Below, in pieces: positions 1 through 62,546 of a DNA stretch of 62,546 nucleotides. The DNA is taken from IMG/VR virus record IMGVR_UViG_3300010158_000072, positions 1 through 62,546 of that record, one strand, 5' to 3'. The notes below the pieces were generated by a model that was not told the DNA's origin, ran no database searches, and was given only the letters and a program-made list of their open reading frames with translations. The first letter of the stretch is position 1. The number at the start of each line of letters is the position of its first letter. Position numbers and translations under genes: made by a program. The stretch comes from a virus.

Positions 1-1
1 G

Positions 2-79
2 CTTATGACGTTTATCAATGCACCTGCACCGATCGGTGAGCAGGTTCGTGGTTCGGCTGAGCTTCTAAACGAGGCTTGA
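2..79 (+). CDS. C-terminal end of an unidentified gene (partial)
   Basis: An open frame runs from the window edge to a TGA at 77-79. It encodes the last 25 residues of a protein, ending in SAELLNEA. The frame is open throughout and stops 7 nt before the tRNA, which is consistent with a real gene end. Too little is present to assign a family, and a chance open frame cannot be excluded. Confidence 0.45.
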   Translation, partial: LMTFINAPAPIGEQVRGSAELLNEA

Positions 80-86
80 TTTTTAT

Positions 87-162
87 TCGTGGTTAGTTCA
101 ATTGGTAGAACTACGGACTTTGAATCCGTGTGTTGGTGGTTCGAGCCCATCACCCCGAGCCA
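87..162 (+). tRNA. tRNA-Gln (anticodon TTG)
   Basis: A 76-nt cloverleaf can be folded by eye. The anticodon stem is ACGGA/TCCGT around the loop CTTTGAA, which gives anticodon TTG (Gln, reading CAA and partly CAG). The T arm is GGTGG-TTCGAGC-CCATC with one G-T wobble. The 3' CCA is encoded at 160-162. The acceptor stem TCGTGGT/ACCCCGA has one T-C mismatch at the fourth pair. Phage tRNAs usually supplement host tRNAs for codons the phage uses often. It lies just upstream of a small CDS starting at 178. Confidence 0.88.
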
Positions 163-177
163 ATTTTGGAGAATGAT

Positions 178-384
178 ATGGAAGTGGAACGCAGCTATAA
201 GCTTATGATTGGCCCAGCAGAATTGGCCACTCTGACAGAATGGATCAAAGATATGGATCCTCAGCCACACAAGATTACTCTTATCGGTGGTAGCACCGGT
301 ATTGGTTTCTGTCTTCGCGCAGAAATTGAAACATCCGAAGGCGAAGGTCTTTGGAAAGATATCACAGACTATGAGAACTGGTGA
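178..384 (+). CDS. Small conserved-type phage protein, 68 aa, unknown function
   Basis: I chose the ATG at 178 because GGAG lies at 168-171, seven bases upstream. A longer frame would start inside the tRNA. The 68-residue product (MEVERSYKLMIGPAEL...) is soluble and acidic with no recognised motif. It is followed 3 nt later by the next gene in the same direction, so the two are probably co-transcribed. No function can be assigned. Confidence 0.6.
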   Translation: MEVERSYKLMIGPAELATLTEWIKDMDPQPHKITLIGGSTGIGFCLRAEIETSEGEGLWKDITDYENW

Positions 385-387
385 AAC

Positions 388-1098
388 ATGAAAGTCAAGA
401 TTGGACCATATCTAACCTGGTACGGACCGTATCAAATTACAGATTACATTTTCTTCTGGACTAAGCGGCATCAGAGTGACGATGAAGATATGCGTTGGGA
501 TTATCGTCTCAAGGATAAGTTTGGTGATTGGCTTGCTGATACTTGGTTCGGTACTTTTTGTAATTGGATTCACGAAAAGCGCAAGCGTACAATCAGCGTA
601 AAGATTGCGCCATATGATACTTGGTCAATGGATCACACTCTCTCACTTATCATTCATCCTATGCTTGTACAGTTGAGAGATACCAAACACGGTGCTCCTT
701 TCACCGATGACGAGGATGTGCCTGAACATCTGCGTTCAACTAATGCTCCTCCCAAGAAAGATGAATGGGATACCGACGATCTTTTCTTTGATCGGTGGAA
801 CTGGATCCTTGATGAAATGATCTGGGCTTTCTATCAGGAAGCAAACGATGATCCCGATGCACCGCCGTTTCCTGAACTTGGTAGAAGCATTGTCAAGAAG
901 ATGGATCAGGAAGTCTTTACCGACATGCTTGTTCCACCAGAAGACGAGCAAGGTAACTGCTTTACCGACATGCTTGTTCCACCAGAAGACGAGCAAGGTA
1001 ACTGGGAAAAGTATCGTGCCGAAAATGATATCTTCGAAGAGCGTAAGCGAAACGCATTCAAGCTTTTCGGAAAATACTATCGCTCACTATGGGATTAA
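388..1098 (+). CDS. Conserved T4-like phage protein of unknown function, with a tandem in-frame duplication
   Basis: This 236-aa, Trp-rich, acidic protein has the sequence style of a family common in T4-like phages. The characteristic stretches are KIGPYLTWYGPYQ, DTWSMDHTLSLIIHPML, KHGAPFTDDEDVPEHLRST, WDTDDLFFDRWNWILDEMI and a C-terminal FKLFGKYYRSLWD. The biochemical role of the family is unknown to me. Residues 177-191 and 192-206 are a near-perfect tandem copy (FTDMLVPPEDEQGN followed by C or W), which looks like a recent 45-bp duplication. The gene follows the 68-aa gene by 3 nt and precedes a 55-aa gene by 3 nt. Confidence 0.8.
   Translation: MKVKIGPYLTWYGPYQITDYIFFWTKRHQSDDEDMRWDYRLKDKFGDWLADTWFGTFCNWIHEKRKRTISVKIAPYDTWSMDHTLSLIIHPMLVQLRDTKHGAPFTDDEDVPEHLRSTNAPPKKDEWDTDDLFFDRWNWILDEMIWAFYQEANDDPDAPPFPELGRSIVKKMDQEVFTDMLVPPEDEQGNCFTDMLVPPEDEQGNWEKYRAENDIFEERKRNAFKLFGKYYRSLWD
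916..1005 (+). repeat. 45-bp tandem duplication inside a coding gene
   Basis: Two adjacent 45-bp units (916-960 and 961-1005) differ only at the last base (TGC versus TGG). Because 45 is a multiple of three, the frame is kept and a 15-residue block is doubled. Near-identity at third codon positions implies a very recent event. Confidence 0.95.
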
Positions 1099-1101
1099 GC
1101 C

Positions 1102-1269
1102 ATGTCAGATAGCAACTATTCAGTAGACACTTTGAAGAAAGCAGCCTTCGTAGACGAATTGAATAATGTGCTAATCTCAATGAGCGATAATGATCCACAG
1201 AAGCGATGGATCATTTCATATCTCAATGAACGAATAAAAGAGATCGACGCTAGATATAAGGATCGGTAA
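1102..1269 (+). CDS. Small hypothetical protein, 55 aa
   Basis: This short frame starts at ATG 1102, 3 nt after the previous stop, and ends TAA at 1267-1269. Its stop overlaps the kdsA start (TAATG), as expected for a coupled operon gene. The product (MSDSNYSVDTLKKAAF..., ending IKEIDARYKDR) is charged and predicted mostly helical. No family is recognised. The tight packing with neighbours is the main support. Confidence 0.6.
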   Translation: MSDSNYSVDTLKKAAFVDELNNVLISMSDNDPQKRWIISYLNERIKEIDARYKDR

Positions 1270-2129
1270 TGTCATTCTATGATGATTGCGGCAATTCAAA
1301 ACCACTTAGTATTATTGCTGGTCCTTGTGCATTCGAGTCTCAGAAACATGCTATCTTTATGGCAGAGTCGCTGCAATCAATCGTAGATAGTGTTGGTAAA
1401 CGATTCGGGCAAGAAATCAACTTCATTTATAAGACGTCCTTCGATAAGGCTAATCGAACATCCGCTACTGCTTATAGAGGTGCAGGCTTCGACGAGGCTT
1501 TTTATGGAATAGACGCCGTCCGTGGTAGGGGCATTGAAGTCCTCACGGACGTACATGAAAACTGGCATTGCGATGCAGTGAATGCTGATGTTATTCAGAT
1601 CCCCGCATTTCTTTGTCGGCAAACTGACCTTCTTGAATCGGCTGCACAAACGCATAAGCCAGTCAATGTGAAGAAGGGCCAGTTTATGGCACCCGAAGAA
1701 ATGGGTAGCGTAGTCAAGAAGCTTGAGTATTTCGGCTGCAAGAAAATCATATTGACTGAGCGTGGTACCACGTTTGGCTATAAGAACCTTGTTGTCGATA
1801 TGCGCTCGCTTGAGATTATGAAGTATTGGGGTTACCCAGTCTTCATGGATTGCACTCATGCTGTACAGCTACCAGGTGGTAATGGATCAAGTTCTGGTGG
1901 GCAGAGTGAGTTTGTACCGCTTATCGCTCGCGCAGCCACGGCTGTAGGTATTGCTGGTTTGTTTATGGAAGTCCACGAGAATCCAAATAATGCACCATGC
2001 GATGGACCGAACATGATTGCACTTGACAAGTTCGACGCATTGTTGTATAGTTTACTTGAGATTGATGATGTAGTGAAAAGAAGTGAAAGGTTAGACAATG
2101 GCAATTTGGAAGCTGGAAACTCGGTATAA
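1269..2129 (+). CDS. kdsA: 3-deoxy-8-phosphooctulonate (KDO-8-phosphate) synthase
   Basis: KdsA condenses phosphoenolpyruvate with arabinose-5-phosphate to make KDO-8-P, the precursor of the KDO that joins lipid A to LPS core. The 286-aa length is normal for the family and the signature blocks are present: IAGPCAFES near residues 16-24, KTSFDKANRTS, DVHENWH, QIPAFLCRQTDL, VNVKKGQF, ERGTTFGY, DCTHAVQLPGG and CDGPN. The Cys in AGPC takes the place of the Asn of the E. coli enzyme. This places the protein in the metal-dependent class, as in Aquifex. It is an auxiliary metabolic gene. It may keep LPS synthesis going, or alter LPS, during infection. It starts by TAATG overlap and its end overlaps the next gene by 32 nt. 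Confidence 0.93.
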   Translation: MSFYDDCGNSKPLSIIAGPCAFESQKHAIFMAESLQSIVDSVGKRFGQEINFIYKTSFDKANRTSATAYRGAGFDEAFYGIDAVRGRGIEVLTDVHENWHCDAVNADVIQIPAFLCRQTDLLESAAQTHKPVNVKKGQFMAPEEMGSVVKKLEYFGCKKIILTERGTTFGYKNLVVDMRSLEIMKYWGYPVFMDCTHAVQLPGGNGSSSGGQSEFVPLIARAATAVGIAGLFMEVHENPNNAPCDGPNMIALDKFDALLYSLLEIDDVVKRSERLDNGNLEAGNSV

Positions 2130-2535
2130 GAAGAACATTCAGGAAACTGAATACTTCAATAAGGATGGGCAAGTTATTGAATACGAGACTTGGTGGCGTT
2201 GGGGTTATGCCAAGTTCGATGTTCCTGATGATGTAGATTTCAAGGATTATCTCAAAGCCGTTGAGGATATTGACCTTGATGATGATAATGGCATTGATAT
2301 CTATTCGCTTGACTATGATTTGATGGATCATAGCTTTGATGATGGCGTCGCGTGTTCGTGGACTTTTCCTGATGACATGGACGAGGAAGAGCAAGAGCGT
2401 ATCCAAGAGTTGTTTGATGAAGAGTGGCACGAAGGTATGGAAAACGATGGTTGGGAAGCTACCGATAGAGAAGTCGTATTTCATGGTCCATTTGATTTGA
2501 CAAAGGAAGAAGAGGACGGCGCTACTCATGGCTAA
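2098..2535 (+). CDS. Acidic conserved-type phage protein, 145 aa, unknown function
   Basis: The ATG at 2098 follows a purine-rich GAAAGG and overlaps the end of kdsA by 32 nt in another frame. The product is very acidic and aromatic (WWRWGYAKFDVPDDVDF, many D/E) and ends in FHGPFDLTKEEEDGATHG. Its look resembles small conserved proteins of T4-like phages that lack a function. It ends 8 nt inside the cupin gene, so the two are probably translationally coupled. Confidence 0.7.
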   Translation: MAIWKLETRYKKNIQETEYFNKDGQVIEYETWWRWGYAKFDVPDDVDFKDYLKAVEDIDLDDDNGIDIYSLDYDLMDHSFDDGVACSWTFPDDMDEEEQERIQELFDEEWHEGMENDGWEATDREVVFHGPFDLTKEEEDGATHG

Positions 2536-3301
2536 CGTGACAGGTAAGATTTGGGGTGACACCAGTGTTATTATTCAGAACGCATTGGTCGAGCTACATA
2601 AGATCAACGTAAAGGCAGGTTTTCGCTGCTCGGAGCACCTACATGAACATAAATGGAATGGATTCTACGTTGAATCAGGAGTACTGGAAATCCATGTACG
2701 AAAGAATAACTACGAGCTTACCGATGTTACTGTTCTCCGAGCAGGTGACTTTACTAGCGTTCGGCCTGGTGAATATCACTTCTTTGTTTGCACTGAAGCT
2801 TGCAGCGCACTAGAACTTTATTGGCCCGAACTCCTTAGCGAAGATATCAAGCGCAAGAACACTGGCGGTCCGATGGCTTCTAATATGCCACCGATCAAAA
2901 AGAATCCTGTCGCAGTACCAGTGCCGATTGATTTTGAGTATGATACTGGTCGTGTGATTCCTAAGTATGATAAAGCAGGCTATGCGACATTACCGCAGGG
3001 GCAAACAATTCATCCTGTAGGTATTGGACCAGTGATGTCGTCTATTATTTCTCCATCAGCGCAATTTGATTCGATGATGTTTGGTTCTGTGACGACAACC
3101 GTTGCTTCTAACTCTGGTCTAGCAGAATCATTGCGTAAACTAAATGCTAATGATTTACCTATTGTGCCTAAAGACCTTGGAACTTGTGTTTCAATTTGCA
3201 AACTTGGAGATGATGGAAGATGCACGGGATGTGGTCGTTCTTTGGAGGAGATAGAGATGGCGGGAGTAGCAGCAGGGAAAGTCAAGAAAAAGAAGGAATG
3301 A
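2528..3301 (+). CDS. Cupin domain fused to a C-terminal DUF1289 Cys motif
   Basis: The 257-aa protein has two recognisable parts. Residues about 15-95 form a cupin beta-barrel. They contain the metal-site pattern G-x5-H-x-H around residues 31-41 (SEHLHEHKWNGFYVESG) and the second cupin motif RPGEYHFF. A low-complexity, Pro-rich linker follows. Residues about 218-245 carry a DUF1289-type motif, CVSICKLGDDGRCTGCGR, with spacing C-x3-C-x7-C-x2-C (C220, C224, C232, C235), which probably binds metal. DUF1289 is normally a small stand-alone or terminal domain in Proteobacteria. The substrate of the cupin is unknown. The stop overlaps the next start (ATGA). Confidence 0.8.
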   Translation: MANVTGKIWGDTSVIIQNALVELHKINVKAGFRCSEHLHEHKWNGFYVESGVLEIHVRKNNYELTDVTVLRAGDFTSVRPGEYHFFVCTEACSALELYWPELLSEDIKRKNTGGPMASNMPPIKKNPVAVPVPIDFEYDTGRVIPKYDKAGYATLPQGQTIHPVGIGPVMSSIISPSAQFDSMMFGSVTTTVASNSGLAESLRKLNANDLPIVPKDLGTCVSICKLGDDGRCTGCGRSLEEIEMAGVAAGKVKKKKE

Positions 3302-3546
3302 TTGCAAGCATGAACGATACACCAGCGAGTATTATGACAAGCGAAACATTTGCTCGCATGGTAGAAGATCGTGTCTTCAATAAAAGTATGACATATATTG
3401 ACGCTTGCTTGGATGTGTGTACCGCGTCCGGGCTTGAACCCGAGAGTGTGCCTCGTCTCATCGGACCAAAAATCAAAAAGCTTATTCAATCAGAGGCGCT
3501 AGGTTCTAATCTAATCAAACGCACTGGAGCAAAGCTTCCGATATGA
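3298..3546 (+). CDS. gp33: Late transcription coactivator, gp33-like
   Basis: The ATG at 3298 overlaps the previous stop (ATGA), so I prefer it to an in-frame start at 3220 that would lie inside the cupin gene. The 82-aa product contains the family core: MTYIDACLDVC, GLEPESVPRLIGPKIKKLIQ and EAL. In T4, gp33 binds the RNA polymerase beta-flap and links it to the gp45 clamp for late transcription. The position before gp59 and gp32 matches the T4 order 33-59-32. The many NATAAATA late-promoter sites in this window fit a working gp33 pathway. The sigma gp55 and clamp gp45 genes are not in the window. Confidence 0.8.
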   Translation: MIASMNDTPASIMTSETFARMVEDRVFNKSMTYIDACLDVCTASGLEPESVPRLIGPKIKKLIQSEALGSNLIKRTGAKLPI

Positions 3547-4643
3547 TACCTGCATATAATAGTGGTGGTCCCACTTCAATGTCGAACCTTCATAGATGGT
3601 TTCAGGATCTAAAACTTCCACACATCCATTTGTATCAAGATTTTGCTCTCGATGGATTTACAATCAATTCATCAGTAACTAACAGATCGAAAAAAATCAC
3701 TCGCTACGAACTTGAGGATGCGAGAGATCCATACTTTGTTATCTTAGAGGCTATTAGTGACGTTATGGCAGTACCGTTAGACAAACTCCGTGAAATACTA
3801 AATCCAAAGGTCAATCAAATGCCGAATAGCCAAACTGCTTGGTCAGATGGTATCTACGATTATGCTGCTGATAGTACCATAATCGGTAGCACTCAATGGG
3901 TATCCGATAGCACCGTGGTAATAACAACAGGCGCTGGTGGTTCTGGTGGCATTGGTCATCCTGGTGCTGTAGGATCTAGTTTGCCTACGTTGGGTCAATG
4001 GATGGCAAATCCAAACGGCTCTATCACAAGGCAAGGGTTCGTTGATGATGTGCTTGGTATTGACTATAAGCACGAACAGATGGCGCGCAATGCATTGTTT
4101 ACAGATGCAGAGCAGGCCGAGATTCGCAATATGAAGTATGTTCTAAAGAATAACTATCTCAAGTTTGTGCCAGAAAAACTCATGTACAATGAAAAGGTAG
4201 TTGTCGCTGGCGGTTGTTTTGCGTCGTTTCTTAGCAAGGAACTGCCACATGATATTGATGTTTTCATCCTTGATGATGCCAAGACAAAACAGTACGTCAA
4301 AGAATATGTTGATGCAAGGATCTTAGATAAACCTGGCATGTTCAAGATCGGTAGCACCGACTATATGAACAATGACAAGATTGAATTTACTGCGTTTGAT
4401 ATGAATCATAAGAACCAGTTCGTTACTACATCATACACCACACGCGCGGAACTCATTGCTCATTTTGATATGGTGCATTGCTGCATATCATATACACCGT
4501 ACAATGATAAACTCTATATCACACGCGACGTATTTGATACGATTAAGAACACACAGATTCGATCTAATCAGTGCGGTATTATGGAACTAGTAGCACCGTG
4601 GCGCATTGAGAAGATGAAATCTCGAGGCTGGAGAATCAACTAA
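3543..4643 (+). CDS. Nucleotidyltransferase-fold phage protein
   Basis: The N-terminal ~170 residues of this 366-aa protein are unassigned. The C-terminal half looks like a poly(A)-polymerase/CCA-type nucleotidyltransferase head. It has VVAGGCFASFL then HDIDVFI (the GG...DxD pattern), followed by FDMVHCCISY, LYITRDVFDTI and a basic RIEKMKSRGW. Similar proteins occur in many T4-like phages without a proven substrate. Only one clear acidic pair is visible, so activity is uncertain. The gene starts by ATGA overlap with gp33 and ends by TAATG overlap with gp59. Confidence 0.65.
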   Translation: MIPAYNSGGPTSMSNLHRWFQDLKLPHIHLYQDFALDGFTINSSVTNRSKKITRYELEDARDPYFVILEAISDVMAVPLDKLREILNPKVNQMPNSQTAWSDGIYDYAADSTIIGSTQWVSDSTVVITTGAGGSGGIGHPGAVGSSLPTLGQWMANPNGSITRQGFVDDVLGIDYKHEQMARNALFTDAEQAEIRNMKYVLKNNYLKFVPEKLMYNEKVVVAGGCFASFLSKELPHDIDVFILDDAKTKQYVKEYVDARILDKPGMFKIGSTDYMNNDKIEFTAFDMNHKNQFVTTSYTTRAELIAHFDMVHCCISYTPYNDKLYITRDVFDTIKNTQIRSNQCGIMELVAPWRIEKMKSRGWRIN

Positions 4644-5236
4644 TGGAAGGCATGACAGCATACCAACGCTATCAGGCTCTCAAGCTTCACTTCACATCCG
4701 ACTATGACTTCATCAAATACTCTGGCAAAATCAAAAAGATATCCGAAGCGTCCTTTCTAAAGCGCAAGGACCAATATCTCTTTCGCAAGATTGAACGCAA
4801 ATATAGCGATGACGAACTAACCAATTTCTTTGTCGCTAACTTTGTCTCGTCTGCCGGTGTACGATGGGTCGGTGATATGTCAGGACCCGAGTCAGAGAAA
4901 GTTTATGTTGCTTGGTTGAAGCGCATGGAAACTTTCTCGTACCAGCTCAAAGAAGAACTAAATAAAATCGTTGATGATGTGGATGATCCGAAGTCTTTAT
5001 TGAAGACGACTGGTGAGCATCCACAACTAATCAAACTCTATATGGGCAATAAGGTCTCTGCGGAAACCGTAATTGCTTTTGATATTGCCTTCAATGTGCT
5101 TGATGCATGGAACAAGGTAATTGGCGATACCATCATATGGCCTGAGGTGTATCGCCAACTAAAAAAGTACAGGCCATTCGTGAGAGTTGATCCTGATAAC
5201 ATCAAAAAGATTATGCGTCAGGTGTTTTTGTCTTGA
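4643..5236 (+). CDS. gp59: DNA helicase loader gp59
   Basis: gp59 loads the gp41 replicative helicase onto gp32-coated DNA at forks and recombination intermediates. The 197-aa product is close to the length of T4 gp59 (217). It begins with the family pattern AYQRYQALKLHFTSDYDFIKYSGK and has the helical C-terminal half ending PFVRVDPDNIKKIMRQVFLS. It sits directly upstream of gp32, as in T4. The start overlaps the previous stop (TAATG). Confidence 0.92.
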   Translation: MEGMTAYQRYQALKLHFTSDYDFIKYSGKIKKISEASFLKRKDQYLFRKIERKYSDDELTNFFVANFVSSAGVRWVGDMSGPESEKVYVAWLKRMETFSYQLKEELNKIVDDVDDPKSLLKTTGEHPQLIKLYMGNKVSAETVIAFDIAFNVLDAWNKVIGDTIIWPEVYRQLKKYRPFVRVDPDNIKKIMRQVFLS

Positions 5237-5263
5237 CATTTGCACCAGAATAGTGTATAAATA
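5233..5263 (+). promoter_or_regulatory. Composite promoter of gene 32 (sigma70-like and late-type)
   Basis: TTGACA at 5233-5238 and TATAAA at 5256-5261 are separated by 17 nt, an ideal sigma70 promoter. The same -10 is part of TATAAATA (5256-5263), the T4 late promoter consensus. It lies 62-69 nt upstream of the gp32 start in an 88-nt leader, with a GGAG ribosome site just before the ATG. The -35 overlaps the end of gp59. Gene 32 could therefore be transcribed both early and late. Confidence 0.85.
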
Positions 5264-5273
5264 ACATGTTATT
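5260..5273. promoter_or_regulatory. 14-bp perfect palindrome at the gene 32 transcription start
   Basis: AATAACATGTTATT is its own reverse complement. It overlaps the end of the -10 element and covers the expected start site. It could be a repressor operator, or a short hairpin at the 5' end of the gp32 mRNA, whose T4 counterpart is autoregulated through a structured leader. Function is not shown by sequence alone. Confidence 0.5.
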
Positions 5274-5324
5274 ATGATTGAGTGAATAAAAAATCCATAC
5301 AACACATACAACGGAGATACACAT

Positions 5325-6233
5325 ATGAATGAAGCATTTATGAACCTCAAGCGCAATCGCGAATCCTCACTTGAGCGTCTTACCAAAGAAATCAACAAGC
5401 TATCAACTAAGGAAACTGGTTCGTCTAAGGACGAGCGTTTCTGGCAACCTGAAGTAGACAAGATGGGTAATGGCTTTGCTGTTATTCGCTTTCTTCCTGC
5501 TCCTGCTGGTGAAGAAGTTCCGTGGGTCCGTGTTTGGAATCATGGCTTTCAGGGCCCAGGTGGTTGGTATATTGAGAACTCTTTGACTACCATCGGTCAG
5601 CAAGATCCTGTATCTGAGATGAACTCCAAGCTTTGGAATTCTGGCAACGATAAGGATAAGGAAATTGTCCGTCAGCGTAAGCGTCGTCTCAACTACATCT
5701 CAAACATTGTCGTACTCAAGGATCCTGCACATCCTGAGAATGAAGGCAAAGTCTTTCTTTTCAAGTACGGAAAGAAGATTTGGGATAAGATCAATGAGGT
5801 TATGAATCCTCAGTTTGAAGATGAGAAGCCTGTCAACCCATTTGAGTTGTGGGATGGCGCGAACTTCAAGCTAAAGATCCGCAAGGTCGAAGGCTATCGC
5901 AACTATGATAAGTCCGAGTTTGAAGGCAAGGCTCCTCTTGCTGATAATGATGAAGATATGGCTGCAATGTGGCAAGGTGCTAATTCGCTTCAGGCTTTTC
6001 TTGCGCCGTCTAACTTCAAGTCTTACGATGAGTTGAAGGCAAAGCTGGAGAAGGTTCTTGCTGAGCCGGCTGGTGCATCTTATCGCAATGAGGATGACAT
6101 CCCTTTTGACCGTCCGACTGCCCGTTCAATGGCTGCACCAGCAGTAGGGAAGTCGGCACCTGCTCCAAAGGCTAAGGCTGTAGATGATGACGACCTGTCA
6201 TTCTTCGAAAAGCTCGCTGAGGATGACGAGTAA
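5325..6233 (+). CDS. gp32: Single-stranded DNA-binding protein gp32
   Basis: gp32 coats single-stranded DNA and coordinates replication, recombination and repair. The 302-aa length matches T4 (301). The layout is a basic N-terminal cooperative segment (MNLKRNRESSLERLTKE), an OB-fold core (FAVIRFLPAP, NYISNIVVLKDPAHPENEGK, LFKYGKKIWDKI, FELWDGANFKLKI) and an acidic C-terminal tail (DDDDLSFFEKLAEDDE) used for partner binding. The zinc-binding Cys of T4 gp32 are absent. The whole protein contains no cysteine. The T4 finger region is replaced by HGFQGPGGWYIENSLT, as in gp32 of marine T4-like phages. The gene is monocistronic between a strong promoter and a terminator. Confidence 0.95.
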   Translation: MNEAFMNLKRNRESSLERLTKEINKLSTKETGSSKDERFWQPEVDKMGNGFAVIRFLPAPAGEEVPWVRVWNHGFQGPGGWYIENSLTTIGQQDPVSEMNSKLWNSGNDKDKEIVRQRKRRLNYISNIVVLKDPAHPENEGKVFLFKYGKKIWDKINEVMNPQFEDEKPVNPFELWDGANFKLKIRKVEGYRNYDKSEFEGKAPLADNDEDMAAMWQGANSLQAFLAPSNFKSYDELKAKLEKVLAEPAGASYRNEDDIPFDRPTARSMAAPAVGKSAPAPKAKAVDDDDLSFFEKLAEDDE

Positions 6234-6240
6234 GACACTA

Positions 6241-6267
6241 GGGGGAACCGGGTTCCCCCTTTTTTTT
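6241..6267 (+). terminator. Rho-independent terminator after gene 32
   Basis: An 8-bp GC-rich stem, GGGGGAAC/GTTCCCCC with loop CGG, is followed by eight T (6260-6267). It starts 7 nt after the gp32 stop. It is oriented for the plus strand; the minus-strand side has no T run. The stop codon of the opposing gene (6266-6268) overlaps the T tract. Confidence 0.93.
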
Positions 6268-8389
6268 ATTGATGATTTTCCATCTTCTGTTTACCAAAAA
6301 ATCTATTCAAGAATGGATTAGTTGCTGAGAGAGGTATGTTTGGTGTGACATTAGTATCACCACCTGCGCTCTTATTCATCACATTATAATCATTCATATT
6401 TGTCTGTAAGATTTGACCTAACTTACCTTTATAACCAGCCGACTCGTCTCCCTCTGGTTCAATCTTAGTTGGTGCTGTTGCAGCAGGTTTTGCTGATGGT
6501 GTACCAAAACCTAAAGAATCTAAAGCTTTCATTATAGAGTCACCTAAACCAGGCGCGCCTGGTTGATCTGCTGGTGTTCCTTGCATTCCTCTAATAGTTT
6601 TACCCATAGCATCGTGACCAGTTTCTGGTTCAATCTTACCAGCATCTATATCAACACGTTTTTGTTCCAGTGGTTTGGTAGCAGCAGAATTAGCTCTATC
6701 TTTATCATCTATACCTTGCATGTTTAACATCGCATCACGCGCAGCATTAGAATCTACGGTGGATGTTATACCTTTTGCATGTGTTGCACCCATAGCATCT
6801 TCATCTTCTTTTTTATATTTTGCTTCCATCATATTGGATGCATTCTGCATATTTGCACCACGAACATCGGCTGCATTCATACCAGTTTCACCACTACCAA
6901 GATTACCCAGCTTCTCAGCGTCTAGTGCCTGCTGTAGAATATCTCCATTTTTGCCTTCATACCCAACATTTGGATCACTATGAAGACCACCACCTCGCCC
7001 TAACATGCGAGGATCAGTATGGTCGCCACCACCACGACCAATAGCGCCGGTTGTTTCACCTGTAGTGTGACCACCACCACGTCCGAACGTAGCCGGATTT
7101 GTCGCGTCTTGAATAGATTTAGCAGCGGCTTTCTTTGCTTCTACTGGTGCACCAGGTGCAGCCGCAATAGCTTTTAAACCAGCAAGTTCTTTTTGTCTCT
7201 GTTGATCCGCAGCAAAGAACATCGCAGTAGCACCAGAATCTCCGTTTCTTTCCATGTCCTGTTGTTGTTGAAACATAGCTTTAGATTTAGCGTGTGGATC
7301 AGGCGGTGCCATTATAGGTGCACCTGTAGTTGCAGCAGGCGCAGTTTCCGCAGGTCTTCTCATTGGTTGTGGTGCAGCCGCCGATTGTCTAGCAGCACCA
7401 AATGCACCGGTCTCACCACCTATTGACATATCTGTTGGCGCAGCTGGCGCTGCTGGAGTTGACGCAGCTGCCTTTGATGGATCGTTAGCATCGCTACCTG
7501 GTGTCTTATATAAATCTTCCGCACTAGCTTCGCGTGTACTAGACCCTGTCGTTCCAGCAGCACTAGTAGAAGCAGCGGCAGGACCCGCACCACCTTCAGG
7601 TGCACCAGATCCACTTTTTGCTTTCGAACCAGCAGCCTCAGCAAATGCACCAGTTTCACCAGACATTGACATATCGGTTAATTGTGCTCCCTGTGGTGCA
7701 CCTATTGGTGGTTGAGCTTTATTATATGATGCCATTGCGCCATCAATTTCAGATTGATCTGGTTTTTCATTTTTAAATTGCTTCCATAATTTATACAATT
7801 CAATAGCATCACCGATTGATAATGCAAGACCAATCGCAACGCCAATCCACCCAATACCCGTAGCAGCAAGAATTGCCATTGTTGCTAACTTTTTACCGAT
7901 TTTACCGAGTAATAGTGGCGCAGCAATTTTTAAAAATGAAATGAATGCGTCCCATGTGGAATCGCCACTCGAAGGAATAGCGTCCGCTGCCGCAGCTGGT
8001 GCCGCAGCACCTAATGCAGCACCACTGATAGTAGCACCAGCACCACCGGTAAGCGATGGTGCTATAGCAGCTAGACTTCTGGTAAACTCTGTACGAGACG
8101 CAGCCAGTTCTTTATTCAATGTTCTAAAACGGTCTGTCATATCTCTGTCAACCTTAGCAACAGTCTTTAGAACGCTTGCGATGCTTTTCATAATCTCGTT
8201 GGATACTTTTTGCAATTGCGTTAGTTGAATATTCAAACGCGACATAGAGTCCGCAAGGTCTCCCATTGAACTCTTGTTAGTCAATAGCGACGATGATGCT
8301 TTCTGCATATTACTATCAGCAGACTTGGTACTAAATGTTATTGCTGGTCTTTCAAATGGTGTACCAGTTACGAGTTTTGAAATAGCCAT
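6266..8389 (-). CDS. Long low-complexity tail protein with hydrophobic segment (tape-measure-like), 707 aa
   Basis: Residues 43-108 are a heptad-like helix (ADSMSRLNIQLTQLQKVSNE...). Residues 148-198 are strongly hydrophobic (KIAAPLLLGKIG, AATGIGWIGVAIGLALSIG). The rest is Ala/Gly/Pro-rich with internal repeats: DMSMSGETGAF and DMSIGGETGAF, three GRGGG blocks, and GYEGKNGDILQQ versus GYKGKLGQILQT. It is the last gene of the minus-strand tail operon and starts by 1-nt TAATG overlap with the 794-aa gene. Helical N-terminus, membrane-like segment and position after the gp26-type gene suggest a tail-lumen or tape-measure component. No catalytic domain is seen. The function is inferred from context only. 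Confidence 0.75.
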   Translation of the reverse strand: MAISKLVTGTPFERPAITFSTKSADSNMQKASSSLLTNKSSMGDLADSMSRLNIQLTQLQKVSNEIMKSIASVLKTVAKVDRDMTDRFRTLNKELAASRTEFTRSLAAIAPSLTGGAGATISGAALGAAAPAAAADAIPSSGDSTWDAFISFLKIAAPLLLGKIGKKLATMAILAATGIGWIGVAIGLALSIGDAIELYKLWKQFKNEKPDQSEIDGAMASYNKAQPPIGAPQGAQLTDMSMSGETGAFAEAAGSKAKSGSGAPEGGAGPAAASTSAAGTTGSSTREASAEDLYKTPGSDANDPSKAAASTPAAPAAPTDMSIGGETGAFGAARQSAAAPQPMRRPAETAPAATTGAPIMAPPDPHAKSKAMFQQQQDMERNGDSGATAMFFAADQQRQKELAGLKAIAAAPGAPVEAKKAAAKSIQDATNPATFGRGGGHTTGETTGAIGRGGGDHTDPRMLGRGGGLHSDPNVGYEGKNGDILQQALDAEKLGNLGSGETGMNAADVRGANMQNASNMMEAKYKKEDEDAMGATHAKGITSTVDSNAARDAMLNMQGIDDKDRANSAATKPLEQKRVDIDAGKIEPETGHDAMGKTIRGMQGTPADQPGAPGLGDSIMKALDSLGFGTPSAKPAATAPTKIEPEGDESAGYKGKLGQILQTNMNDYNVMNKSAGGDTNVTPNIPLSATNPFLNRFFGKQKMENHQ

Positions 8390-10773
8390 TAAAATAACCT
8401 TCTAAGAGCAGAACCAATTTGTGCGCCAATCATAAATGGTGACAGCATTGCTTCTGGGCGATATGTTGGTCCTGCCATCTGTTGAAATATATTAGTTCTA
8501 ATATCATTTGTGACGGTTCTATTGATAATGTTTGTATCAACTGGTGGACACGCACACGCACGATTCACAGCATAATCTTGTGATGCCGCACCAAATCCTC
8601 CACCTGCACCACCACCAGGCGCACCTGCGGGACCACCAGGGACTGAAGATGTACCAGAACGATCTATGGAAGCAGAACCACCTTCACCAGCACCCATAGA
8701 AAAGTGCATAGCATCTTTTGATGAACGCCAGTTGCCACCCCAACCTAACCCATACTTGGCAGCTATCGCACCAACATTAGGTGGCATATCTGTTTGTAAT
8801 CTACCATCTTTCAAATGCGGATTAGCTGATGGATTAATGTCAATCGCGGCACCTAACGAATGATAACTCTTCGTATTTGTTCCTGCAATATTACGATTAG
8901 CATATCCACCAATACTCTTAATCTTGTATCCACTTTTTTCTAGCTCATCAACAAACCCTTTGAAATTGCTTGCATACTGAGCGGCAACTGTATATTCTAT
9001 ACCACCTGGAGTTTTTAGCTTAACCATTCCAGGAATAGTAGACGCACCATTTCCTAAACTCGCAAGTGAAGTCTGCACTTGTTGCTGAGATGGTGCACCT
9101 GTTGTATCTAATGGCCGAACAGTACCAACCTGCTGAATAGGTGCAACACTAAATTTCTGATTAAATGCTGCTACTTTTCCTTCTAGCTCTTTTTTCTTTG
9201 CCTCATTAGCTTCACCGAGTCTAGCACCAGGACCTTTTCTTGCTGCAAGATCGTTTATGTTTTTTAACATCGTTACATTGGCTTGATGCGTTGCAGCCTC
9301 TTCTGGTGTTGCAGAAGGCCTACGTTCTGGTGCACCTGTAGTCGCGGCTGCTGGTGTTGATGCGGTAGTTGGACCACCAGATGGTGCAGCTGGTGTTGTT
9401 TGTTGAGCAGCAGCAGTTTGAGTGCCATTTTTAGGAACTTTAGGGTCGATGCCCATACCACGAATTGTATTGGATGTGCTTGTTACATACGACATCCAAT
9501 CATTATTATAACCTTGTGCATATCTAGGCGTTTTTCCATAATTTTGAAGCATCATCAATGCTTCTTCAGCAGTCTTTGCATCTGCATATTTTGGTGCCCA
9601 TTTTTTAACACGAAATGCAACAGCTTCATCAATAGATTCAAAACTTCTAAAAAATTTACTACCGCCACCAGGGTCTCTTGGCGTAGCTATTCTTACCCCC
9701 GGTTCTCTACCCTCTACTCCGGTTTGACCAAACGGGTTATTTTTACCCGTCATATGTTTACCCCAACCAGATTCAATAGCCCATTGTGCAGCTACAACTT
9801 CTGGAAATGGATCTCCAGCTTTTTTAGCAGATTCCATAATTTGATTAAAACCAGCTTTACCCGTTGGTCTATCCCCTGCTTCTCCCGCACTAGCACCAGA
9901 AGAACCTAAAGGAACCGGTGCTGCTTGTGGCCCTGACCCACCACCAGGTGCACCGCTTGGACTCGTTGCAATCAAAGCAGCGCCGCCAGCAATTGCTGCG
10001 CCTGCTACCGCAAGACCTATACCTACTCTCGTATTTTTAGCAGATCGAGATTGCTGCATTCTCTGCGCTCGCGCAAGAACTGCGGTGCTTCGCGAAGCTT
10101 TGAGTGATTTACGCCCAGCACCTTTACGCCCTGGTTTAGGCGCTACAGAACCACCAGCTTGTGTTGGTGCTTTTGCACCAGTTAGCGTCTCAATGACTTT
10201 ATCTTGAAACTCTTGGTTATTTTGAATCATGGTACGGATGACAGTTTCATTTTGCTCTGTCATCTTTTGAACAACGCCACTCATCTGTTCAAATAGTTTT
10301 GGATATGACTCCATTATCTTCTGATTGGTGGTAATCAGATTGGTAGCGATAGATACGTTTCGATTGAATTGCTTGATGACCTTACTAGGTACACCTGTTG
10401 CTTTAGTTGCGGCCTTTATGCCTGGTGCTTTTGGCATTGCAGCAGCAATTGCTTCACGTTTTTCTTGCGGTGGAAAATATGCAGCAATCTTATCTGGCGC
10501 TGGTTTGCCTTGATCGTCAAGGATAGAACCATCTGGTGCATAGTAGTATTTGGTATTCTTTAATACGCCAGCAATTTGAGCGTTATTCTTCTTTCGCTTT
10601 TTAGGTGCTGCTATCACAACAGCAGCTTCTTCAACTGGAGCAGGCGCAGCAAACATCGCGGAAATTCGCGCAGACGCGGGAATGCCGTTCTCGTCCACAA
10701 CCGTACCATCACTCTTGTAATAGTAATCGGTGTTTCCTAAACTGCCTGCTACTGGTCCTGGCTTTTTAGCCAT
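8389..10773 (-). CDS. Tail-associated peptidoglycan hydrolase: glucosaminidase plus M15 peptidase (tape-measure candidate)
   Basis: The 794-aa protein has several modules. Residues 10-42 and 68-100 are two copies of a short repeat (NTDYYYKSDGTVVDENG / NTKYYYAPDGSILDDQG). Residues about 128-198 form a long helix. Residues 248-270 are a hydrophobic Ala/Gly segment. Residues about 308-440 are a GH73/FlgJ-like glucosaminidase with the catalytic-type Glu334 in AIESGWGKH. Residues about 585-695 are an M15 (VanY-type) peptidase with SYHSLGAAIDIN and DAMHF, giving zinc ligands H638, D645 and H690 and acid/base D687. It could cut both glycan and peptide bonds of the cell wall during DNA injection. In T4 the gp5 lysozyme does this job, and the gp5 homologues here lack lysozyme. 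It sits directly after the gp26-type gene and its putative frameshift extension. Confidence 0.85.
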   Translation of the reverse strand: MAKKPGPVAGSLGNTDYYYKSDGTVVDENGIPASARISAMFAAPAPVEEAAVVIAAPKKRKKNNAQIAGVLKNTKYYYAPDGSILDDQGKPAPDKIAAYFPPQEKREAIAAAMPKAPGIKAATKATGVPSKVIKQFNRNVSIATNLITTNQKIMESYPKLFEQMSGVVQKMTEQNETVIRTMIQNNQEFQDKVIETLTGAKAPTQAGGSVAPKPGRKGAGRKSLKASRSTAVLARAQRMQQSRSAKNTRVGIGLAVAGAAIAGGAALIATSPSGAPGGGSGPQAAPVPLGSSGASAGEAGDRPTGKAGFNQIMESAKKAGDPFPEVVAAQWAIESGWGKHMTGKNNPFGQTGVEGREPGVRIATPRDPGGGSKFFRSFESIDEAVAFRVKKWAPKYADAKTAEEALMMLQNYGKTPRYAQGYNNDWMSYVTSTSNTIRGMGIDPKVPKNGTQTAAAQQTTPAAPSGGPTTASTPAAATTGAPERRPSATPEEAATHQANVTMLKNINDLAARKGPGARLGEANEAKKKELEGKVAAFNQKFSVAPIQQVGTVRPLDTTGAPSQQQVQTSLASLGNGASTIPGMVKLKTPGGIEYTVAAQYASNFKGFVDELEKSGYKIKSIGGYANRNIAGTNTKSYHSLGAAIDINPSANPHLKDGRLQTDMPPNVGAIAAKYGLGWGGNWRSSKDAMHFSMGAGEGGSASIDRSGTSSVPGGPAGAPGGGAGGGFGAASQDYAVNRACACPPVDTNIINRTVTNDIRTNIFQQMAGPTYRPEAMLSPFMIGAQIGSALRRLF

Positions 10774-10776
10774 TTG

Positions 10777-10953
10777 TTATCCTCGTTCGCGTTCTTCTTT
10801 TAGTTTCTCAAGGTATTCTAGTAGCATCTTAACGTAAATATCCCTCTCCCAGGGTATCATTCCTTCAATGTCACTCAGAGAATATTTGTGGTGTTGCATA
10901 AGCGAAAAATTGGTTTGATAGTAGTTTGCTAATGTGTTATGAGAGAGGACCAT
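10777..10953 (-). CDS. 58-aa frame downstream of the gp26-type gene; possible -1 frameshift extension
   Basis: The ATG (10951-10953) overlaps the previous stop by one base (TAATG). The product (MVLSHNTLANYYQTNFSL, HHKYSLSDIEGMIPWERDIY, then a charged helix) resembles small proteins next to the baseplate hub genes of T4-like phages. The pattern IPWERDIYVKMLLEYL is typical of tail-assembly chaperone extensions. Its frame is -1 relative to the upstream gene, which ends in an eight-T run. It may therefore also be made as a fusion by ribosomal frameshifting. It ends 4 nt before the 794-aa gene. Confidence 0.75.
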   Translation of the reverse strand: MVLSHNTLANYYQTNFSLMQHHKYSLSDIEGMIPWERDIYVKMLLEYLEKLKEERERG

Positions 10954-11660
10954 TAAAAAAAATCAGACAGGCCCTCCAACGTCACGGTATCTTCTTGCCC
11001 ACAGCCACGGCACTTATAACTAAACGAATGCTTTAGCTTTGGAATCGTTTGAATGAACTGCATTACCTTAGCAAACTGGACGCTATTGAGGCCTTCAATA
11101 AACTGAATTGAATCAGCCAAATTATCCGGTTCGTAAACTTCTTCCGAGTCATATACCGACATAATACATTTAGCCAGCATCTCAATTTCATCGTCGCCTT
11201 GTGTAATTTGTTTAATATCACTGATGGTAGGATATCTCATTTCCATACCAAGAACACCATCAAGATCAATTCTGCTTGAGTGGCTATCACTTTTTTGGAC
11301 CTTCACTTCTTCAAGATTGATATCAACTGGTGTAACAGCTTCACATGCAATGCCAGCGTAATTTACACCGCCAGTGTGGCGATATTCCATCTTGACAATT
11401 TCACCAATCGACTTCGCTCTAATATTGAGAAAGATATATTCAAGGTCAAAATATGGTAGCTTATCCACATTGATATCGCTCGTCACACAGGCTGCGATAA
11501 CATCTTTCACAGCGTCAATCATAGAATTTTGGTCTTCAGCAGATGCAGCCATAAGCAACATCTTTTCCTCTTTCACAACAAACGGTCTAAAATTAATTCT
11601 CTGCCCATTTGATGGTAGTTCTAATCCAAATTTTGGTGTAGCCAATTTTGGTAGTGCCAT
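10953..11660 (-). CDS. gp26: Baseplate hub/assembly protein, gp26-type (T4_baseplate family)
   Basis: The 235-aa product matches the T4 baseplate protein family. It has INFRPFVVKEEKMLLMAAS, a central KLPYFDLEYIFLNIRAKSIGEIV, and a C-terminal YKCRGCGQ (C-x2-C). In T4, gp26 and gp51 help build the baseplate hub around the gp29 tape measure. Here the gene precedes a short -1-frame ORF and two long tail proteins. That is the place where other tailed phages encode the tail-assembly chaperone pair. gp26 and gp51 cannot be told apart with certainty. Confidence 0.82.
   Translation of the reverse strand: MALPKLATPKFGLELPSNGQRINFRPFVVKEEKMLLMAASAEDQNSMIDAVKDVIAACVTSDINVDKLPYFDLEYIFLNIRAKSIGEIVKMEYRHTGGVNYAGIACEAVTPVDINLEEVKVQKSDSHSSRIDLDGVLGMEMRYPTISDIKQITQGDDEIEMLAKCIMSVYDSEEVYEPDNLADSIQFIEGLNSVQFAKVMQFIQTIPKLKHSFSYKCRGCGQEDTVTLEGLSDFF
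10955..10962 (-). other. Candidate -1 ribosomal frameshift slippery site (T8)
   Basis: On the minus strand the gp26-type gene ends GAT TTT TTT TAA. The eight T include the canonical slippery heptamer T TTT TTT directly before the stop. A -1 slip would read TTA ATG GTC and continue into the 58-aa frame. No downstream pseudoknot was checked. Confidence 0.5.
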
Positions 11661-11680
11661 AATTTACCTCACTTATGATA

Positions 11681-12412
11681 TTAAAAAAATCCATATGCAG
11701 AACGCGCATCTTGATTGAATGCATTATTATTTTTAAATGATCTATTAGCTTCAATAGATGTGCGATATCTCATTTCAACTTGAAGCTTTGCATATCCTTC
11801 ATCACCCCATGACATAGCAATATCATTTACAGTGCTTGGGTAAGCTTCTAGAAATCTAATTTGATTTTGAATGACAGCGTCCGGTTGATCTTGCATTGTA
11901 AGCGCAGGATTACCTAATCCAGTCCCAGGTGTTTGATTGAGTGCTGGGCTACCTGCTACCCTAGGGCTCTGTGTTGGAAATTGTTGAGGTGTTGGTTGTG
12001 AATATTGCCAAATTTCAAATTCTCCAATACCATCATCATAATATTTTGAATCAAACATACCTGGTACAATAGCTGTATTATAATTGGTACGATTATGCCC
12101 AACAAAATAATCTTGCCACTTCATAAATGCTTCGCGCTCGCGCATGTCACGCGAGAGAATAACTGTGAAAGTAACTGGTTGGTGTGTAAAACGATATGGC
12201 ATTGCGCGAACAGGACCATGATACTGTTGATCCAGAGTTGTCAATGTACGCCCCGGTAAATTAACTGCTTCGATACGAAAGCGCATACCTTGATCTAAAC
12301 CAGGTAAACCGCGTCCACCTGGACCTCGTGTTATAACAGCTTCAAAGTGTGAAGGTGCTGCGATACCTGTTCTAGATATTTCCGAGTTGAAATCTGCTAT
12401 ATTGAATGGCAT
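11681..12412 (-). CDS. Tail-tube-fold baseplate protein (gp54-like tube initiator)
   Basis: The 243-aa protein begins MPFNIADFNSEISRTGIAAP, much like the tail tube protein encoded at 52126 (MPFNVNTFASLG). It carries tube-like stretches: MRFRIEAVNLPGRT, PVTFTVILSRDMREREAFMKWQDYF, GEFEIWQYS and IAMSWGDEGYAKLQVEMRYR. A Pro/Gln-rich insertion lies at about residues 140-175. Family knowledge places such proteins at the tube-baseplate junction (T4 gp54/gp48), and gp48 is separately encoded at 13513. A gp54-like initiator is therefore the best guess. Confidence 0.7.
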   Translation of the reverse strand: MPFNIADFNSEISRTGIAAPSHFEAVITRGPGGRGLPGLDQGMRFRIEAVNLPGRTLTTLDQQYHGPVRAMPYRFTHQPVTFTVILSRDMREREAFMKWQDYFVGHNRTNYNTAIVPGMFDSKYYDDGIGEFEIWQYSQPTPQQFPTQSPRVAGSPALNQTPGTGLGNPALTMQDQPDAVIQNQIRFLEAYPSTVNDIAMSWGDEGYAKLQVEMRYRTSIEANRSFKNNNAFNQDARSAYGFF

Positions 12413-12414
12413 GG

Positions 12415-13017
12415 TTAAATCCTATTGCGACTGTCTTTGTAGACAACATTTTTACTTGCTCCGACAAATCTATCAAGCGGAAGAAACAAAGCCATATCCC
12501 ACTCTGTAGGTTCAATATAGAAAAATTTAGATTGCACATGCGAGATCAAGTAACGCTTGACACATGGCTTAAAGAAACGATAGCGCGATGCTTGGCTAAG
12601 GATGTCATAAGATATCTTTAGCTTTGTCTTATCGTCAAATGTTTTTGAAGATGCTACATTGTACAGCGCATCCATCAGTTTAGCTCGCAGAACCGGTGGT
12701 AGATAGTGAAGATTCAAACCAAGAAACGAACCACCAGATGATGCAGTACCACCAGTCTTGCCACCAGTGCCAATAGGAATCACAAGTGGATACCTATCAT
12801 AATACGGTAGTTTGTTTTTAGTCTTTGGATCGTAGCGGAACAGATACATGCGACCGATCAAAGGTATGTTTGTTAATCTGTTTGCTTGACTGCGAAGCAT
12901 CAAAGCTGGATTGGCATTGACAGCCTGTGCTTGCTTACGGAACCATGCACGAGAGTCGCGCTTAACGCCAGCACTCTCAGCTTTATGGATCAAACTATCG
13001 AAGATGTATGCGACCAT
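12415..13017 (-). CDS. Conserved T4-like phage protein, 200 aa, probably virion or DNA-end related
   Basis: The middle of the protein has the strongly patterned stretch MYLFRYDPKTKNKLPYYDRY, then GLNLHYLPPVLRAKLMDAL. The end has CVKRYLISHVQSKFFYIEP and EWDMALFLPLDRF. I recognise this as a conserved T4-like phage family but cannot give its function. Its place beside gp4 recalls T4 genes 2 and 4, which are neighbours, so a gp2-like DNA end-protector role is possible but unproven. It overlaps the end of gp4 by one base (TAATG). Confidence 0.7.
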   Translation of the reverse strand: MVAYIFDSLIHKAESAGVKRDSRAWFRKQAQAVNANPALMLRSQANRLTNIPLIGRMYLFRYDPKTKNKLPYYDRYPLVIPIGTGGKTGGTASSGGSFLGLNLHYLPPVLRAKLMDALYNVASSKTFDDKTKLKISYDILSQASRYRFFKPCVKRYLISHVQSKFFYIEPTEWDMALFLPLDRFVGASKNVVYKDSRNRI

Positions 13018-13463
13018 TAAAGACCGAGTTCCTTTTCTGTAAGCACTACGAATTGCCAGTTGCGGTCAGCACAATATTCCTTTGCAGCTTCCCATTTGCT
13101 ACTATTTATGCCCCAAGTCATCACTTCTTTCAAGTATTTCTTACTTGGCTTTGATGCGCTTTTCTTGATAGTAGGCGGCACAGATTGAGCTTTTGGTTTT
13201 ACCTCTAGCATCTTCACGCTAACTTTTCCATCTCTATCGCGCATCTTCACAACAAAGTCTGGAAAGTATCGGTGCCATTTGCCATCTATTGGAGACTTGT
13301 ATGGAATCGCAAGCTCTTCTGATGCCCACTGAATAATATTAGGATTACTATCAAGATAACCCATCACGCGCAATTCCCACGATGATCGGTAAACAATCTT
13401 AGTAGGATCACCTTTATATTTCTGAGGGTTCTTTGGCGTAAAACGCCCACTGTAAGCTTTCAT
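13017..13463 (-). CDS. gp4: Head completion protein gp4 (nuclease fold)
   Basis: The 148-aa product matches gp4 (also called gp50/gp65) of T4 in length (150) and pattern. Visible blocks are YSGRFTPKNPQKYKGDPTKIVYRSSWE, NIIQWASEELAIPY, YFPDFVVKM, KMLEVKPKAQS, YLKEVMTWGINSSKWEAAKEYC and FVVLTEKEL. The E (RSSWE), D (FPDF) and ExK (LEVKP) residues form a PD-(D/E)xK-type nuclease core. It works at head completion after packaging. It is the first gene of the minus-strand operon and is divergent from gp48. Confidence 0.92.
   Translation of the reverse strand: MKAYSGRFTPKNPQKYKGDPTKIVYRSSWELRVMGYLDSNPNIIQWASEELAIPYKSPIDGKWHRYFPDFVVKMRDRDGKVSVKMLEVKPKAQSVPPTIKKSASKPSKKYLKEVMTWGINSSKWEAAKEYCADRNWQFVVLTEKELGL
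13103..13110 (-). promoter_or_regulatory. Possible intragenic late promoter (CATAAATAG, minus strand)
   Basis: The minus strand reads CATAAATA followed by G, the commonest form of the motif in this window. It lies inside gp4, about 86 nt upstream of the 200-aa gene start. It could drive the minus-strand tail operon. The motif could also occur here by chance. Confidence 0.4.
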
Positions 13464-13480
13464 GCACTCTATGTATTGCG

Positions 13481-13488
13481 TATAAATA
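13481..13488 (+). promoter_or_regulatory. Late promoter (TATAAATA) for the baseplate operon
   Basis: TATAAATAG lies in the 49-bp gap between divergent gp4 and gp48, 25 nt upstream of the gp48 ATG. An AGGAG ribosome site is at 13498-13502. It matches the T4 late consensus exactly. Confidence 0.85.
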
Positions 13489-13512
13489 GACTCAGTTAGG
13501 AGATAACAAAAT

Positions 13513-14670
13513 ATGCCACCAGACGATAACGCATCAGGAGTTGCTATAGCAAGAGCGCAAGCAGGTGCACCACCGGTTCAAGCAGCCGCCCGCGCACCTG
13601 GGCTTACTTCTATAAATCAATCAATGCTTGGTAGCACTGGTGGTGATCCTTTTAAAGGCGACATCAACACGTTTCCTAGAGACCTAACCATGAATAATAA
13701 TTGGGTCGAGTTTGTTGCTAAGCCTACAAAAGGTGCAGCCGAAGATTTTATCGGTGGTTTTCTTGGTGGCATATCATCTGTCGTTGGAACTGGTGGAACA
13801 ATTCGTCTTCCATTACCAGCTAACCTTTCAACCGATTACAACCCATCATATACCACACCAGATTTGAGTTTAGGCGTAGGCTCAGCACTCAAAGCTTTTG
13901 ACCGTGGAATTTATAACAACCAAGATATCCCAGGGCAAGCAGCAACTGGTGCATCATTAGCTGGAGCAGGAATATCAGCTGGTGCAGCACTAGCTGCAAA
14001 AACTGGTGCAGGAGCTGGATTAACTGCTGCTGGTGCAGCATTAGGTGTAGGCGGGAATGAACTAGCCGCTGCACTCAAAGTTTTTGGTGGCGTCGCACAA
14101 AATCCACACAAGATCGTACTATTTACTGGCGTTGATTTTCGTGACCATACGTTTAGTTGGAAACTATCTCCACGCAATCGAGAAGAGTCGGATAGTATTC
14201 GCCGAATAATTGAAATGTTTGTTTACTACTCGCACCCTGAATTTGTTGCTGGTGGTTTATTCTTCAAGTATCCAGAATTTTTTGAAATTAAATTTGCCAG
14301 AGACTCGTACCTGTTTAGATTGAGACCATCCGTATGCACAGACATTAAGGTTGATTACCATTCGCAAGGCTATGCTGCGTATATCCGCGATGCTGATGGT
14401 AGTGGTGAACCTGCACCAGCTGAAGTTTCGTTATCATTGACATTTAAAGAGACTGAAGTTATTTCTAAGCAATACTTAAATCCGTCACCAGTGGCTCCAG
14501 CGGCTGTAAGAGAACCGCCATATGTAAATCCGCAGCCAAGAGGCACAATGGCTCGTCCAGATGCTGGTGGTAATGCTGTTGACCGCGCACAACCACCAGT
14601 GCCTTTAGATCAACAACCTCGTATACGAGTTCCAACTACAGGCAGTAATCCAGTTTTGCCAAACTTTTAA
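13513..14670 (+). CDS. gp48: Baseplate tail-tube cap gp48
   Basis: This 385-aa protein has a low-complexity N-terminus and a hydrophobic Ala/Gly stretch at about residues 135-190. Its core is typical of gp48: NPHKIVLFTGVDFRDHTFSWKL, PRNREESDSIRRIIEMF, YYSHPEF, a RLRP strand and the C-terminal beta part SLSLTFKETEVI. gp48 caps the baseplate centre and starts tube polymerisation with gp54. The C-terminal ~60 residues are Pro-rich. The gene has its own late promoter and begins the long plus-strand baseplate operon. Confidence 0.88.
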   Translation: MPPDDNASGVAIARAQAGAPPVQAAARAPGLTSINQSMLGSTGGDPFKGDINTFPRDLTMNNNWVEFVAKPTKGAAEDFIGGFLGGISSVVGTGGTIRLPLPANLSTDYNPSYTTPDLSLGVGSALKAFDRGIYNNQDIPGQAATGASLAGAGISAGAALAAKTGAGAGLTAAGAALGVGGNELAAALKVFGGVAQNPHKIVLFTGVDFRDHTFSWKLSPRNREESDSIRRIIEMFVYYSHPEFVAGGLFFKYPEFFEIKFARDSYLFRLRPSVCTDIKVDYHSQGYAAYIRDADGSGEPAPAEVSLSLTFKETEVISKQYLNPSPVAPAAVREPPYVNPQPRGTMARPDAGGNAVDRAQPPVPLDQQPRIRVPTTGSNPVLPNF

Positions 14671-14685
14671 TAATAGAAAGTAGCA

Positions 14686-15273
14686 ATGTTTTATTTCACA
14701 CCATTTCCTACTGTTCAATATAAGATACCAAATAGCACGAAGTCGATCCTTGTTACTGATTTGACTCGCCGTTTTGCTTTGTCAAATTTCTTGAAAAATT
14801 CAAATGTTGCTTTTGATACCTATCATGTGAAAGATGGTGAGCGCCCGGATTCTGTTGCATATGATTATTATGGCGATGTAACTATGGATTGGCTTGTGTT
14901 ATTGACAAACGAAATTCAAGATCCGTATTTTCAGTGGGTACTATCATATGAAGAAATGAACGCATATTTGATTGACAAATACGGCTCAGTTGAATATACA
15001 CAGATAACAGATCATCACTACGAAAAAATTATTCAGCAAGCATATCTTCAAAATGATTACGGCACACAAAGAATTGTTCCAGAAAAAACTGTTGTTGTCG
15101 ATAAGACAACCTATTTGTCATTGACAGCAACCGAACGCAAAGTAAAAACAATCTACGACCACGAGTCGGAATTAAATGAAGAACGCAGAAAAATTTATCT
15201 AATGGATTTGAATTACCTTCTCATCATTAAAGATCAACACCCAAATATTTTTGATGGAGTCACTGTACGATGA
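14686..15273 (+). CDS. gp53: Baseplate wedge protein gp53
   Basis: The length (195 aa) equals T4 gp53 (196). The LysM-like pattern of the family is clear: FYFTPFP, VTDLTRRFALSNFL, DTYHVKDGERPDSVAYDYYG, MDWLVLLTNEIQDPYFQWVLS, then YINLID-type helices. gp53 closes the connections between wedges and hub. The stop overlaps the next start (ATGA). Confidence 0.92.
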   Translation: MFYFTPFPTVQYKIPNSTKSILVTDLTRRFALSNFLKNSNVAFDTYHVKDGERPDSVAYDYYGDVTMDWLVLLTNEIQDPYFQWVLSYEEMNAYLIDKYGSVEYTQITDHHYEKIIQQAYLQNDYGTQRIVPEKTVVVDKTTYLSLTATERKVKTIYDHESELNEERRKIYLMDLNYLLIIKDQHPNIFDGVTVR

Positions 15274-16532
15274 CAGATCAATCTACGGGTGCTGGGCTAC
15301 TTACAACATGCACAATCAATGGCACTGATGTTCGCGCTATTGTAAATCAGGTTGATTATTTTGAAAGTATCTATACCACAAGCACATCTTGCAATATCGT
15401 CGTCAACGATGCCAGTGGGTTTAGCCAAAACGCAAGCTTGAAAAATGGCGAAGACGTTGAGATTGCGTTTGGTGGGCGTTCGGGATCACAAATCAAAATG
15501 AAGTTTGAGGTGTCGATTGTTGGTGATCGTATGCGCGTGAAAGATAATCAGGACATGTACACACTCACGGCCGTATCGTCTGAGATGGCTTCGGATAATA
15601 CAAAATCAATTGACAAGCCATACAAAGATATGAAGCTATCGGATATGGTCAAGCAGGTTCATGAAATATACACCAAAGATTCTAAGACAATTAAGAAAGA
15701 CCTGATTACCAACGAGGAAAGCGAAGGCAAACAAAACTACGTTGGTACTGGACGCAACCCAACAACCGTATTCCGTTGGGCTGGCAAAGAGGCTAAATCG
15801 TCTAAAGCTAAAGCGTCAAATTATGTTTACTACCAAGACAGAGACGGATATCATTTCAAAACAATAGCATCAATGCTCGAAGGTTCTGAATCTATGACAT
15901 TCTCATACGCTATGCAGAATACTGGTTCTGGTGGTGATGCAGCAAAACGCATTATTTCATTCGAACAGAAACAAGATTTTAATGGGCTAGACGCAAGTGA
16001 TAGTGGTGCAGAATCTCATCATCAATACATCTACGACCCATTGACAGGAAAAATAGATTCGGTTGCTAATGGTCAGAGAGATGGACAAGATTCAAAAACA
16101 CTCAATGGAAAACCTATTATTGCAAAAGATGAGACAAAAGGAGCAACACCTGGCTACAGAGGCAAAAGAGTTGATGTTGCTATTGCTCACGGTGGTGTAG
16201 GTAAAGGTGAAGGAACTGCCAGTAAATTTATTCAAGCTCGTTCCCCAAAAGACGTAGAAAATAAGAGAACTATAGGCGAGCATGGAGCACAAGCTACAAT
16301 TGCTAATCAGCTTGAAAATCTTGTGATGAATGTCCTTGTCCCTGGTGATACCTCTATCAAACCCGGAATCAAAGTTAAATTGCAGGTACCAGCAAGCCAA
16401 GAAGGCAACGAATTAGACAACCGCTCTGGTGTGTTTCTCGTAACAAGTGTCCGCCACATCATATATAAAGATGACAAGGATATCAAATACAATTGTGTTT
16501 TGGAATGCAAATCCGATTCGCATAGTAAATAA
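15270..16532 (+). CDS. gp27: Baseplate hub protein, gp27-like
   Basis: The 420-aa protein fits the tail-hub (gp27/gpD) fold. It has an N-terminal beta barrel (VDYFESIYTTSTSCNIVVND, YTLTAVSSEM), a domain with PTTVFRWAGKEA and YVYYQDRDGYHFKTIASM, and a second barrel at the end (PGDTSIKPGIKVKLQVP, FLVTSVRHIIYKDDK, YNCVLECKSDS). In T4, gp27 forms the trimeric cup that holds the gp5 spike. The gene is directly upstream of the gp5 OB-domain gene. Confidence 0.85.
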   Translation: MTDQSTGAGLLTTCTINGTDVRAIVNQVDYFESIYTTSTSCNIVVNDASGFSQNASLKNGEDVEIAFGGRSGSQIKMKFEVSIVGDRMRVKDNQDMYTLTAVSSEMASDNTKSIDKPYKDMKLSDMVKQVHEIYTKDSKTIKKDLITNEESEGKQNYVGTGRNPTTVFRWAGKEAKSSKAKASNYVYYQDRDGYHFKTIASMLEGSESMTFSYAMQNTGSGGDAAKRIISFEQKQDFNGLDASDSGAESHHQYIYDPLTGKIDSVANGQRDGQDSKTLNGKPIIAKDETKGATPGYRGKRVDVAIAHGGVGKGEGTASKFIQARSPKDVENKRTIGEHGAQATIANQLENLVMNVLVPGDTSIKPGIKVKLQVPASQEGNELDNRSGVFLVTSVRHIIYKDDKDIKYNCVLECKSDSHSK

Positions 16533-16544
16533 GGAAACTTAGTC

Positions 16545-16928
16545 GTGGCAGAACCCGGTAGTACATTTGGTAAAAATTTAACATGGTGGGTAGGCACCGT
16601 TGAAGATCGTGGTACTGGGCAGTTCTCTGGTAAAAAAGATGAACTAAAGCTTGGGCGTTTGAAGGTAAGAATTCATGGGCACCACACAGAAGACAAAAGC
16701 GTTTTACCAACTAAAGAATTGCCATGGTGTGACGTTGCAACACCGATGACATCCGCATCTATCAGTGGCGTTGGGCGCTCACCAACTGGTATCACTGAAG
16801 GATCAAAGGTATATGGATTTTTTTATGATGGTGAAGGAGCACAGTTTCCAGTGGCAGTTGGTTCATTCCCGCATATTCAACAAAAAGGCGGTTCAGGTAA
16901 AAAGTCACCAGGTTCAGGTAAGTCATAA
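16545..16928 (+). CDS. gp5: gp5 OB-fold domain protein (baseplate hub, no lysozyme)
   Basis: The 127-aa product is the Gp5 N-terminal OB domain: WWVGTVEDRGTGQF, KLGRLKVRIHGHH, LPTKELPWCDVATPMTSASI, GVGRSPTGITEGSKVYGFFYDG and QFPVAVGSFPHI. It is about the size of that domain alone. The lysozyme domain and beta-helix of T4 gp5 are missing from this gene. It presumably binds the gp27-like hub. The TAA overlaps the next ATG. Confidence 0.88.
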   Translation: MAEPGSTFGKNLTWWVGTVEDRGTGQFSGKKDELKLGRLKVRIHGHHTEDKSVLPTKELPWCDVATPMTSASISGVGRSPTGITEGSKVYGFFYDGEGAQFPVAVGSFPHIQQKGGSGKKSPGSGKS

Positions 16929-17899
16929 TGGCAATATCACAATCACCATATGCAGATTACTTTATCAAAGTAAATTCTCTATCAACGACAAATCCAACAC
17001 CGATCCTTACTGGTACGGTAAAATTTGACCGTATACAAAATCAAACGATAGAGATAACTGTCAACTATATTACATACAAGTTATTTCAAGGTAATCTTGG
17101 AATTGATGAGACTGTTACACCTAACGTATGGAAGCTTCACTTCTCTGCACCTTTATATCCAGGGAATTATGACGTAGAAGCTAGAGTGATTGACGTTACC
17201 AATAATATCATCGTTGTTTCTGATAACGTATACGGCGAACTAACCATTACACGCCCACAACCAGCATCACTTCAAGCTAGGTCTCAAAATCTAACGATTC
17301 CACAAAAAGTCATGCTTGTTGCTGGTCTATTAGATGCTGTATCTAAACTGCCAGGTTCTGGTGGCAATTCTGGTGTTGGTGGTAACCCATCAGTTCATCC
17401 TGTTGTGGATGATGACTGTACAACATCATTTCCTGGGCGCGCTGACCAAGAACGCGAGGAAGATCCTAGAGTCAAAGATAAAGACACAAGACAAAAACCA
17501 AATAAAATTCCTAAGCCACCTAAATCACACCCGTTTCCTGTTGTTGGTTCTGGTGGTGGTCCACTAGGTGCGCTTGGTGGTTTATTAGGTGCAGCATTAG
17601 GCGGTAAAGCTGGTGGGCTACTAGGTGCTGTTGGTGGTGCATTAGCAGGAAGCGCATTGGGTGGTGTTATTTCTGGTTTAGGTGGAAGTATACCAAGCTC
17701 ATTAGGCGACCTTGCTAAGATGGCTACTGGTGGAACTGTTTTACCTAGTATGGAATCTGCCGCTGGTGATTTAGAAAAAGTTGCTGGTGAACAAGCTTCG
17801 GCGGCTGCCAGAGAAATTCCATTGCCACCAATTAAACCCGCTGATATAGCAGGCAGACAAACAGAAGCTGGCACAGTAATGTCATCATCGGTAGGATAA
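16928..17899 (+). CDS. Ig-like domain protein with glycine-rich hydrophobic C-terminus
   Basis: Residues about 12-110 form a bacterial Ig-like domain with the usual pattern PILTGTVKFDR, IEITVNYITYKL, WKLHFSAPLYPGNYDVEARVID and GELTITRP. A charged Pro/Lys linker follows, with one Cys. Residues about 205-275 are a glycine-zipper-like stretch (GALGGLLGAALGGKAGG, LLGAVGGALAGSALGG). The gene lies between the OB and beta-helix parts of gp5, so it probably belongs to the central spike or hub. The function of the zipper is unknown; insertion into a membrane is one possibility. Confidence 0.7.
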   Translation: MAISQSPYADYFIKVNSLSTTNPTPILTGTVKFDRIQNQTIEITVNYITYKLFQGNLGIDETVTPNVWKLHFSAPLYPGNYDVEARVIDVTNNIIVVSDNVYGELTITRPQPASLQARSQNLTIPQKVMLVAGLLDAVSKLPGSGGNSGVGGNPSVHPVVDDDCTTSFPGRADQEREEDPRVKDKDTRQKPNKIPKPPKSHPFPVVGSGGGPLGALGGLLGAALGGKAGGLLGAVGGALAGSALGGVISGLGGSIPSSLGDLAKMATGGTVLPSMESAAGDLEKVAGEQASAAAREIPLPPIKPADIAGRQTEAGTVMSSSVG

Positions 17900-17911
17900 G
17901 GGGAGTATATT

Positions 17912-19027
17912 ATGGCATTTCAAGATCCAAATGCAGCAGCATTAGCAGCAGGGGCACAACCTGGACAAACTGCTACTGTGACAGATGGCGGTGTTGCTGG
18001 TACACCATTTGAAGTAAAAGCACCAGAATCATCGCCTACAAGTTCACCTGCACCTGCGGGTGGTGGATCAACGGCCGACGAAGCACCGCCTGGTGGTAAG
18101 AGTGCAAAGTATCTAGGTAATCACGTTACTACTACAGAATCCGGTCATAAGATTGAAATTGATAATTCCCCTGGAGATCGTCGCTTACACATTTATCATG
18201 CATCGGGTACGTTCATCGAAATCAAAGACGATGGTATGCGTATCAGCAAAATTGTCGCAAAGGATCAAGAGTATGTGACTGGTGATAAAGATCAAGTTAT
18301 TCATGGGAACTTTTTTGTTCATGTTGATGGCGACTATACGATGAAGGTTGAAAAGAAGTTCAAGCTTGAAGTTGGTGATTTTGAACTTATCAGTCATAAA
18401 GATATGAATTTTAAATCAGATGGCAATACGTTACAAGAGCATGGTGGCGATCAGCGCGTACAAGTTAATGGATTTGCTTCTCATCGTGCATCAAAAGATA
18501 GGGACTCTATTACAGGTGGCAATAGCTCAACCCACACATTAGGAAACCATTTCTCAACAACCGTTGGTAATTTTACGAACACCGTTAATGGCGACAAATA
18601 TGAAACGGTTGGCGGTATATTTTATCTTCATGGTAATAAAGATGCGTCGATTAGTTCAGGAAAAGATTTAGCATTGGGTGCTGTAGGTTCTGTTGGTATC
18701 AATGCCGAAACAGGTCAGTTTACAGCAAAATCTATAACAGGGTGCCAGATAGATGACCAAAACTTTATTCAGCTTTTCTCATATGGAGCTGGACCAGCAT
18801 ATTTAGGAAACTTTGGTGCTGGTGCAGCGGGTGTGCGAGCCAATGGTGGAGGCAATGCTGGTGTCGTTTCATCAAGTGCCAAAGCTATTCTATCAGGTGG
18901 AACCAACAATATCGTTAAGTCCGGAACGAGTACCATAATTGAAAGCGGTACCGCGGATACCGTTCCAACAAATACAGGAACATGGATTGGCGTAGGCGTA
19001 GTCAGTTCTATTACAACAGGATCTTAA
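17912..19027 (+). CDS. Central spike beta-helix protein (gp5 C-terminal/VgrG-like)
   Basis: After a Pro/Ala-rich start, residues about 65-250 are a Gp5_C-type triple-stranded beta-helix. The blocks are GHKIEIDNSPGDRRLHIYHA, SGTFIEIKDDGM, then short repeats such as VTGDKDQVIHGNF, VDGDYTMKVEKKFKLEV, VQVNG, TLGNHFSTTVGNFTNTV and VGGIFYLHG. In T4 this needle is the C-terminal part of gp5; here it is a separate gene. A GGGGAG site at the 3' end of the preceding gene supports the start at 17912. Confidence 0.85.
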   Translation: MAFQDPNAAALAAGAQPGQTATVTDGGVAGTPFEVKAPESSPTSSPAPAGGGSTADEAPPGGKSAKYLGNHVTTTESGHKIEIDNSPGDRRLHIYHASGTFIEIKDDGMRISKIVAKDQEYVTGDKDQVIHGNFFVHVDGDYTMKVEKKFKLEVGDFELISHKDMNFKSDGNTLQEHGGDQRVQVNGFASHRASKDRDSITGGNSSTHTLGNHFSTTVGNFTNTVNGDKYETVGGIFYLHGNKDASISSGKDLALGAVGSVGINAETGQFTAKSITGCQIDDQNFIQLFSYGAGPAYLGNFGAGAAGVRANGGGNAGVVSSSAKAILSGGTNNIVKSGTSTIIESGTADTVPTNTGTWIGVGVVSSITTGS

Positions 19028-19033
19028 ACTAAA

Positions 19034-20830
19034 ATGGCAGATCAACTCCAATTAGACTACCAGCTAAGAGCCGTTTTAGGGCAGACGATAAATCTTGTTG
19101 CCGGCACTGAATATGTGATATATGGCACACCGCACAAGTATATGGGTACTGATCTAATTCATCAACAAGCTACAAGATTGATGAACGACCATCCAGATTT
19201 ATTCAATGCGTCTGTTGCGCTTGGTATGATGCGCGATCCTCTTGGGTATAGACCTCCACCATTTCAATTATCACCTAATGTTGTCGCTGGTCTAGCGGCT
19301 GCGTCAGCCGTTGGTAAGCTTGCGGATCTAGCAGGAATGGGAAAAGCAATAAGCGATCTTGCTCCTGGTCTTAGTTCTGCGATGGAAGGTTTGACAGGGC
19401 AAATGGGTTCCTTGATGAAGTCTTTACCGTTTACCAAACTTGGTGCGATTGGTTTGACATTGCCTGGAAACATTCTCGCAACTAAAGCTATATTGACAGC
19501 CGCAATTGAAGGACCATTTTCAGCGATAGCAATGGCCATGAAAGGTAGTCTACTAGCCGATGTTGTCAAAGCTGCCGAATCTGCTGCTGGTGCGCTTGGT
19601 GCCGCTGTAAACCTTGCAAGTCAAGTCGGTGGTTTGGCTAAAGCTATGAGTTCTGGAAATCCTGTTGCTATGGCAGGTGTGGCTGCTGGGATTGCATCTC
19701 AATTCCCTATGATTAATCCAAATGCAATTGCTGGACAAATGATTTCTGGTGCTTTGTCTGGTGCTGGTTTTGATATCGCATCAAAGATCCCAAACATGAG
19801 CATGGTAGGCGGAATTATGAACATGCTTCATATACCAGGCAAGCTTCCTACAAAGGATGCACCTAAGCCTATCAAAACTGCTGCACCACCAAAGCCATTA
19901 AAACCAGTCGAGTTAAAGAACCTATTTGCTGAAGGCGCAGCCGCTGGTAGTATTTCAGATTTAACTAAACCATTATCACAACTCATGGGTATTGCTGCAA
20001 CGGTTGCGGGTGCTGTTGGTGTCGCAAGCATGGTCGCGCATAGCGCGTCAGCCACATCATCTGGTCGTCAAAAACTAACAGGGAATGCAAATACTGTAAA
20101 CTGGGGATCTAATGGGTATACACGCGATCCATACGTGGATGCTATTACTGCTCGTCGTATGGCTTTATCATCATCAATTGAAAAACACACCAAAGAACTA
20201 AACGTGATGACAGCTGACCCATATAATATTCTTTATTCATTGCCTTATTCAGAATTGGTGCGCCGTTATCCTCAAATTAGACCAAATACTCCTGTTGCTC
20301 AAGCCTTGCAATTTATTAAAACAGCGCAAACAGTTGCATTGTTGGCTGGTATTACCGTTGATATCGTTTCAAGTATTGGATCTTACAATTTTGAGTCTGG
20401 AGGTGTTATAGATAGTGGTGCGGCTAAATCTAGCACCAGCACGACACCAGCATTACTTGATGATGCGTATGGATCTTTGAGAGAACCAACGCTACAAGAT
20501 CGTACAAATCCAGCCACATTCCGTGGTGCACAAGTACCCAACCCACAAGAACCATACGATTCTAGCGCGTCTGCATACAAATATCTTGACGGTGAATTTG
20601 GCAACGAATCAAACTATGCATCAATAAACAAAACTATTGATAGAGGATCTGATCCATATCAGTTAGGTGATGGGTTTAATGACCCACAAGCTTGGGTTCA
20701 GACGGTAGAAGATAAGATTACAGAAGAAGTTGTATCTGGTCCAAATCTACCAGATCCTAATCAAGGTTATGATTATGGGAAACAAGGTGACAATAGTGTA
20801 GGTGAAGCTTATCCTAATTATAGCGAATGA
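19034..20830 (+). CDS. Ala/Gly-rich structural protein of the hub region, 598 aa, unknown function
   Basis: The first ~75 residues look globular (LRAVLGQTINLVAGTEYVIYG). The protein then becomes Ala/Gly/Leu-rich with many hydrophobic helices (residues about 80-350) and ends in a polar, Asp/Asn/Tyr-rich segment. I do not recognise a family. It sits between the spike gene and gp25 in the baseplate operon, so a hub or tail-lumen role is likely. It is the last gene before a 97-bp gap with a late promoter. Confidence 0.7.
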   Translation: MADQLQLDYQLRAVLGQTINLVAGTEYVIYGTPHKYMGTDLIHQQATRLMNDHPDLFNASVALGMMRDPLGYRPPPFQLSPNVVAGLAAASAVGKLADLAGMGKAISDLAPGLSSAMEGLTGQMGSLMKSLPFTKLGAIGLTLPGNILATKAILTAAIEGPFSAIAMAMKGSLLADVVKAAESAAGALGAAVNLASQVGGLAKAMSSGNPVAMAGVAAGIASQFPMINPNAIAGQMISGALSGAGFDIASKIPNMSMVGGIMNMLHIPGKLPTKDAPKPIKTAAPPKPLKPVELKNLFAEGAAAGSISDLTKPLSQLMGIAATVAGAVGVASMVAHSASATSSGRQKLTGNANTVNWGSNGYTRDPYVDAITARRMALSSSIEKHTKELNVMTADPYNILYSLPYSELVRRYPQIRPNTPVAQALQFIKTAQTVALLAGITVDIVSSIGSYNFESGGVIDSGAAKSSTSTTPALLDDAYGSLREPTLQDRTNPATFRGAQVPNPQEPYDSSASAYKYLDGEFGNESNYASINKTIDRGSDPYQLGDGFNDPQAWVQTVEDKITEEVVSGPNLPDPNQGYDYGKQGDNSVGEAYPNYSE

Positions 20831-20898
20831 TAGTATCTGACCGGTTACAACATCCTTATTATACCTTAAAAATAACTAAATGTCAAGAGTTTTTTCGT

Positions 20899-20906
20899 AA
20901 TAAATA
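20899..20906 (+). promoter_or_regulatory. Late promoter (AATAAATA) for gp25-gp6-gp7
   Basis: AATAAATA lies 22 nt before the gp25 ATG in a 97-bp intergenic gap, with AAAGGA as ribosome site. It fits the NATAAATA form seen before the other structural operons. Confidence 0.75.
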
Positions 20907-20927
20907 ACAGATAAAGGAAAAAACTTA

Positions 20928-21356
20928 ATGGTCAAAAAGTTACCACCATCGCTTACCAAAACGTCTTATAGGGACTTTGATCTGTCCTTTAAGAAGCATC
21001 CTGTCACGGGAAAATTGTTGGTAAAGAAAGACGATGATGCTGTTAAACAGGCCGTTAAGAATTTGGTTTTAACAAACAAATACGAGAGACCGTTTAGCCC
21101 AGAATTTGGGGGCGACGTTAGATCGAAACTTTTTGAGAACTTTTCGCCATTTATTCAATCCGATATGGAAACGCGAATCAACACCACGCTCAAAAATTAT
21201 GAGCCTCGTGTTAAAATTATGAACGATCTTGGTATTGATACCGTAACCGTAATTCCTTACCCTGACTATAATGGTTTAAATGTTACCGTTAGATTCAAAG
21301 TAATTGCTTCATTGAGCGACGTTTCGCTAGACATTAATCTTAACAGGATCCACTAA
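20928..21356 (+). CDS. gp25: Baseplate wedge protein gp25
   Basis: The 142-aa product belongs to the gpW/gp25 family. The hallmark YERPFSPEFGGDVRSKLFEN is followed by NTTLKNYEPRV and the final strand VTVRFKV. gp25 nucleates sheath assembly on the baseplate. The TAA-ATG overlap joins it to gp6. Confidence 0.94.
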   Translation: MVKKLPPSLTKTSYRDFDLSFKKHPVTGKLLVKKDDDAVKQAVKNLVLTNKYERPFSPEFGGDVRSKLFENFSPFIQSDMETRINTTLKNYEPRVKIMNDLGIDTVTVIPYPDYNGLNVTVRFKVIASLSDVSLDINLNRIH

Positions 21357-23257
21357 TGGCTGCTAATACCGATCTCATCGTAACAGGGTTAGATTTTACC
21401 GCTATTCGCGCAAATCTACGCAATTTTCTTGCAGCTAAGCCAGAATTTACCGATTATGACTTCCAAGACTCAGCAATGGGCACACTATTGGATTTGCTTG
21501 CATATAATACCTACTATCAAGCTTTTTATGCCAACATGGCTACCGCTGAGGGTTTTCTTGATAGCGCACAGATTTACGATAGTGTTGTTTCTCGTGCCAA
21601 AGCAATTGGATATCTGCCATCATCCGCACGTGGCGCGACTGCAAATCTTCAGATCATATTTACGGCTAGTGTGGCTACACCTACATTCCGTTCCATTTTG
21701 ATACCAAAAAACACTCGATTTACCACAACAATCAACGGCACAGCATATATTTTTGTAACACCACAAACATATACGGTCACTGCAAATTCAACAAGTGGGT
21801 TTGCCAGTTATATAAACATTACAGAAGGCGAACCGCTTACCCATAGATATCTATTCAATCGAGCATCAAACACATCATTCGTATTACCGAATGAAAATGT
21901 AGATACATCAAGTATTACCGTATCGGTAACTACAGCTGGGAATACGCAAACATACGTTCGCGCAGATGATATTTTGACTGTTAATTCTAGCTCAAAAGTT
22001 TATTTTATTGAAGCTGACAAGGGATACAAATACAAAGTTTCATTTGGAGATGGTGTGTTTGGTACATACCCAATAAACTCAAGCGTCGTTAATATTTCGT
22101 ATCGCGTATGCAATGGCGAAATGACTAATGGCGCCAACGATTTTAGATTGGTTGGATCTACAATTGACGGACAAGCCAGTGTTTACATAGCCTCAGTTGG
22201 ACGTGCTTCCGGAGGCGCTGAAGTTGAAGGTATTGAGTCGGTTCGACTCAATGCTCCTCTCTCATACGAAACACAAAATCGAGCTGTAATTAATAACGAT
22301 TACGAGCGTATTATTTTACGCGACAATCCAGATATTCAAGCGATTAGTACCTGGGGTGGTGAGGATAATTATCCGCCTATCTACGGTAAAGTTTTTGTGT
22401 GTGCTAAACCAAAAATAGGTAATATTTTTTCATCAAGCCGTAAAAATACCATCAAGATCAATCTAAAAAAATATAACGTACAGTCTATCGACGTTGAAAT
22501 GGTTGACCCTACTTATTTGTATATCATACCTAGCGTCATTGTTCGTGCTGATTTCCGAAACACAACATTGACACCAGGTGAAATTGCATCGCGTGTTGCA
22601 AGTAAAATTATCTCATATGAGACAACTGGTTTAAATTTATTTGGTAAACGCTTTCGCTTTTCTAAATTTTTAGAAACTATAGACGCAGCTGACGATTCAA
22701 TAATGACTTCGGACGCTAATATTCAAACAAAAAAAATGTTCATCCCGTCTTTGACTACGCCAAGCACATATACGCTGCGTTTCAATCATTCAATTCAAGG
22801 GCTAGGTGGGTATATTTCTAACATACCAGATAATATCAGTTTGGGTACAGTTACTTCATCTAAATTTACATATCAGGGGTATGAAAATTGCTACTTTGAT
22901 GACAATGGGTATGGAACTCTTCAAATCTATTATCCAAATCGCACTGATAATAGCGCAGAAATTCTTTCTCGTAATTATCTATCAGTTAACGCCGGAACAG
23001 TCGATTATGAAAATGGCATAGTAACGATTACATCTTTCTTACCCCAATCATATGATGGGTCAACTATGTCTATAGTGTGTTCGCCAACAACAACAAATAT
23101 TGTACCAATTCGAAATCAAATCTTACTTATGGCACAATCAAAAATTCAAGTTATTGATGATCTTTCTGGTGTTGTGGTAGCATCCGTCACAAGCGTGGAA
23201 ACTATTGGGCAAACACAAACATCGGTAATCCCAGGCGGAAGGTTAAATAACTTCTAA
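21356..23257 (+). CDS. gp6: Baseplate wedge protein gp6
   Basis: The 633-aa length is close to T4 gp6 (660). The family start is clear: LDFTAIRANLRNFLAAKPEF, DYDFQDSAMGTLLDLLAYNT, ANMATAEGFLDSAQ. The gpJ-like core SRAKAIGYLPSSARG follows. gp6 forms the ring that holds the wedges together. It lies between gp25 and the gp7-like gene, in T4-like order, with 1-nt TAATG overlaps on both sides. Confidence 0.93.
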   Translation: MAANTDLIVTGLDFTAIRANLRNFLAAKPEFTDYDFQDSAMGTLLDLLAYNTYYQAFYANMATAEGFLDSAQIYDSVVSRAKAIGYLPSSARGATANLQIIFTASVATPTFRSILIPKNTRFTTTINGTAYIFVTPQTYTVTANSTSGFASYINITEGEPLTHRYLFNRASNTSFVLPNENVDTSSITVSVTTAGNTQTYVRADDILTVNSSSKVYFIEADKGYKYKVSFGDGVFGTYPINSSVVNISYRVCNGEMTNGANDFRLVGSTIDGQASVYIASVGRASGGAEVEGIESVRLNAPLSYETQNRAVINNDYERIILRDNPDIQAISTWGGEDNYPPIYGKVFVCAKPKIGNIFSSSRKNTIKINLKKYNVQSIDVEMVDPTYLYIIPSVIVRADFRNTTLTPGEIASRVASKIISYETTGLNLFGKRFRFSKFLETIDAADDSIMTSDANIQTKKMFIPSLTTPSTYTLRFNHSIQGLGGYISNIPDNISLGTVTSSKFTYQGYENCYFDDNGYGTLQIYYPNRTDNSAEILSRNYLSVNAGTVDYENGIVTITSFLPQSYDGSTMSIVCSPTTTNIVPIRNQILLMAQSKIQVIDDLSGVVVASVTSVETIGQTQTSVIPGGRLNNF

Positions 23258-26200
23258 TGGCAACATATGCAGTAGGTATTGTAGAATTTATAGCCGTTAC
23301 AGCAGACCAAGTTCTTCAATGGGGTGCTGGTGCTGCTGCCACAGCGAATGTGGCCGTTTCGGAAATTGTTGGTGGCCCTGTTTGGTCGCTTTCGATTACT
23401 GAATCCGCTCGCGCAAACAATACCACATTTATGAGATATACTGGTGCCGCGGCTATGGCCGAAAGTGTATCTATTACCGATACCCCTGCTTCTATATCAA
23501 ATATTGTTGAAACTATAACCGCGTCTACAACTCAAAGAGCAAATGTAGTATTTGCGGCTAGTATTACCTCACCAGTATCTGCAACCGATGCGTTTATTCG
23601 CGTTACACCAGTTTCTATCGTAGAATCCGTAACACTTAGAGATCAACCATTTTACGAAAAGCATGTTGTATCTGGTGCTGAGGAAATTTATCGTAAGATA
23701 TCACCAAAAATTGAAATGCAATTCCCAGGATTCATTCGTGAAGAAGGACCTCAGTTTGTCGCATTTCTCAAAGGATATCACCAGTTTGCTGAACAGACTG
23801 GTATGCCTATTGATGCCATTCGTGGGTTACCAGATAATCAAGACATTGATCGTTCATTAGATATGTTTGTTGAATATTTTAGACGCGAATTTATGCCAAA
23901 CATACCAAAATATGTTGCGGCCGATCAGCGTTTGATGACAAAGTATATTAGAGAATTTTACAGAAGTCGTGGTTCAGACGATTCTTTTAGAGCTATCTTC
24001 CGTGCTATGTTCAACAAAGAAATTGATCTGTACTATCCTGGTCAAGATGTTCTTCGTGCGTCTGATGGGCGTTGGGTAAAAGAAACCATCATTCGTGTTG
24101 GTACACCATATAACACTATACCAACAAGCATGGCTGGTAACATCATTACCGGGCTAACGTCTGGCGCGACCGCGCGTGTAGAAAATACACAGACACTAGA
24201 AGCATCAGGCATCTTGGTATATGATTTAACAATTCAAGGCGTTGTTGGAACATTTTCTGACGGTGAAATCGTACAAGATGAATATGGTAACCGTGCTACA
24301 ATCAATAACCAGCTAGGTGCTTTGACTGGTATTGATGTTTTACAAGGCGGCGCATTTCACTCGGCTGGTGGATCGTATCACAAAAAAGGTGACGTGGTTG
24401 AAATAACCGGCGCTTCTTCTTCCGAACCAGCGTACGGAATCGTGACCGAAGTTAGCAATAAAAGCGCAGTGCAAGTTACGTTACTTAATGGTGGGGCTGG
24501 GTACACAAAAGATCACACCGTCATAACAACATCTGGCGGATCTGGTGTTGGACTCGCTATAAGAATCAATTCATGGACACAGACGGCTGTAAGTACAGCA
24601 ATCAATAGTGATGCTATTGCGCCTATGGCTTTGGTTATGATTGGTACTCCAAATTATTTCGTATCTACTGGAGCCAATACGGCGACAGTATCGTCAAAAT
24701 TATCTGGTAAACTAATTTTTAGCACCACGTCAAATACAATTTCTGGTATCGGCACCACATTTCAATCGCAGCTTTCAAATGATTTGTTGGTTCGAGTTGC
24801 TGGGCAAGCTAATACATTGCGCGTTCATTCTGTATTGAGCGACACATCATTTGTATCGGCATTTAGACCTTTAAATAATCAAACATCACCAGGGGCCGAT
24901 GCATATATTCGCTTGGCTGCCGCTAACGTAAATTCTACATTGGCTTCGGCATTTGCGTTCTCGACAACAGGGACATATTCGATCAATTCGATTGCTATCA
25001 TTAGCCCTGGATATGATTATAAAACACTACCTACGATTACGATTACTGACGACACTACATCCGTATTGAATATCGAAGATGGTAATGGTGGATTCCTTGG
25101 ACGTAATGCTGTTATTGGTATTGATAATGCACCAGGTGCTATCGTAAGCATCGACATTACCGCTGGTGGTGCCAACTTCAATAGAAACGAACTTGCTACG
25201 ATTCAAAACGTAACGCAAGGTAATAGTGTCATCATCGAATCTACGCCAGGCAATCTTGGCACCACGTGGCGCAAAACAAAGACAACATTCAATGCTTCCG
25301 GTACACCTCAAGTTTCTGGCATCACAAAACTTCCTGGACGATACACAGATACTAAAGGTTTCCTAAGTTGGAACAATAGACTTCAGGATAACTATTATTA
25401 CCAGGAATTCTCTTATGTTGTTCGTGTTACTGAGCTTGTCGATAAGTATCGTGATATTATCAAAAATCTTGTGCACCCTGCTGGAACCAAGATGTTTGGT
25501 ACATACAATATGCGCTCAGCAGCCACAATGCCATTCACTCTTGTTCAAGCAAGCTCAAATATCCAAAACGTAAGAGATAATGAGCCAGTTACGGCATTGG
25601 ATAGCTTCACTGGTACGATGGTCAGCAATGGCAGCATAACATCTTCTTCGATAACACCAGCAGAAATTACCGCTGCGTATGTGTCGAAAGATGTTAATAT
25701 ATCAAATGTTGCTAATGCTAATGGCGTACCAGCTGCTCTTGCTACATACCCAGGTGCAGGCACTGCTAACGTCACAGCGACAACCACAAAAACTGCTATT
25801 GGTACATACCCAGCTGCTGGTACAGCTAACACAGCCGTTACAGATACTCCAGTTGCTATCGGTACATACCCAGCCGCGCGCACTGAAGCAGCTACCGCAA
25901 ATAATACTCAGGTTGCTATTGCTACATATCCAGGTGCAGGTACTGCAAATATCGCTCTTAATACAACACAAGCGGCTGAGAAATTAATTCTTGCATCAGG
26001 AAGATATGTCACTGTTCAATACGCCAATAGCACCGTTTCTCTGTACGAATCAATACCAACAAGCGTGTACGACGCGATTGCAATTTCGATGTTCGACGAC
26101 AAACCAAGATTGGTTCGTATTGCGAAAGGCACACCGTGGTTTGCAAACAACGCTCTCCGTGCAAATACAGGAAGCATTCAAGTCGGTGGAAACGGAACAA

Positions 26201-26340
26201 GCGTTATCGTTTCCGCTGTTGGAAGCGGAAGTACTACTGTGTATCAAGTCAATGCGATCTTCTCGAATACGTTCCTGTCGCTTCGCACGAACTATCTACC
26301 AGTCACTTCAAACGCAACATTTGCTTATAGCGTAGGGTAA
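23257..26340 (+). CDS. gp7: Baseplate wedge protein, gp7-like, with a 4 x 20-residue repeat
   Basis: At 1027 aa it is the size of T4 gp7 (1032). Its block at residues about 140-290 (FPGFIREEGPQFVAFLKGYH, RSLDMFVEYFRREFMP, IREFYRSRGSDDSFRAIFRA, LYYPGQDVLRASDGRWV) is typical of the gp7-position protein of exo-T-even phages. Beta-rich modules with GGAGYTKDHTVI-type repeats follow. Residues 830-909 contain four 20-residue repeats starting TYPGAG or TYPAA. The position after gp6 and before gp8 matches T4. The identity rests on the core block and on synteny. Confidence 0.8.
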   Translation: MATYAVGIVEFIAVTADQVLQWGAGAAATANVAVSEIVGGPVWSLSITESARANNTTFMRYTGAAAMAESVSITDTPASISNIVETITASTTQRANVVFAASITSPVSATDAFIRVTPVSIVESVTLRDQPFYEKHVVSGAEEIYRKISPKIEMQFPGFIREEGPQFVAFLKGYHQFAEQTGMPIDAIRGLPDNQDIDRSLDMFVEYFRREFMPNIPKYVAADQRLMTKYIREFYRSRGSDDSFRAIFRAMFNKEIDLYYPGQDVLRASDGRWVKETIIRVGTPYNTIPTSMAGNIITGLTSGATARVENTQTLEASGILVYDLTIQGVVGTFSDGEIVQDEYGNRATINNQLGALTGIDVLQGGAFHSAGGSYHKKGDVVEITGASSSEPAYGIVTEVSNKSAVQVTLLNGGAGYTKDHTVITTSGGSGVGLAIRINSWTQTAVSTAINSDAIAPMALVMIGTPNYFVSTGANTATVSSKLSGKLIFSTTSNTISGIGTTFQSQLSNDLLVRVAGQANTLRVHSVLSDTSFVSAFRPLNNQTSPGADAYIRLAAANVNSTLASAFAFSTTGTYSINSIAIISPGYDYKTLPTITITDDTTSVLNIEDGNGGFLGRNAVIGIDNAPGAIVSIDITAGGANFNRNELATIQNVTQGNSVIIESTPGNLGTTWRKTKTTFNASGTPQVSGITKLPGRYTDTKGFLSWNNRLQDNYYYQEFSYVVRVTELVDKYRDIIKNLVHPAGTKMFGTYNMRSAATMPFTLVQASSNIQNVRDNEPVTALDSFTGTMVSNGSITSSSITPAEITAAYVSKDVNISNVANANGVPAALATYPGAGTANVTATTTKTAIGTYPAAGTANTAVTDTPVAIGTYPAARTEAATANNTQVAIATYPGAGTANIALNTTQAAEKLILASGRYVTVQYANSTVSLYESIPTSVYDAIAISMFDDKPRLVRIAKGTPWFANNALRANTGSIQVGGNGTSVIVSAVGSGSTTVYQVNAIFSNTFLSLRTNYLPVTSNATFAYSVG
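25744..25983 (+). repeat. Four 60-bp tandem repeats inside the gp7-like gene
   Basis: Units at 25744-25803, 25804-25863, 25864-25923 and 25924-25983 each begin ACATAYCCAG and encode 20 residues. They are diverged but clearly aligned. They look like an expandable surface or spacer segment. Confidence 0.85.
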
Positions 26341-26343
26341 TCT

Positions 26344-26351
26344 TATAAATA
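26344..26351 (+). promoter_or_regulatory. Late promoter (TATAAATA) before the 189-aa virion gene
   Basis: TATAAATAG starts 4 nt after the gp7 stop and 64 nt upstream of the next ATG. A strong AGAGGAGAG ribosome site precedes that ATG. It matches the T4 consensus exactly. Confidence 0.85.
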
Positions 26352-26407
26352 GCAAGCTAAATAGTCGTAGTTAGATTATTTAAAATCAATCCATAGAGGA
26401 GAGAAAA

Positions 26408-26977
26408 ATGGAAAATAAAGTTGAACCAAATACTATGGCTGACGCTTCGGTTATCCGTGGTGCTGGTGTAGGTGAAGGACTAACAGTTTCTGGTTATTAC
26501 ACAGTGTCATGCGTTGATGAAAATGGTGTTGTAAAGTGGACCGATGAGTTCTCAAATCTTGTAACCACTGTTGGTAAGAATGACCTTCTAGACAAGTATC
26601 TAGCCGGTTCTGCTTATACCGCTGCTTGGTATATGGGTCTCATTAGCTCCACATCTTACACAGCCGTAGCTGCTGGTGACACAATGTCATCTCACACAGG
26701 TTGGTTGGAAGCTGGCGCTACCTATAACCCAACATATTCACAGGCTACTCGCCCAACTCCAGCTTGGTCTGCCGCATCTGCCGGGTCTAAGGCTACATCC
26801 GCTGCGGTTTCGTTCTCAATCACTTCTTCTGGTACTGTCAAGGGCGCATTCTTGAATTCAGTATCAACCAAGGATGGCACAACTGGCGTTCTTTACTCTG
26901 CTGGTTTATTCACTGGCGGCGATAAGGTCGTATCAAGCGGCGACACTGTAAACGTAACCTACACAGCGAGCGCGTAA
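26408..26977 (+). CDS. Probable virion protein, 189 aa, with its own late promoter
   Basis: The protein is rich in Ser, Thr, Ala and Gly and predicted all-beta. The end [20 protein letters not shown] is a pattern I associate with small structural proteins of several aquatic phages. It is inserted between gp7 and gp8, where T4 has no gene. A perfect late promoter and a strong ribosome site suggest high expression, for example as a decoration or accessory baseplate protein. No biochemical function is known to me. Confidence 0.7.
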
Positions 26978-26983
26978 GCTAAT

Positions 26984-28576
26984 ATGGCTGGTGGATTAAT
27001 CACTTCTCATTTTCGTATTCACAATGCGATGCAGTTTGCTGAATCGTTTAGCGAAACTACGCCTTCGCGATATTATTTCTTTATCGCGAAGAGCTATGCA
27101 TGGGTTAATGAGGTTGATCCACCAAGTCCAGTAGACACATATCAGGAAACTTACTACAATCAGTGGCGTGATATGATGTCGGTTAAACGCATATATGCAT
27201 CACAGGTTTCTCATGTAGTACCTCGTTATGATTGGACATCTGGTACGGTTTATGATGAGTGGGACGACAAGGAAGATTTGCAAACTTATGTAAGTCATTC
27301 TATTCAAGAGCATAACTATTACGCACTTACAAATGAAAATAACGTGTACAAGGTCATCGACAATAATGGATATGCTGCCTCTACGGTTAAACCAACCGGG
27401 ACAGGGACATCCATTATTTCAACAGCAGATGGTTATCGTTGGAAATACATGTACACAATTTCTGCTGGTGAAGCGCTGAACTTTCTTACACATGATTATA
27501 TGCCAGTAAAAACATTATTGTCTAACGATAATAGTTCCCAGTGGACAGTACAGGATAATACCGTTGAAGGATCTATCAATAATATCATTGTTAGTAACAC
27601 AGGAAGTGGTTACCTTGTAACGTCAAACACATTTGCATCTGTTACCAATTCAACTGTTATGACATTAAAAAGTAATGCTCTTGCTGTGGACGCCGCATAT
27701 ACAGATTCAGCCATTTTCATTAAAGCTGGAACTGGTTCTGGGCAAATTAGATCCATCACTGATTATATGGGTGCAACTAGAAAACTAACAGTGAATAATG
27801 CGTTTACAACTCTACCCGACACCACAAGTGAATATTATATCTCTCCTCGCGTAATTATTCGTGGTGATAGTGGTTCTTCGGTATCCACACGCGCATCGGC
27901 ATATGTGTCGAATGCTTTGGGTGGTATCGTTCGAAGCGTTACTGTAATTGCGCCAGGGTCAGGTTATACACAAGCTAATGTTGTATTTAAACGTAATCCA
28001 TCATATGGTTCTGGCGCAAATGCTTATGTTATCATACCGCCAGTAGGTGGGCATGGGTCTGATCCAGTTGATGAGCTTCGTGGTTACAATATTATGATTA
28101 ACGTAAATCTTGTAGGTTCGGAAGCTAACACATTTACATCGAACAACGATTTCCGAATTATTGGGCTTCTTCGTGACCCGCTTTTGGCTGGTGGTTTAGT
28201 AGCAAATGCGTCAGTTATCGACCAGTGTACCAGAATTAACGTAACAAATGTTAGCGGTGATTTTCGAGCTGACGAAGTGATTACTGGACTAACAACAGGC
28301 GCAACCGCAAGAAATGTGTATTTTGCAAATTCAAATTCAACACGAACTTCTGGCATTGTCCGTGTTATTCGTGAAACAACAAACGGTACTGGGCAATCAT
28401 TTTTGACCGGCGAAACTATTGTTGGGGCCACAACAGGCGTGACAGCTTTGGTATCATCTCGTATTGATCCGGCTATGAAACGCAACACTGGTTTCATACT
28501 ATATACTGAGTATAGAGAAAAGGTCGAACGCGCCGGCGATCAAACAGAAAATATTAAGATAGTACTCAAATTTTAA
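26984..28576 (+). CDS. gp8: Baseplate wedge protein gp8
   Basis: The N-terminal ~200 residues match gp8: ITSHFRIHNAMQFAESF, YYFFIAKSYAWVNE, DMMSVKRIYASQVSHVVPRY, and DGYRWKYMYTISAGEALNFL. At 530 aa it is longer than T4 gp8 (334). The extra part carries Gly/Ser-rich beta modules such as VIAPGSGYTQANVVF and ITGLTTGATARN, which resemble modules in the gp7-like protein. gp8 is a wedge subunit that bridges gp6, gp7 and gp10 in T4. Confidence 0.88.
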   Translation: MAGGLITSHFRIHNAMQFAESFSETTPSRYYFFIAKSYAWVNEVDPPSPVDTYQETYYNQWRDMMSVKRIYASQVSHVVPRYDWTSGTVYDEWDDKEDLQTYVSHSIQEHNYYALTNENNVYKVIDNNGYAASTVKPTGTGTSIISTADGYRWKYMYTISAGEALNFLTHDYMPVKTLLSNDNSSQWTVQDNTVEGSINNIIVSNTGSGYLVTSNTFASVTNSTVMTLKSNALAVDAAYTDSAIFIKAGTGSGQIRSITDYMGATRKLTVNNAFTTLPDTTSEYYISPRVIIRGDSGSSVSTRASAYVSNALGGIVRSVTVIAPGSGYTQANVVFKRNPSYGSGANAYVIIPPVGGHGSDPVDELRGYNIMINVNLVGSEANTFTSNNDFRIIGLLRDPLLAGGLVANASVIDQCTRINVTNVSGDFRADEVITGLTTGATARNVYFANSNSTRTSGIVRVIRETTNGTGQSFLTGETIVGATTGVTALVSSRIDPAMKRNTGFILYTEYREKVERAGDQTENIKIVLKF

Positions 28577-28588
28577 TCGGAAGGTATC

Positions 28589-31500
28589 ATGGCTGGAGAA
28601 GCAAATTCCGTCACGCTCTCAACAAACTTTAACGTAGATCCATTCTACGATGATTTTGATGAGGCAAAGAACTATCATAGAATCCTTTTTCGTCCAGGAC
28701 TAGCAGTTCAGGCCCGTGAACTGACTCAAATGCAAACGATCCTGCAAAACCAGATTGATCGTTTTGCTGAACATATTTTTAGAGAAGGTTCAACCGTTAA
28801 CGGTTTTGAAATGAATTATGATGTAATGTATAATTATGTTCGTGTTCGCGACCGTTCGAGTACAGGTTCTGCTATTTCTCCAGTTGATTTCGTAGGTAAA
28901 ACAATTCAAGGCCAAACATCTGGCGTTACCGCTCTTGTTGTCAATACAAATGACGGTTCAGAAGCTAACACACCACACACGAAAACTCTATTCATTAAGT
29001 ATCAATCAGCAAGCGGTGGAACACGTTATTTTGGTAATAACGAAATTCTAATCGCTACAGACGGTAGCGGTCTTACTGCTAATACGATTGTGGGAACAGC
29101 AACATATCCAGCCGAAGGTTATGGGTTAGCAGCAACATTCAATTCTGGTATCGTGTATGCGCGAGACCATTTCATCCGTGTTCCGGCTCAAACTTTGATT
29201 CTTGATAAGTATGGCCGCCGCCCAAGTGTTCGTGTTGGTTTTGATATCACAGAATCAATCGTTACAGAAGTTGATGATAGTACCCTCCTTGATCCCGCTT
29301 CCGGTTCATATAACTATGCTGCCCCAGGTGCTGCTCGTCTCAAACTTGAAGTTTCATTGAAAAAGCTTGACCTTGATGCTGCTATATCAAATACCTTTGT
29401 TGAATTGATGCAGATAAAAGAAGGCATTGTTCAATCAATTTCAAATCGCACACAATACTCACAAATTCGTGATTATATGGCTCAGAGAACATCTGACGAG
29501 TCTGGAGACTATATTGTTTCTGGGCATAGTTTGTCTGTCAAAGAACATCTAAAATCAGGTAATAATCAAGGCATCTATACTGCTGCTGAAGGTGGCGTTT
29601 CAACTAGATTGTGTGTTATAGTTGCACCAGGAAAATCATATGTAAAAGGGTATGATAATCAAACAATCGTATCGTCTCGCGTTAATATGAATAAAGCAAC
29701 TGACACTGCTTCTGTTTCCGATGCGAAAGCTCTGGTTGATTATGGTAACTATCTTCTTGTAGACAATGTTGTTGGTAAGTGGAATCTGGACGCACAGTCT
29801 TTAGTCAATTTAAAAAACGATCAGTCAAATGCTGTAAGCACACTTGCATATTCGACAACATGGCCAACTGGTGGTGCTAAAGGCACAACAATTGGTTCTG
29901 CTCGCGTTAAGGGGCTTGAGTACTTCTCAGGTACACCTGGTGCACCAGACGCGGTTTATAAATTGTATCTAACAGATGTAAAAATGACTGCGCCCTACAC
30001 GTTCCCGCAAGTTAAAGGTATTGCGTATTCCGCAAATACACCTGGTAAAGCAGACGTTCGTTATGCGTCAGCTAATACACAAGATGCAGCGACAGATATT
30101 TCCGTTTTCCGTTTGCCTACAATCGCGACAAAGACACTACGCAATACATCTGGCGTAATCAATAACGATTTTACATTCTATAAGACATATTCACAAACAA
30201 CAGACACATCTGGTGTGGCTGCAATTAATACAGGCGACGATAATCAGACGTTTGATGGCGGTGGTTCAGTATTAAGTCAATCTGGTCGACGCACTGATTT
30301 CCATGCTGTAGTAACAAGTGCTGCTAATACCGTTGCCGCTGGTTCTGTTACCATATCTCTTGCTGGTAATACAGTTACAGGAGCTGCTGGTTCTGCGTTT
30401 ACAACTAAGATTAATAAAGGTGATGTGCTTCACATCGGCGTTGCTGGTGATCTTATTGTCAGTGCGGTAAATAGTGATACATCATTAAGTGTTCTTGGTA
30501 CAGCCGCAGGTGCTGTAGCTGCTGGCAAGTACTACAAGAAATTCATATCTGGGCAGGTTGTTGATCTTGGTGGTTATGGTGGAGACGGCGCTCGTACAGT
30601 TACCATTTCTTCAACACCATCTCGAATTGCAACGATTGATTTGAACGAAACTTTCAATAGCACAGGTGCGCCTCTAAGCATCATCGCGAAAGTCAATCAG
30701 ATTGATGGGCAAGAAGCTGCAAAATCAGTTATTCGTAGTCGTTTAGTCCAGATCAATGTTGGTATGGGCGGAGGCACTTCATATGTTGCAAATACAACTG
30801 GTCCTTGGTCACTAGGTTTGTCTGATGGTTTCAAGCTTGTATCTGTGCGTAAGGTTACCGGTGGTGCACCAGCTTCATTTACAACCACAACATCTGGTAC
30901 CGACGTAACAAATGATTTCGTACTCGACACTGGTATGCGTGATAACTATTATGACCATGCTCGTTTGGTAAAGAAGTCAACAAGTAGCTTGTCGCTCAGC
31001 AGCTTGGATCGTTTGCTTGTTACATTGGATCACTTCACACACAGCCATTCCTCTGGTGTAGGATTCTTCTCAATCAATTCATACCCAGTAGATGATTCTC
31101 TTGCTGGCTCTGATACGACTAAGATTTACACATATGAAATTCCAATCTTTACGTCACCAACATCTGGTGTCTCTTATGATCTTCGTGACTCGTTGGATAT
31201 TCGTCCGCGTATCGCAGACACAGCCAATAGTGTTACGGTACTTACAGGAATTTCAAAGAATCCTCTTACATCAACAACATTCTATAATCCAACCGGTTGC
31301 TTGAAATATTCTCCAACAGGTGAAGATTTTACAACGGACGCTGATTATTATCTAAAGCGTACCGACACTGTTGCAATCTCAAAGACGGGGGGCATTAACA
31401 TAGTTCGTGGTGTTCCTGCAGCGCGCCCATCAGCTCCTGCGGTACCAGAAGATATGATGGCCATTGCAACAATTCAACTTGCGCCATATCCATCCCTTCC

Positions 31501-34500
31501 TAATGAAATTGGGCGTCGGATCAATCGCGCAGACTTAACAAATGTGATTCGTAAGATTCGCAATGAGCGTTATACCATGCGCGATATCGGGACAATGCGT
31601 GATCGTATCGACCGCCTTGAGTACTACACATCTCTAAACTTGTTGGAAAAAAATTCTAAGGATCTATTAATTCCAGACGTAAATGGAAACGATAGATTTA
31701 AGAATGGTATTTTGGTTGATCCATTCAAAGGATATGCAATCGCAAATCCTTATGATAATGATTCAAAATGGACAGTTGATACCGAGAAGGGCGAGATGCG
31801 CCCATTATCATCGGTTCAGGAAATTGTTCCGGTATATTCTGCAAATTCAGTAAATGTGGTACGCACTAACGTAACACCGGCTGGTGTGTCGCGTGACCAA
31901 ACGATTACGATATCCGATTATGATGCGCGAGTAGCAACTATTGGGTCAACAGTAACATCTGGTGCAATTACAGGCGTCATTAGAAATGCTGTAGGTAATT
32001 TTGCAACAGATTCAACTAAAATATATCTAGAACAATGTACAGGCAACTTTACATCTGGTGGCACATGCTCACTTTACATACCTACGCTAACACCTAATTT
32101 TAATATTACCGCGGTAGCTATCACAACTCCAGGTGATCTGGTAACTCTACCATATACACATAAAATTTTGGTTGAGCAACCATGGGCTACCACAACTCGT
32201 AACTGCACTGGTACTGCATATAACTGGATGGGCACTCTTACCCTAACACCAGATAGCGATTATTGGTGCGATACAACAACAAGACCAGATGTTAATATCA
32301 GCTTGGATATGAATACTGATAACTGGTTATATATTGCTGGCGCATGGCCAACATCATACGATGCTTGGAAAACTACATTCACTGGACAACCCGTATTATC
32401 AAGTCAGAGAGAAATTGATAATGGAACTGTAAACGTCCCACAAGCTGACGGCTCAACAAACATTGTTCAAAATTTCACTACAGAAAGTATTTTTACCACG
32501 CCAACAATTGAGACGCGCACTTATAATAATCTAAAAGCGAAGATTGTAGAAGCTACTGAGGTAGTAGGCAATTTTGTCAAGGACGTAAACATTCAACCAT
32601 TCATGCGCTCGCGTATGATCCTTTTCAAACTTGATGGTATGAAGGCAAGCAGTCGCATTTATGGGTTCTTTGACGGTATTGATATTAATGCATATATCAC
32701 ACCACTTACAGCAGCAGAGTATGCATCTGGTGGTAACGGTCTAAAAGTTGGAGTTGGTGGAATTAGATTTGCGCCGCTAACATACGCTGAAGGCGCAGCA
32801 CTAGTTACAAATAGCGATAGCACAGCATATGGTATTTTCCGTTTGCCTAGTGACTCTCGTTTGAGATTCCATACTGGCACAAAGCGTATGCGTTTTGTTG
32901 ACAATTCAACAAATAGCAAAACATTTGGTCAATTTACAACATCAGCAGAATCAGATTATTCTGCTGAAGGTTTGATGGCAGGTATTTCTGATCTAACACT
33001 GTCAACTAAGAAAGCTATTATTGCTCAGCAATTCTTGACAGAATCAAAAAATGCGGAGTTCAATTCAACATCATTGGTTGGTGGTCAACGTATCGTTGGT
33101 GTTATTGCAGCGCCTAATCAGGATGCTGGGGATGGTGGACCATGGGGAGATAGTCCTGCAGCGCCACCCGTATGGGATGTTGCACCAGTAGCAGATGGTA
33201 ACTGTGGATCAGCAAACGATCCTATCGCACAGACAATGCTTATTTCAGCATTGTTGACAAATAGAATACATTCTAGCGGAATGTATTTGACAAAAATCGA
33301 CCTGTTCTTTGCAACAAAAGACGCAACTCTACCATTTACTTTTGAACTGCGTGAAGTTGACTCAGGAACTGGTTACATCACATCTCGCGTTGTCCCATTC
33401 TCTCGCGTTGTAATTCCTTCAACCGATGTGAATATTAGTAGCGACGGTTCAGCAGCAACACCTGTATATTTCGCGTCACCAGTTTATGTTGGCGAAGATA
33501 AAGAATATGCTATCGTCATTATTCCTGCTGCTGCAAATCCAAATTACAATGCGTTTACAGCGGTTCTTGGGCAACCAGACTTGCGTTATGGTGTAAAAAT
33601 TACTCAACAGCCAGCTGCTGGGTTCTTGTTTACTTCTGCAAATCAAAGCACATGGGTACCAGTTGAAAATGAAGATTTGAAGTTCGTCGCATATCATGCA
33701 GTATTTCCTACAGGTGTAAATGGTGATATCATTCTCAAAAATGAGTCACGCGATTACCTAACCATTGCTAATACAACAGGCGCATTCAACCGAATCGGTG
33801 AGCCTGTATTTGGTGAAGTTCATCTTGATGGTAAATTTACCAACACAGCTACCATCACTGTTGGCAATACATCATACACAGGCACACACTTCGCGCATGG
33901 TCTAACTTCAAATGCTTACGGTACAATTACATACTGGAGCACAACAGGAATTCGTGTGCGTGGTGTTCCGACAGGTAGAATGTTTAGGGGTGGTGAAACG
34001 ATTAAGATTCGTAAAACTTCACCGACAACTGGAACTATCATTGGTGCGAATACGAGCGGTAGATTTAAGTCTGCAACATATCCATCTGGGCGCGTAACTT
34101 ATTATGATGTTGTAAACTATGCAAATACCAAGCTGCATATTGCAAATACATCATACGCAAACAGTGGACCAGCAAACAATCTAAATCGTATGTTTACAAG
34201 AAACATGACGATTGTTGGTCAAACAAATGGTTACAGTGGGCGTATTGTTTCGATAGATAATTTGACTGCTGATAAAGTCAATTTGATTACCAATTTGATT
34301 CAGCCTTCAAATACTACCATAACACCATATACAAAATTTGCTACAAGCACGAGCGCAAGAGATACTGCATATGTTCGTGCGTTGTTGAATGACGATACAG
34401 CTTTTGATGCCCCTAGATATATTTTGAGTCGTAGCAATGAATCAAACACTTCGTCATCATCTGCATCTATGGCACTCAATAAATCTGCTGAAGTTCTTTA

Positions 34501-35113
34501 TAGATTGACTTCGATAAACACTGTAGCCTCTCCGGCAATCGACTTGAGCCGTATTTCGGTTGTTACTACAAACAATCTGATTAGCTCAAATGCTGAAATT
34601 GGATCATCTGAAGATTGGGTAAAATCTGGTGGCAATTCAAAGACTCGTTATATTACTCGTCGCGTGTCACTAGCTGACGGACAAGATGCGGAAGACCTTC
34701 GTGTTTATCTTTCTGGCTATCAACCATCAGGCGCTCAGATTTTTGTCTATGCTAAGATTTTGAGTGGCGATGATAACGATCTGTTCTCAGACACACGTTG
34801 GGTTCCAATGGAACGTGACGACTCGCAAGGATTTACTTTGACAACTGCATATTCAAGCAGTGTCAATAGAGATGACTTTATTGAGTTTGTATATAATATT
34901 CCAGATTTCCCAACAACTGCAATTGCTGATACCAGTGGACGTGCAATAAATCAATACGGAGCAAATACGGCAACAGGCATCGTTGAATATCGCAACTCTG
35001 GAAAAGTTCGTTTCCAACGATTCAAGTATTTTGCGATTAAGGTGGTATTGGTTGGATCTAGTTCAAATCCACCACGTGTTCGCGAACTTCGTGCGATTGC
35101 GCTACAGAGGTAA
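28589..35113 (+). CDS. Giant DUF4815-type baseplate/tail protein, 2174 aa
   Basis: The N-terminus has the DUF4815 signature NFNVDPFYDDFDEAKNYHR, then LFRPGLAVQARELTQMQTIL and HIFREGSTVNG. Such proteins follow gp8 in many exo-T-even phages and are thought to stand in for gp9/gp10-type wedge and fibre-attachment proteins. Later parts include a helical pair (FDLTNVIRKIRNERYT-like, RIDRLEYYTSLNLLEKNS), a PFMRSRMILFKLDGMK block and several beta modules. It is the longest protein in the window. A GGAAGG ribosome site precedes the ATG. It is probably peripheral baseplate; the exact T4 counterpart is uncertain. Confidence 0.85.
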   Translation: MAGEANSVTLSTNFNVDPFYDDFDEAKNYHRILFRPGLAVQARELTQMQTILQNQIDRFAEHIFREGSTVNGFEMNYDVMYNYVRVRDRSSTGSAISPVDFVGKTIQGQTSGVTALVVNTNDGSEANTPHTKTLFIKYQSASGGTRYFGNNEILIATDGSGLTANTIVGTATYPAEGYGLAATFNSGIVYARDHFIRVPAQTLILDKYGRRPSVRVGFDITESIVTEVDDSTLLDPASGSYNYAAPGAARLKLEVSLKKLDLDAAISNTFVELMQIKEGIVQSISNRTQYSQIRDYMAQRTSDESGDYIVSGHSLSVKEHLKSGNNQGIYTAAEGGVSTRLCVIVAPGKSYVKGYDNQTIVSSRVNMNKATDTASVSDAKALVDYGNYLLVDNVVGKWNLDAQSLVNLKNDQSNAVSTLAYSTTWPTGGAKGTTIGSARVKGLEYFSGTPGAPDAVYKLYLTDVKMTAPYTFPQVKGIAYSANTPGKADVRYASANTQDAATDISVFRLPTIATKTLRNTSGVINNDFTFYKTYSQTTDTSGVAAINTGDDNQTFDGGGSVLSQSGRRTDFHAVVTSAANTVAAGSVTISLAGNTVTGAAGSAFTTKINKGDVLHIGVAGDLIVSAVNSDTSLSVLGTAAGAVAAGKYYKKFISGQVVDLGGYGGDGARTVTISSTPSRIATIDLNETFNSTGAPLSIIAKVNQIDGQEAAKSVIRSRLVQINVGMGGGTSYVANTTGPWSLGLSDGFKLVSVRKVTGGAPASFTTTTSGTDVTNDFVLDTGMRDNYYDHARLVKKSTSSLSLSSLDRLLVTLDHFTHSHSSGVGFFSINSYPVDDSLAGSDTTKIYTYEIPIFTSPTSGVSYDLRDSLDIRPRIADTANSVTVLTGISKNPLTSTTFYNPTGCLKYSPTGEDFTTDADYYLKRTDTVAISKTGGINIVRGVPAARPSAPAVPEDMMAIATIQLAPYPSLPNEIGRRINRADLTNVIRKIRNERYTMRDIGTMRDRIDRLEYYTSLNLLEKNSKDLLIPDVNGNDRFKNGILVDPFKGYAIANPYDNDSKWTVDTEKGEMRPLSSVQEIVPVYSANSVNVVRTNVTPAGVSRDQTITISDYDARVATIGSTVTSGAITGVIRNAVGNFATDSTKIYLEQCTGNFTSGGTCSLYIPTLTPNFNITAVAITTPGDLVTLPYTHKILVEQPWATTTRNCTGTAYNWMGTLTLTPDSDYWCDTTTRPDVNISLDMNTDNWLYIAGAWPTSYDAWKTTFTGQPVLSSQREIDNGTVNVPQADGSTNIVQNFTTESIFTTPTIETRTYNNLKAKIVEATEVVGNFVKDVNIQPFMRSRMILFKLDGMKASSRIYGFFDGIDINAYITPLTAAEYASGGNGLKVGVGGIRFAPLTYAEGAALVTNSDSTAYGIFRLPSDSRLRFHTGTKRMRFVDNSTNSKTFGQFTTSAESDYSAEGLMAGISDLTLSTKKAIIAQQFLTESKNAEFNSTSLVGGQRIVGVIAAPNQDAGDGGPWGDSPAAPPVWDVAPVADGNCGSANDPIAQTMLISALLTNRIHSSGMYLTKIDLFFATKDATLPFTFELREVDSGTGYITSRVVPFSRVVIPSTDVNISSDGSAATPVYFASPVYVGEDKEYAIVIIPAAANPNYNAFTAVLGQPDLRYGVKITQQPAAGFLFTSANQSTWVPVENEDLKFVAYHAVFPTGVNGDIILKNESRDYLTIANTTGAFNRIGEPVFGEVHLDGKFTNTATITVGNTSYTGTHFAHGLTSNAYGTITYWSTTGIRVRGVPTGRMFRGGETIKIRKTSPTTGTIIGANTSGRFKSATYPSGRVTYYDVVNYANTKLHIANTSYANSGPANNLNRMFTRNMTIVGQTNGYSGRIVSIDNLTADKVNLITNLIQPSNTTITPYTKFATSTSARDTAYVRALLNDDTAFDAPRYILSRSNESNTSSSSASMALNKSAEVLYRLTSINTVASPAIDLSRISVVTTNNLISSNAEIGSSEDWVKSGGNSKTRYITRRVSLADGQDAEDLRVYLSGYQPSGAQIFVYAKILSGDDNDLFSDTRWVPMERDDSQGFTLTTAYSSSVNRDDFIEFVYNIPDFPTTAIADTSGRAINQYGANTATGIVEYRNSGKVRFQRFKYFAIKVVLVGSSSNPPRVRELRAIALQR

Positions 35114-35115
35114 AA

Positions 35116-35331
35116 ATGATAATAGCGAAGGTTAAAGACGCGCCTGGTTTGGTACGAGATATGTCAAACCAGGCGGTACTCAACACAGACATTTCTGCCC
35201 TGGAAGCTTATAAGCGCAAGAGAAATAAGCAACAGGAGATAGACGAGGTCATCTTGGATATAAATAATATGAAGTCTGATATAGATCAAATAAAATCGCT
35301 GATGCAGCGACTTTTAGACAAGATAGGATAA
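35116..35331 (+). CDS. Small coiled-coil protein linked to the baseplate, 71 aa
   Basis: The start MIIAKVKDAPGLVRDMSNQAVLNTDISALE and the helical end DINNMKSDIDQIKSLMQRLL fit a small family found beside structural genes of T4-like phages. It starts 2 nt after the 2174-aa gene and ends 3 nt before the fibre gene. The C-terminal half is a predicted coiled coil. Function unknown. Confidence 0.75.
   Translation: MIIAKVKDAPGLVRDMSNQAVLNTDISALEAYKRKRNKQQEIDEVILDINNMKSDIDQIKSLMQRLLDKIG
35259..35266 (+). promoter_or_regulatory. Possible intragenic late promoter (TATAAATA) before the fibre gene
   Basis: A perfect TATAAATA lies inside the 71-aa gene, 69-76 nt upstream of the fibre ATG at 35335. The spacing is similar to that at genes 32 and 26408. 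It encodes DINN, so it may be coincidental. Confidence 0.4.
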
Positions 35332-35334
35332 TAG

Positions 35335-36456
35335 ATGGCTAAGATAGCTAACGTCGCCCTTACGGATACATTTAACACGTGGAGAACACGAACCAACACT
35401 GTTTTGGATCGTGTAAGCCAGTTTGCTATCAATAACTCATCTCTGTATGCTAACACTCTGACATCCAACGTAGCTTTTACCGCAAAAGGAACTGCTACTG
35501 TCACGGGTTTATTTACTGCATCAGGTAGAGCTACTATAGGCACCAATCTTACCGTCTCTGGTAATACTACAATAACCGGTTTGACTACAATGAGTGGGCG
35601 TGCTACTGTAGGAACAAACCTAACTGTTTCTGGTAATACAACTTTCGGTGGCGCAAGCAAAACCATAACAATGGGTGGTGCTGCATCTACTCTAACAATT
35701 GGTGGCGCTGGACACACAACTAATGCCACAGGTTGGTTCGGTGTTGCGGGTCGTGCGACAGTTTCGACCAATCTGTTTGTTGGTGGTAATACTGGTATTG
35801 GAATAGTACCACAATCTGCTCTATCTGTCAAAGGATACATTCAAGGCGCGCCAACAGGCGGTGATGGCATTCATATGGGAGCCTCTACAGGCTATGCTGT
35901 TGTAGAAATGTCTGGAACAACTGGTGGTTATATTGATTTTAATAAGGGAGATGGAGTAGATTATAGAGGTCGTATTTTTTATCAACACTCTACAGATGCT
36001 CTCACTTTTCATACGGCTGCTGGTTCAGCTTCATTAACAATTGCAGGTAGTGGTCTTGTAACTGCTGCTAAATCTGCTACAGTTACTCAGAACCTCACAG
36101 TTTCTGGTAACACCACACTAGGCGGTACAATAAACGTAGCCGGCGCAAACATTCTTCAACAAACACTTGCTGATGGTGCTACAGTTAACTGGAACGTAGC
36201 ACTTGGGCAAATTGCAACTGTTACTCTTGGTGGTAACCGCACAATGGCTGCACCAACAAATCTAAAAGTAGGTACATATATTCTCCATGTGTATCAAGAC
36301 GGTACGGGTTCACGCACAATAACATGGAATGCCGTATTCAAGTGGACTGCTGCTACTGCTCCTCCATTGACTTCAGCAATCAATTCACATGATGTTTTTT
36401 CGTTCGTTTCTGATGGTACAAATCTCTATGGTTCATTCATGCCGGATGTAAGATAA
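35335..36456 (+). CDS. Tail fibre protein with VSGNTT-type repeats
   Basis: The 373-aa protein starts with a segment seen in fibre proteins that bind the baseplate (VALTDTFNTWRTRTNTVLDRV). Short beta repeats follow (IGTNLTVSGNTTITG, VGTNLTVSGNTTFGG, VSTNLFVGGNTGIG). The C-terminus (GKADGATVNWNVALGQ-like, TVTLGGNRTMAAPTNLKVG, FSFVSDGTNLYG) is a common receptor-end domain of phage fibres. It is followed by the polyglycine gene, as gp37 is followed by gp38 in some T-even phages. Confidence 0.82.
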   Translation: MAKIANVALTDTFNTWRTRTNTVLDRVSQFAINNSSLYANTLTSNVAFTAKGTATVTGLFTASGRATIGTNLTVSGNTTITGLTTMSGRATVGTNLTVSGNTTFGGASKTITMGGAASTLTIGGAGHTTNATGWFGVAGRATVSTNLFVGGNTGIGIVPQSALSVKGYIQGAPTGGDGIHMGASTGYAVVEMSGTTGGYIDFNKGDGVDYRGRIFYQHSTDALTFHTAAGSASLTIAGSGLVTAAKSATVTQNLTVSGNTTLGGTINVAGANILQQTLADGATVNWNVALGQIATVTLGGNRTMAAPTNLKVGTYILHVYQDGTGSRTITWNAVFKWTAATAPPLTSAINSHDVFSFVSDGTNLYGSFMPDVR

Positions 36457-36458
36457 AC

Positions 36459-37745
36459 ATGTTCACATTTCTAATGGCAAGACCAACTAAGGTTGTTAAT
36501 TTCAATAGCTCTACGAACAACGTGGATCTATATAATTCATCGAGTGCGCCTGCGTACCCGCTGAACTTGCTATGCTTTATCAATAGTAACATTGGATCGA
36601 CTTCTCCTTCGACTCCTGCATTCAAAACAGGAACAGGTTGGAAAGCTGGTACATTTCTTTATGTTAAAAATGCTGCTACTATCACAGGTGGTACAGGTAC
36701 TGCGGGTACACCGGGAAGTACAGGTACTTCGGGTAATATAGGAACATCAGGAACTACGGGCGCAGCAGGAAATCCGGGCGCAGCAGGAAACGCTGGTGCA
36801 GCAGGAAATGCTGGATCGAACGGCGTTGGTGGTAATGGCGGACAGGGTGCACCATATAGCGGGATTAACGCAGGAGCTAATGGTGGTGGTGGATCTCCTG
36901 GGGCTACTGGTAACGCAGCTGGTGTACCTAATAATGGCGCAGCGGGCGGCACAGGTGTTACTGGTAATGCGGGCGGAACAGGTAATGCGGGAGGGCCTGG
37001 TGGTGCCGGCAATAACGGCGGCACAGGCGGTATTGCATTTCAAATTGATTCGGTCGCAGGACTAATAAGTGTTATCGAAAATACAACCACATTTACTGGT
37101 GGCACCGGCGGTACATTAGGACCAGCAGGACCGGGAGGTCCAGGAGGACCCGGCGGCGTTGGTGGATCAGGCGGGGTCGGTGGACCAGGAGGTGCGGGGG
37201 GACCAGCAGCAAGCGGTGGAACTGGTGGAACTGGCGGCGGTGGCGGTGGTGGTGGCGGTCGATCACGAGCTGGAGGAAAAGCAGATCCACCATATACAGG
37301 TGCTGGTGGTGGAGGTGGTGCAGGATCGACTGGTGGAAATGGTGGTGCAGCTGGAGTTTATCCTGGTCATATCACTTTTCCAGCCGGAGCTGCTGGAACA
37401 GCAAATGCTGGTGGACTTGGCGGTGATGGTGGTGCATGGGGTACTGGTGGTGGATTAGGTAGCGCTGGACTAGCTGCATATAGCGGCGGCGCCCAGATTT
37501 TCGCGGGTTCAACTGCCGGAAGCGGTGGTGGTGCGGGCGGTGCAGGTAGCTCTGGAACTAGTTACCCAGCAGGCAATAACGGCGCTACCGGACCAACCGG
37601 GGCGACGGGCGCAACGGGACCCACGGGTGCAACGGGACCAGCAGGGGCAGCGGGATCAGCTGGCGCGCAGGGAAGCGCGGTACTTGGTAATGCGTATGTG
37701 ACAAGTTGGATTAACACAGGAACAAGAAACGGACCAGTAGGATGA
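36459..37745 (+). CDS. Glycine-rich (polyglycine-type) tail fibre adhesin
   Basis: The first ~75 residues (MARPTKVVNFNSSTNNVDLY, NSNIGSTSPSTPAFKTGTGW) resemble the start of glycine-rich fibre tip proteins. From residue ~80 the sequence is dominated by G-x-G, GGTG, GNAG and GPGG motifs, ending with a collagen-like GATGPTGATGP stretch. Such Gly-rich proteins form polyglycine-II bundles in the gp38-type adhesins of T-even phages. Either ATG 36459 or 36474 could be the start. It sits downstream of a fibre gene, consistent with a receptor-binding tip. Confidence 0.75.
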   Translation: MFTFLMARPTKVVNFNSSTNNVDLYNSSSAPAYPLNLLCFINSNIGSTSPSTPAFKTGTGWKAGTFLYVKNAATITGGTGTAGTPGSTGTSGNIGTSGTTGAAGNPGAAGNAGAAGNAGSNGVGGNGGQGAPYSGINAGANGGGGSPGATGNAAGVPNNGAAGGTGVTGNAGGTGNAGGPGGAGNNGGTGGIAFQIDSVAGLISVIENTTTFTGGTGGTLGPAGPGGPGGPGGVGGSGGVGGPGGAGGPAASGGTGGTGGGGGGGGGRSRAGGKADPPYTGAGGGGGAGSTGGNGGAAGVYPGHITFPAGAAGTANAGGLGGDGGAWGTGGGLGSAGLAAYSGGAQIFAGSTAGSGGGAGGAGSSGTSYPAGNNGATGPTGATGATGPTGATGPAGAAGSAGAQGSAVLGNAYVTSWINTGTRNGPVG

Positions 37746-38179
37746 ACATTCATTACAAAATCATTGAAGTATGGCCTAATGACCATTTGTTCGTCGTTAG
37801 GTATTACACTGACAATCTGAACGAAGAAATGTTGATTTCAGCAAACGATTACAATCGTCGTGAAGATGGTTCGCCTATGCGCTGCCGTACAGACGTTGCG
37901 ATTGATATGCCTATTCCTGCATTAGAAGGTAAAGAGCTAGAGAGTTTAATTCTATATAATTCTCCTATCTCATTTCTTCGTAAGATGGAAGACGTATTGA
38001 ATCCTGATATTGATACATCAATGAGCGGTATTATTGATATGATTAATAAGCCAGTAACTAAAAGTACTACAGAACTTCTTGCTAAGAAGGCTGACGTACT
38101 ATCGGATGATGATATCAAGAACCTTATCGAGTCTCTATCGAAGGACAACTTTACCAACAAATCATCTAACTCAAAGTAA
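37742..38179 (+). CDS. Fibre-linked conserved protein, 145 aa, unknown function
   Basis: The start overlaps the adhesin stop (ATGA). The protein contains FVVRYYTDNLNEEMLI, MRCRTDVAIDMPIPALEGKELES and a Ser/Lys-rich helical end. Similar small proteins lie next to fibre genes in T4-like phages. It may be a chaperone or a minor fibre component, but no motif proves either. It is the last clear tail gene before the accessory island. Confidence 0.65.
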   Translation: MNIHYKIIEVWPNDHLFVVRYYTDNLNEEMLISANDYNRREDGSPMRCRTDVAIDMPIPALEGKELESLILYNSPISFLRKMEDVLNPDIDTSMSGIIDMINKPVTKSTTELLAKKADVLSDDDIKNLIESLSKDNFTNKSSNSK

Positions 38180-38194
38180 AGGTGTGTACGTCTG

Positions 38195-39253
38195 ATGATG
38201 TTTTATTATGACGATAAAAAGAACGTCTATCGTACACAAACTGACGCAATCAAGTCAGCCAAATTTTGTCATTTCTATTACCACGACGATGTTTTCAGTA
38301 AGGTCGATTGGAAAACAGAACCTACTGAAACGCTTGAACAGATATATCGCGAACGCGCACAACAAATTCGTGACCAATATGAGTATGTGATTCTTTGCTA
38401 TTCTGGTGGGTACGATTCGACAAACATTTTGGAATCGTTCTACTATAACAATATTCACATAGATGAGATATTGCTTGTTGGAGCATTCTCGCAAGATTCT
38501 AGGTATGGCACCGATGAAAATCATAACGGTGATATATACCACAATGCTTTTCCAACCCTCAGAAGCATGAATTTGCCTAATACCAAAATCACTGTAGCAG
38601 ATTACACTGACCATTTTAATGATCCAAATAATTTCACACTTATCAAAAAGTATGGTAATGAGTGGACAAATCATATCGGTGGATTTAAAAGCGTTCACAA
38701 TCTATTTTGGTACGACCTCAAAAAATTTGTTGGTAAAAACAATAACAAGAACACATGCTATATCATGGGTTCTGATAAACCAGGTTATGAATTTGAGGAA
38801 AAAGCTATACGCTTTAATGATTTGTCGGTAAATGATTATGGTGCAAATTACCAAGACGAAAATTTCACACGAATCAATTTCTACAATGGTACCGATGATG
38901 TGGTTATCAAGCTTATGGTAAAGCAAGGGCATGTTGTTATGAAATTGGACGACATTTTTTTCAAGATGTACGAAGAGCAAGAAAAGAATGCCCACCCATT
39001 ACTCAATCGAGAACTTGCTTATTGGAATAAAACAAAACGCATAAACGAGATTATATACAATCTAAAAGCACCGATGAAATTTGAATCAACCAAGTCGATG
39101 TATAATACACTCAGTGCCAGAGATATGTTCATGTTAAAAAGCCAAAATAGCGAGATGTATCGGATGTTCTTAGAAGGCATGAAAAACCTATCATCGTTTA
39201 GTCACATTTACAAAAAGTATTGCTTCTGGTCACAACCATACTATCTAACATGA
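38195..39253 (+). CDS. PP-loop ATPase family protein (copy 1)
   Basis: Residues 70-76 are SGGYDST, the PP-loop (SGGxDS) that binds ATP and releases pyrophosphate while adenylating a substrate. It follows the strand YVILCY. The upstream part (YDDK, YHDDVFSKVDW, RAQQIRDQYEYV) and the C-terminal KKYCFWSQPYYLT match a second island gene at 41388-42590, so the two are paralogues. PP-loop enzymes include asparagine synthase, QueC, TilS and sulfurtransferases. The substrate here is unknown. The 352-aa gene is coupled by ATGA overlap to the hydroxylase gene. Confidence 0.82.
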   Translation: MMFYYDDKKNVYRTQTDAIKSAKFCHFYYHDDVFSKVDWKTEPTETLEQIYRERAQQIRDQYEYVILCYSGGYDSTNILESFYYNNIHIDEILLVGAFSQDSRYGTDENHNGDIYHNAFPTLRSMNLPNTKITVADYTDHFNDPNNFTLIKKYGNEWTNHIGGFKSVHNLFWYDLKKFVGKNNNKNTCYIMGSDKPGYEFEEKAIRFNDLSVNDYGANYQDENFTRINFYNGTDDVVIKLMVKQGHVVMKLDDIFFKMYEEQEKNAHPLLNRELAYWNKTKRINEIIYNLKAPMKFESTKSMYNTLSARDMFMLKSQNSEMYRMFLEGMKNLSSFSHIYKKYCFWSQPYYLT

Positions 39254-39717
39254 GCTACGTTCTCGTCTTTCTTCTATGGACTTTCGTTGTCTATTGGGCG
39301 CATCGTGCGGCCCATGTGATTCCTGTTGTGCGTAAATTCCATATGGATCATCACGCGCAGGTAACCGACCAGACAATTCAAGGGTTAAACTGGAAGAATG
39401 CGTTTCTCTTTTTTGATACCTGGAATAGCACCATAGATCAGTGGTTGACAGAAGTGATTCCAACGATTATAATATCTTTAATCACTGGGCATTGGTGGTT
39501 GCTCATTGCGTACTACATCTGGGCTGGTTTTATCCAAGAAGCTGTCGAGCATAATAAACGCATCAATCTCTACCCATTTCTAACAAGTGGTAGATGGCAT
39601 CTAATTCATCACGAATATGCGACAAAGAATTATGGTGTATTCGTGCCTATTTGGGACTTAGTTTTTGGTACATGGAAAGGCTTAGATGGCAACGGAAAAC
39701 AATTGGCTCCGAAGTAA
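39250..39717 (+). CDS. Fatty acid hydroxylase/sterol desaturase-type membrane di-iron protein
   Basis: I chose ATG 39250 because it overlaps the upstream stop (ATGA). The 155-aa protein has the His clusters of the superfamily: H18-x3-H22 (HRAAH), H31-x2-HH35 (HMDHH), H101 in EAVEHNKR, and H117-x2-HH121 (HLIHH). Hydrophobic segments lie at residues 2-17 and 65-97. These enzymes hydroxylate or desaturate lipids in the membrane using two irons and oxygen. It is shorter than most bacterial members but all His motifs are present. It is flanked by two PP-loop genes in one operon. Confidence 0.82.
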   Translation: MSYVLVFLLWTFVVYWAHRAAHVIPVVRKFHMDHHAQVTDQTIQGLNWKNAFLFFDTWNSTIDQWLTEVIPTIIISLITGHWWLLIAYYIWAGFIQEAVEHNKRINLYPFLTSGRWHLIHHEYATKNYGVFVPIWDLVFGTWKGLDGNGKQLAPK

Positions 39718-40486
39718 TCTATCAGAAAGATTGCTCAATAACTCAACCGATTTTGTGGTACACTTAGACACTAAACCATATAAGGTAATGAGTTTTGACG
39801 ATGCAGCCAATTATACGGCTGACATAATAGCCACTAAATCATCGAAGGTGTTTATCGGATTCAGCGGTGGTATGGATTCCGAGTTCGTGTTCAGACGTAT
39901 GATTGACCGTGGGCACAACGTGATACCTGTAATTGTCAATACACCAATCAACAAATATGAATCTGCTTATGCTTTTCGTGTATGCAAACAATATGGTATT
40001 GAACCTATTGTAATTGACAAAACGCCTACCGAATTGCTTACGATATTCGTTGATGATATTTTTAAAAAACTAAGTGGGTATGGACACAACTCTGTACCAG
40101 GGCTCATTGTAGGGCGATATGCAGAAGATCATGGTGGCATTATGATTATGAGCGAACATATCATTGACGACAACGATGATAAAATGTATGTTGGGGCTAA
40201 TGAATGGGACTTCTATAATGACGTTTTAATTCATAACGATAACACACACTATTTCTTCACATATACACCAGAGCTATGTTGTGCTATGGTAAAAGAAATG
40301 ATAGATGAGACCGTTCAAGATTTCAAATCGAGAGTATACAATATCCCGTGGCGTCCAAAATTTTCATATGATTATGGGTCGGCATATGATCTAGCATTTG
40401 TCCGTATTAGACAGCATCGACTACACACGCCAGACCCTAATCACAATTTTGGCACCAAAGAGCAATTTTTATCATTGTTTGATTGA
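39686..40486 (+). CDS. PP-loop ATPase family protein (third, divergent type)
   Basis: Residues 60-66 are SGGMDSE after the strand VFIGF, a clear PP-loop. A QueC/asparagine-synthase-like pattern follows: VIPVIVNTPINKYESAYAFRVC and YGIEPIVIDKTPTEL. The rest is unlike the two paralogous PP-loop proteins nearby, so it is a separate subfamily. It overlaps the hydroxylase gene by 32 nt. Its 3' end overlaps the opposing Bug-type gene by 15 nt. The substrate is unknown. Confidence 0.78.
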   Translation: MATENNWLRSNLSERLLNNSTDFVVHLDTKPYKVMSFDDAANYTADIIATKSSKVFIGFSGGMDSEFVFRRMIDRGHNVIPVIVNTPINKYESAYAFRVCKQYGIEPIVIDKTPTELLTIFVDDIFKKLSGYGHNSVPGLIVGRYAEDHGGIMIMSEHIIDDNDDKMYVGANEWDFYNDVLIHNDNTHYFFTYTPELCCAMVKEMIDETVQDFKSRVYNIPWRPKFSYDYGSAYDLAFVRIRQHRLHTPDPNHNFGTKEQFLSLFD

Positions 40487-41398
40487 GTCTTCATATTTCT
40501 TGACCAATTGCTTTTGTCTTGCAATTTCGGTTCGAAGAAACTGTTCGTTGTTATTACACTCGAATACCAATTTCAATTTGGCAATAACGTCGCGTACGGC
40601 ATCTGACGCGCAAGCTTCGTGTACTGATTTTTTAATCTCGTCAATGAACTTAGCATTTACTTTAGGTGCATAGAGAAGTAGTGAAGATGCGTAATTGAAG
40701 TCTTTAATGCCCAATTCAAGTCCAGTCGGCACATTTGGATATTGAGAATTCCTATTGGGCAATGAGATAGCCAACAATTTTAGACCAGGTGTGTCGATAG
40801 GATTTTGAACTGAGTAATCTACTTCACCCATAAGAATACTTTTGGTAATTTCTCCTGGTGTTTTGTACTGAATCATTTTGACATTATTGATATCATACTG
40901 CTTGCGAAAGATTGCATCAAGAAGTTTTGGTGAAATAGCTTGCACTGTGGCTCCATTAAACACCTCCTTCTTTTCCTTCATATATTTAACAAATTGGTCT
41001 AACGAATCTATCTTCAAATCAGGAGAAACCATTATAGCGTTTGGCACCAAAGCGATAAGTTCAATCGGAATAAAATCGGCATCGCGATCAATTGTCGAAT
41101 TGTATATGATTGGATTGAGTGTGAAATTGGAAATTGTACCAGATACAATAGTGTTTGTACCTAATTTGGCTTCGGCTAATGCTTTACCGTCAGCAGCTTC
41201 TCCTCCAGAACCAGGAATAGTGCCTAATCTAAAATCATATTTTTCATCAAGCTTTTTGTTCAACTCGGTAATGAGTGTCGCTGTAACAAAAGCTGTTGGG
41301 TCGTTAGCAGGAAATCTGGTATACACGTTTATGCGTTCTTCAGCACATACACCAAATGTTGCAAGAGAAAAACAAATCAGTAGTAGTTTACGAAGCAT
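40472..41398 (-). CDS. Secreted TctC/Bug-family periplasmic binding protein (first)
   Basis: A signal peptide is visible (MLRKLLLICFSLATFGVCA, likely cut before EERINVY). The mature 289-residue part follows the Bug/TctC pattern: IPGSGGEAADGKALAEA, PNAIMVSPDLKIDSLDQFVKY and VPTGLELGIKDFNY. Such proteins bind carboxylates for tripartite tricarboxylate transporters. The phage version would be exported by the host. A chance acquisition seems unlikely, because a second member lies nearby. Its start overlaps the PP-loop gene by 11 nt. Confidence 0.8.
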   Translation of the reverse strand: MLRKLLLICFSLATFGVCAEERINVYTRFPANDPTAFVTATLITELNKKLDEKYDFRLGTIPGSGGEAADGKALAEAKLGTNTIVSGTISNFTLNPIIYNSTIDRDADFIPIELIALVPNAIMVSPDLKIDSLDQFVKYMKEKKEVFNGATVQAISPKLLDAIFRKQYDINNVKMIQYKTPGEITKSILMGEVDYSVQNPIDTPGLKLLAISLPNRNSQYPNVPTGLELGIKDFNYASSLLLYAPKVNAKFIDEIKKSVHEACASDAVRDVIAKLKLVFECNNNEQFLRTEIARQKQLVKKYEDSIKQ

Positions 41399-42590
41399 GA
41401 TTTAACTCCAATTTTCCGATAAGGTAAGGTTGTGATCTTAACATTGAGTAGAATTGATATTTTTTATTTATCTTTTCAAATCGTTTTTCTTTTGATTCGC
41501 GATACTCTTTCAAAAACCCTTCAGTCGTATGAGTTCCAACTACAGTCTCATACAGTTTAAATTCTGGGTTTTTTATCGTTGGTTTAGGTCCAGCATACGT
41601 TTGTGGATTCCAATCTGGATATATCATCGAACTAAAACTTCTTTCCAGCATAATAGCTGAGGAATGAATAGGTTTTACCGAGTTATGATTTTTAAGCTCT
41701 TCTCTACTTTGTGTAAAAAATTCGTAGTATTTTCTATCGGTTTCTAGTCGCTTTTTAATGATATGGGATTGCTTGATTGGAATCAAAGGCATATCTCTTG
41801 ACCAAAAAAAATCTTCTGTAGTATAAGTTGCTGCAAATTCGCGTAGATTGAGCGATGCTGTTGTGACCATTGTTTGGTCAGTAAAATGAAAAAATAAAGA
41901 GTTGTTTTTGATATGCAAAGCAGGTTTTTCCATACCGCGCACGATGCACATAGAGTTTTTGTCTTTTGATCTTTCATAGTTGGTTGTATAAAATAATTGC
42001 CACCATTGATTGTTTGGTCCCATAGATGATGAGATTCGTGGGTATTGATGTTTGATTCTACCATTATTTCCAATGATTGTATATTTGCCTGTTGAAAGCT
42101 GATCGTGCAGAAGATCGGATGCATCAACGATAGTGATTTTTGTTTTTGGACTTAATTCCAACACTTTCTTGAGCATTGGTAAAGCAGCAAGTTCGTACTC
42201 AAGCAAAATTTGAAATTCGTTGTCTCTCAACATATCTGCTCGGTCAAGATTTTTTGTCATTTTATGAAGATTTGCAACTTGGATTTCGTCAATGAATATA
42301 TTGTTTTTTAGAAATGACCATAGAACTTGTGTTGAATCGCTACCACCAGAGAAAGCAAGAACCACATACTTGTACTTGTCTCGTATCTGTTGGGCTCTGA
42401 TTTTGTATAGTAGACCAATATCGAAATCTGGTTCTGCCATCCAATCGCATTTTTCAAACACATCATTATTGTAATAGTATTTAAGTTTTACATCATAATC
42501 TTGACGAATTAGCGCATAATCAAATGCGTCTTCGCGAGTAAAAAATCGTTTGTCGTCGTATACATAAAACCCACAATGCAGATGATTCAT
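41388..42590 (-). CDS. PP-loop ATPase family protein (copy 2)
   Basis: Residues 81-87 are SGGSDST after YVVLAF. The preceding segment (YDDKRFFTREDAFDYA, YYNNDVFEKCDW, RAQQIRDKYKYV) and the end (KKYQFYSMLRSQPYLIG) match the 38195-39253 protein, so the two are paralogues. At 400 aa this one is about 50 residues longer. Like its partner it probably activates a substrate by adenylation. It runs on the minus strand and overlaps the Bug-type gene by 11 nt. Confidence 0.82.
   Translation of the reverse strand: MNHLHCGFYVYDDKRFFTREDAFDYALIRQDYDVKLKYYYNNDVFEKCDWMAEPDFDIGLLYKIRAQQIRDKYKYVVLAFSGGSDSTQVLWSFLKNNIFIDEIQVANLHKMTKNLDRADMLRDNEFQILLEYELAALPMLKKVLELSPKTKITIVDASDLLHDQLSTGKYTIIGNNGRIKHQYPRISSSMGPNNQWWQLFYTTNYERSKDKNSMCIVRGMEKPALHIKNNSLFFHFTDQTMVTTASLNLREFAATYTTEDFFWSRDMPLIPIKQSHIIKKRLETDRKYYEFFTQSREELKNHNSVKPIHSSAIMLERSFSSMIYPDWNPQTYAGPKPTIKNPEFKLYETVVGTHTTEGFLKEYRESKEKRFEKINKKYQFYSMLRSQPYLIGKLELNHAS
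41465..41472 (-). promoter_or_regulatory. Possible intragenic late promoter (GATAAATA, minus strand)
   Basis: The minus strand reads GATAAATAA inside the end of the second PP-loop gene, 67-74 nt upstream of the Bug-type gene start. Position and form agree with the intergenic late promoters. Confidence 0.4.
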
Positions 42591-42633
42591 GTTATATGAT
42601 TTCCTTATCTTGCAATTTCATAGTCTTATATAT

Positions 42634-42641
42634 GATAAATA
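42634..42641 (+). promoter_or_regulatory. Late promoter (GATAAATAG) before the 148-aa island gene
   Basis: GATAAATAG lies in the 78-bp divergent gap, 28-35 nt upstream of ATG 42669. AGGGAGA forms the ribosome site. It fits the NATAAATAG form. Confidence 0.7.
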
Positions 42642-42668
42642 GAATAAAGTCGAATAGGGAGAATTTTC

Positions 42669-43115
42669 ATGACCGACGCACCGGTAAAACTTGTATGGAT
42701 AATCACTGGCTTGGTTGATTATCATTGGAACGACATATATTTTCCGATAGATTCGCCAAATGCGCATGGTGTTGAATATGATGCTAGGGATGAGCTGCAA
42801 CGCATCGACCGTCGGGAAGGCTATTCAAAGGTCAATTTTGATCATGCGTTAATTCGTCAAAATAGAGAAACTATTGCACCAGAATTATTTGAAGGTTTTG
42901 AAGGTTGGACTAGAAGATATGCAGACGACAATACCAATTTAACCGTTGAAATTTATTTTCAAAATGCAAACTTAGCGATGGCTTACAACCAAAAAGTAAT
43001 TGAAGTCCGCGATAAACTGGAAGCAATTGAATTGAAGCCTAAGATTAATAAATACCAATTTTATTGGGCAATCCTTAACAGAAAAACAGGACAATTGTAT
43101 CTACAAAACGAGTGA
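42669..43115 (+). CDS. Unknown island protein, 148 aa
   Basis: The ATG follows AGGGAGA and a late promoter. The product starts MTDAPVKLVWIITGLVDYHW, has RDELQRIDRREGYSKV, and ends in a helix plus KYQFYWAILNRKTGQLYLQN. I do not recognise the family. It is the only plus-strand gene between two minus-strand blocks of the island, and it converges with a 2OG oxygenase 7 nt away. Confidence 0.65.
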   Translation: MTDAPVKLVWIITGLVDYHWNDIYFPIDSPNAHGVEYDARDELQRIDRREGYSKVNFDHALIRQNRETIAPELFEGFEGWTRRYADDNTNLTVEIYFQNANLAMAYNQKVIEVRDKLEAIELKPKINKYQFYWAILNRKTGQLYLQNE

Positions 43116-43122
43116 AACGATA

Positions 43123-43743
43123 TCATTGGAACTTTGGACCAAGCACCCATACGACAATAGATAAGCGTCTACCTTTAGTTACTGGCGCAACCCGATGGAT
43201 CAAAAAGGAAGGGAATAGAACAGCCCTTCCTTTTACTTTTGGTACTGTAATAGGATCATTTTCTTTACCGTCGTTAATTTGAAATTCACCACCCTCATAA
43301 TCATCATTTAACATCATAGTGAGTGATAGTTTGCGCGGTTCAATATCTAAGTTTCCTTTCGAATCACCAAGCGCCATATCCATATGCCAATCATATCGTC
43401 CTTCTCTGGTTGAATCATATGTTGTGTATTGAAATGTTGCGTAACCATTCAATTCATAACCATAATACATTTCATTGATTGACTGAATAATAAAATTCAA
43501 TCTATCAAATATCCACGCAGTTTCTGGTGTTCTGTTGTGAAATGCAATTTGTGATATTCTATGCTTTTCAACTTCAATCGGATCTGAAGATTCCATAATT
43601 GTGCTTTGTTGAACGCCTTGTGCATCACAATATTCAATGATAGCTTGGAGTTCTTCGTCGGTAAATGCGCCGTCCCAATAAGCCCAAGGTTCTGTCACTT
43701 TGGTTCGTTTATGCGGATCATTATAAATCGTTGTGTGCTTCAT
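43123..43743 (-). CDS. 2OG-Fe(II) oxygenase (prolyl-4-hydroxylase/PKHD-like)
   Basis: The 206-aa protein has the double-stranded beta-helix core of the superfamily. H120 and D122 in DWHMD and H183 in FLIHRVAPV bind iron. R192/R193 in KGRRLSIVVW binds 2-oxoglutarate. The GGEF turn and VKGRAVLFPSF are typical. These enzymes couple oxidation of a substrate to decarboxylation of 2-oxoglutarate. Related genes are common in aquatic T4-like phages but their targets are mostly unknown. Its start overlaps the stop of the next oxygenase. Confidence 0.88.
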   Translation of the reverse strand: MKHTTIYNDPHKRTKVTEPWAYWDGAFTDEELQAIIEYCDAQGVQQSTIMESSDPIEVEKHRISQIAFHNRTPETAWIFDRLNFIIQSINEMYYGYELNGYATFQYTTYDSTREGRYDWHMDMALGDSKGNLDIEPRKLSLTMMLNDDYEGGEFQINDGKENDPITVPKVKGRAVLFPSFLIHRVAPVTKGRRLSIVVWVLGPKFQ

Positions 43744-44423
43744 TAAAAGGTTCTCCAGTTACTTACGGGTTGCACACCCAATGGTTTTGCTGCTTTCTCT
43801 TTATACGTCATCAGAATATCGGCAGCAAGACATATTCGCATCTGATCTAAATTATTTGGCGTAAAACACCCAGTTTCCATCTGCTCTGATTGCCCTACTG
43901 TGTCGTGCGGTACGTTTGATGGAAAAACAAATAGCTGCCCTTCTTTCGGTTCTAGTTGCCATGTGTATGCATTGAATGCGTCCCAATGTGATGGGTTATT
44001 AAATTTGATGCATCCAGGAAATGGTTCATATCTATGCTCATAATTATAGAAGCGAATTGGCTTTGAGAAATCTTTTGGTATGTTAATGTAGTATGTAAAC
44101 GACATGTGAGCGTCACCATGACTATGCATAGGCGTCTGTCTGTTCTTGGTAATGTTCATCCAAGTTTTGACTAGATTAAATTCAAATACGTTTGGATCAA
44201 CGTAGAGTCTCGCAACGTATTGTCTAACCGAGTCTACAGCAAATTTGAATAGTGGTTCAAATGCAGGTTCGTGGTGAAGATTGACATGCCCAGTGTATTC
44301 ATTCGAGAATCCATCTGGTGACATATAATCGAAAATCTTGTCGTAGAAAACTTGCTTGAAATTGTCTTTGTCTGGATATTCAAATTCAGCTAGAAGTGTT
44401 GGAAATAAAATATGTTCTTTCAT
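43743..44423 (-). CDS. Putative 2OG-Fe(II) oxygenase (second type)
   Basis: The 226-aa protein resembles the Pfam family 2OG-FeII_Oxy_5. KTWMNITKNRQTPMHSHGD carries H102-x-D104, SFTYYINIP is the next strand, GQLFVFPSNVPHDTV supplies H173, and MRICLAADIL gives R196. The start LFPTLLAEFEYPD is also typical. It differs from the adjacent oxygenase, so the pair probably acts on different substrates or steps. It is 1 nt upstream-coupled to the smaller oxygenase and follows the Bug-type gene. Confidence 0.83.
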   Translation of the reverse strand: MKEHILFPTLLAEFEYPDKDNFKQVFYDKIFDYMSPDGFSNEYTGHVNLHHEPAFEPLFKFAVDSVRQYVARLYVDPNVFEFNLVKTWMNITKNRQTPMHSHGDAHMSFTYYINIPKDFSKPIRFYNYEHRYEPFPGCIKFNNPSHWDAFNAYTWQLEPKEGQLFVFPSNVPHDTVGQSEQMETGCFTPNNLDQMRICLAADILMTYKEKAAKPLGVQPVSNWRTF

Positions 44424-44424
44424 A

Positions 44425-45387
44425 TCACTTCACCTTATAAATCTGTTTGAGACTATTGAGCGTTTCTATACCTACTGGAGTTTTTATCATGGTTTCCATA
44501 TCAGCACCGCTGATTGCATTGATATCTATGTTTGCACGGCGAGCGTCTTCCACATATTCAGCATCTACCATTACTTTTGAGAACGCATTGCGTAGTTCAT
44601 CTATGCGTGATTTTGGCACGCCAGGTGGTGCTACGAATGGGCGCAACATTATGAACTGGGATTCAAAAGCATGAAGGAGCTTTCTGTCTTTATCGTCTGT
44701 TATATATTCAGCCAGTGCTGGAACTTCCTTATATTCTGGTAGACGGGCCGTACCGTTGCCAAACTGGAGCGTTGGATAGATGCCGCTGCCTGACTGTAAC
44801 CAGTTGGGCTTTTGCGTTTTGATACCAATCAAGCTATAGATAACCGCATCCACTTCCTTGCGCTCAAGCGCGAGACGGTTAGCACCGGTCGTTGGATAAC
44901 CACCGACAATCTTGAAATTGGTGCCAAGCATTCTGTTGACAAACAAAGCCATGTTGCCTGATGTGGCACCCTCAGCACCTACAACGAAGTCTGACCGAAA
45001 CTTCGGTTCATTGGCCCATAGAATAACAGCATCCTTGCGGCCGTCTGCTACTGATCCAATCCAGTTGAAATGGTTAGGGTCAAACTGAACTCCCTCACCA
45101 CCTAATAGCCCTACAAACGGAATCTCTTTATAGACGATGCCGATAACGCTACCATCTCTCGGCGCAATATTGTATAGGTAATTGGCTGCAACTAAGCTCG
45201 CAGCGCCTGGCATGGATTGGATAGTTATAGTAGGATTGTCTGGTAAGTATTTACCGAGATGCCTGGATAGAATCCGAGCGTTGATATTATAACTATCGTC
45301 ATTGGATGGAGTGATTATTTTTAGTTCAGACGCCGCAGCCGCAAGCGAAATGAAGCCAATAAAGAGCATTACAATCAAACGAATCAT
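44425..45387 (-). CDS. Secreted TctC/Bug-family periplasmic binding protein (second)
   Basis: A signal peptide (MIRLIVMLFIGFISLAAAA, cut before SELKII) precedes a classical Bug/TctC body of about 300 residues. Family blocks are ITIQSMPGAASLVAANYLY, NIAPRDGSVIGIVYKE, WANEPKFRSDFVVGAEGATS and FVAPPGVPKSRIDELRNAF. In Proteobacteria these bind di- or tricarboxylates and related acids for TTT transporters. The membrane subunits TctA/TctB are not in the window, so the phage would depend on host ones. By eye its codons look more GC-rich than the adjacent oxygenases. It is the first gene of the minus block and is divergent from gp13. Confidence 0.88.
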   Translation of the reverse strand: MIRLIVMLFIGFISLAAAASELKIITPSNDDSYNINARILSRHLGKYLPDNPTITIQSMPGAASLVAANYLYNIAPRDGSVIGIVYKEIPFVGLLGGEGVQFDPNHFNWIGSVADGRKDAVILWANEPKFRSDFVVGAEGATSGNMALFVNRMLGTNFKIVGGYPTTGANRLALERKEVDAVIYSLIGIKTQKPNWLQSGSGIYPTLQFGNGTARLPEYKEVPALAEYITDDKDRKLLHAFESQFIMLRPFVAPPGVPKSRIDELRNAFSKVMVDAEYVEDARRANIDINAISGADMETMIKTPVGIETLNSLKQIYKVK

Positions 45388-45415
45388 ATCACTATATAGA
45401 CTAAATAGTCAAGAA

Positions 45416-45423
45416 CATAAATA
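45416..45423 (+). promoter_or_regulatory. Late promoter (CATAAATAG) for the neck-terminase operon
   Basis: CATAAATAG lies in the 59-bp gap between the divergent Bug gene and gp13, 24-31 nt before the ATG. CTCGGAG serves as ribosome site. Confidence 0.75.
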
Positions 45424-45446
45424 GTAGAACTAACTCGGAGTGATAA

Positions 45447-46190
45447 ATGGCTATTCCAGCATCAAGACAGGAATTCAAAGACTATATCCTGCGCCGCCTC
45501 GGAGCGCCAGTTATTGATATCAATGTGGATGACGAGCAGGTTGAGGATCGTATCGACGACGCTATTGCGAAATACCGCGATTACCACTATGATGGCACTG
45601 AACATGTTCTGTATAAGCACATAGTTACGCCTACCGACATTACCAATCGCTATCTTACACTCCCAGAAAGCATTATCGGCGTAACCCGTATCTTTGATCT
45701 CGGCGATAGCTATAGCACGACCAGTATGTTCAATGTGCGATATCAGCTTCACCTGAACGAACTATTCAATATTACCAGCGTATCGGTAGCACCATATGTT
45801 ATGGCTATGCGCCATATTGAGACGCTAGAAGAAATCTTCGTCGGTAAGAAACCACTTAGATTTAATCGCCACACCAATACGCTTCATATCGACATGGCAT
45901 GGGCTACTGACGTACAGCCAGGATATACGATTATCGTGGATGGATATGCAAGTTTGGACCCAAACACATATACCGACGTGTGGAATGATTCGTGGCTAAA
46001 GCAGTACGCGACCGCGCTTGTGAAGCGCCAGTGGGGTGAGAATCTAAAGCTATATGAAGGTATGCAGCTTCCTGGTGGTATCACATTCAACGGGCAGAAG
46101 ATTTGGGAAGAAGCAAACGACATGATAACAACGATGGAAACGTCACTCATTAACGATTATAGCTTGCCCGTTACGGATATGATCGGCTAA
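45447..46190 (+). CDS. gp13: Neck protein gp13
   Basis: The 247-aa product starts ASRQEFKDYILRRLGAPVIDIN and VDDEQVEDRIDDAIAKYRDY, the usual start of gp13. It continues with SIIGVTRIFDLGD and the end WLKQYATALVKRQWGENLK, PGGITFNGQKIWEEA. T4 gp13 has 309 residues. It forms the neck between portal and tail with gp14. Start of the T4-ordered series 13 to 20. Confidence 0.94.
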   Translation: MAIPASRQEFKDYILRRLGAPVIDINVDDEQVEDRIDDAIAKYRDYHYDGTEHVLYKHIVTPTDITNRYLTLPESIIGVTRIFDLGDSYSTTSMFNVRYQLHLNELFNITSVSVAPYVMAMRHIETLEEIFVGKKPLRFNRHTNTLHIDMAWATDVQPGYTIIVDGYASLDPNTYTDVWNDSWLKQYATALVKRQWGENLKLYEGMQLPGGITFNGQKIWEEANDMITTMETSLINDYSLPVTDMIG

Positions 46191-46192
46191 GG

Positions 46193-47026
46193 ATGACAAC
46201 AAACAAATACTTCCGACCATTCACATACGGGCGTCAGCAGGATCTTGCTGAGGATCTTATCGTGCAAGCGATTAAGATTTATGGTCTGGATATAAAGTAT
46301 TTGCCACGCACTCTTCGCAACGTCGATCCTCTTCTAGGTGAAGACCCAACATCGACGTTTGACGACGCGGTGGATATTGAGGTCTATGTCAAGAATGTCC
46401 AGGGTTTCGAAGGTGAGGGAGATTTTCTATCCAAGTTTAATCTTCAGATCAACGACTCCATCACATTTACGATGGCTCGTAAGCGTTGGAATCAAATCAC
46501 AACCGAGAAGCTCATAACGGAAGTTGGCTATAATTATCAGGTAGAATCCGCTGATACTAACTCTTGGGGCAATACACAGTGTATTATGCTTGAAGCAGGT
46601 AATGGTAATAATTATAGCATTACGACACCTCGCCCATTTGAAGGTGACTGGATCTATTTTCCACTGAATAAGAAGCTATACGAAATCAAGTTTGTTGAAC
46701 ACGAAGCCATTTTCTATCAGCACGGTAAACTTTACACATATGATTTGAATTGCGAACTCGTGGATCGTATTGGTCCAGATTCGATTGCTACAGGTAATAC
46801 CGCCATCGACGCGATTGGTACGCGCTACGATCAGAATATTCTCCAGTACCAGACTATGTTGGAAGATGGCACTTATCTGCTAAACGAAGATGGCGGATTC
46901 ATGTTGAATGAATATCGTGTCGAGGTACAGACAATTACAGCCAATAATGAATACTTCACTCAGAAATCGTTGGATTATCTTGACTTCAGCGAACGTAATC
47001 CATTCTCAGAGGTTGATAGATACTAA
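46193..47026 (+). CDS. gp14: Neck protein gp14
   Basis: The 277-aa product has the gp14 start YFRPFTYGRQQDLAEDLIVQ, AIKIYGLDIKYLPRT, then DDAVDIEVYVKNVQGFEGEG and RPFEGDWIYFPLNKKLYEIK. It joins gp13 at the head-tail connector. TAATG overlap with gp15. Confidence 0.94.
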   Translation: MTTNKYFRPFTYGRQQDLAEDLIVQAIKIYGLDIKYLPRTLRNVDPLLGEDPTSTFDDAVDIEVYVKNVQGFEGEGDFLSKFNLQINDSITFTMARKRWNQITTEKLITEVGYNYQVESADTNSWGNTQCIMLEAGNGNNYSITTPRPFEGDWIYFPLNKKLYEIKFVEHEAIFYQHGKLYTYDLNCELVDRIGPDSIATGNTAIDAIGTRYDQNILQYQTMLEDGTYLLNEDGGFMLNEYRVEVQTITANNEYFTQKSLDYLDFSERNPFSEVDRY

Positions 47027-47898
47027 TGTTCGGATCACAGTTTTACCACCAGTCACTGCGTAAATATGTTATCATGTTTGGTAACATGTTCAACGATATC
47101 GTGGTCAAGCAATACAATCGCGATGGAACAACTGCATCAGCTATCGCAGTTCCTATTGCGTATGGTCCAAAAGAAAAATTTCTAGTTCGTACACAACAAG
47201 ATCCTAACTTAGATCAGCAAATTTCAATCCAATTGCCTCGTCTTGCATTTGAAATGACAACCCTAAACTATGACGGCACACGTCGTTTTAATAGCAAAGG
47301 CAAAAATGTAGTTATTGTTTCAGATAATAACAAAGCCGATTACCAGCATATGCCTGTGCCGTATGATATGACATTCAATCTCTATGCGTATGTGCGTAAC
47401 GCGGACGATGGCGCGCAGGTCCTTGAACAGATTGTACCATATTTTGGACCAGAGTGGACAAACACCGTCAAGATTATTCCTGGTATGAATTTATCAATTG
47501 ATATTCCTACCGTACTAAACACGGTGTCGATTGAAGATACATATGATGGTAGCTTTGAGAATCGTCGTGCTATCATTTATACGATGGATTTTACAGTCAA
47601 AGGATACTTCTACGGACCAGTTCGTCGCCAGGGAGTTATCAAACGCGCACAAGTCGATTTTGGTGTGGTTGCAAATACTGCTGGCAAAATTACGTTGGAC
47701 GATGTTGCTCGCACCGGTCGCAGTTCTCGTGTTGTTATAACTCCAGGACTTCTTGCAAATGGATCTCCAACAACAAACAGCGCAGCTTCTATACCATACT
47801 CACAGATTTCTGCAAATTCAGCTTATGGGTTTGCATCAAATAATTTCTTCTACATTGATGGATTGAAATATAACCCAAGAACAGGTAATGATGAGTGA
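47026..47898 (+). CDS. gp15: Tail sheath stabiliser/tail completion gp15
   Basis: The 290-aa product is close in length to T4 gp15 (272). It starts FGSQFYHQSLRKYVIMFGNM and has PIAYGPKEKFLVR, QLPRLAFEMTTLNYDG and PYDMTFNLYAYVRNADDG. gp15 forms the ring ending the tail at the head side. It overlaps the gp16 start by 11 nt. Confidence 0.94.
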   Translation: MFGSQFYHQSLRKYVIMFGNMFNDIVVKQYNRDGTTASAIAVPIAYGPKEKFLVRTQQDPNLDQQISIQLPRLAFEMTTLNYDGTRRFNSKGKNVVIVSDNNKADYQHMPVPYDMTFNLYAYVRNADDGAQVLEQIVPYFGPEWTNTVKIIPGMNLSIDIPTVLNTVSIEDTYDGSFENRRAIIYTMDFTVKGYFYGPVRRQGVIKRAQVDFGVVANTAGKITLDDVARTGRSSRVVITPGLLANGSPTTNSAASIPYSQISANSAYGFASNNFFYIDGLKYNPRTGNDE

Positions 47899-48295
47899 CA
47901 AAACAATATTTGAGCAGAGTATAGAATCTGCACTAAATTTACCGATCAACTCACCACCAATGGTGCAACCGTTGAAACCAATTGCTGTTGATTCTGATCT
48001 TGATAGTGATTTTGCTACCGCTCGAAACAATCTTCATCAAATCATCAATCAGGGTAGCGACGCTTTGGAAGAAGCTCTTATTGTAGCCAAAACATCTGAA
48101 CATCCGCGAGCATTTGAAGTGGTTGGTCAGCTAATCAAAACGCTTGTCGATGCTAACAAAGACCTCCTTGACATTCAGAAAAAGTTAAAAGAGTTAAAGC
48201 GCGTTGATGAAAAAGATGTGCCACAAACAATTAATAATTCGATTTTTGTCGGTAGCACATCTGAGCTACAACAACTAATCAACGGGAGAAAGTGA
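47888..48295 (+). CDS. gp16: Terminase small subunit gp16
   Basis: The 135-aa protein has the gp16 core DFATARNNLHQIINQGSDAL, EEALIVAKTSEHPRAFEVVG, QLIKTLVDANKDLLDIQKKL, with an NSIFVGSTSELQQLI end. gp16 recognises concatemeric DNA and stimulates gp17. Start may be ATG 47888 or the next codon. Confidence 0.92.
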   Translation: MMSDKTIFEQSIESALNLPINSPPMVQPLKPIAVDSDLDSDFATARNNLHQIINQGSDALEEALIVAKTSEHPRAFEVVGQLIKTLVDANKDLLDIQKKLKELKRVDEKDVPQTINNSIFVGSTSELQQLINGRK

Positions 48296-48441
48296 TGTTA
48301 AAGAAAATCTTACAGGACACCCTATTAAATTCTAATCTTGTTCTCCCTCCACCAGTTCAAACTGGCACTAAAAAAGAGCCAACAATTGAAGAGCTAAAGG
48401 CTAGAGAAGCTGCCGCACCTAAAAAGAATAAGGTAAGATGA
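48295..48441 (+). CDS. Small protein between the terminase genes, 48 aa
   Basis: The frame begins with ATG 48295 overlapping the gp16 stop (TGATG) and ends with TGA overlapping the gp17 start (ATGA). The basic product is MLKKILQDTLLNSNLVLPPP... ending KKNKVR. Seamless coupling on both sides supports translation. No family is recognised; it may assist the terminase or only keep ribosomes on the message. Confidence 0.7.
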   Translation: MLKKILQDTLLNSNLVLPPPVQTGTKKEPTIEELKAREAAAPKKNKVR

Positions 48442-50057
48442 GCAAGACATATCTTGGTAACCCAAATCTTAAACGATATGGGGTGCCTATTCAGTATACC
48501 AAAGAGCAGGTTGAAGAGTATATAAAATGTGCAAAAGACGTTGAATATTTTGCTCGGACTTATGTTAAAATCGTCAACGTGGATCACGGCCTTATACCGT
48601 TCAATATGTGGGACTTTCAAGCGAAGATGCTCCACACGTTTGCGGACAACCGCTTTTCTATCTGTAAACTCCCTCGTCAGGTCGGCAAGTCTACCACATC
48701 TATCGCATATATCCTCTGGCTCATTCTATTCACAGACCAACAGAATGTGGCTATTCTCGCGAACAAGGGCGCGCTTGCGCGTGACCTATTAGCCAAACTT
48801 CAGCTTGCATATGAATATCTTCCGATCTGGCTTCAGCAGGGTGTTGTCGTCTGGAACAAAGGCAACATCGAACTAGAGAATGGGTCGAAGGTTCTCGCTG
48901 CGGCTACGTCATCCAGTGCTATCCGCGGAGGCTCATTTAACCTTATCTTCCTTGACGAGTTCGCGCACGTCCAGCGCAATCTAGCTGATGCATTCTTTGC
49001 ATCTACATACCCTACCATTTCATCTGGTAAGACGACTAAGATTATAATCGTATCTACGCCACTTGGTATGAATCATTTCTATCGCATGTGGTCAGACGCC
49101 ATCGAAGGTAATAGCGAATATGCGCCAGTTGAAATTAACTGGTCGGATGTCCCAGGGCGTGATGAAGAATGGAAAAAACAGACCATCGCTAATACTAGCG
49201 AAGAACAGTTTCGTCAGGAATTTGAGTGCGAGTTTATTGGTTCGTCTAGCACCCTCATCAACCCTATGAAGCTTCGCGAACTAACACACGTTCGCCCACA
49301 AAAAGATAAATTTAATCTTGATTACTATGAAGCACCAGACCCAAAGAAATCTTATATTATGGTATTCGACGTGTCCGAAGGTGTAGGTGGCGACTATTCT
49401 GCGCTATCTGTTTTTGATGTGTCGCAAGTCCCATATCGGCAGGTAGCTAAATATAGGGACAAAAATGTCTCGCCACTTTTGTTCCCAGACGTAATTTACC
49501 GATTTGCTCGCTGGTACAATAACGCATATGTTTTAGGTGAAACAAATAACATTGGGCAGCAGGTTGTCAATTCGTTGTTTATGGATCTGGAATATGAAAA
49601 TGTTATTGCTACGTTTAGTAAAAACAAAGCAATCAAGATTGGTGGTGGGTTTGCCACTAAATCGGCTTTCGGTGTGCGTACCACAAAACAGGTCAAAAAG
49701 ATCGGTTGTTCGAATCTGAAGACGATTATCGAAAGCAATAAGCTATTGATAACCGACTTTGACACGATTGAAGAACTTACCACCTTTGTTGAAGACAAAG
49801 ACACATATAAAGCTGAAGAAGGTTGCCACGATGATCTAGCTATGACGTTGGTTCTTTTTGGGTGGCTCATAACTCAGGCGTATTTTAAAGACTTAATGAA
49901 CAGTGATATTAGGCAAAATTTAGCCCGCGAAACAATGAAAGATGTGCATGACGACTTACTTCCGGTAGGGTTTATAGACGATGGTAGACAGGAAATAGAA
50001 GCCATTGATGACCCAATACCCGCTGGGATGGGCTTCGGTGATTTTAGATTTGGGTAA
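48438..50057 (+). CDS. gp17: Terminase large subunit gp17 (packaging ATPase-nuclease)
   Basis: The 539-aa protein has all motor motifs. The Q-like FNMWDFQ is near residue 55, Walker A PRQVGKST at 79-86, Walker B LIFLDE at 169-174, and a coupling region IIIVSTP near 202. The RNaseH-fold nuclease starts at VFDVSEGVGGDYSA (D311), with GETNN and CHDDLAMTL later. It cuts and pumps DNA into the prohead. T4 gp17 is somewhat longer (610). No intron or insertion is seen. Confidence 0.97.
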   Translation: MSKTYLGNPNLKRYGVPIQYTKEQVEEYIKCAKDVEYFARTYVKIVNVDHGLIPFNMWDFQAKMLHTFADNRFSICKLPRQVGKSTTSIAYILWLILFTDQQNVAILANKGALARDLLAKLQLAYEYLPIWLQQGVVVWNKGNIELENGSKVLAAATSSSAIRGGSFNLIFLDEFAHVQRNLADAFFASTYPTISSGKTTKIIIVSTPLGMNHFYRMWSDAIEGNSEYAPVEINWSDVPGRDEEWKKQTIANTSEEQFRQEFECEFIGSSSTLINPMKLRELTHVRPQKDKFNLDYYEAPDPKKSYIMVFDVSEGVGGDYSALSVFDVSQVPYRQVAKYRDKNVSPLLFPDVIYRFARWYNNAYVLGETNNIGQQVVNSLFMDLEYENVIATFSKNKAIKIGGGFATKSAFGVRTTKQVKKIGCSNLKTIIESNKLLITDFDTIEELTTFVEDKDTYKAEEGCHDDLAMTLVLFGWLITQAYFKDLMNSDIRQNLARETMKDVHDDLLPVGFIDDGRQEIEAIDDPIPAGMGFGDFRFG

Positions 50058-50072
50058 CAAAAGTCTCGTTTT

Positions 50073-50080
50073 TATAAATA
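50073..50080 (+). promoter_or_regulatory. Late promoter (TATAAATA) for the tail sheath gene
   Basis: A perfect TATAAATA lies 53-60 nt before the gp18 ATG in a 75-bp gap. The leader contains a small hairpin (CGAAG/CTTCG around 50099-50121) and AGGAGA before the start. Confidence 0.88.
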
Positions 50081-50132
50081 AAAGAACAAGAATGAATCGA
50101 AGAATACCTTCGTCTATAGAGGAGATAAGTCT

Positions 50133-52082
50133 ATGCCATTTCAAATCTCTCCCGGAGTCAACGTAAGTGAGATTGATCTTACTACGATTATCCCGGCAGT
50201 CAGCACAACAACAGCAGCTTTTGCGGGACATTACTCTTGGGGTCCTGTAGGCGTTCGCGTTCTTACTGACTCAGAAGATACGCTTGTAAATAATTTCCGC
50301 GTGCCAAACACAAACACTGCTGTTGACTTCTTTACCGCTGCAAATTTTTTGTCTTACGGTAATGCATTATATTTGACTCGTGTTGTTCGCGATGCAAACG
50401 CATCAAATCGTTCAACTGATGTTGCAATTGCTCGTAATTCTGTAAGTAACAACTCTCTAGCTACAAACATAATTATCAAAAACATAGATGATTATAATCA
50501 AAATTATTCAAGTGGCATTGTTTCTGCCGGATTGTGGACAGCTAAGTATCCAGGTAACATCGGCAACAATATTCGTGTATCTGTTTGCCTTTCATCAAAT
50601 GCTTACGAATCAACCGTTTCCGGTACGATTGCATTTGCAAACGGATCAACCACTGCAACTGCATCAGCTAACCAAGCAACACTTTTGACAGTAGGAGATA
50701 TTCTTCTTGCTGGTCCTGATAAGGTTGAAGTTCAAATTTCGTCACTCGGCACAGGTAAAAATCTTACACTAAGAAGCGCATATGTTGGTAATAACATAAC
50801 ACAGTCTTCTGTAACTCGTCGTTGGGAATTTCATAAGAATGTGAATGGACCACCTGGAACATCTCAAGATGCTGCTCGTCATGGTGGTTCAAATGATGAA
50901 ATGCATATTATTGTTGCCGACGAAGATGGTGGCATCACAGGTTATGCCAATACGGTTCTTGAAGTACACCAAAATATTTCAAAGGCTATTGATTCGCAAA
51001 GCGAAAATGGTACAAATATTTACTTTAAAGATTATATCAATCAAAATTCTCGTTGGATTTGGTGGACTTCTAACCCAACAGGATTCCGTTCAGGCCTCGC
51101 TATTAAATCATCGGTCAACTTTAATGCCGCAACTGGAAGTACCAACAAACCAGTAAACTCTTCACTAGGTAAAGGGCGTGATGGATCACTTCCACGTGAA
51201 GCAGATTATATTAATGCATATAATCTATTCAGAAGTGCGGAAGATATTGATATTTCACTTGTTCTTGGTGGTGCATCGACACAAACACGCGCAATTCACA
51301 TCATTAATAACATTGTTGAATATCGCAAGGATTGTGTAGCCGTATTATCACCACCATCGGCTTCTGTAGTAAACAACAACGCATATTCTGGTAAAGAGCA
51401 AACTGATATCATTACATTCCGCAATTTGCTACCATCAACATCTTATGCTATCATGGACTCTGGATGGAAGTATCAATATGACAAGTACAATGACGTTTAT
51501 CGTTATATACCTTGTAACGGCGACGTTGCTGGTCTCATGGTTCGAACAGACAATGATCGTGATCCTTGGTGGTCTCCTGCTGGCTACAATCGCGGTGGCA
51601 TTAAGAATGCTATCAAGATGGCTTATAACCCAGGTAAGGCTGATCGTGACCAGCTATACAAGAACGGTATCAATCCAATTGTGACGTTCCCAGGTCAGGG
51701 TACAATTTTATTTGGTGATAAGACAATGCTTTCAAAGCCATCAGCTTTCGACCGCATCAATGTTCGTCGTCTATTCATTGTGCTTGAAAAGGCAATTGCA
51801 ACTGCTGCTAAGTTCACATTGTTTGAATTCAACGATGCATTCACACGCGCACAGTTCAAGGCTCTAGTAGAACCATTCCTTCGTGACGTTCAGGGGCGTC
51901 GTGGTATCACGGACTTCCGTGTGGTTTGCGACGAAACAAACAACACAGGCGAAGTTATCGACCGCAATGAGTTTATTGGTGATATCTACATCAAGCCAGC
52001 TCGTTCAATTAACTTCATTCAGCTTAACTTCGTGGCAGTACGTTCAGGCGTAGATTTCACCGAAGTGGTAGGAAAGTTCTAA
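50133..52082 (+). CDS. gp18: Tail sheath protein gp18
   Basis: The 649-aa length matches T4 gp18 (659). It begins SPGVNVSEIDLTTIIPAVST, TTAAFAGHYSWGPVG. The conserved C-terminal sheath domain has NPGKADRDQLYKNGINPIVT, NVRRLFIVLEKAIATAAKF, FEFNDAFTRAQF and GDIYIKPARSINFIQLNFVA. It contracts to drive the tube into the cell. Highly expressed, in line with its own late promoter. Confidence 0.97.
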   Translation: MPFQISPGVNVSEIDLTTIIPAVSTTTAAFAGHYSWGPVGVRVLTDSEDTLVNNFRVPNTNTAVDFFTAANFLSYGNALYLTRVVRDANASNRSTDVAIARNSVSNNSLATNIIIKNIDDYNQNYSSGIVSAGLWTAKYPGNIGNNIRVSVCLSSNAYESTVSGTIAFANGSTTATASANQATLLTVGDILLAGPDKVEVQISSLGTGKNLTLRSAYVGNNITQSSVTRRWEFHKNVNGPPGTSQDAARHGGSNDEMHIIVADEDGGITGYANTVLEVHQNISKAIDSQSENGTNIYFKDYINQNSRWIWWTSNPTGFRSGLAIKSSVNFNAATGSTNKPVNSSLGKGRDGSLPREADYINAYNLFRSAEDIDISLVLGGASTQTRAIHIINNIVEYRKDCVAVLSPPSASVVNNNAYSGKEQTDIITFRNLLPSTSYAIMDSGWKYQYDKYNDVYRYIPCNGDVAGLMVRTDNDRDPWWSPAGYNRGGIKNAIKMAYNPGKADRDQLYKNGINPIVTFPGQGTILFGDKTMLSKPSAFDRINVRRLFIVLEKAIATAAKFTLFEFNDAFTRAQFKALVEPFLRDVQGRRGITDFRVVCDETNNTGEVIDRNEFIGDIYIKPARSINFIQLNFVAVRSGVDFTEVVGKF

Positions 52083-52090
52083 TTTAGGCG

Positions 52091-52098
52091 AATAAATA
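52091..52098 (+). promoter_or_regulatory. Late promoter (AATAAATAG) for the tail tube gene
   Basis: AATAAATAG lies in a 43-bp gap, 28-35 nt before the gp19 ATG, with AGGGAGA as ribosome site. Confidence 0.78.
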
Positions 52099-52125
52099 GA
52101 AAGAAAAGGTAGGGAGACAAATAAT

Positions 52126-52734
52126 ATGCCCTTTAATGTTAATACATTCGCTTCGCTAGGACTTCCGTATGGTGGCGCAAGAGCATCTCTTTTCGAGGTG
52201 TTCTTGACACTACCACAGGGCCTTTCAAATCCTACGGCAGAAGCACAGTTTCGATTTGTCTGTAAAGCCTCGTCGATTCCACAATCAACAGTAGGGCAAA
52301 TTGAAGTGCCCTACTTCGGTCGCAAAGTTAAAATGGCTGGTAATAGAACATTTGATAATTGGACCGTAACTATTATGAACGACGAAGATTTTGAAATGCG
52401 TCATGCGTTCGAAGAATGGTCAGCAGCAATTAATAGTCATGTAAATAATCTTCGTGACTCTGCTCTTATCTTTGAATCTGGACAGGCAGCATATCGCTCA
52501 CGCGCTACTGTTCGTCACTACGCAAAGACAGGTGTATATGGTTCTGGTACAGCAGCCGGTGATGCAGCTATTCCAACACGCCAATACACATTCAATAACA
52601 TCTTCCCTCTAAACATTTCAAACATTGATCTAAACTGGGAAACAACAGACGCGATTGAAGAATTTACCGTGGAGTTCGCATACGATTATTGGACAGTTGA
52701 GGCTGACCTACTCGGCAACTTGATTGACAATTAA
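52126..52734 (+). CDS. gp19: Tail tube protein gp19
   Basis: The 202-aa protein has the gp19 pattern: RASLFEVFLTLP, FRFVCKASSIPQSTVGQIEV, PYFGRKVKMAGNRTFDNWTV, TIMNDEDFEMRHAFEEW, and the C-terminal TDAIEEFTVEFAYDYWTVE. It forms the inner tube. It is about 40 residues longer than T4 gp19 (163). Confidence 0.95.
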   Translation: MPFNVNTFASLGLPYGGARASLFEVFLTLPQGLSNPTAEAQFRFVCKASSIPQSTVGQIEVPYFGRKVKMAGNRTFDNWTVTIMNDEDFEMRHAFEEWSAAINSHVNNLRDSALIFESGQAAYRSRATVRHYAKTGVYGSGTAAGDAAIPTRQYTFNNIFPLNISNIDLNWETTDAIEEFTVEFAYDYWTVEADLLGNLIDN

Positions 52735-52783
52735 GATCGCTTTAGTTTTCCTATATAATTGATTAGACCTTGAAGGAAAATAA

Positions 52784-54655
52784 ATGGCGATTGAACTTTT
52801 TGGATTCCGTATTGGAAAAGCAGACGATGGTACTGAGGTCAAACAGGCCGAACAGATACCTTCGTTTGCTCCTCCACCAAATACCGATGGTGCGCTTGAA
52901 GTAGCGCCTGGCGGCGCATACGGCACTTACGTCGATTTCGAAGGTACTGCAAAAAGCGAAGCGGATCTAGTAACCCGCTATCGCGAAATGGCGTTGTATC
53001 CAGAAGTAGAATCAGCCATTGATGATATCGTAAATGAAGCAATCATCACAGACGACAACGCTGAACCCGTATCGCTGGATATGGATGATCTAAAACAACC
53101 AGCATCAATCAAAAAGAAAATCGAAGAAGAGTTCAAGACCGTTCTTGAGTTATTGGATTTCTCTAATCTTGCTTATGATATTTTCCGTCGTTGGTATGTT
53201 GACGGACGCATGTTCTATCATATTATGGTTGACGTTAAAAATCCTCGCGCTGGTATTCAAGAGCTTCGCTATATTGACCCAAGACGCATTCGTAAAATTC
53301 GTCAACCAATCAAGCGCACACCTATCGTTGGTACTAATGCGAAGCTAATCGTTCCTCCATACGAAGAATACTTTCTTTATAATGTAGCTGGTCTCCAATC
53401 GGGCACTGCTACTCAGGGAGTGAAGATTGCTAAGGATTCTATCTGCTATACACACAGCAGCATTATGGATCATCGTAATCGTATGGTTCTTTCTCATCTC
53501 CACAAAGCAATTAAACCACTCAATCAGTTGCGTATGCTTGAGGACGCGGTAGTTATCTATCGTCTCGCTCGCGCACCTGAGCGTCGTATTTTCTACATCG
53601 ACGTTGGTAACTTGCCTAAAGCAAAAGCCGAGCAGTATGTCCGTGATATGATGGTTCGTCATAAGAACCGTCTTGTCTATAATGCTGAAACTGGTGATGT
53701 TCAAGATACCCGCAAGTTTATGACTATGTTGGAAGACTATTGGCTTCCACGTCGTGAAGGTGGGCGTGGTACTGAAATTACTACCCTCCCAGGTGGTGAG
53801 AATCTTGGGCAGATGGACGATGTTGAGTATTTCAAAAAGAAACTATACAAGGCCCTATCTGTTCCTGTGTCTCGTCTTGAGCCAGAAGGCACATTCTCTA
53901 TGGGGCGTCAAGGTGAAATCTCACGCGATGAAATCAAGTTCGCGAAATTCATTGACCGTCTGCGCCATAGATTCGCACATCTGTTTGACCATCTCCTAGA
54001 AATTCAGCTCGTTCTCAAGGGTGTTATGACCCGCGAAGAGTGGAAAGAATTGAAGAATGATATCCGCTATGATTTCCAGCGTGATAACTATTATTCAGAA
54101 ATAAAGGAACAGGAAGTTCTAAACCAACGTCTTGCAACTCTACAGGTTGTGGATCAGTATGTTGGTAAGTATTATTCGGTTGAATGGATTCGCAAGCATG
54201 TTCTTCGTCAGACTGAGGAAGAAATTGAGGAAATGGACAAGCAGATTGCATCTGAGCCAGATCCAATGGGCAATGAACTAGAGATGCAGAAACAAGACCA
54301 CGAACAAGAAATGCAGAAAACTCAGCAACAGATGGACATGAAAGACATGGAAATCAAAGGCAAAGAGTTGGATGCAAAAGCTGCTGCATTAGGTTCTAAG
54401 AATAAACCATCTGATAAAGCAAAGGCCGTTGCAAAACCTGCTGCGGCTGCTGCACCTAAGACGCAGAAGGTAGAGATCAAAGTCTCTGGAGATACTAAGA
54501 AGAAAGCATCTATCAAGAAAGAAGAGTATGAGCCATTTGTGCCAAAGCCTCTTAGCGAAGAAGATAAGCGACTCATTGAAAGAATGACTGCGGTTATGGA
54601 ACATGTGGCTCATGAGGACATTGAAGAAGTGGAAGAGATCAAGGATGCCATCTAA
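52784..54655 (+). CDS. gp20: Portal vertex protein gp20
   Basis: The N-terminal ~500 residues of this 623-aa protein match the T4-type portal: REMALYPEVESAIDDIVNEA, FDIFRRWYVDGRMFYHI-like block at residues 125-142, LRYIDPRRIRKIRQ, YTHSSIMDHRNRMVLSHLHK and RLEPEGTFSMGRQGEISRDE. T4 gp20 has 524 residues. The extra ~100 C-terminal residues are a Gln/Lys/Glu helix and an Ala/Lys-rich linker. No gp21 protease or gp23 capsid gene follows it here; fibre genes do. Confidence 0.96.
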   Translation: MAIELFGFRIGKADDGTEVKQAEQIPSFAPPPNTDGALEVAPGGAYGTYVDFEGTAKSEADLVTRYREMALYPEVESAIDDIVNEAIITDDNAEPVSLDMDDLKQPASIKKKIEEEFKTVLELLDFSNLAYDIFRRWYVDGRMFYHIMVDVKNPRAGIQELRYIDPRRIRKIRQPIKRTPIVGTNAKLIVPPYEEYFLYNVAGLQSGTATQGVKIAKDSICYTHSSIMDHRNRMVLSHLHKAIKPLNQLRMLEDAVVIYRLARAPERRIFYIDVGNLPKAKAEQYVRDMMVRHKNRLVYNAETGDVQDTRKFMTMLEDYWLPRREGGRGTEITTLPGGENLGQMDDVEYFKKKLYKALSVPVSRLEPEGTFSMGRQGEISRDEIKFAKFIDRLRHRFAHLFDHLLEIQLVLKGVMTREEWKELKNDIRYDFQRDNYYSEIKEQEVLNQRLATLQVVDQYVGKYYSVEWIRKHVLRQTEEEIEEMDKQIASEPDPMGNELEMQKQDHEQEMQKTQQQMDMKDMEIKGKELDAKAAALGSKNKPSDKAKAVAKPAAAAAPKTQKVEIKVSGDTKKKASIKKEEYEPFVPKPLSEEDKRLIERMTAVMEHVAHEDIEEVEEIKDAI

Positions 54656-54657
54656 CC

Positions 54658-56223
54658 ATGGAAGAGCTGGAAAAAGCTAAACTCCTTGCTGTTGCACAAA
54701 AGATTGCAAAATCTGAAGTTGCTGAAGTTCGCAATGAGTTAATAGAACAAATCAATAAAATTCAATCAATTACTCCTGCGTCTGGTATTCCCGGGCGTGG
54801 GATTATTGACGTTGCTCTAATTGAAGAGGAGTTAGTTCTTCAATTCAACGATGGTTCATTTGCAAATCTTGGGCGCATAATTGGTGAGCAAGGCATTCAA
54901 GGGCAACGCGGAGAACAAGGATTACAGGGCGAGCAGGGTATTACTGGTGAACAAGGTATTCAGGGTGAGCAAGGCATTCCTGGGATTCAAGGCGAGCAAG
55001 GTATTCAAGGAGATAAAGGTGACCGTGGGGATCAAGGAATTCGCGGCGCAAAGGGAGAGAAGGGAGATACCGGTGACAGAGGCGAACAAGGAATTCCTGG
55101 TAAACGCGGAGAACGCGGAGAACAAGGATCAGCAGCTATTGACGGAGCCGCTGGACGTGATGGAGCAAAAGGCGCAACAGGAGCGCGAGGGGATCAAGGT
55201 CTTCCTGGCAGAGATGGCAAAGACGGAAAGAGCGGCAAAGACGGTGGTCAAGGATTAAAGGGTGATAAGGGAGACACAGGAGAAAAAGGCGATAAAGGTG
55301 ATCCTGGCTCTGATGCTGATGTATCAAAGCTAGAAAAGAAACTAAGTGAATTTAGTGAACAAGTTGATAAGAGACTATCAAAGGTAGCTTTCAATGTAGT
55401 TGCTAAAGGTGGTCCTGCAGGTTCTGGTGAAGTACTTCTGCACCGCCTCGATGACGTTGACTATAATAGCGTAAAGAATCCAAGCAATGGGCAAGCACTT
55501 GTTTGGAGTTCTAGTACATCTAAATGGAAAGCATCTAGTGACATATCAGTAGGAACGCTTACGGTTTCTGGTGCAATAATGCCTTCTGGTAATACGCCTA
55601 TTAGTATCGGTTCACCCAGCAAACCATTTGGTTCTTTATATCTATCAAGCAATACGATATACATCGGCAATGCTGCTATTTCATCTAATGGCCCAAAGTT
55701 AATTATTCCTAATCAAACTTTTTTTGCTAACGGAGTACAAGTCGGTTCTGGAACTGGTGGAGGCGGCGCTGGAGGTGGCGCTGTTAATCTTGCGCCATAT
55801 CTACAAGTTTCTAACGCTAATGCTAAGTTCGCAACAAAAGCATACGCCGCAGCAAACTCATATGTTAAAACACTATTAGCTAACACAAACGCATATATCG
55901 CAACTAAACCACAATATTATTATTCAACTACGATGTACAATTATACCGCATATGGTCTGGGTTATATGAATGTTGCGCCTAATCAAAATCCTACTACGTT
56001 GGCATTTAGAACGGATGTTTCTTCTCCACCATTCGGTTCGATATGGATTCTTGCGGTAAATGATGGATTAGTTGATCCAGCACCAATATCAATATACTCG
56101 CCTAACACACGAACCACACCAATGCTTTGGATGTCTATAGATGGAAGTGGTCCATTTTCGGATGCTAATCCAAATGGTCAAGCGTATTGGTTTAACATCA
56201 CACCACCACCGTCGGGGGCATAA
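54658..56223 (+). CDS. Collagen-like tail fibre protein
   Basis: Residues 76-218 are about 47 G-x-y triplets (for example GEQGIQGQRGEQGLQ, GDKGDTGEKGDKGDPG) and should form a collagen triple helix. It is preceded by a helix (EVAEVRNELIEQINKI) and followed by a coiled coil (residues 221-243) that may set the trimer. The C-terminal part has HRLDDVDYNSVKNPSNGQAL, a module common in fibre proteins, and a beta-rich tip. It starts 2 nt after the portal stop and heads the second fibre locus. Confidence 0.85.
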   Translation: MEELEKAKLLAVAQKIAKSEVAEVRNELIEQINKIQSITPASGIPGRGIIDVALIEEELVLQFNDGSFANLGRIIGEQGIQGQRGEQGLQGEQGITGEQGIQGEQGIPGIQGEQGIQGDKGDRGDQGIRGAKGEKGDTGDRGEQGIPGKRGERGEQGSAAIDGAAGRDGAKGATGARGDQGLPGRDGKDGKSGKDGGQGLKGDKGDTGEKGDKGDPGSDADVSKLEKKLSEFSEQVDKRLSKVAFNVVAKGGPAGSGEVLLHRLDDVDYNSVKNPSNGQALVWSSSTSKWKASSDISVGTLTVSGAIMPSGNTPISIGSPSKPFGSLYLSSNTIYIGNAAISSNGPKLIIPNQTFFANGVQVGSGTGGGGAGGGAVNLAPYLQVSNANAKFATKAYAAANSYVKTLLANTNAYIATKPQYYYSTTMYNYTAYGLGYMNVAPNQNPTTLAFRTDVSSPPFGSIWILAVNDGLVDPAPISIYSPNTRTTPMLWMSIDGSGPFSDANPNGQAYWFNITPPPSGA

Positions 56224-56226
56224 CAA

Positions 56227-56988
56227 ATGGCATTACCCTCACGCGGCTCGTCGTTAGGACAAATAGTTGCTTATAATGGATATAATTATCAATGGACAGG
56301 AGCATCTTGGCTTAACATAGGACAAGCGTCTTCAGCCGTAGGTAATACATCTATAACAGGTGCTGGTGTTTCTGTAGGTACAACTTCTGTCACATCAACA
56401 GCAGTTTCGGTTGGTTCAACATCCGTATCTAATACCGGATTATCCGTAGGTTCAACATCGGTAACAAAAACTGCTGTTACTGTAGGTTCTACCACAGTTT
56501 CAAACACAGGCGTTTCGGTAGGATCCACATCGGTAACAAAAACTGCTGTTACAGTTGGTGCGACTACGGTTTCGAACACAGGTGTTTCAGTTGGTTCTGT
56601 ATCCGTATCAACAACAGGTGTTTCAGTTGGTGCTGTTGCAGTATCAACAACAGGTGTTTCTGTAGGATCTGTTGCGGTATCTACTGGTAGAGTAGCTGTT
56701 GGTTCTGTTACGGTTTCCAACACTAGTGTTTCTATCGGTTCTGTATCGGTGACATCAGCCGGCGTATCACTAGGTGGATCTAGCACCATTAGCGCCACAA
56801 CATATACAGGAACTTCAAACAATTCAATCCATTTAGGCGGCATACACTCTTCGCTTTATCTATTAGAGTCAGCAGCCGATGCTAAATATAGTGCGGGCGG
56901 TGGAGGTTTCGCAGCAGATACGTTTGATTACGGTTCAATAGCGACACAGATAGATATCGAACTCAACAGAGATTACGGAACTCTTTAA
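56227..56988 (+). CDS. Fibre-type protein made of twelve 12-residue repeats
   Basis: After a carbohydrate-binding-like start (NGYNYQWTGASWLNIG), residues 36-179 are twelve tandem 12-residue repeats of the form VSVGSTSVSNTG. They alternate hydrophobic and polar residues, as in beta-solenoid or trimeric beta fibres. The last ~60 residues are a separate cap. It lies between two fibre genes with 1- to 3-nt spacing. A shaft segment is the most likely role. Confidence 0.75.
   Translation: MALPSRGSSLGQIVAYNGYNYQWTGASWLNIGQASSAVGNTSITGAGVSVGTTSVTSTAVSVGSTSVSNTGLSVGSTSVTKTAVTVGSTTVSNTGVSVGSTSVTKTAVTVGATTVSNTGVSVGSVSVSTTGVSVGAVAVSTTGVSVGSVAVSTGRVAVGSVTVSNTSVSIGSVSVTSAGVSLGGSSTISATTYTGTSNNSIHLGGIHSSLYLLESAADAKYSAGGGGFAADTFDYGSIATQIDIELNRDYGTL
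56332..56763 (+). repeat. Twelve 36-bp coding repeats
   Basis: Each unit encodes 12 residues with consensus VSVGSTSVSNTG. Several units are nearly identical at DNA level, for example those starting at 56440 and 56512. The array is in frame throughout. Confidence 0.85.
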
Positions 56989-58100
56989 TGTCAATTCAAG
57001 TCAAGTTTAGAAGAGGTACAACAACTCAACACAATTCGTTCACGGGAGCGGATGGTGAGATTACTGTTGATAGTACAATCAAAACTCTTCGCGTACATGA
57101 CGGCGCTACTGTTGGTGGAATTCGTCTTGCTAGATATAGTGAAATAGGCACAGCTACTCAATATCTTCAGGTTGCTAACGCATCGGCATTATACACAACT
57201 AAAGCATATGCAGCAGCCAATTCTTATGTTAAATCTACTCTTGCTAACACAAACTCATATATCGCAACTAAATTAAACACCACCACATTTAATAGCGCAT
57301 TAGCAAACACCAATAGCTATATTGTGGCTCGCGCATCGTGGTCAGCACTTACCGCGACTAACACAGCAATTCGCACACTCATTAGTGATAGAATTCAAGT
57401 GGCCAATGCGGTAGCCACGTATCAAACAAAATCTGTTGAACGTGCTGCGTTAGCCAATACCAATCTTAGAATTACTCTTGTTAATACAAATTTGCTTAGT
57501 ACTAACACGTCGATTCGTAGTTATATTGATACTAAAGTAGCCGCTGTTGTCAACTCGGCTCCTGGCACTTTAGATACACTGCGCGAGCTTGCGAATGCTT
57601 TGGGTAATAATGCAAGTTTTGCAACTGCTACTGCTGCTCTTATCGGCACTAAGATATCTGTTGCGAACGCAGTAGCCACATATCTAACTAAATCTAATCC
57701 AATCATAACAGGCACACTGACTGCCAATAGTTCAACAGGAACATCTGGATATTATCTACGCACTTCTGGTACTGGAATATATTGGTCTCCAGTAGCAACT
57801 CAAGCAGCAGCAACCGCAACATCACAGATATTTGCCGGCACAGGTTCGCAAACTATTTTCACACTTAGTGCTTCAGTATCTCAGCAGAGAAATGTTATTA
57901 TTACAGTTAATGGCATATTGCAAATTCCTGTGACGCACTATACGATTTCTGGTACTACGTTAACATTTACTTCTGCGCCATATTCTGGTGCTGTTATTGA
58001 AGCACGAAATATGGAAGGTGTTGTCATTTCTGGCGGTTCGGGCGAAACAATATCAAGCGGTGATTTGTTTTTAGGTTCAATGCTATTAGGCGGAATGTAA
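56988..58100 (+). CDS. Tail fibre protein with Mtd-N-like start
   Basis: The start IQVKFRRGTTTQHNSFTGAD, GEITVDSTIKTLRVHDGAT, GGIRLAR matches the N-terminal attachment module found in Mtd-like and other phage fibres. The middle has helical SDRIQVANAVATYQTK-type repeats and a YYLRTSGTGIYWSPVA module that recurs in the 59243 gene. The end has the strand set NVIITVNGILQIPVTHYTIS. It starts by TAATG overlap with the repeat protein. No reverse transcriptase is nearby, so it is not part of a diversity-generating element here. Confidence 0.8.
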   Translation: MSIQVKFRRGTTTQHNSFTGADGEITVDSTIKTLRVHDGATVGGIRLARYSEIGTATQYLQVANASALYTTKAYAAANSYVKSTLANTNSYIATKLNTTTFNSALANTNSYIVARASWSALTATNTAIRTLISDRIQVANAVATYQTKSVERAALANTNLRITLVNTNLLSTNTSIRSYIDTKVAAVVNSAPGTLDTLRELANALGNNASFATATAALIGTKISVANAVATYLTKSNPIITGTLTANSSTGTSGYYLRTSGTGIYWSPVATQAAATATSQIFAGTGSQTIFTLSASVSQQRNVIITVNGILQIPVTHYTISGTTLTFTSAPYSGAVIEARNMEGVVISGGSGETISSGDLFLGSMLLGGM

Positions 58101-58109
58101 GAGGAAACA

Positions 58110-58439
58110 ATGGCAACAACATATAAAGTTTTAGGAACAAGCAATCCAACTGCAACAACAGCAACAGCATTATATACGGTGCCCGCATCAACAAGCACAA
58201 TTGTTTCTACGATAACTGTTTGCAATCAAGCTGCATCTTCCGCCACATATAGAATTGCAGTAAGACCTTCAGGAGCAACATTAGCTGCTAGTCATTATAT
58301 TGCGTATGATGCCGCTCTTCCTGCTAACGATTCTATTTGTTTAACTCTTGGCATAACACTAGCTGCAACTGATGTGATTACAATTTACGCCAGCACAACC
58401 ACAATATCATTCCTAGCTTTCGGAACAGAGATAACCTAA
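58110..58439 (+). CDS. Small conserved virion-type protein, 109 aa
   Basis: The sequence TATALYTVPASTSTIVSTIT, VCNQAASSATYRIAVRPSGA and SHYIAYDAALPANDS belongs to a small all-beta family often found among fibre genes of aquatic phages. AGAGGAAAC is the ribosome site. It ends by TAATG overlap with the next gene. Exact role unknown. Confidence 0.72.
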   Translation: MATTYKVLGTSNPTATTATALYTVPASTSTIVSTITVCNQAASSATYRIAVRPSGATLAASHYIAYDAALPANDSICLTLGITLAATDVITIYASTTTISFLAFGTEIT

Positions 58440-59215
58440 TGACAATTAGATTGCTTTCGAAAGGCTCTATATCCTTACGAAAACTAAGCACAAGAAAACT
58501 ATCTAGTAAGACAGCTTCTACAAAGAAGTTTTCTTCGGCAGCAATAAACAATTATAGTGGCGCTACCATTTCATATAATTTTACTAGTAGCAATGCAACA
58601 GCAGTATTCAATGGCGTAACGATAGCTGGTAACGCTGCTGGTGGAGGTGGTGTAGGATCAGGCGGCGCAGCTGGAACTTATACTATTACTAACAATAACG
58701 AAGCTGGTGGTGGTGTAAATGGCGGTGCTGGTGGTTCAGGAAGCAATTCATCAGCGGGTGGTGGAGGTTCAATTGGTGCTGCTAATGGTGTGAATGGTGG
58801 AGCTAGTTATGCTGGACCAACAGCACCAAATGATGTGAGTGGATTACTCGCGGCTGCGACCGCTGCTGGTGCGTCTGTTTATTTCGCATACGGAGGCGGT
58901 GGTGGTGAAACTGGATTTGGTCCTGCTGGTTATTTCGCAGGTGGTGGTGGAGGTGGTAGAGGATTCTTTTATTATTATCCAGCAGGAGCAGGTGGTAATG
59001 CAGGCATATTGATTAAATATATCGTCAATGGTAGCGCGACTTATCAAACGATTAATCAGTCGGCTGGCACTGGAACAATCACTACAGCGGCCGGGACAAC
59101 ATATGTTAAAATATGGTGCATCGGAAGAGGTGGTGATGGATCTCCAAATAATATATCAAATCTAATGGGCGGTGGTGGAGGTGGCGGTGGTGTTGCATAT
59201 TGTGAATTTGCGTAA
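58439..59215 (+). CDS. Glycine-rich fibre/adhesin protein, 258 aa
   Basis: A basic Ser/Lys-rich start is followed by Gly-rich blocks (AGNAAGGGGVGSGGAAG, GGGGGGRGFFYYYP, MGGGGGGGGGVAYCEFA) interspersed with beta strands. This pattern is shared with polyglycine-type tips in this window. It probably forms part of a receptor-binding fibre. No enzyme motif is seen. Confidence 0.7.
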   Translation: MTIRLLSKGSISLRKLSTRKLSSKTASTKKFSSAAINNYSGATISYNFTSSNATAVFNGVTIAGNAAGGGGVGSGGAAGTYTITNNNEAGGGVNGGAGGSGSNSSAGGGGSIGAANGVNGGASYAGPTAPNDVSGLLAAATAAGASVYFAYGGGGGETGFGPAGYFAGGGGGGRGFFYYYPAGAGGNAGILIKYIVNGSATYQTINQSAGTGTITTAAGTTYVKIWCIGRGGDGSPNNISNLMGGGGGGGGVAYCEFA

Positions 59216-59242
59216 GATAACAATAACTCAATTGGAAGTGTA

Positions 59243-62200
59243 ATGGCTGAACAGAAAATATTTCCTCAACAAATAACTGTCACCGGATCGACCAATGGTC
59301 AGGTGTTGACTGCTAACACAACCAGTAACACGGCTTATTGGGCTCCAGCAAACTCGTGGTTAACTACGGTCACTTCTAAGAACATAATTCCTGCTGCGGC
59401 AAACACATACAGTCTCGGTTCACCAACTCGCAGATTCAAAGATTTGTTTTTGTCTGGTGCGACAATGTACCTTGGCAACACTACGCTGAGTTCTACGAAA
59501 AAAGGTGCACTGACAATTCAAGCGCAAGGTAGCGCAACAGTACAAACATTAGTTTCCAATTCATATCTTACTTCTGTGTACATTGCAAACACTACCGCTC
59601 GCACCCTTATCAGCGACCGACTTCAAGTAGCAAATGCTGTTGCAACATATCTGACAAAAACTAATCCAGTGGTATCCGGCACATTGAGTGCTAACGGTTC
59701 TACAGGCACAGCTGGTTACTATCTTCGCACATCTGGTACAGGCGTTTACTGGTCACCGGTTGCTGCAAGTTCTAGTGGTGCAACATGGGCTGCTCTTACA
59801 GGAACTAATACGGCCCTTCGTACACTTATCAGTGACAGATACCAAGTTGCAAACGTAAACACGTTACTATTAGCTAAAGCATCTTGGGTTGGTTTAACTG
59901 GTACTAACACTGCTATTCGTACATTAGTGTCTGATAGATTGCAGGTAGCAAACGCTGCGTCTGTTTACCAAACAAAAGCAATTGAACGTGCTGCACTCGC
60001 AAACACGAACCTGCGCATCAATCTAATTAACACCAATTTAACCGGCACTAACACGGCACTTCGTACATTGGTATCTGATAGGTATCAAGTAGCAAACGTC
60101 AACACACTGTTAGCAGCTAAAGCCACATGGACAAGCCTTACAACAACCAACACCGCTCTTAGAACTCTTATCAGTGATAGATTGCAGGTTGCAAACGCAT
60201 CAACGATATATCTAACTAAAAATAATCCAGTAATCACTGGTACACTAACAGCTAATAGTTCTACCGGTACTGCTGGTTATTATCTTCGTACATCAGGTGC
60301 AGGTATCTACTGGAGCCCAGTTGCAGCTGGCGGTGGTGGTACGTTTACTGGTGGAACAGTTACTGGCGCAACTACATTTTCAAGCGGAGTAACATTAAGT
60401 AGTACACTATCCGCTGCTGGATCTACAGGAACAGCTGGTCAGGTGTTAGTTTCAGCGGGTAGTAGCGCAAGTTCATATTGGGCAGCTACAATACCAGTGA
60501 GTGCTTATAGTGTTCAACTTGCTGGCGCTCAGTCATTGAACCCGCCTTCTGGTACTACTTGGCAATTTGCAGGAAATTTTACTATTGAATGTTGGTTATA
60601 TAGAACTGGTACAGGTGATCAATCTGTTGTTGTTCAAAATTCTGGCGCAAATTATTTTGCATTTAACGTGAATGCAGGAACTGGATTTAATATTTACTTA
60701 AATGCTGCATCTGTATCTTTTGCACCAACAGATATTGTTCCTCTAACTAATCGTTGGAATCATATTGCATTAGTTCGTAATGGTTCAACCGTTAGTGTTT
60801 ATTTGAATGGGGTTGCTTCTGCAACTACATCTACTAACAGTTCAACAATTGGTTATAATTTACCTTTTTATATTGGTTGTTTAGGAACACAAGCTACAGG
60901 CGGAACAATTGGATTTATTTCCAACCTAAGAGTATCTACAGCCGCAGTATACACAGGCACATTTACTCCACCAACAAGTCCATTAGGAACAGCACAAGCA
61001 GCAGGAACTAACATATCGGCGTTGACTCCTTCGCAGGTTAGTTTATTAACTTGCAATGGTCCAGGATTTACAGACTCGTCACCAAATGCATTTGTTATAA
61101 CTAATAATGGTAATGTCGTAGCAACTCAATTTGCTCCATTCTCATCATTCTCTGCAATAGCAAAATCAGCAACACAAACACAAACAATACTAACATCTGG
61201 TTCTGGAACATATTATACTCCATCGGGTGTTGCTTGGTTACGTGTCCGTATGGTTGGTGGAGGTGGAGGTGCTGGTGGCGGCAGTGTTAGTAGCAGTTAC
61301 GCTGGTGCTGGTAGTGCTGGGTCTAATACAACTTTTGGTACATCGTTTTTAACTGCTACTGCTGGTAGTGGCGCTGATAATAGTAATGCACCTGGATTAG
61401 GTGGTGGTGCTGGTGGTGCTGGCACTATTACAGGGGCTACTGGTATAACAATAGCAGGAGGTAGAGGAAGTCCTGGTGGGTTTTCTCCTTATTCTGTTGG
61501 AGGTTCAGGCGGTTCTACTCCATTTGGAGGTGTTGGTGTTGGTTTTCCCCCAGGAAGCGTCGGTAATGGAACAGCAGGTTCCACAAATAGTGGTAGTGGA
61601 GGAGGTGCTGGCGGTGGTCCAGGTGCTGGTTATTCTTTTGCTGGTCATGGTGGCGGTGGTGGCGGATATGTTGAAGCATATATATCAAATCCCGCAGCAT
61701 CTTATGCATATACAGTAGGAACTGGTGGCGGAGGTGGAGCAGGTAGCACTGGTGGTAACGGTGGGTCTGGCGGTTCTGGTGTTATTATCGTTGAAGAGAA
61801 TTATGCTGTAAGCGTTGTCAAAAAATCAATGACACAAACAATACTGACATCTGGTTCTGGAACATATACTACACCAATTGGCGTTGTTCAATTAGAAATT
61901 CGTATGGTTGGTGGTGGTGCTGGTGGAACTGCTGGCGGTGGTGGTACCGTTGGTAGTGCTGGTACTAATACAACATTTGGAACATCCTTTTTAAATGCTG
62001 GTGGTGGTTCTGCTTCTCCCGGTCAATCGGCATATGGTGGCGGACCTGGAGGTACGTCGAGTGGTGGTAATATAAATCTAAATGGCGGTAGTGGTGCTGC
62101 TGGAACTGCATCATATAGTTCCGCTCAAGGTGTAGGCGCTGTTGGTGGATCATCAGCTTTTGGTGGCGGCGGATATGCTGGTGGCGCTTATAGTAACGTG

Positions 62201-62437
62201 AATGGTGGTGCAGCTGGAACAAACACTGGCGGCGGTGGAGGTGGTGGTGCTGTTAACAGTCAAGGAGGTTGGGGCGGCGGCGGCGGTGGCGCTGGTGGAT
62301 ATGTTGAAGCATATATATCAACTCCCGCAGCATCTTATTCATATACTGTAGGTGCTGGTGGAGGTGGAGGCGCTAGTGGAGCAACAACTGGCGGCGGTGG
62401 TGGTTCTGGTATCATTATAATTAAAGAATATTATTAA
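59243..62437 (+). CDS. Large tail fibre with LamG-like domain and duplicated glycine-rich tip
   Basis: The 1064-aa protein has four parts. Residues about 1-110 hold a fibre-attachment segment (NTYSLGSPTRRFKDLFLSGA). Residues about 110-380 contain repeats of TLISDRLQVANA and GYYLRTSGTGVYWSPVA. Residues about 418-575 are a LamG/concanavalin-like domain (FTIECWLYRTGTGDQSVVVQ, RWNHIALVRNGSTVSVYLNG, PFYIGCLGTQATGGTIGFIS). Residues about 645-1064 are two copies of a Gly-rich module starting TQTILTSGSGTY and ending GSG(V/I)IIV(E/K)E. It is the likely main receptor-binding fibre of this locus. Confidence 0.85.
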   Translation: MAEQKIFPQQITVTGSTNGQVLTANTTSNTAYWAPANSWLTTVTSKNIIPAAANTYSLGSPTRRFKDLFLSGATMYLGNTTLSSTKKGALTIQAQGSATVQTLVSNSYLTSVYIANTTARTLISDRLQVANAVATYLTKTNPVVSGTLSANGSTGTAGYYLRTSGTGVYWSPVAASSSGATWAALTGTNTALRTLISDRYQVANVNTLLLAKASWVGLTGTNTAIRTLVSDRLQVANAASVYQTKAIERAALANTNLRINLINTNLTGTNTALRTLVSDRYQVANVNTLLAAKATWTSLTTTNTALRTLISDRLQVANASTIYLTKNNPVITGTLTANSSTGTAGYYLRTSGAGIYWSPVAAGGGGTFTGGTVTGATTFSSGVTLSSTLSAAGSTGTAGQVLVSAGSSASSYWAATIPVSAYSVQLAGAQSLNPPSGTTWQFAGNFTIECWLYRTGTGDQSVVVQNSGANYFAFNVNAGTGFNIYLNAASVSFAPTDIVPLTNRWNHIALVRNGSTVSVYLNGVASATTSTNSSTIGYNLPFYIGCLGTQATGGTIGFISNLRVSTAAVYTGTFTPPTSPLGTAQAAGTNISALTPSQVSLLTCNGPGFTDSSPNAFVITNNGNVVATQFAPFSSFSAIAKSATQTQTILTSGSGTYYTPSGVAWLRVRMVGGGGGAGGGSVSSSYAGAGSAGSNTTFGTSFLTATAGSGADNSNAPGLGGGAGGAGTITGATGITIAGGRGSPGGFSPYSVGGSGGSTPFGGVGVGFPPGSVGNGTAGSTNSGSGGGAGGGPGAGYSFAGHGGGGGGYVEAYISNPAASYAYTVGTGGGGGAGSTGGNGGSGGSGVIIVEENYAVSVVKKSMTQTILTSGSGTYTTPIGVVQLEIRMVGGGAGGTAGGGGTVGSAGTNTTFGTSFLNAGGGSASPGQSAYGGGPGGTSSGGNINLNGGSGAAGTASYSSAQGVGAVGGSSAFGGGGYAGGAYSNVNGGAAGTNTGGGGGGGAVNSQGGWGGGGGGAGGYVEAYISTPAASYSYTVGAGGGGGASGATTGGGGGSGIIIIKEYY
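61179..62434 (+). repeat. Tandem duplication of the glycine-rich tip module
   Basis: The modules at about 61179-61812 and 61832-62434 share the start TQTILTSGSGTY, a MVGGG core, GGYVEAYIS-PAASY and a final GSG-III. They have drifted apart, so the duplication is not recent. Confidence 0.8.
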
Positions 62438-62456
62438 CTCAAAGGAGAACTAAACA

Positions 62457-62546
62457 ATGGGACATTTTGCAAAAGTAGTAGACGGAAAAGTATCACAGGT
62501 GATTGTTGCGGAGCCAGACTTCTTCGACACATTTGTTGATTCATCA
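62457..62546 (+). CDS. Start of a small conserved phage protein (partial)
   Basis: AAAGGAGAAC precedes ATG 62457. The 30 visible residues (MGHFAKVVDGKVSQVIVAEP, DFFDTFVDSS) match the start of a small protein common next to fibre genes in aquatic phages. The window ends before the stop codon. Function unknown. Confidence 0.75.
   Translation, partial: MGHFAKVVDGKVSQVIVAEPDFFDTFVDSS

Follow-up and report, generated by a model that had tools for sequence, protein, structure and literature searches.

We propose, at roughly even confidence, that the gene island between the fibre block and gp13 of an uncultured T4-like phage is a modular, phage-borne cassette that captures exogenous carboxylic acids and tailors them. 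The window analysed here is a stretch of 62,546 nucleotides, in which all nine island genes were confirmed at their coordinates and strands (Table 1). The content given in the first-pass annotation (three PP-loop proteins, one di-iron hydroxylase, two 2OG-Fe(II) oxygenases, two Bug/TctC proteins and one unassigned gene) was borne out, as were its site, with the fibre block on one side and gp13 on the other, and its three internal strand switches, since the genes run + + + - - + - - - before gp13 on the + strand. Independent contigs of 106,948 and 154,689 bp share the arrangement, the longer one with an additional PPC-BugA pair, and the island is therefore not an assembly artefact.

Table 1. 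Island genes and flanking landmarks in the window.
Gene	Position	Strand	Description	Remarks
Collagen-like fibre gene	36459..37745	+	G-x-y repeats	Landmark directly upstream, outside the cassette
g34	37742..38179	+	Small conserved gene in the fibre-cassette interval	Landmark
PPA	38195..39253	+	PP-loop ATPase	Operon 1, first gene; PPC paralogue
FAH	39250..39717	+	Membrane di-iron hydroxylase, fatty acid hydroxylase superfamily	Operon 1; PF04116, 8.6e-17
PPB	39686..40486	+	PP-loop ATPase, second type	Operon 1
BugA	40472..41398	-	Predicted exported TctC/Bug solute-binding protein	Operon 2; TctC, 5.4e-15
PPC	41388..42590	-	PP-loop ATPase	Operon 2; BugA partner
unk40	42669..43115	+	No family match of note	Separates operons 2 and 3
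OxyA	43123..43743	-	2OG-Fe(II) oxygenase	Operon 3; PF13640 2OG-FeII_Oxy_3, 5.9e-16; phrog_61
OxyB	43743..44423	-	2OG-Fe(II) oxygenase	Operon 3; PF13759 2OG-FeII_Oxy_5, 9e-11
BugB	44425..45387	-	Predicted exported Bug-type solute-binding protein	Operon 3, first gene
gp13	45447..46190	+	T4-like neck protein	Right boundary, landmark; phrog_211 head-tail adaptor, 1.8e-41

Across 69 distinct IMG/VR contigs the cassette resolves into three packed operons, PPA-FAH-PPB, PPC-BugA and BugB-OxyB-OxyA, each of which draws on two gene classes out of three: the first joins PP-loop and hydroxylase genes, the second a PP-loop and a Bug gene, and the third a Bug gene and oxygenases. FAH is directly followed by PPB in 34 of 36 cases and PPC by BugA in 28 of 33; PPA adjoins FAH in 27 of 46, mostly with 4-bp overlaps, OxyB immediately precedes OxyA in 26 of 29, mostly overlapping by 1 or 4 bp, and BugB adjoins OxyB in 19 of 37. 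Homologues of unk40 were found in 8 of the 69 contigs with a first profile. The first-pass annotation named, as what would refute it, homologues that always occur singly and unlinked, or random cargo; instead, the genes are linked in dozens of contigs and in three conserved operons. Relatives also carry Rieske, radical SAM, ATP-grasp, amidoligase, carbamoyltransferase and halogenase-like genes. In most relatives at the tail site the collagen-like fibre gene is linked to the cassette, and g34 is the immediate upstream neighbour of PPA in 28 of 46. The equivalent position in Sinorhizobium phage phiN3 is annotated as tail fiber assembly; no sequence match between that gene and g34 was found, and by its position g34 is possibly a fibre assembly protein. 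PPC-BugA-FAH-PPB sets also occur inside tRNA arrays (L005, L006), and the fetched stretches of L005, L006 and L061, all from partial contigs, hold cassette genes and no fibre or neck gene. Exact TATAAATA late-promoter sites number five in the window, all on the + strand and none in the island, with 4.4 expected by chance, and the number of sigma-70 sites (32) is close to the chance expectation of 30.5.

The tightest association is that of PPC with BugA. Their distance correlation is r = 0.84 (Mantel p = 5e-4), and the correlations of either gene with other cassette or backbone genes are lower (0.26-0.69). In genomes with two such units the copies are 36-43% (PPC) and 28-30% (BugA) identical, yet for 7 of 8 units the closest outside relatives of PPC and of BugA come from one and the same other phage, four of these seven concordant units coming from one pair of near-identical contigs. 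Judged by these sequence comparisons, PPC-BugA behaves as a single unit of inheritance and exchange. When contigs were retrieved by PP-loop profiles alone, a Bug gene lay two genes or fewer from PPC in 67 of 96 cases, against 3 of 1260 among farther genes, counts that are not independent because many contigs are related; clustering at 80% leaves 41 of 56, keeping the association as well as part of the relatedness, and, since the family labels use profiles built on this set, the enrichment near PPC could be overestimated to some extent. At the sequence level the cassette is evidently under strong purifying selection (dN/dS mostly 0.03-0.09 vs L066), with its catalytic motifs conserved.

PP-loop ATP pyrophosphatases activate their substrates by splitting ATP into AMP and pyrophosphate. 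Pfam matches of PPA, PPB and PPC are weak, and the SGGxDS motif is kept among their relatives: the SGGYDS, SGGMDS and SGGSDS motifs of the window are retained across sets of 36, 35 and 34 aligned proteins, and in the 36 aligned PPA proteins S70, G72, D74 and S75 are invariant and G71 is at least 90% conserved. PPA and PPC are paralogues (33% identity) and PPB is distinct. The AlphaFold model of PPB (pLDDT 95.2) matches the PP-loop fold, its nearest solved structures being carbapenam synthetase (CarA), LarE and TtuA, with E-values down to 5.8e-6. The PPC model (pLDDT 89.7) matches PP-loop enzymes more weakly (best E 8.7e-4), and its strong fold matches are uncharacterised viral proteins only; because of these weak matches, amide or thio chemistry for PPC is a guess from the superfamily. 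Sequence searches of the PDB gave nothing for PPA, weak PP-loop matches for PPB and no PP-loop match for PPC. A pattern search of genome contigs found no cellular relative of PPA, and none of PPC was found in 99 genomes of Bdellovibrionia. The cellular relatives of PPB are distant only; those in Bdellovibrionia have FA_desaturase, Asp_Arg_Hydrox and PhyH genes in their vicinity. These limited searches thus found no close cellular homologue of the kind expected for a host-acquired auxiliary metabolic gene, and a closer relative may exist. No DNA match to the window was found among isolated phages, and a search of 50,697 phage records turned up no homologue of PPA, PPB, PPC, BugA or BugB.

The most probable start of FAH is ATG 39250 and not TTG 39220: the PPA reading frame ends 4 bp into a gene that begins at this ATG, and the methionine is nearly invariant. 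Across 27 aligned proteins, every position of the FAH di-iron histidine boxes (H18/H22, H31/H34/H35, H101, H117/H120/H121) is either invariant or conserved to 90% or more, and FAH weakly matches ornithine lipid hydroxylase. The sole FAH match in phage records is a fatty acid hydroxylase of greater length, from records that carry the label Acinetobacter phage MD-2021a and whose context looks bacterial. At seven loci a Rieske oxygenase replaces FAH between PPA and PPB. In alignment, the iron sites of OxyA (H.D, distal H, HR) and OxyB (H.H.D and H) are conserved. A known defence system was considered and rejected, since PADLOC matches OxyA alone, with a generic CRISPR-associated 2OG model.

By our own simple hydropathy rule, used here and not SignalP, BugA and BugB carry signal-peptide-like N-termini and are predicted to be exported to the periplasm; 23 of 25 and 25 of 27 family members, respectively, share this feature, and under the same rule none of the PP-loop and 2OG enzymes has it. 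The window BugB does not match TctC significantly (E = 0.18), whereas 16 of 27 aligned homologues do, and a sequence search of the PDB gave nothing for it. BugA is about 24-29% identical to plasmid proteins among the best matches listed. The window's island contains no TctA or TctB and thus no complete tripartite transporter, so that import would rest on a host permease. In L061/L062 a complete TctC-TctB-TctA set adjoins PPC, PPB, Rieske, PPA and ATP-grasp genes, and TctA lies beside PPC in L063 and, by sequence match, in L309; the L062 TctA used as query matched only its own two contigs. DctP, a second carboxylate-binder family, was found near PPC in 13 of 32 unlabelled neighbours scanned. 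These DctP-type neighbours have no signal peptides, and the solute-binders of these phages may therefore not all serve import.

That enzymes and exported binders travel together across phages suggests that the phage takes up some organic acid and rebuilds it in its host. The pathway, whose substrate, step order and product we infer, would begin with BugA and BugB binding organic carboxylates in the host periplasm, and the ligand would enter through the host's own TctAB-type permease, of which some relatives carry their own. Cytosolic PPC, presumed to share its substrate with its Bug partner, would adenylate the carboxylate with ATP, releasing pyrophosphate, and could then join the acid to an amine, ammonia or a sulfur donor, by analogy with carbapenam synthetase or LarE-type enzymes. 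PPA and PPB, together with a hydroxylase that is FAH in the window and a Rieske enzyme at other loci, would provide a second activation and a hydroxylation, and OxyA and OxyB further hydroxylation. A swap of the PPC-BugA unit would change the acid used. The product might feed the infection, act as a signal or modify a cell component. The earlier suggestion that the set makes or modifies a small molecule fits, since relatives add similar enzymes together with TctA and TctB permease genes. The accompanying idea that the Bugs supply 2-oxoglutarate to the oxygenases found no specific support: Bug-PPC units are repeatedly found next to FAH or Rieske enzymes, neither of which depends on 2-oxoglutarate, and two BugA proteins of a single genome can share as little as about 29% identity, suggesting several Bug ligands.

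Nutrient scavenging alone, in which the Bugs boost carboxylate uptake and the enzymes feed the acid to host metabolism, is unlikely. The predicted exported solute-binders, the TctABC genes of some relatives, the cyanophage PstS precedent for phosphate (PMC10976474) and a tctA reported on a SUP05 phage contig (PMC4164917) are consistent with it. However, catabolism has no obvious need for two to three PP-loop enzymes and several oxygenases, the window's island holds no central-metabolism gene, and the amidoligase, carbamoyltransferase and halogenase-like gene of relatives look like tailoring functions. Rather unlikely, in our estimate, is a role in host recognition, with the oxygenases and ligases decorating the collagen-like fibre or virion. 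Collagen hydroxylases hydroxylate collagen, and the cassette usually lies directly after the collagen-like fibre gene and g34; L063 has two collagen genes interspersed with OxyA and OxyB, and OxyA, frequently present without the remaining cassette genes, occurs in most collagen-bearing loci. Yet the sets in the tRNA arrays of L005 and L006 have neither a fibre nor a neck gene on the fetched stretch, the exported Bug proteins would be left without a role, and proline at the Y position of the G-x-y repeats is, by eye, not consistently higher where OxyA and OxyB are present. OxyA itself may serve the fibre instead.

We regard it as quite improbable that FAH hydroxylates a membrane lipid while the other enzymes alter an envelope component, for example to block superinfection. 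Members of PF04116 are membrane enzymes with lipid substrates and FAH has its weak ornithine lipid hydroxylase match, but Rieske enzymes, none of which to our knowledge act on lipids, take the place of FAH at seven loci, and no lipid or glycan transferase is found among the window's island genes. The random hotspot named in the first-pass annotation as a counter-case, with unrelated genes gathered at a permissive site before gp13, retains very little likelihood. The site is indeed empty in phiN3, one or two unrelated ORFs occupy it in Cr30 and DLP6, and 8 of 28 gp13-anchored loci have no cassette gene in the fetched upstream stretch. Nevertheless, the fixed pairs with overlapping frames, the PPC-BugA correlation of 0.84 and the recurrence of the same sets at other sites led us to reject random cargo, a reading largely refuted by the linkage at independent sites.

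We thus retain capture and tailoring of carboxylic acids as the preferred reading. Auxiliary genes of phages have mostly been reported as lone copies of genes from the host; in the present case, a large PP-loop family that appears to be virus-specific has genetic ties to putative exported carboxylate-binders and to several unrelated oxygenases. If the reading is true, phages run their own multi-step chemistry on imported acids, the Bug ligand should equal the substrate of the neighbouring enzyme, and the paired units offer a direct route to that substrate. We speculate, with considerable doubt, that exchangeable units of a binder and its matched PP-loop ligase feed a hydroxylation module common to these phages. 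Each phage population would then turn a compound acquired from its surroundings into a small molecule of its own, by virus-specific biosynthesis and not by borrowed host metabolism.

A limited literature keyword search surfaced no account of this PP-loop/Bug association, and the nearest known systems each resemble one part of the cassette. CarA, beta-lactam synthetase, LarE, TtuA and GMP synthetase have the PP-loop motif and fold in common with the island proteins. Unlike PP-loop amide- or sulfur-forming enzymes, however, the latter have no glutaminase domain, and PPB is about 11-22% identical to such enzymes among the matches listed. OxyA and OxyB belong to the same families (phrog_61, phrog_81) as the 2OG-Fe(II) oxygenases of T4-like cyanophages, OxyB being 22-29% identical to cyanophage and other marine virus proteins; in cyanophage P-HM1 the relative is surrounded by replication genes, and the annotation shows neither a PP-loop nor a Bug gene nearby. 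Bacterial tripartite tricarboxylate transporters use Bug/TctC receptors such as Bordetella Bug27/Bug69 (PMC11452294). They share with the cassette a TctC-family binder like BugA, and L061/L062 hold all three components, whereas TctA and TctB are absent from the window. Cyanophage PstS, described as a phage-encoded exported phosphate-binding protein and auxiliary metabolic gene (PMC10976474), is likewise an exported binder thought to cooperate with a host permease. In contrast to PstS, the island Bugs are of the TctC/Bug family, pairing with a PP-loop enzyme is gene by gene, and the binders belong to a multi-enzyme cassette.

The 62,546-bp virus record contains a T4-like structural module, with baseplate, gp13, gp14, terminase and tail sheath families detected in the window. 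Nine genes form the island, flanked on the left by a collagen-like fibre gene and the small gene g34 and on the right by the neck protein gene gp13. Pfam backs the assignment of the di-iron hydroxylase FAH, the solute-binding protein BugA and the 2OG-Fe(II) oxygenases OxyA and OxyB; the PP-loop proteins match Pfam weakly, and the window's BugB alone is not significant. Since alignments of relatives keep the SGGxDS motif in PPA, PPB and PPC, and 16 of 27 BugB homologues match TctC, we consider the families of these proteins settled. The histidine boxes of FAH and the iron ligands of both oxygenases are conserved among relatives. By a simple rule of our own, signal-peptide-like N-termini occur in BugA, BugB and nearly all their relatives, and none were found among the PP-loop and 2OG enzymes. 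One perfect sigma-70 consensus (TTGACA, 17, TATAAT) is present, with no excess of such sites across the region as a whole.

Features of the island, the window and related loci
Feature	Record	Coordinates	Strand
PPA, FAH, PPB	window		+
BugA, PPC	window		-
unk40 (unknown function)	window		+
OxyA, OxyB, BugB	window		-
Sigma-70 consensus within FAH gene	window	39445-39473	+
Palindrome GACTAAATAGTC between divergent BugB and gp13	window	45400-45411	
794-residue protein, endolysin-type matches in two separate stretches	window	8389-10773	-
OxyA, OxyB interleaved with two collagen-like fibre genes	L063	1061-4727	one strand
UvdE-type UV endonuclease gene upstream of PPC-BugA pair	L007	4543-5577	
DctP-type (TRAP) solute-binder gene near PPC	L286	5173-6135	

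The cassette families are linked across IMG/VR, which was surveyed by five scans with single window proteins and then by ORFs and profiles, the latter built from the contig set itself. At least one family occurs in 69 distinct contigs and at least five of the eight in 31; as the contigs are incomplete and related among themselves, these counts do not represent independent events. The usual order starts with g34, PPA, FAH, PPB and at least one PPC-BugA pair; OxyA, OxyB and BugB follow, encoded on the other strand, and gp13 closes the series. Adjacency and gaps define three operons, PPA-FAH-PPB, PPC-BugA and BugB-OxyB-OxyA, whose reading frames overlap. Our main argument that all cassette genes serve one pathway is that every operon combines two of the three gene classes. 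Among gp13-anchored loci with at least 5.5 kb upstream, 20 of 28 carry at least one cassette gene (four of them OxyA only). For six island genes, dN/dS is 0.035-0.087 against locus L066; in the comparison with L029, which is more distant, values for PPC and BugA rise to 0.23-0.28 where estimable.

PPC and BugA distances correlate at 0.84 (26 adjacent pairs), more strongly than either gene does with other cassette or backbone genes. Where a genome holds two pairs, these are very different from each other, and PPC and BugA share the same phage as nearest outside relative in seven of eight pairs, four of the seven stemming from one pair of near-identical contigs. Between L029 and the window, gp13 and BugB are 97% identical, whereas PPC is 39-48% and BugA 32-50% identical. 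The distance correlation, the divergent double pairs and the L029 contrast therefore indicate that PPC-BugA is exchanged as a block.

Four related loci (L005, L006, L061, L062) carry 13 to 24 tRNA genes on the fetched stretches, where no gene is labelled as fibre or neck; thus, the cassette is not bound to a position beside the fibre. A distinct function at the fibre is possible for OxyA, because it is found alone there and, in L063, among collagen-like genes. At the island site of Sinorhizobium phage phiN3, 13 bp separate a fibre assembly gene from gp13; one or two unrelated ORFs fill this position in Caulobacter phage Cr30 and Stenotrophomonas phage DLP6.

Scans with profiles of PPB and PPC yielded 145 new loci, some on contigs already seen; the PPC scan retrieved at least 493 relatives. 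In new distinct contigs, 67 of 96 PPC genes have a Bug gene at most two genes away (41 of 56 once clustered at 80% identity); among genes lying more than three positions from any PP-loop gene, the figure is 3 of 1260. The PPA-PPB slot, occupied by FAH in the window's lineage, holds a Rieske oxygenase instead in seven new loci and is empty in eight. A full TctC-TctB-TctA set neighbours cassette genes in L061/L062, and TctA does so in L063 and, by sequence match, in L309. Other neighbouring genes encode radical SAM, ATP-grasp, amidoligase and carbamoyltransferase proteins, and one is tryptophan-halogenase-like. Eleven DctP-type genes (phrog_31178) lie near PPC, in L286 and in L280, L287, L292, L301, L309, L316, L319, L323, L324 and L327. 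Their products have no signal peptide; the reading frames start close to the mature N-terminus, with a short in-frame stretch, if any, ahead of the start. A cytosolic solute-binder would be odd for phages.

We give even chances to the hypothesis that the cassette captures and tailors a carboxylate. The carboxylate would be bound, imported and adenylated, with both step order and product presumed. Gene linkage, the PPC-BugA pairing, conservation and the substitution of a Rieske enzyme for FAH are, by contrast, demonstrated.

The AlphaFold models of PPC (89.7) and PPB (95.2) are confident. The nearest folds to PPB are carbapenam synthetase, LarE and TtuA, whereas PPC weakly resembles GMP synthetase and LarE and is strongly similar only to uncharacterised viral proteins. 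A pattern search of genome_contigs found no PPA relatives. Of 144 genomes from the class of a Bdellovibrionaceae MAG, 14 carry PPB-like genes (E <= 1e-8). The families commonest beside cellular PPB-like genes (raw counts, 78 proteins scanned) are Asp_Arg_Hydrox (5), FA_desaturase (4), GNAT (4) and PhyH (3), echoing the phage enzyme sets; the cellular PPB-like genes with such neighbours are those of L148 and the Bdellovibrionia loci L167-L182. No account of a PP-loop/Bug/oxygenase association surfaced among literature matches judged mostly by title and the start of the abstract, and the two nearest precedents among them are a SUP05 phage contig with tctA (PMC4164917) and phage PstS (PMC10976474).
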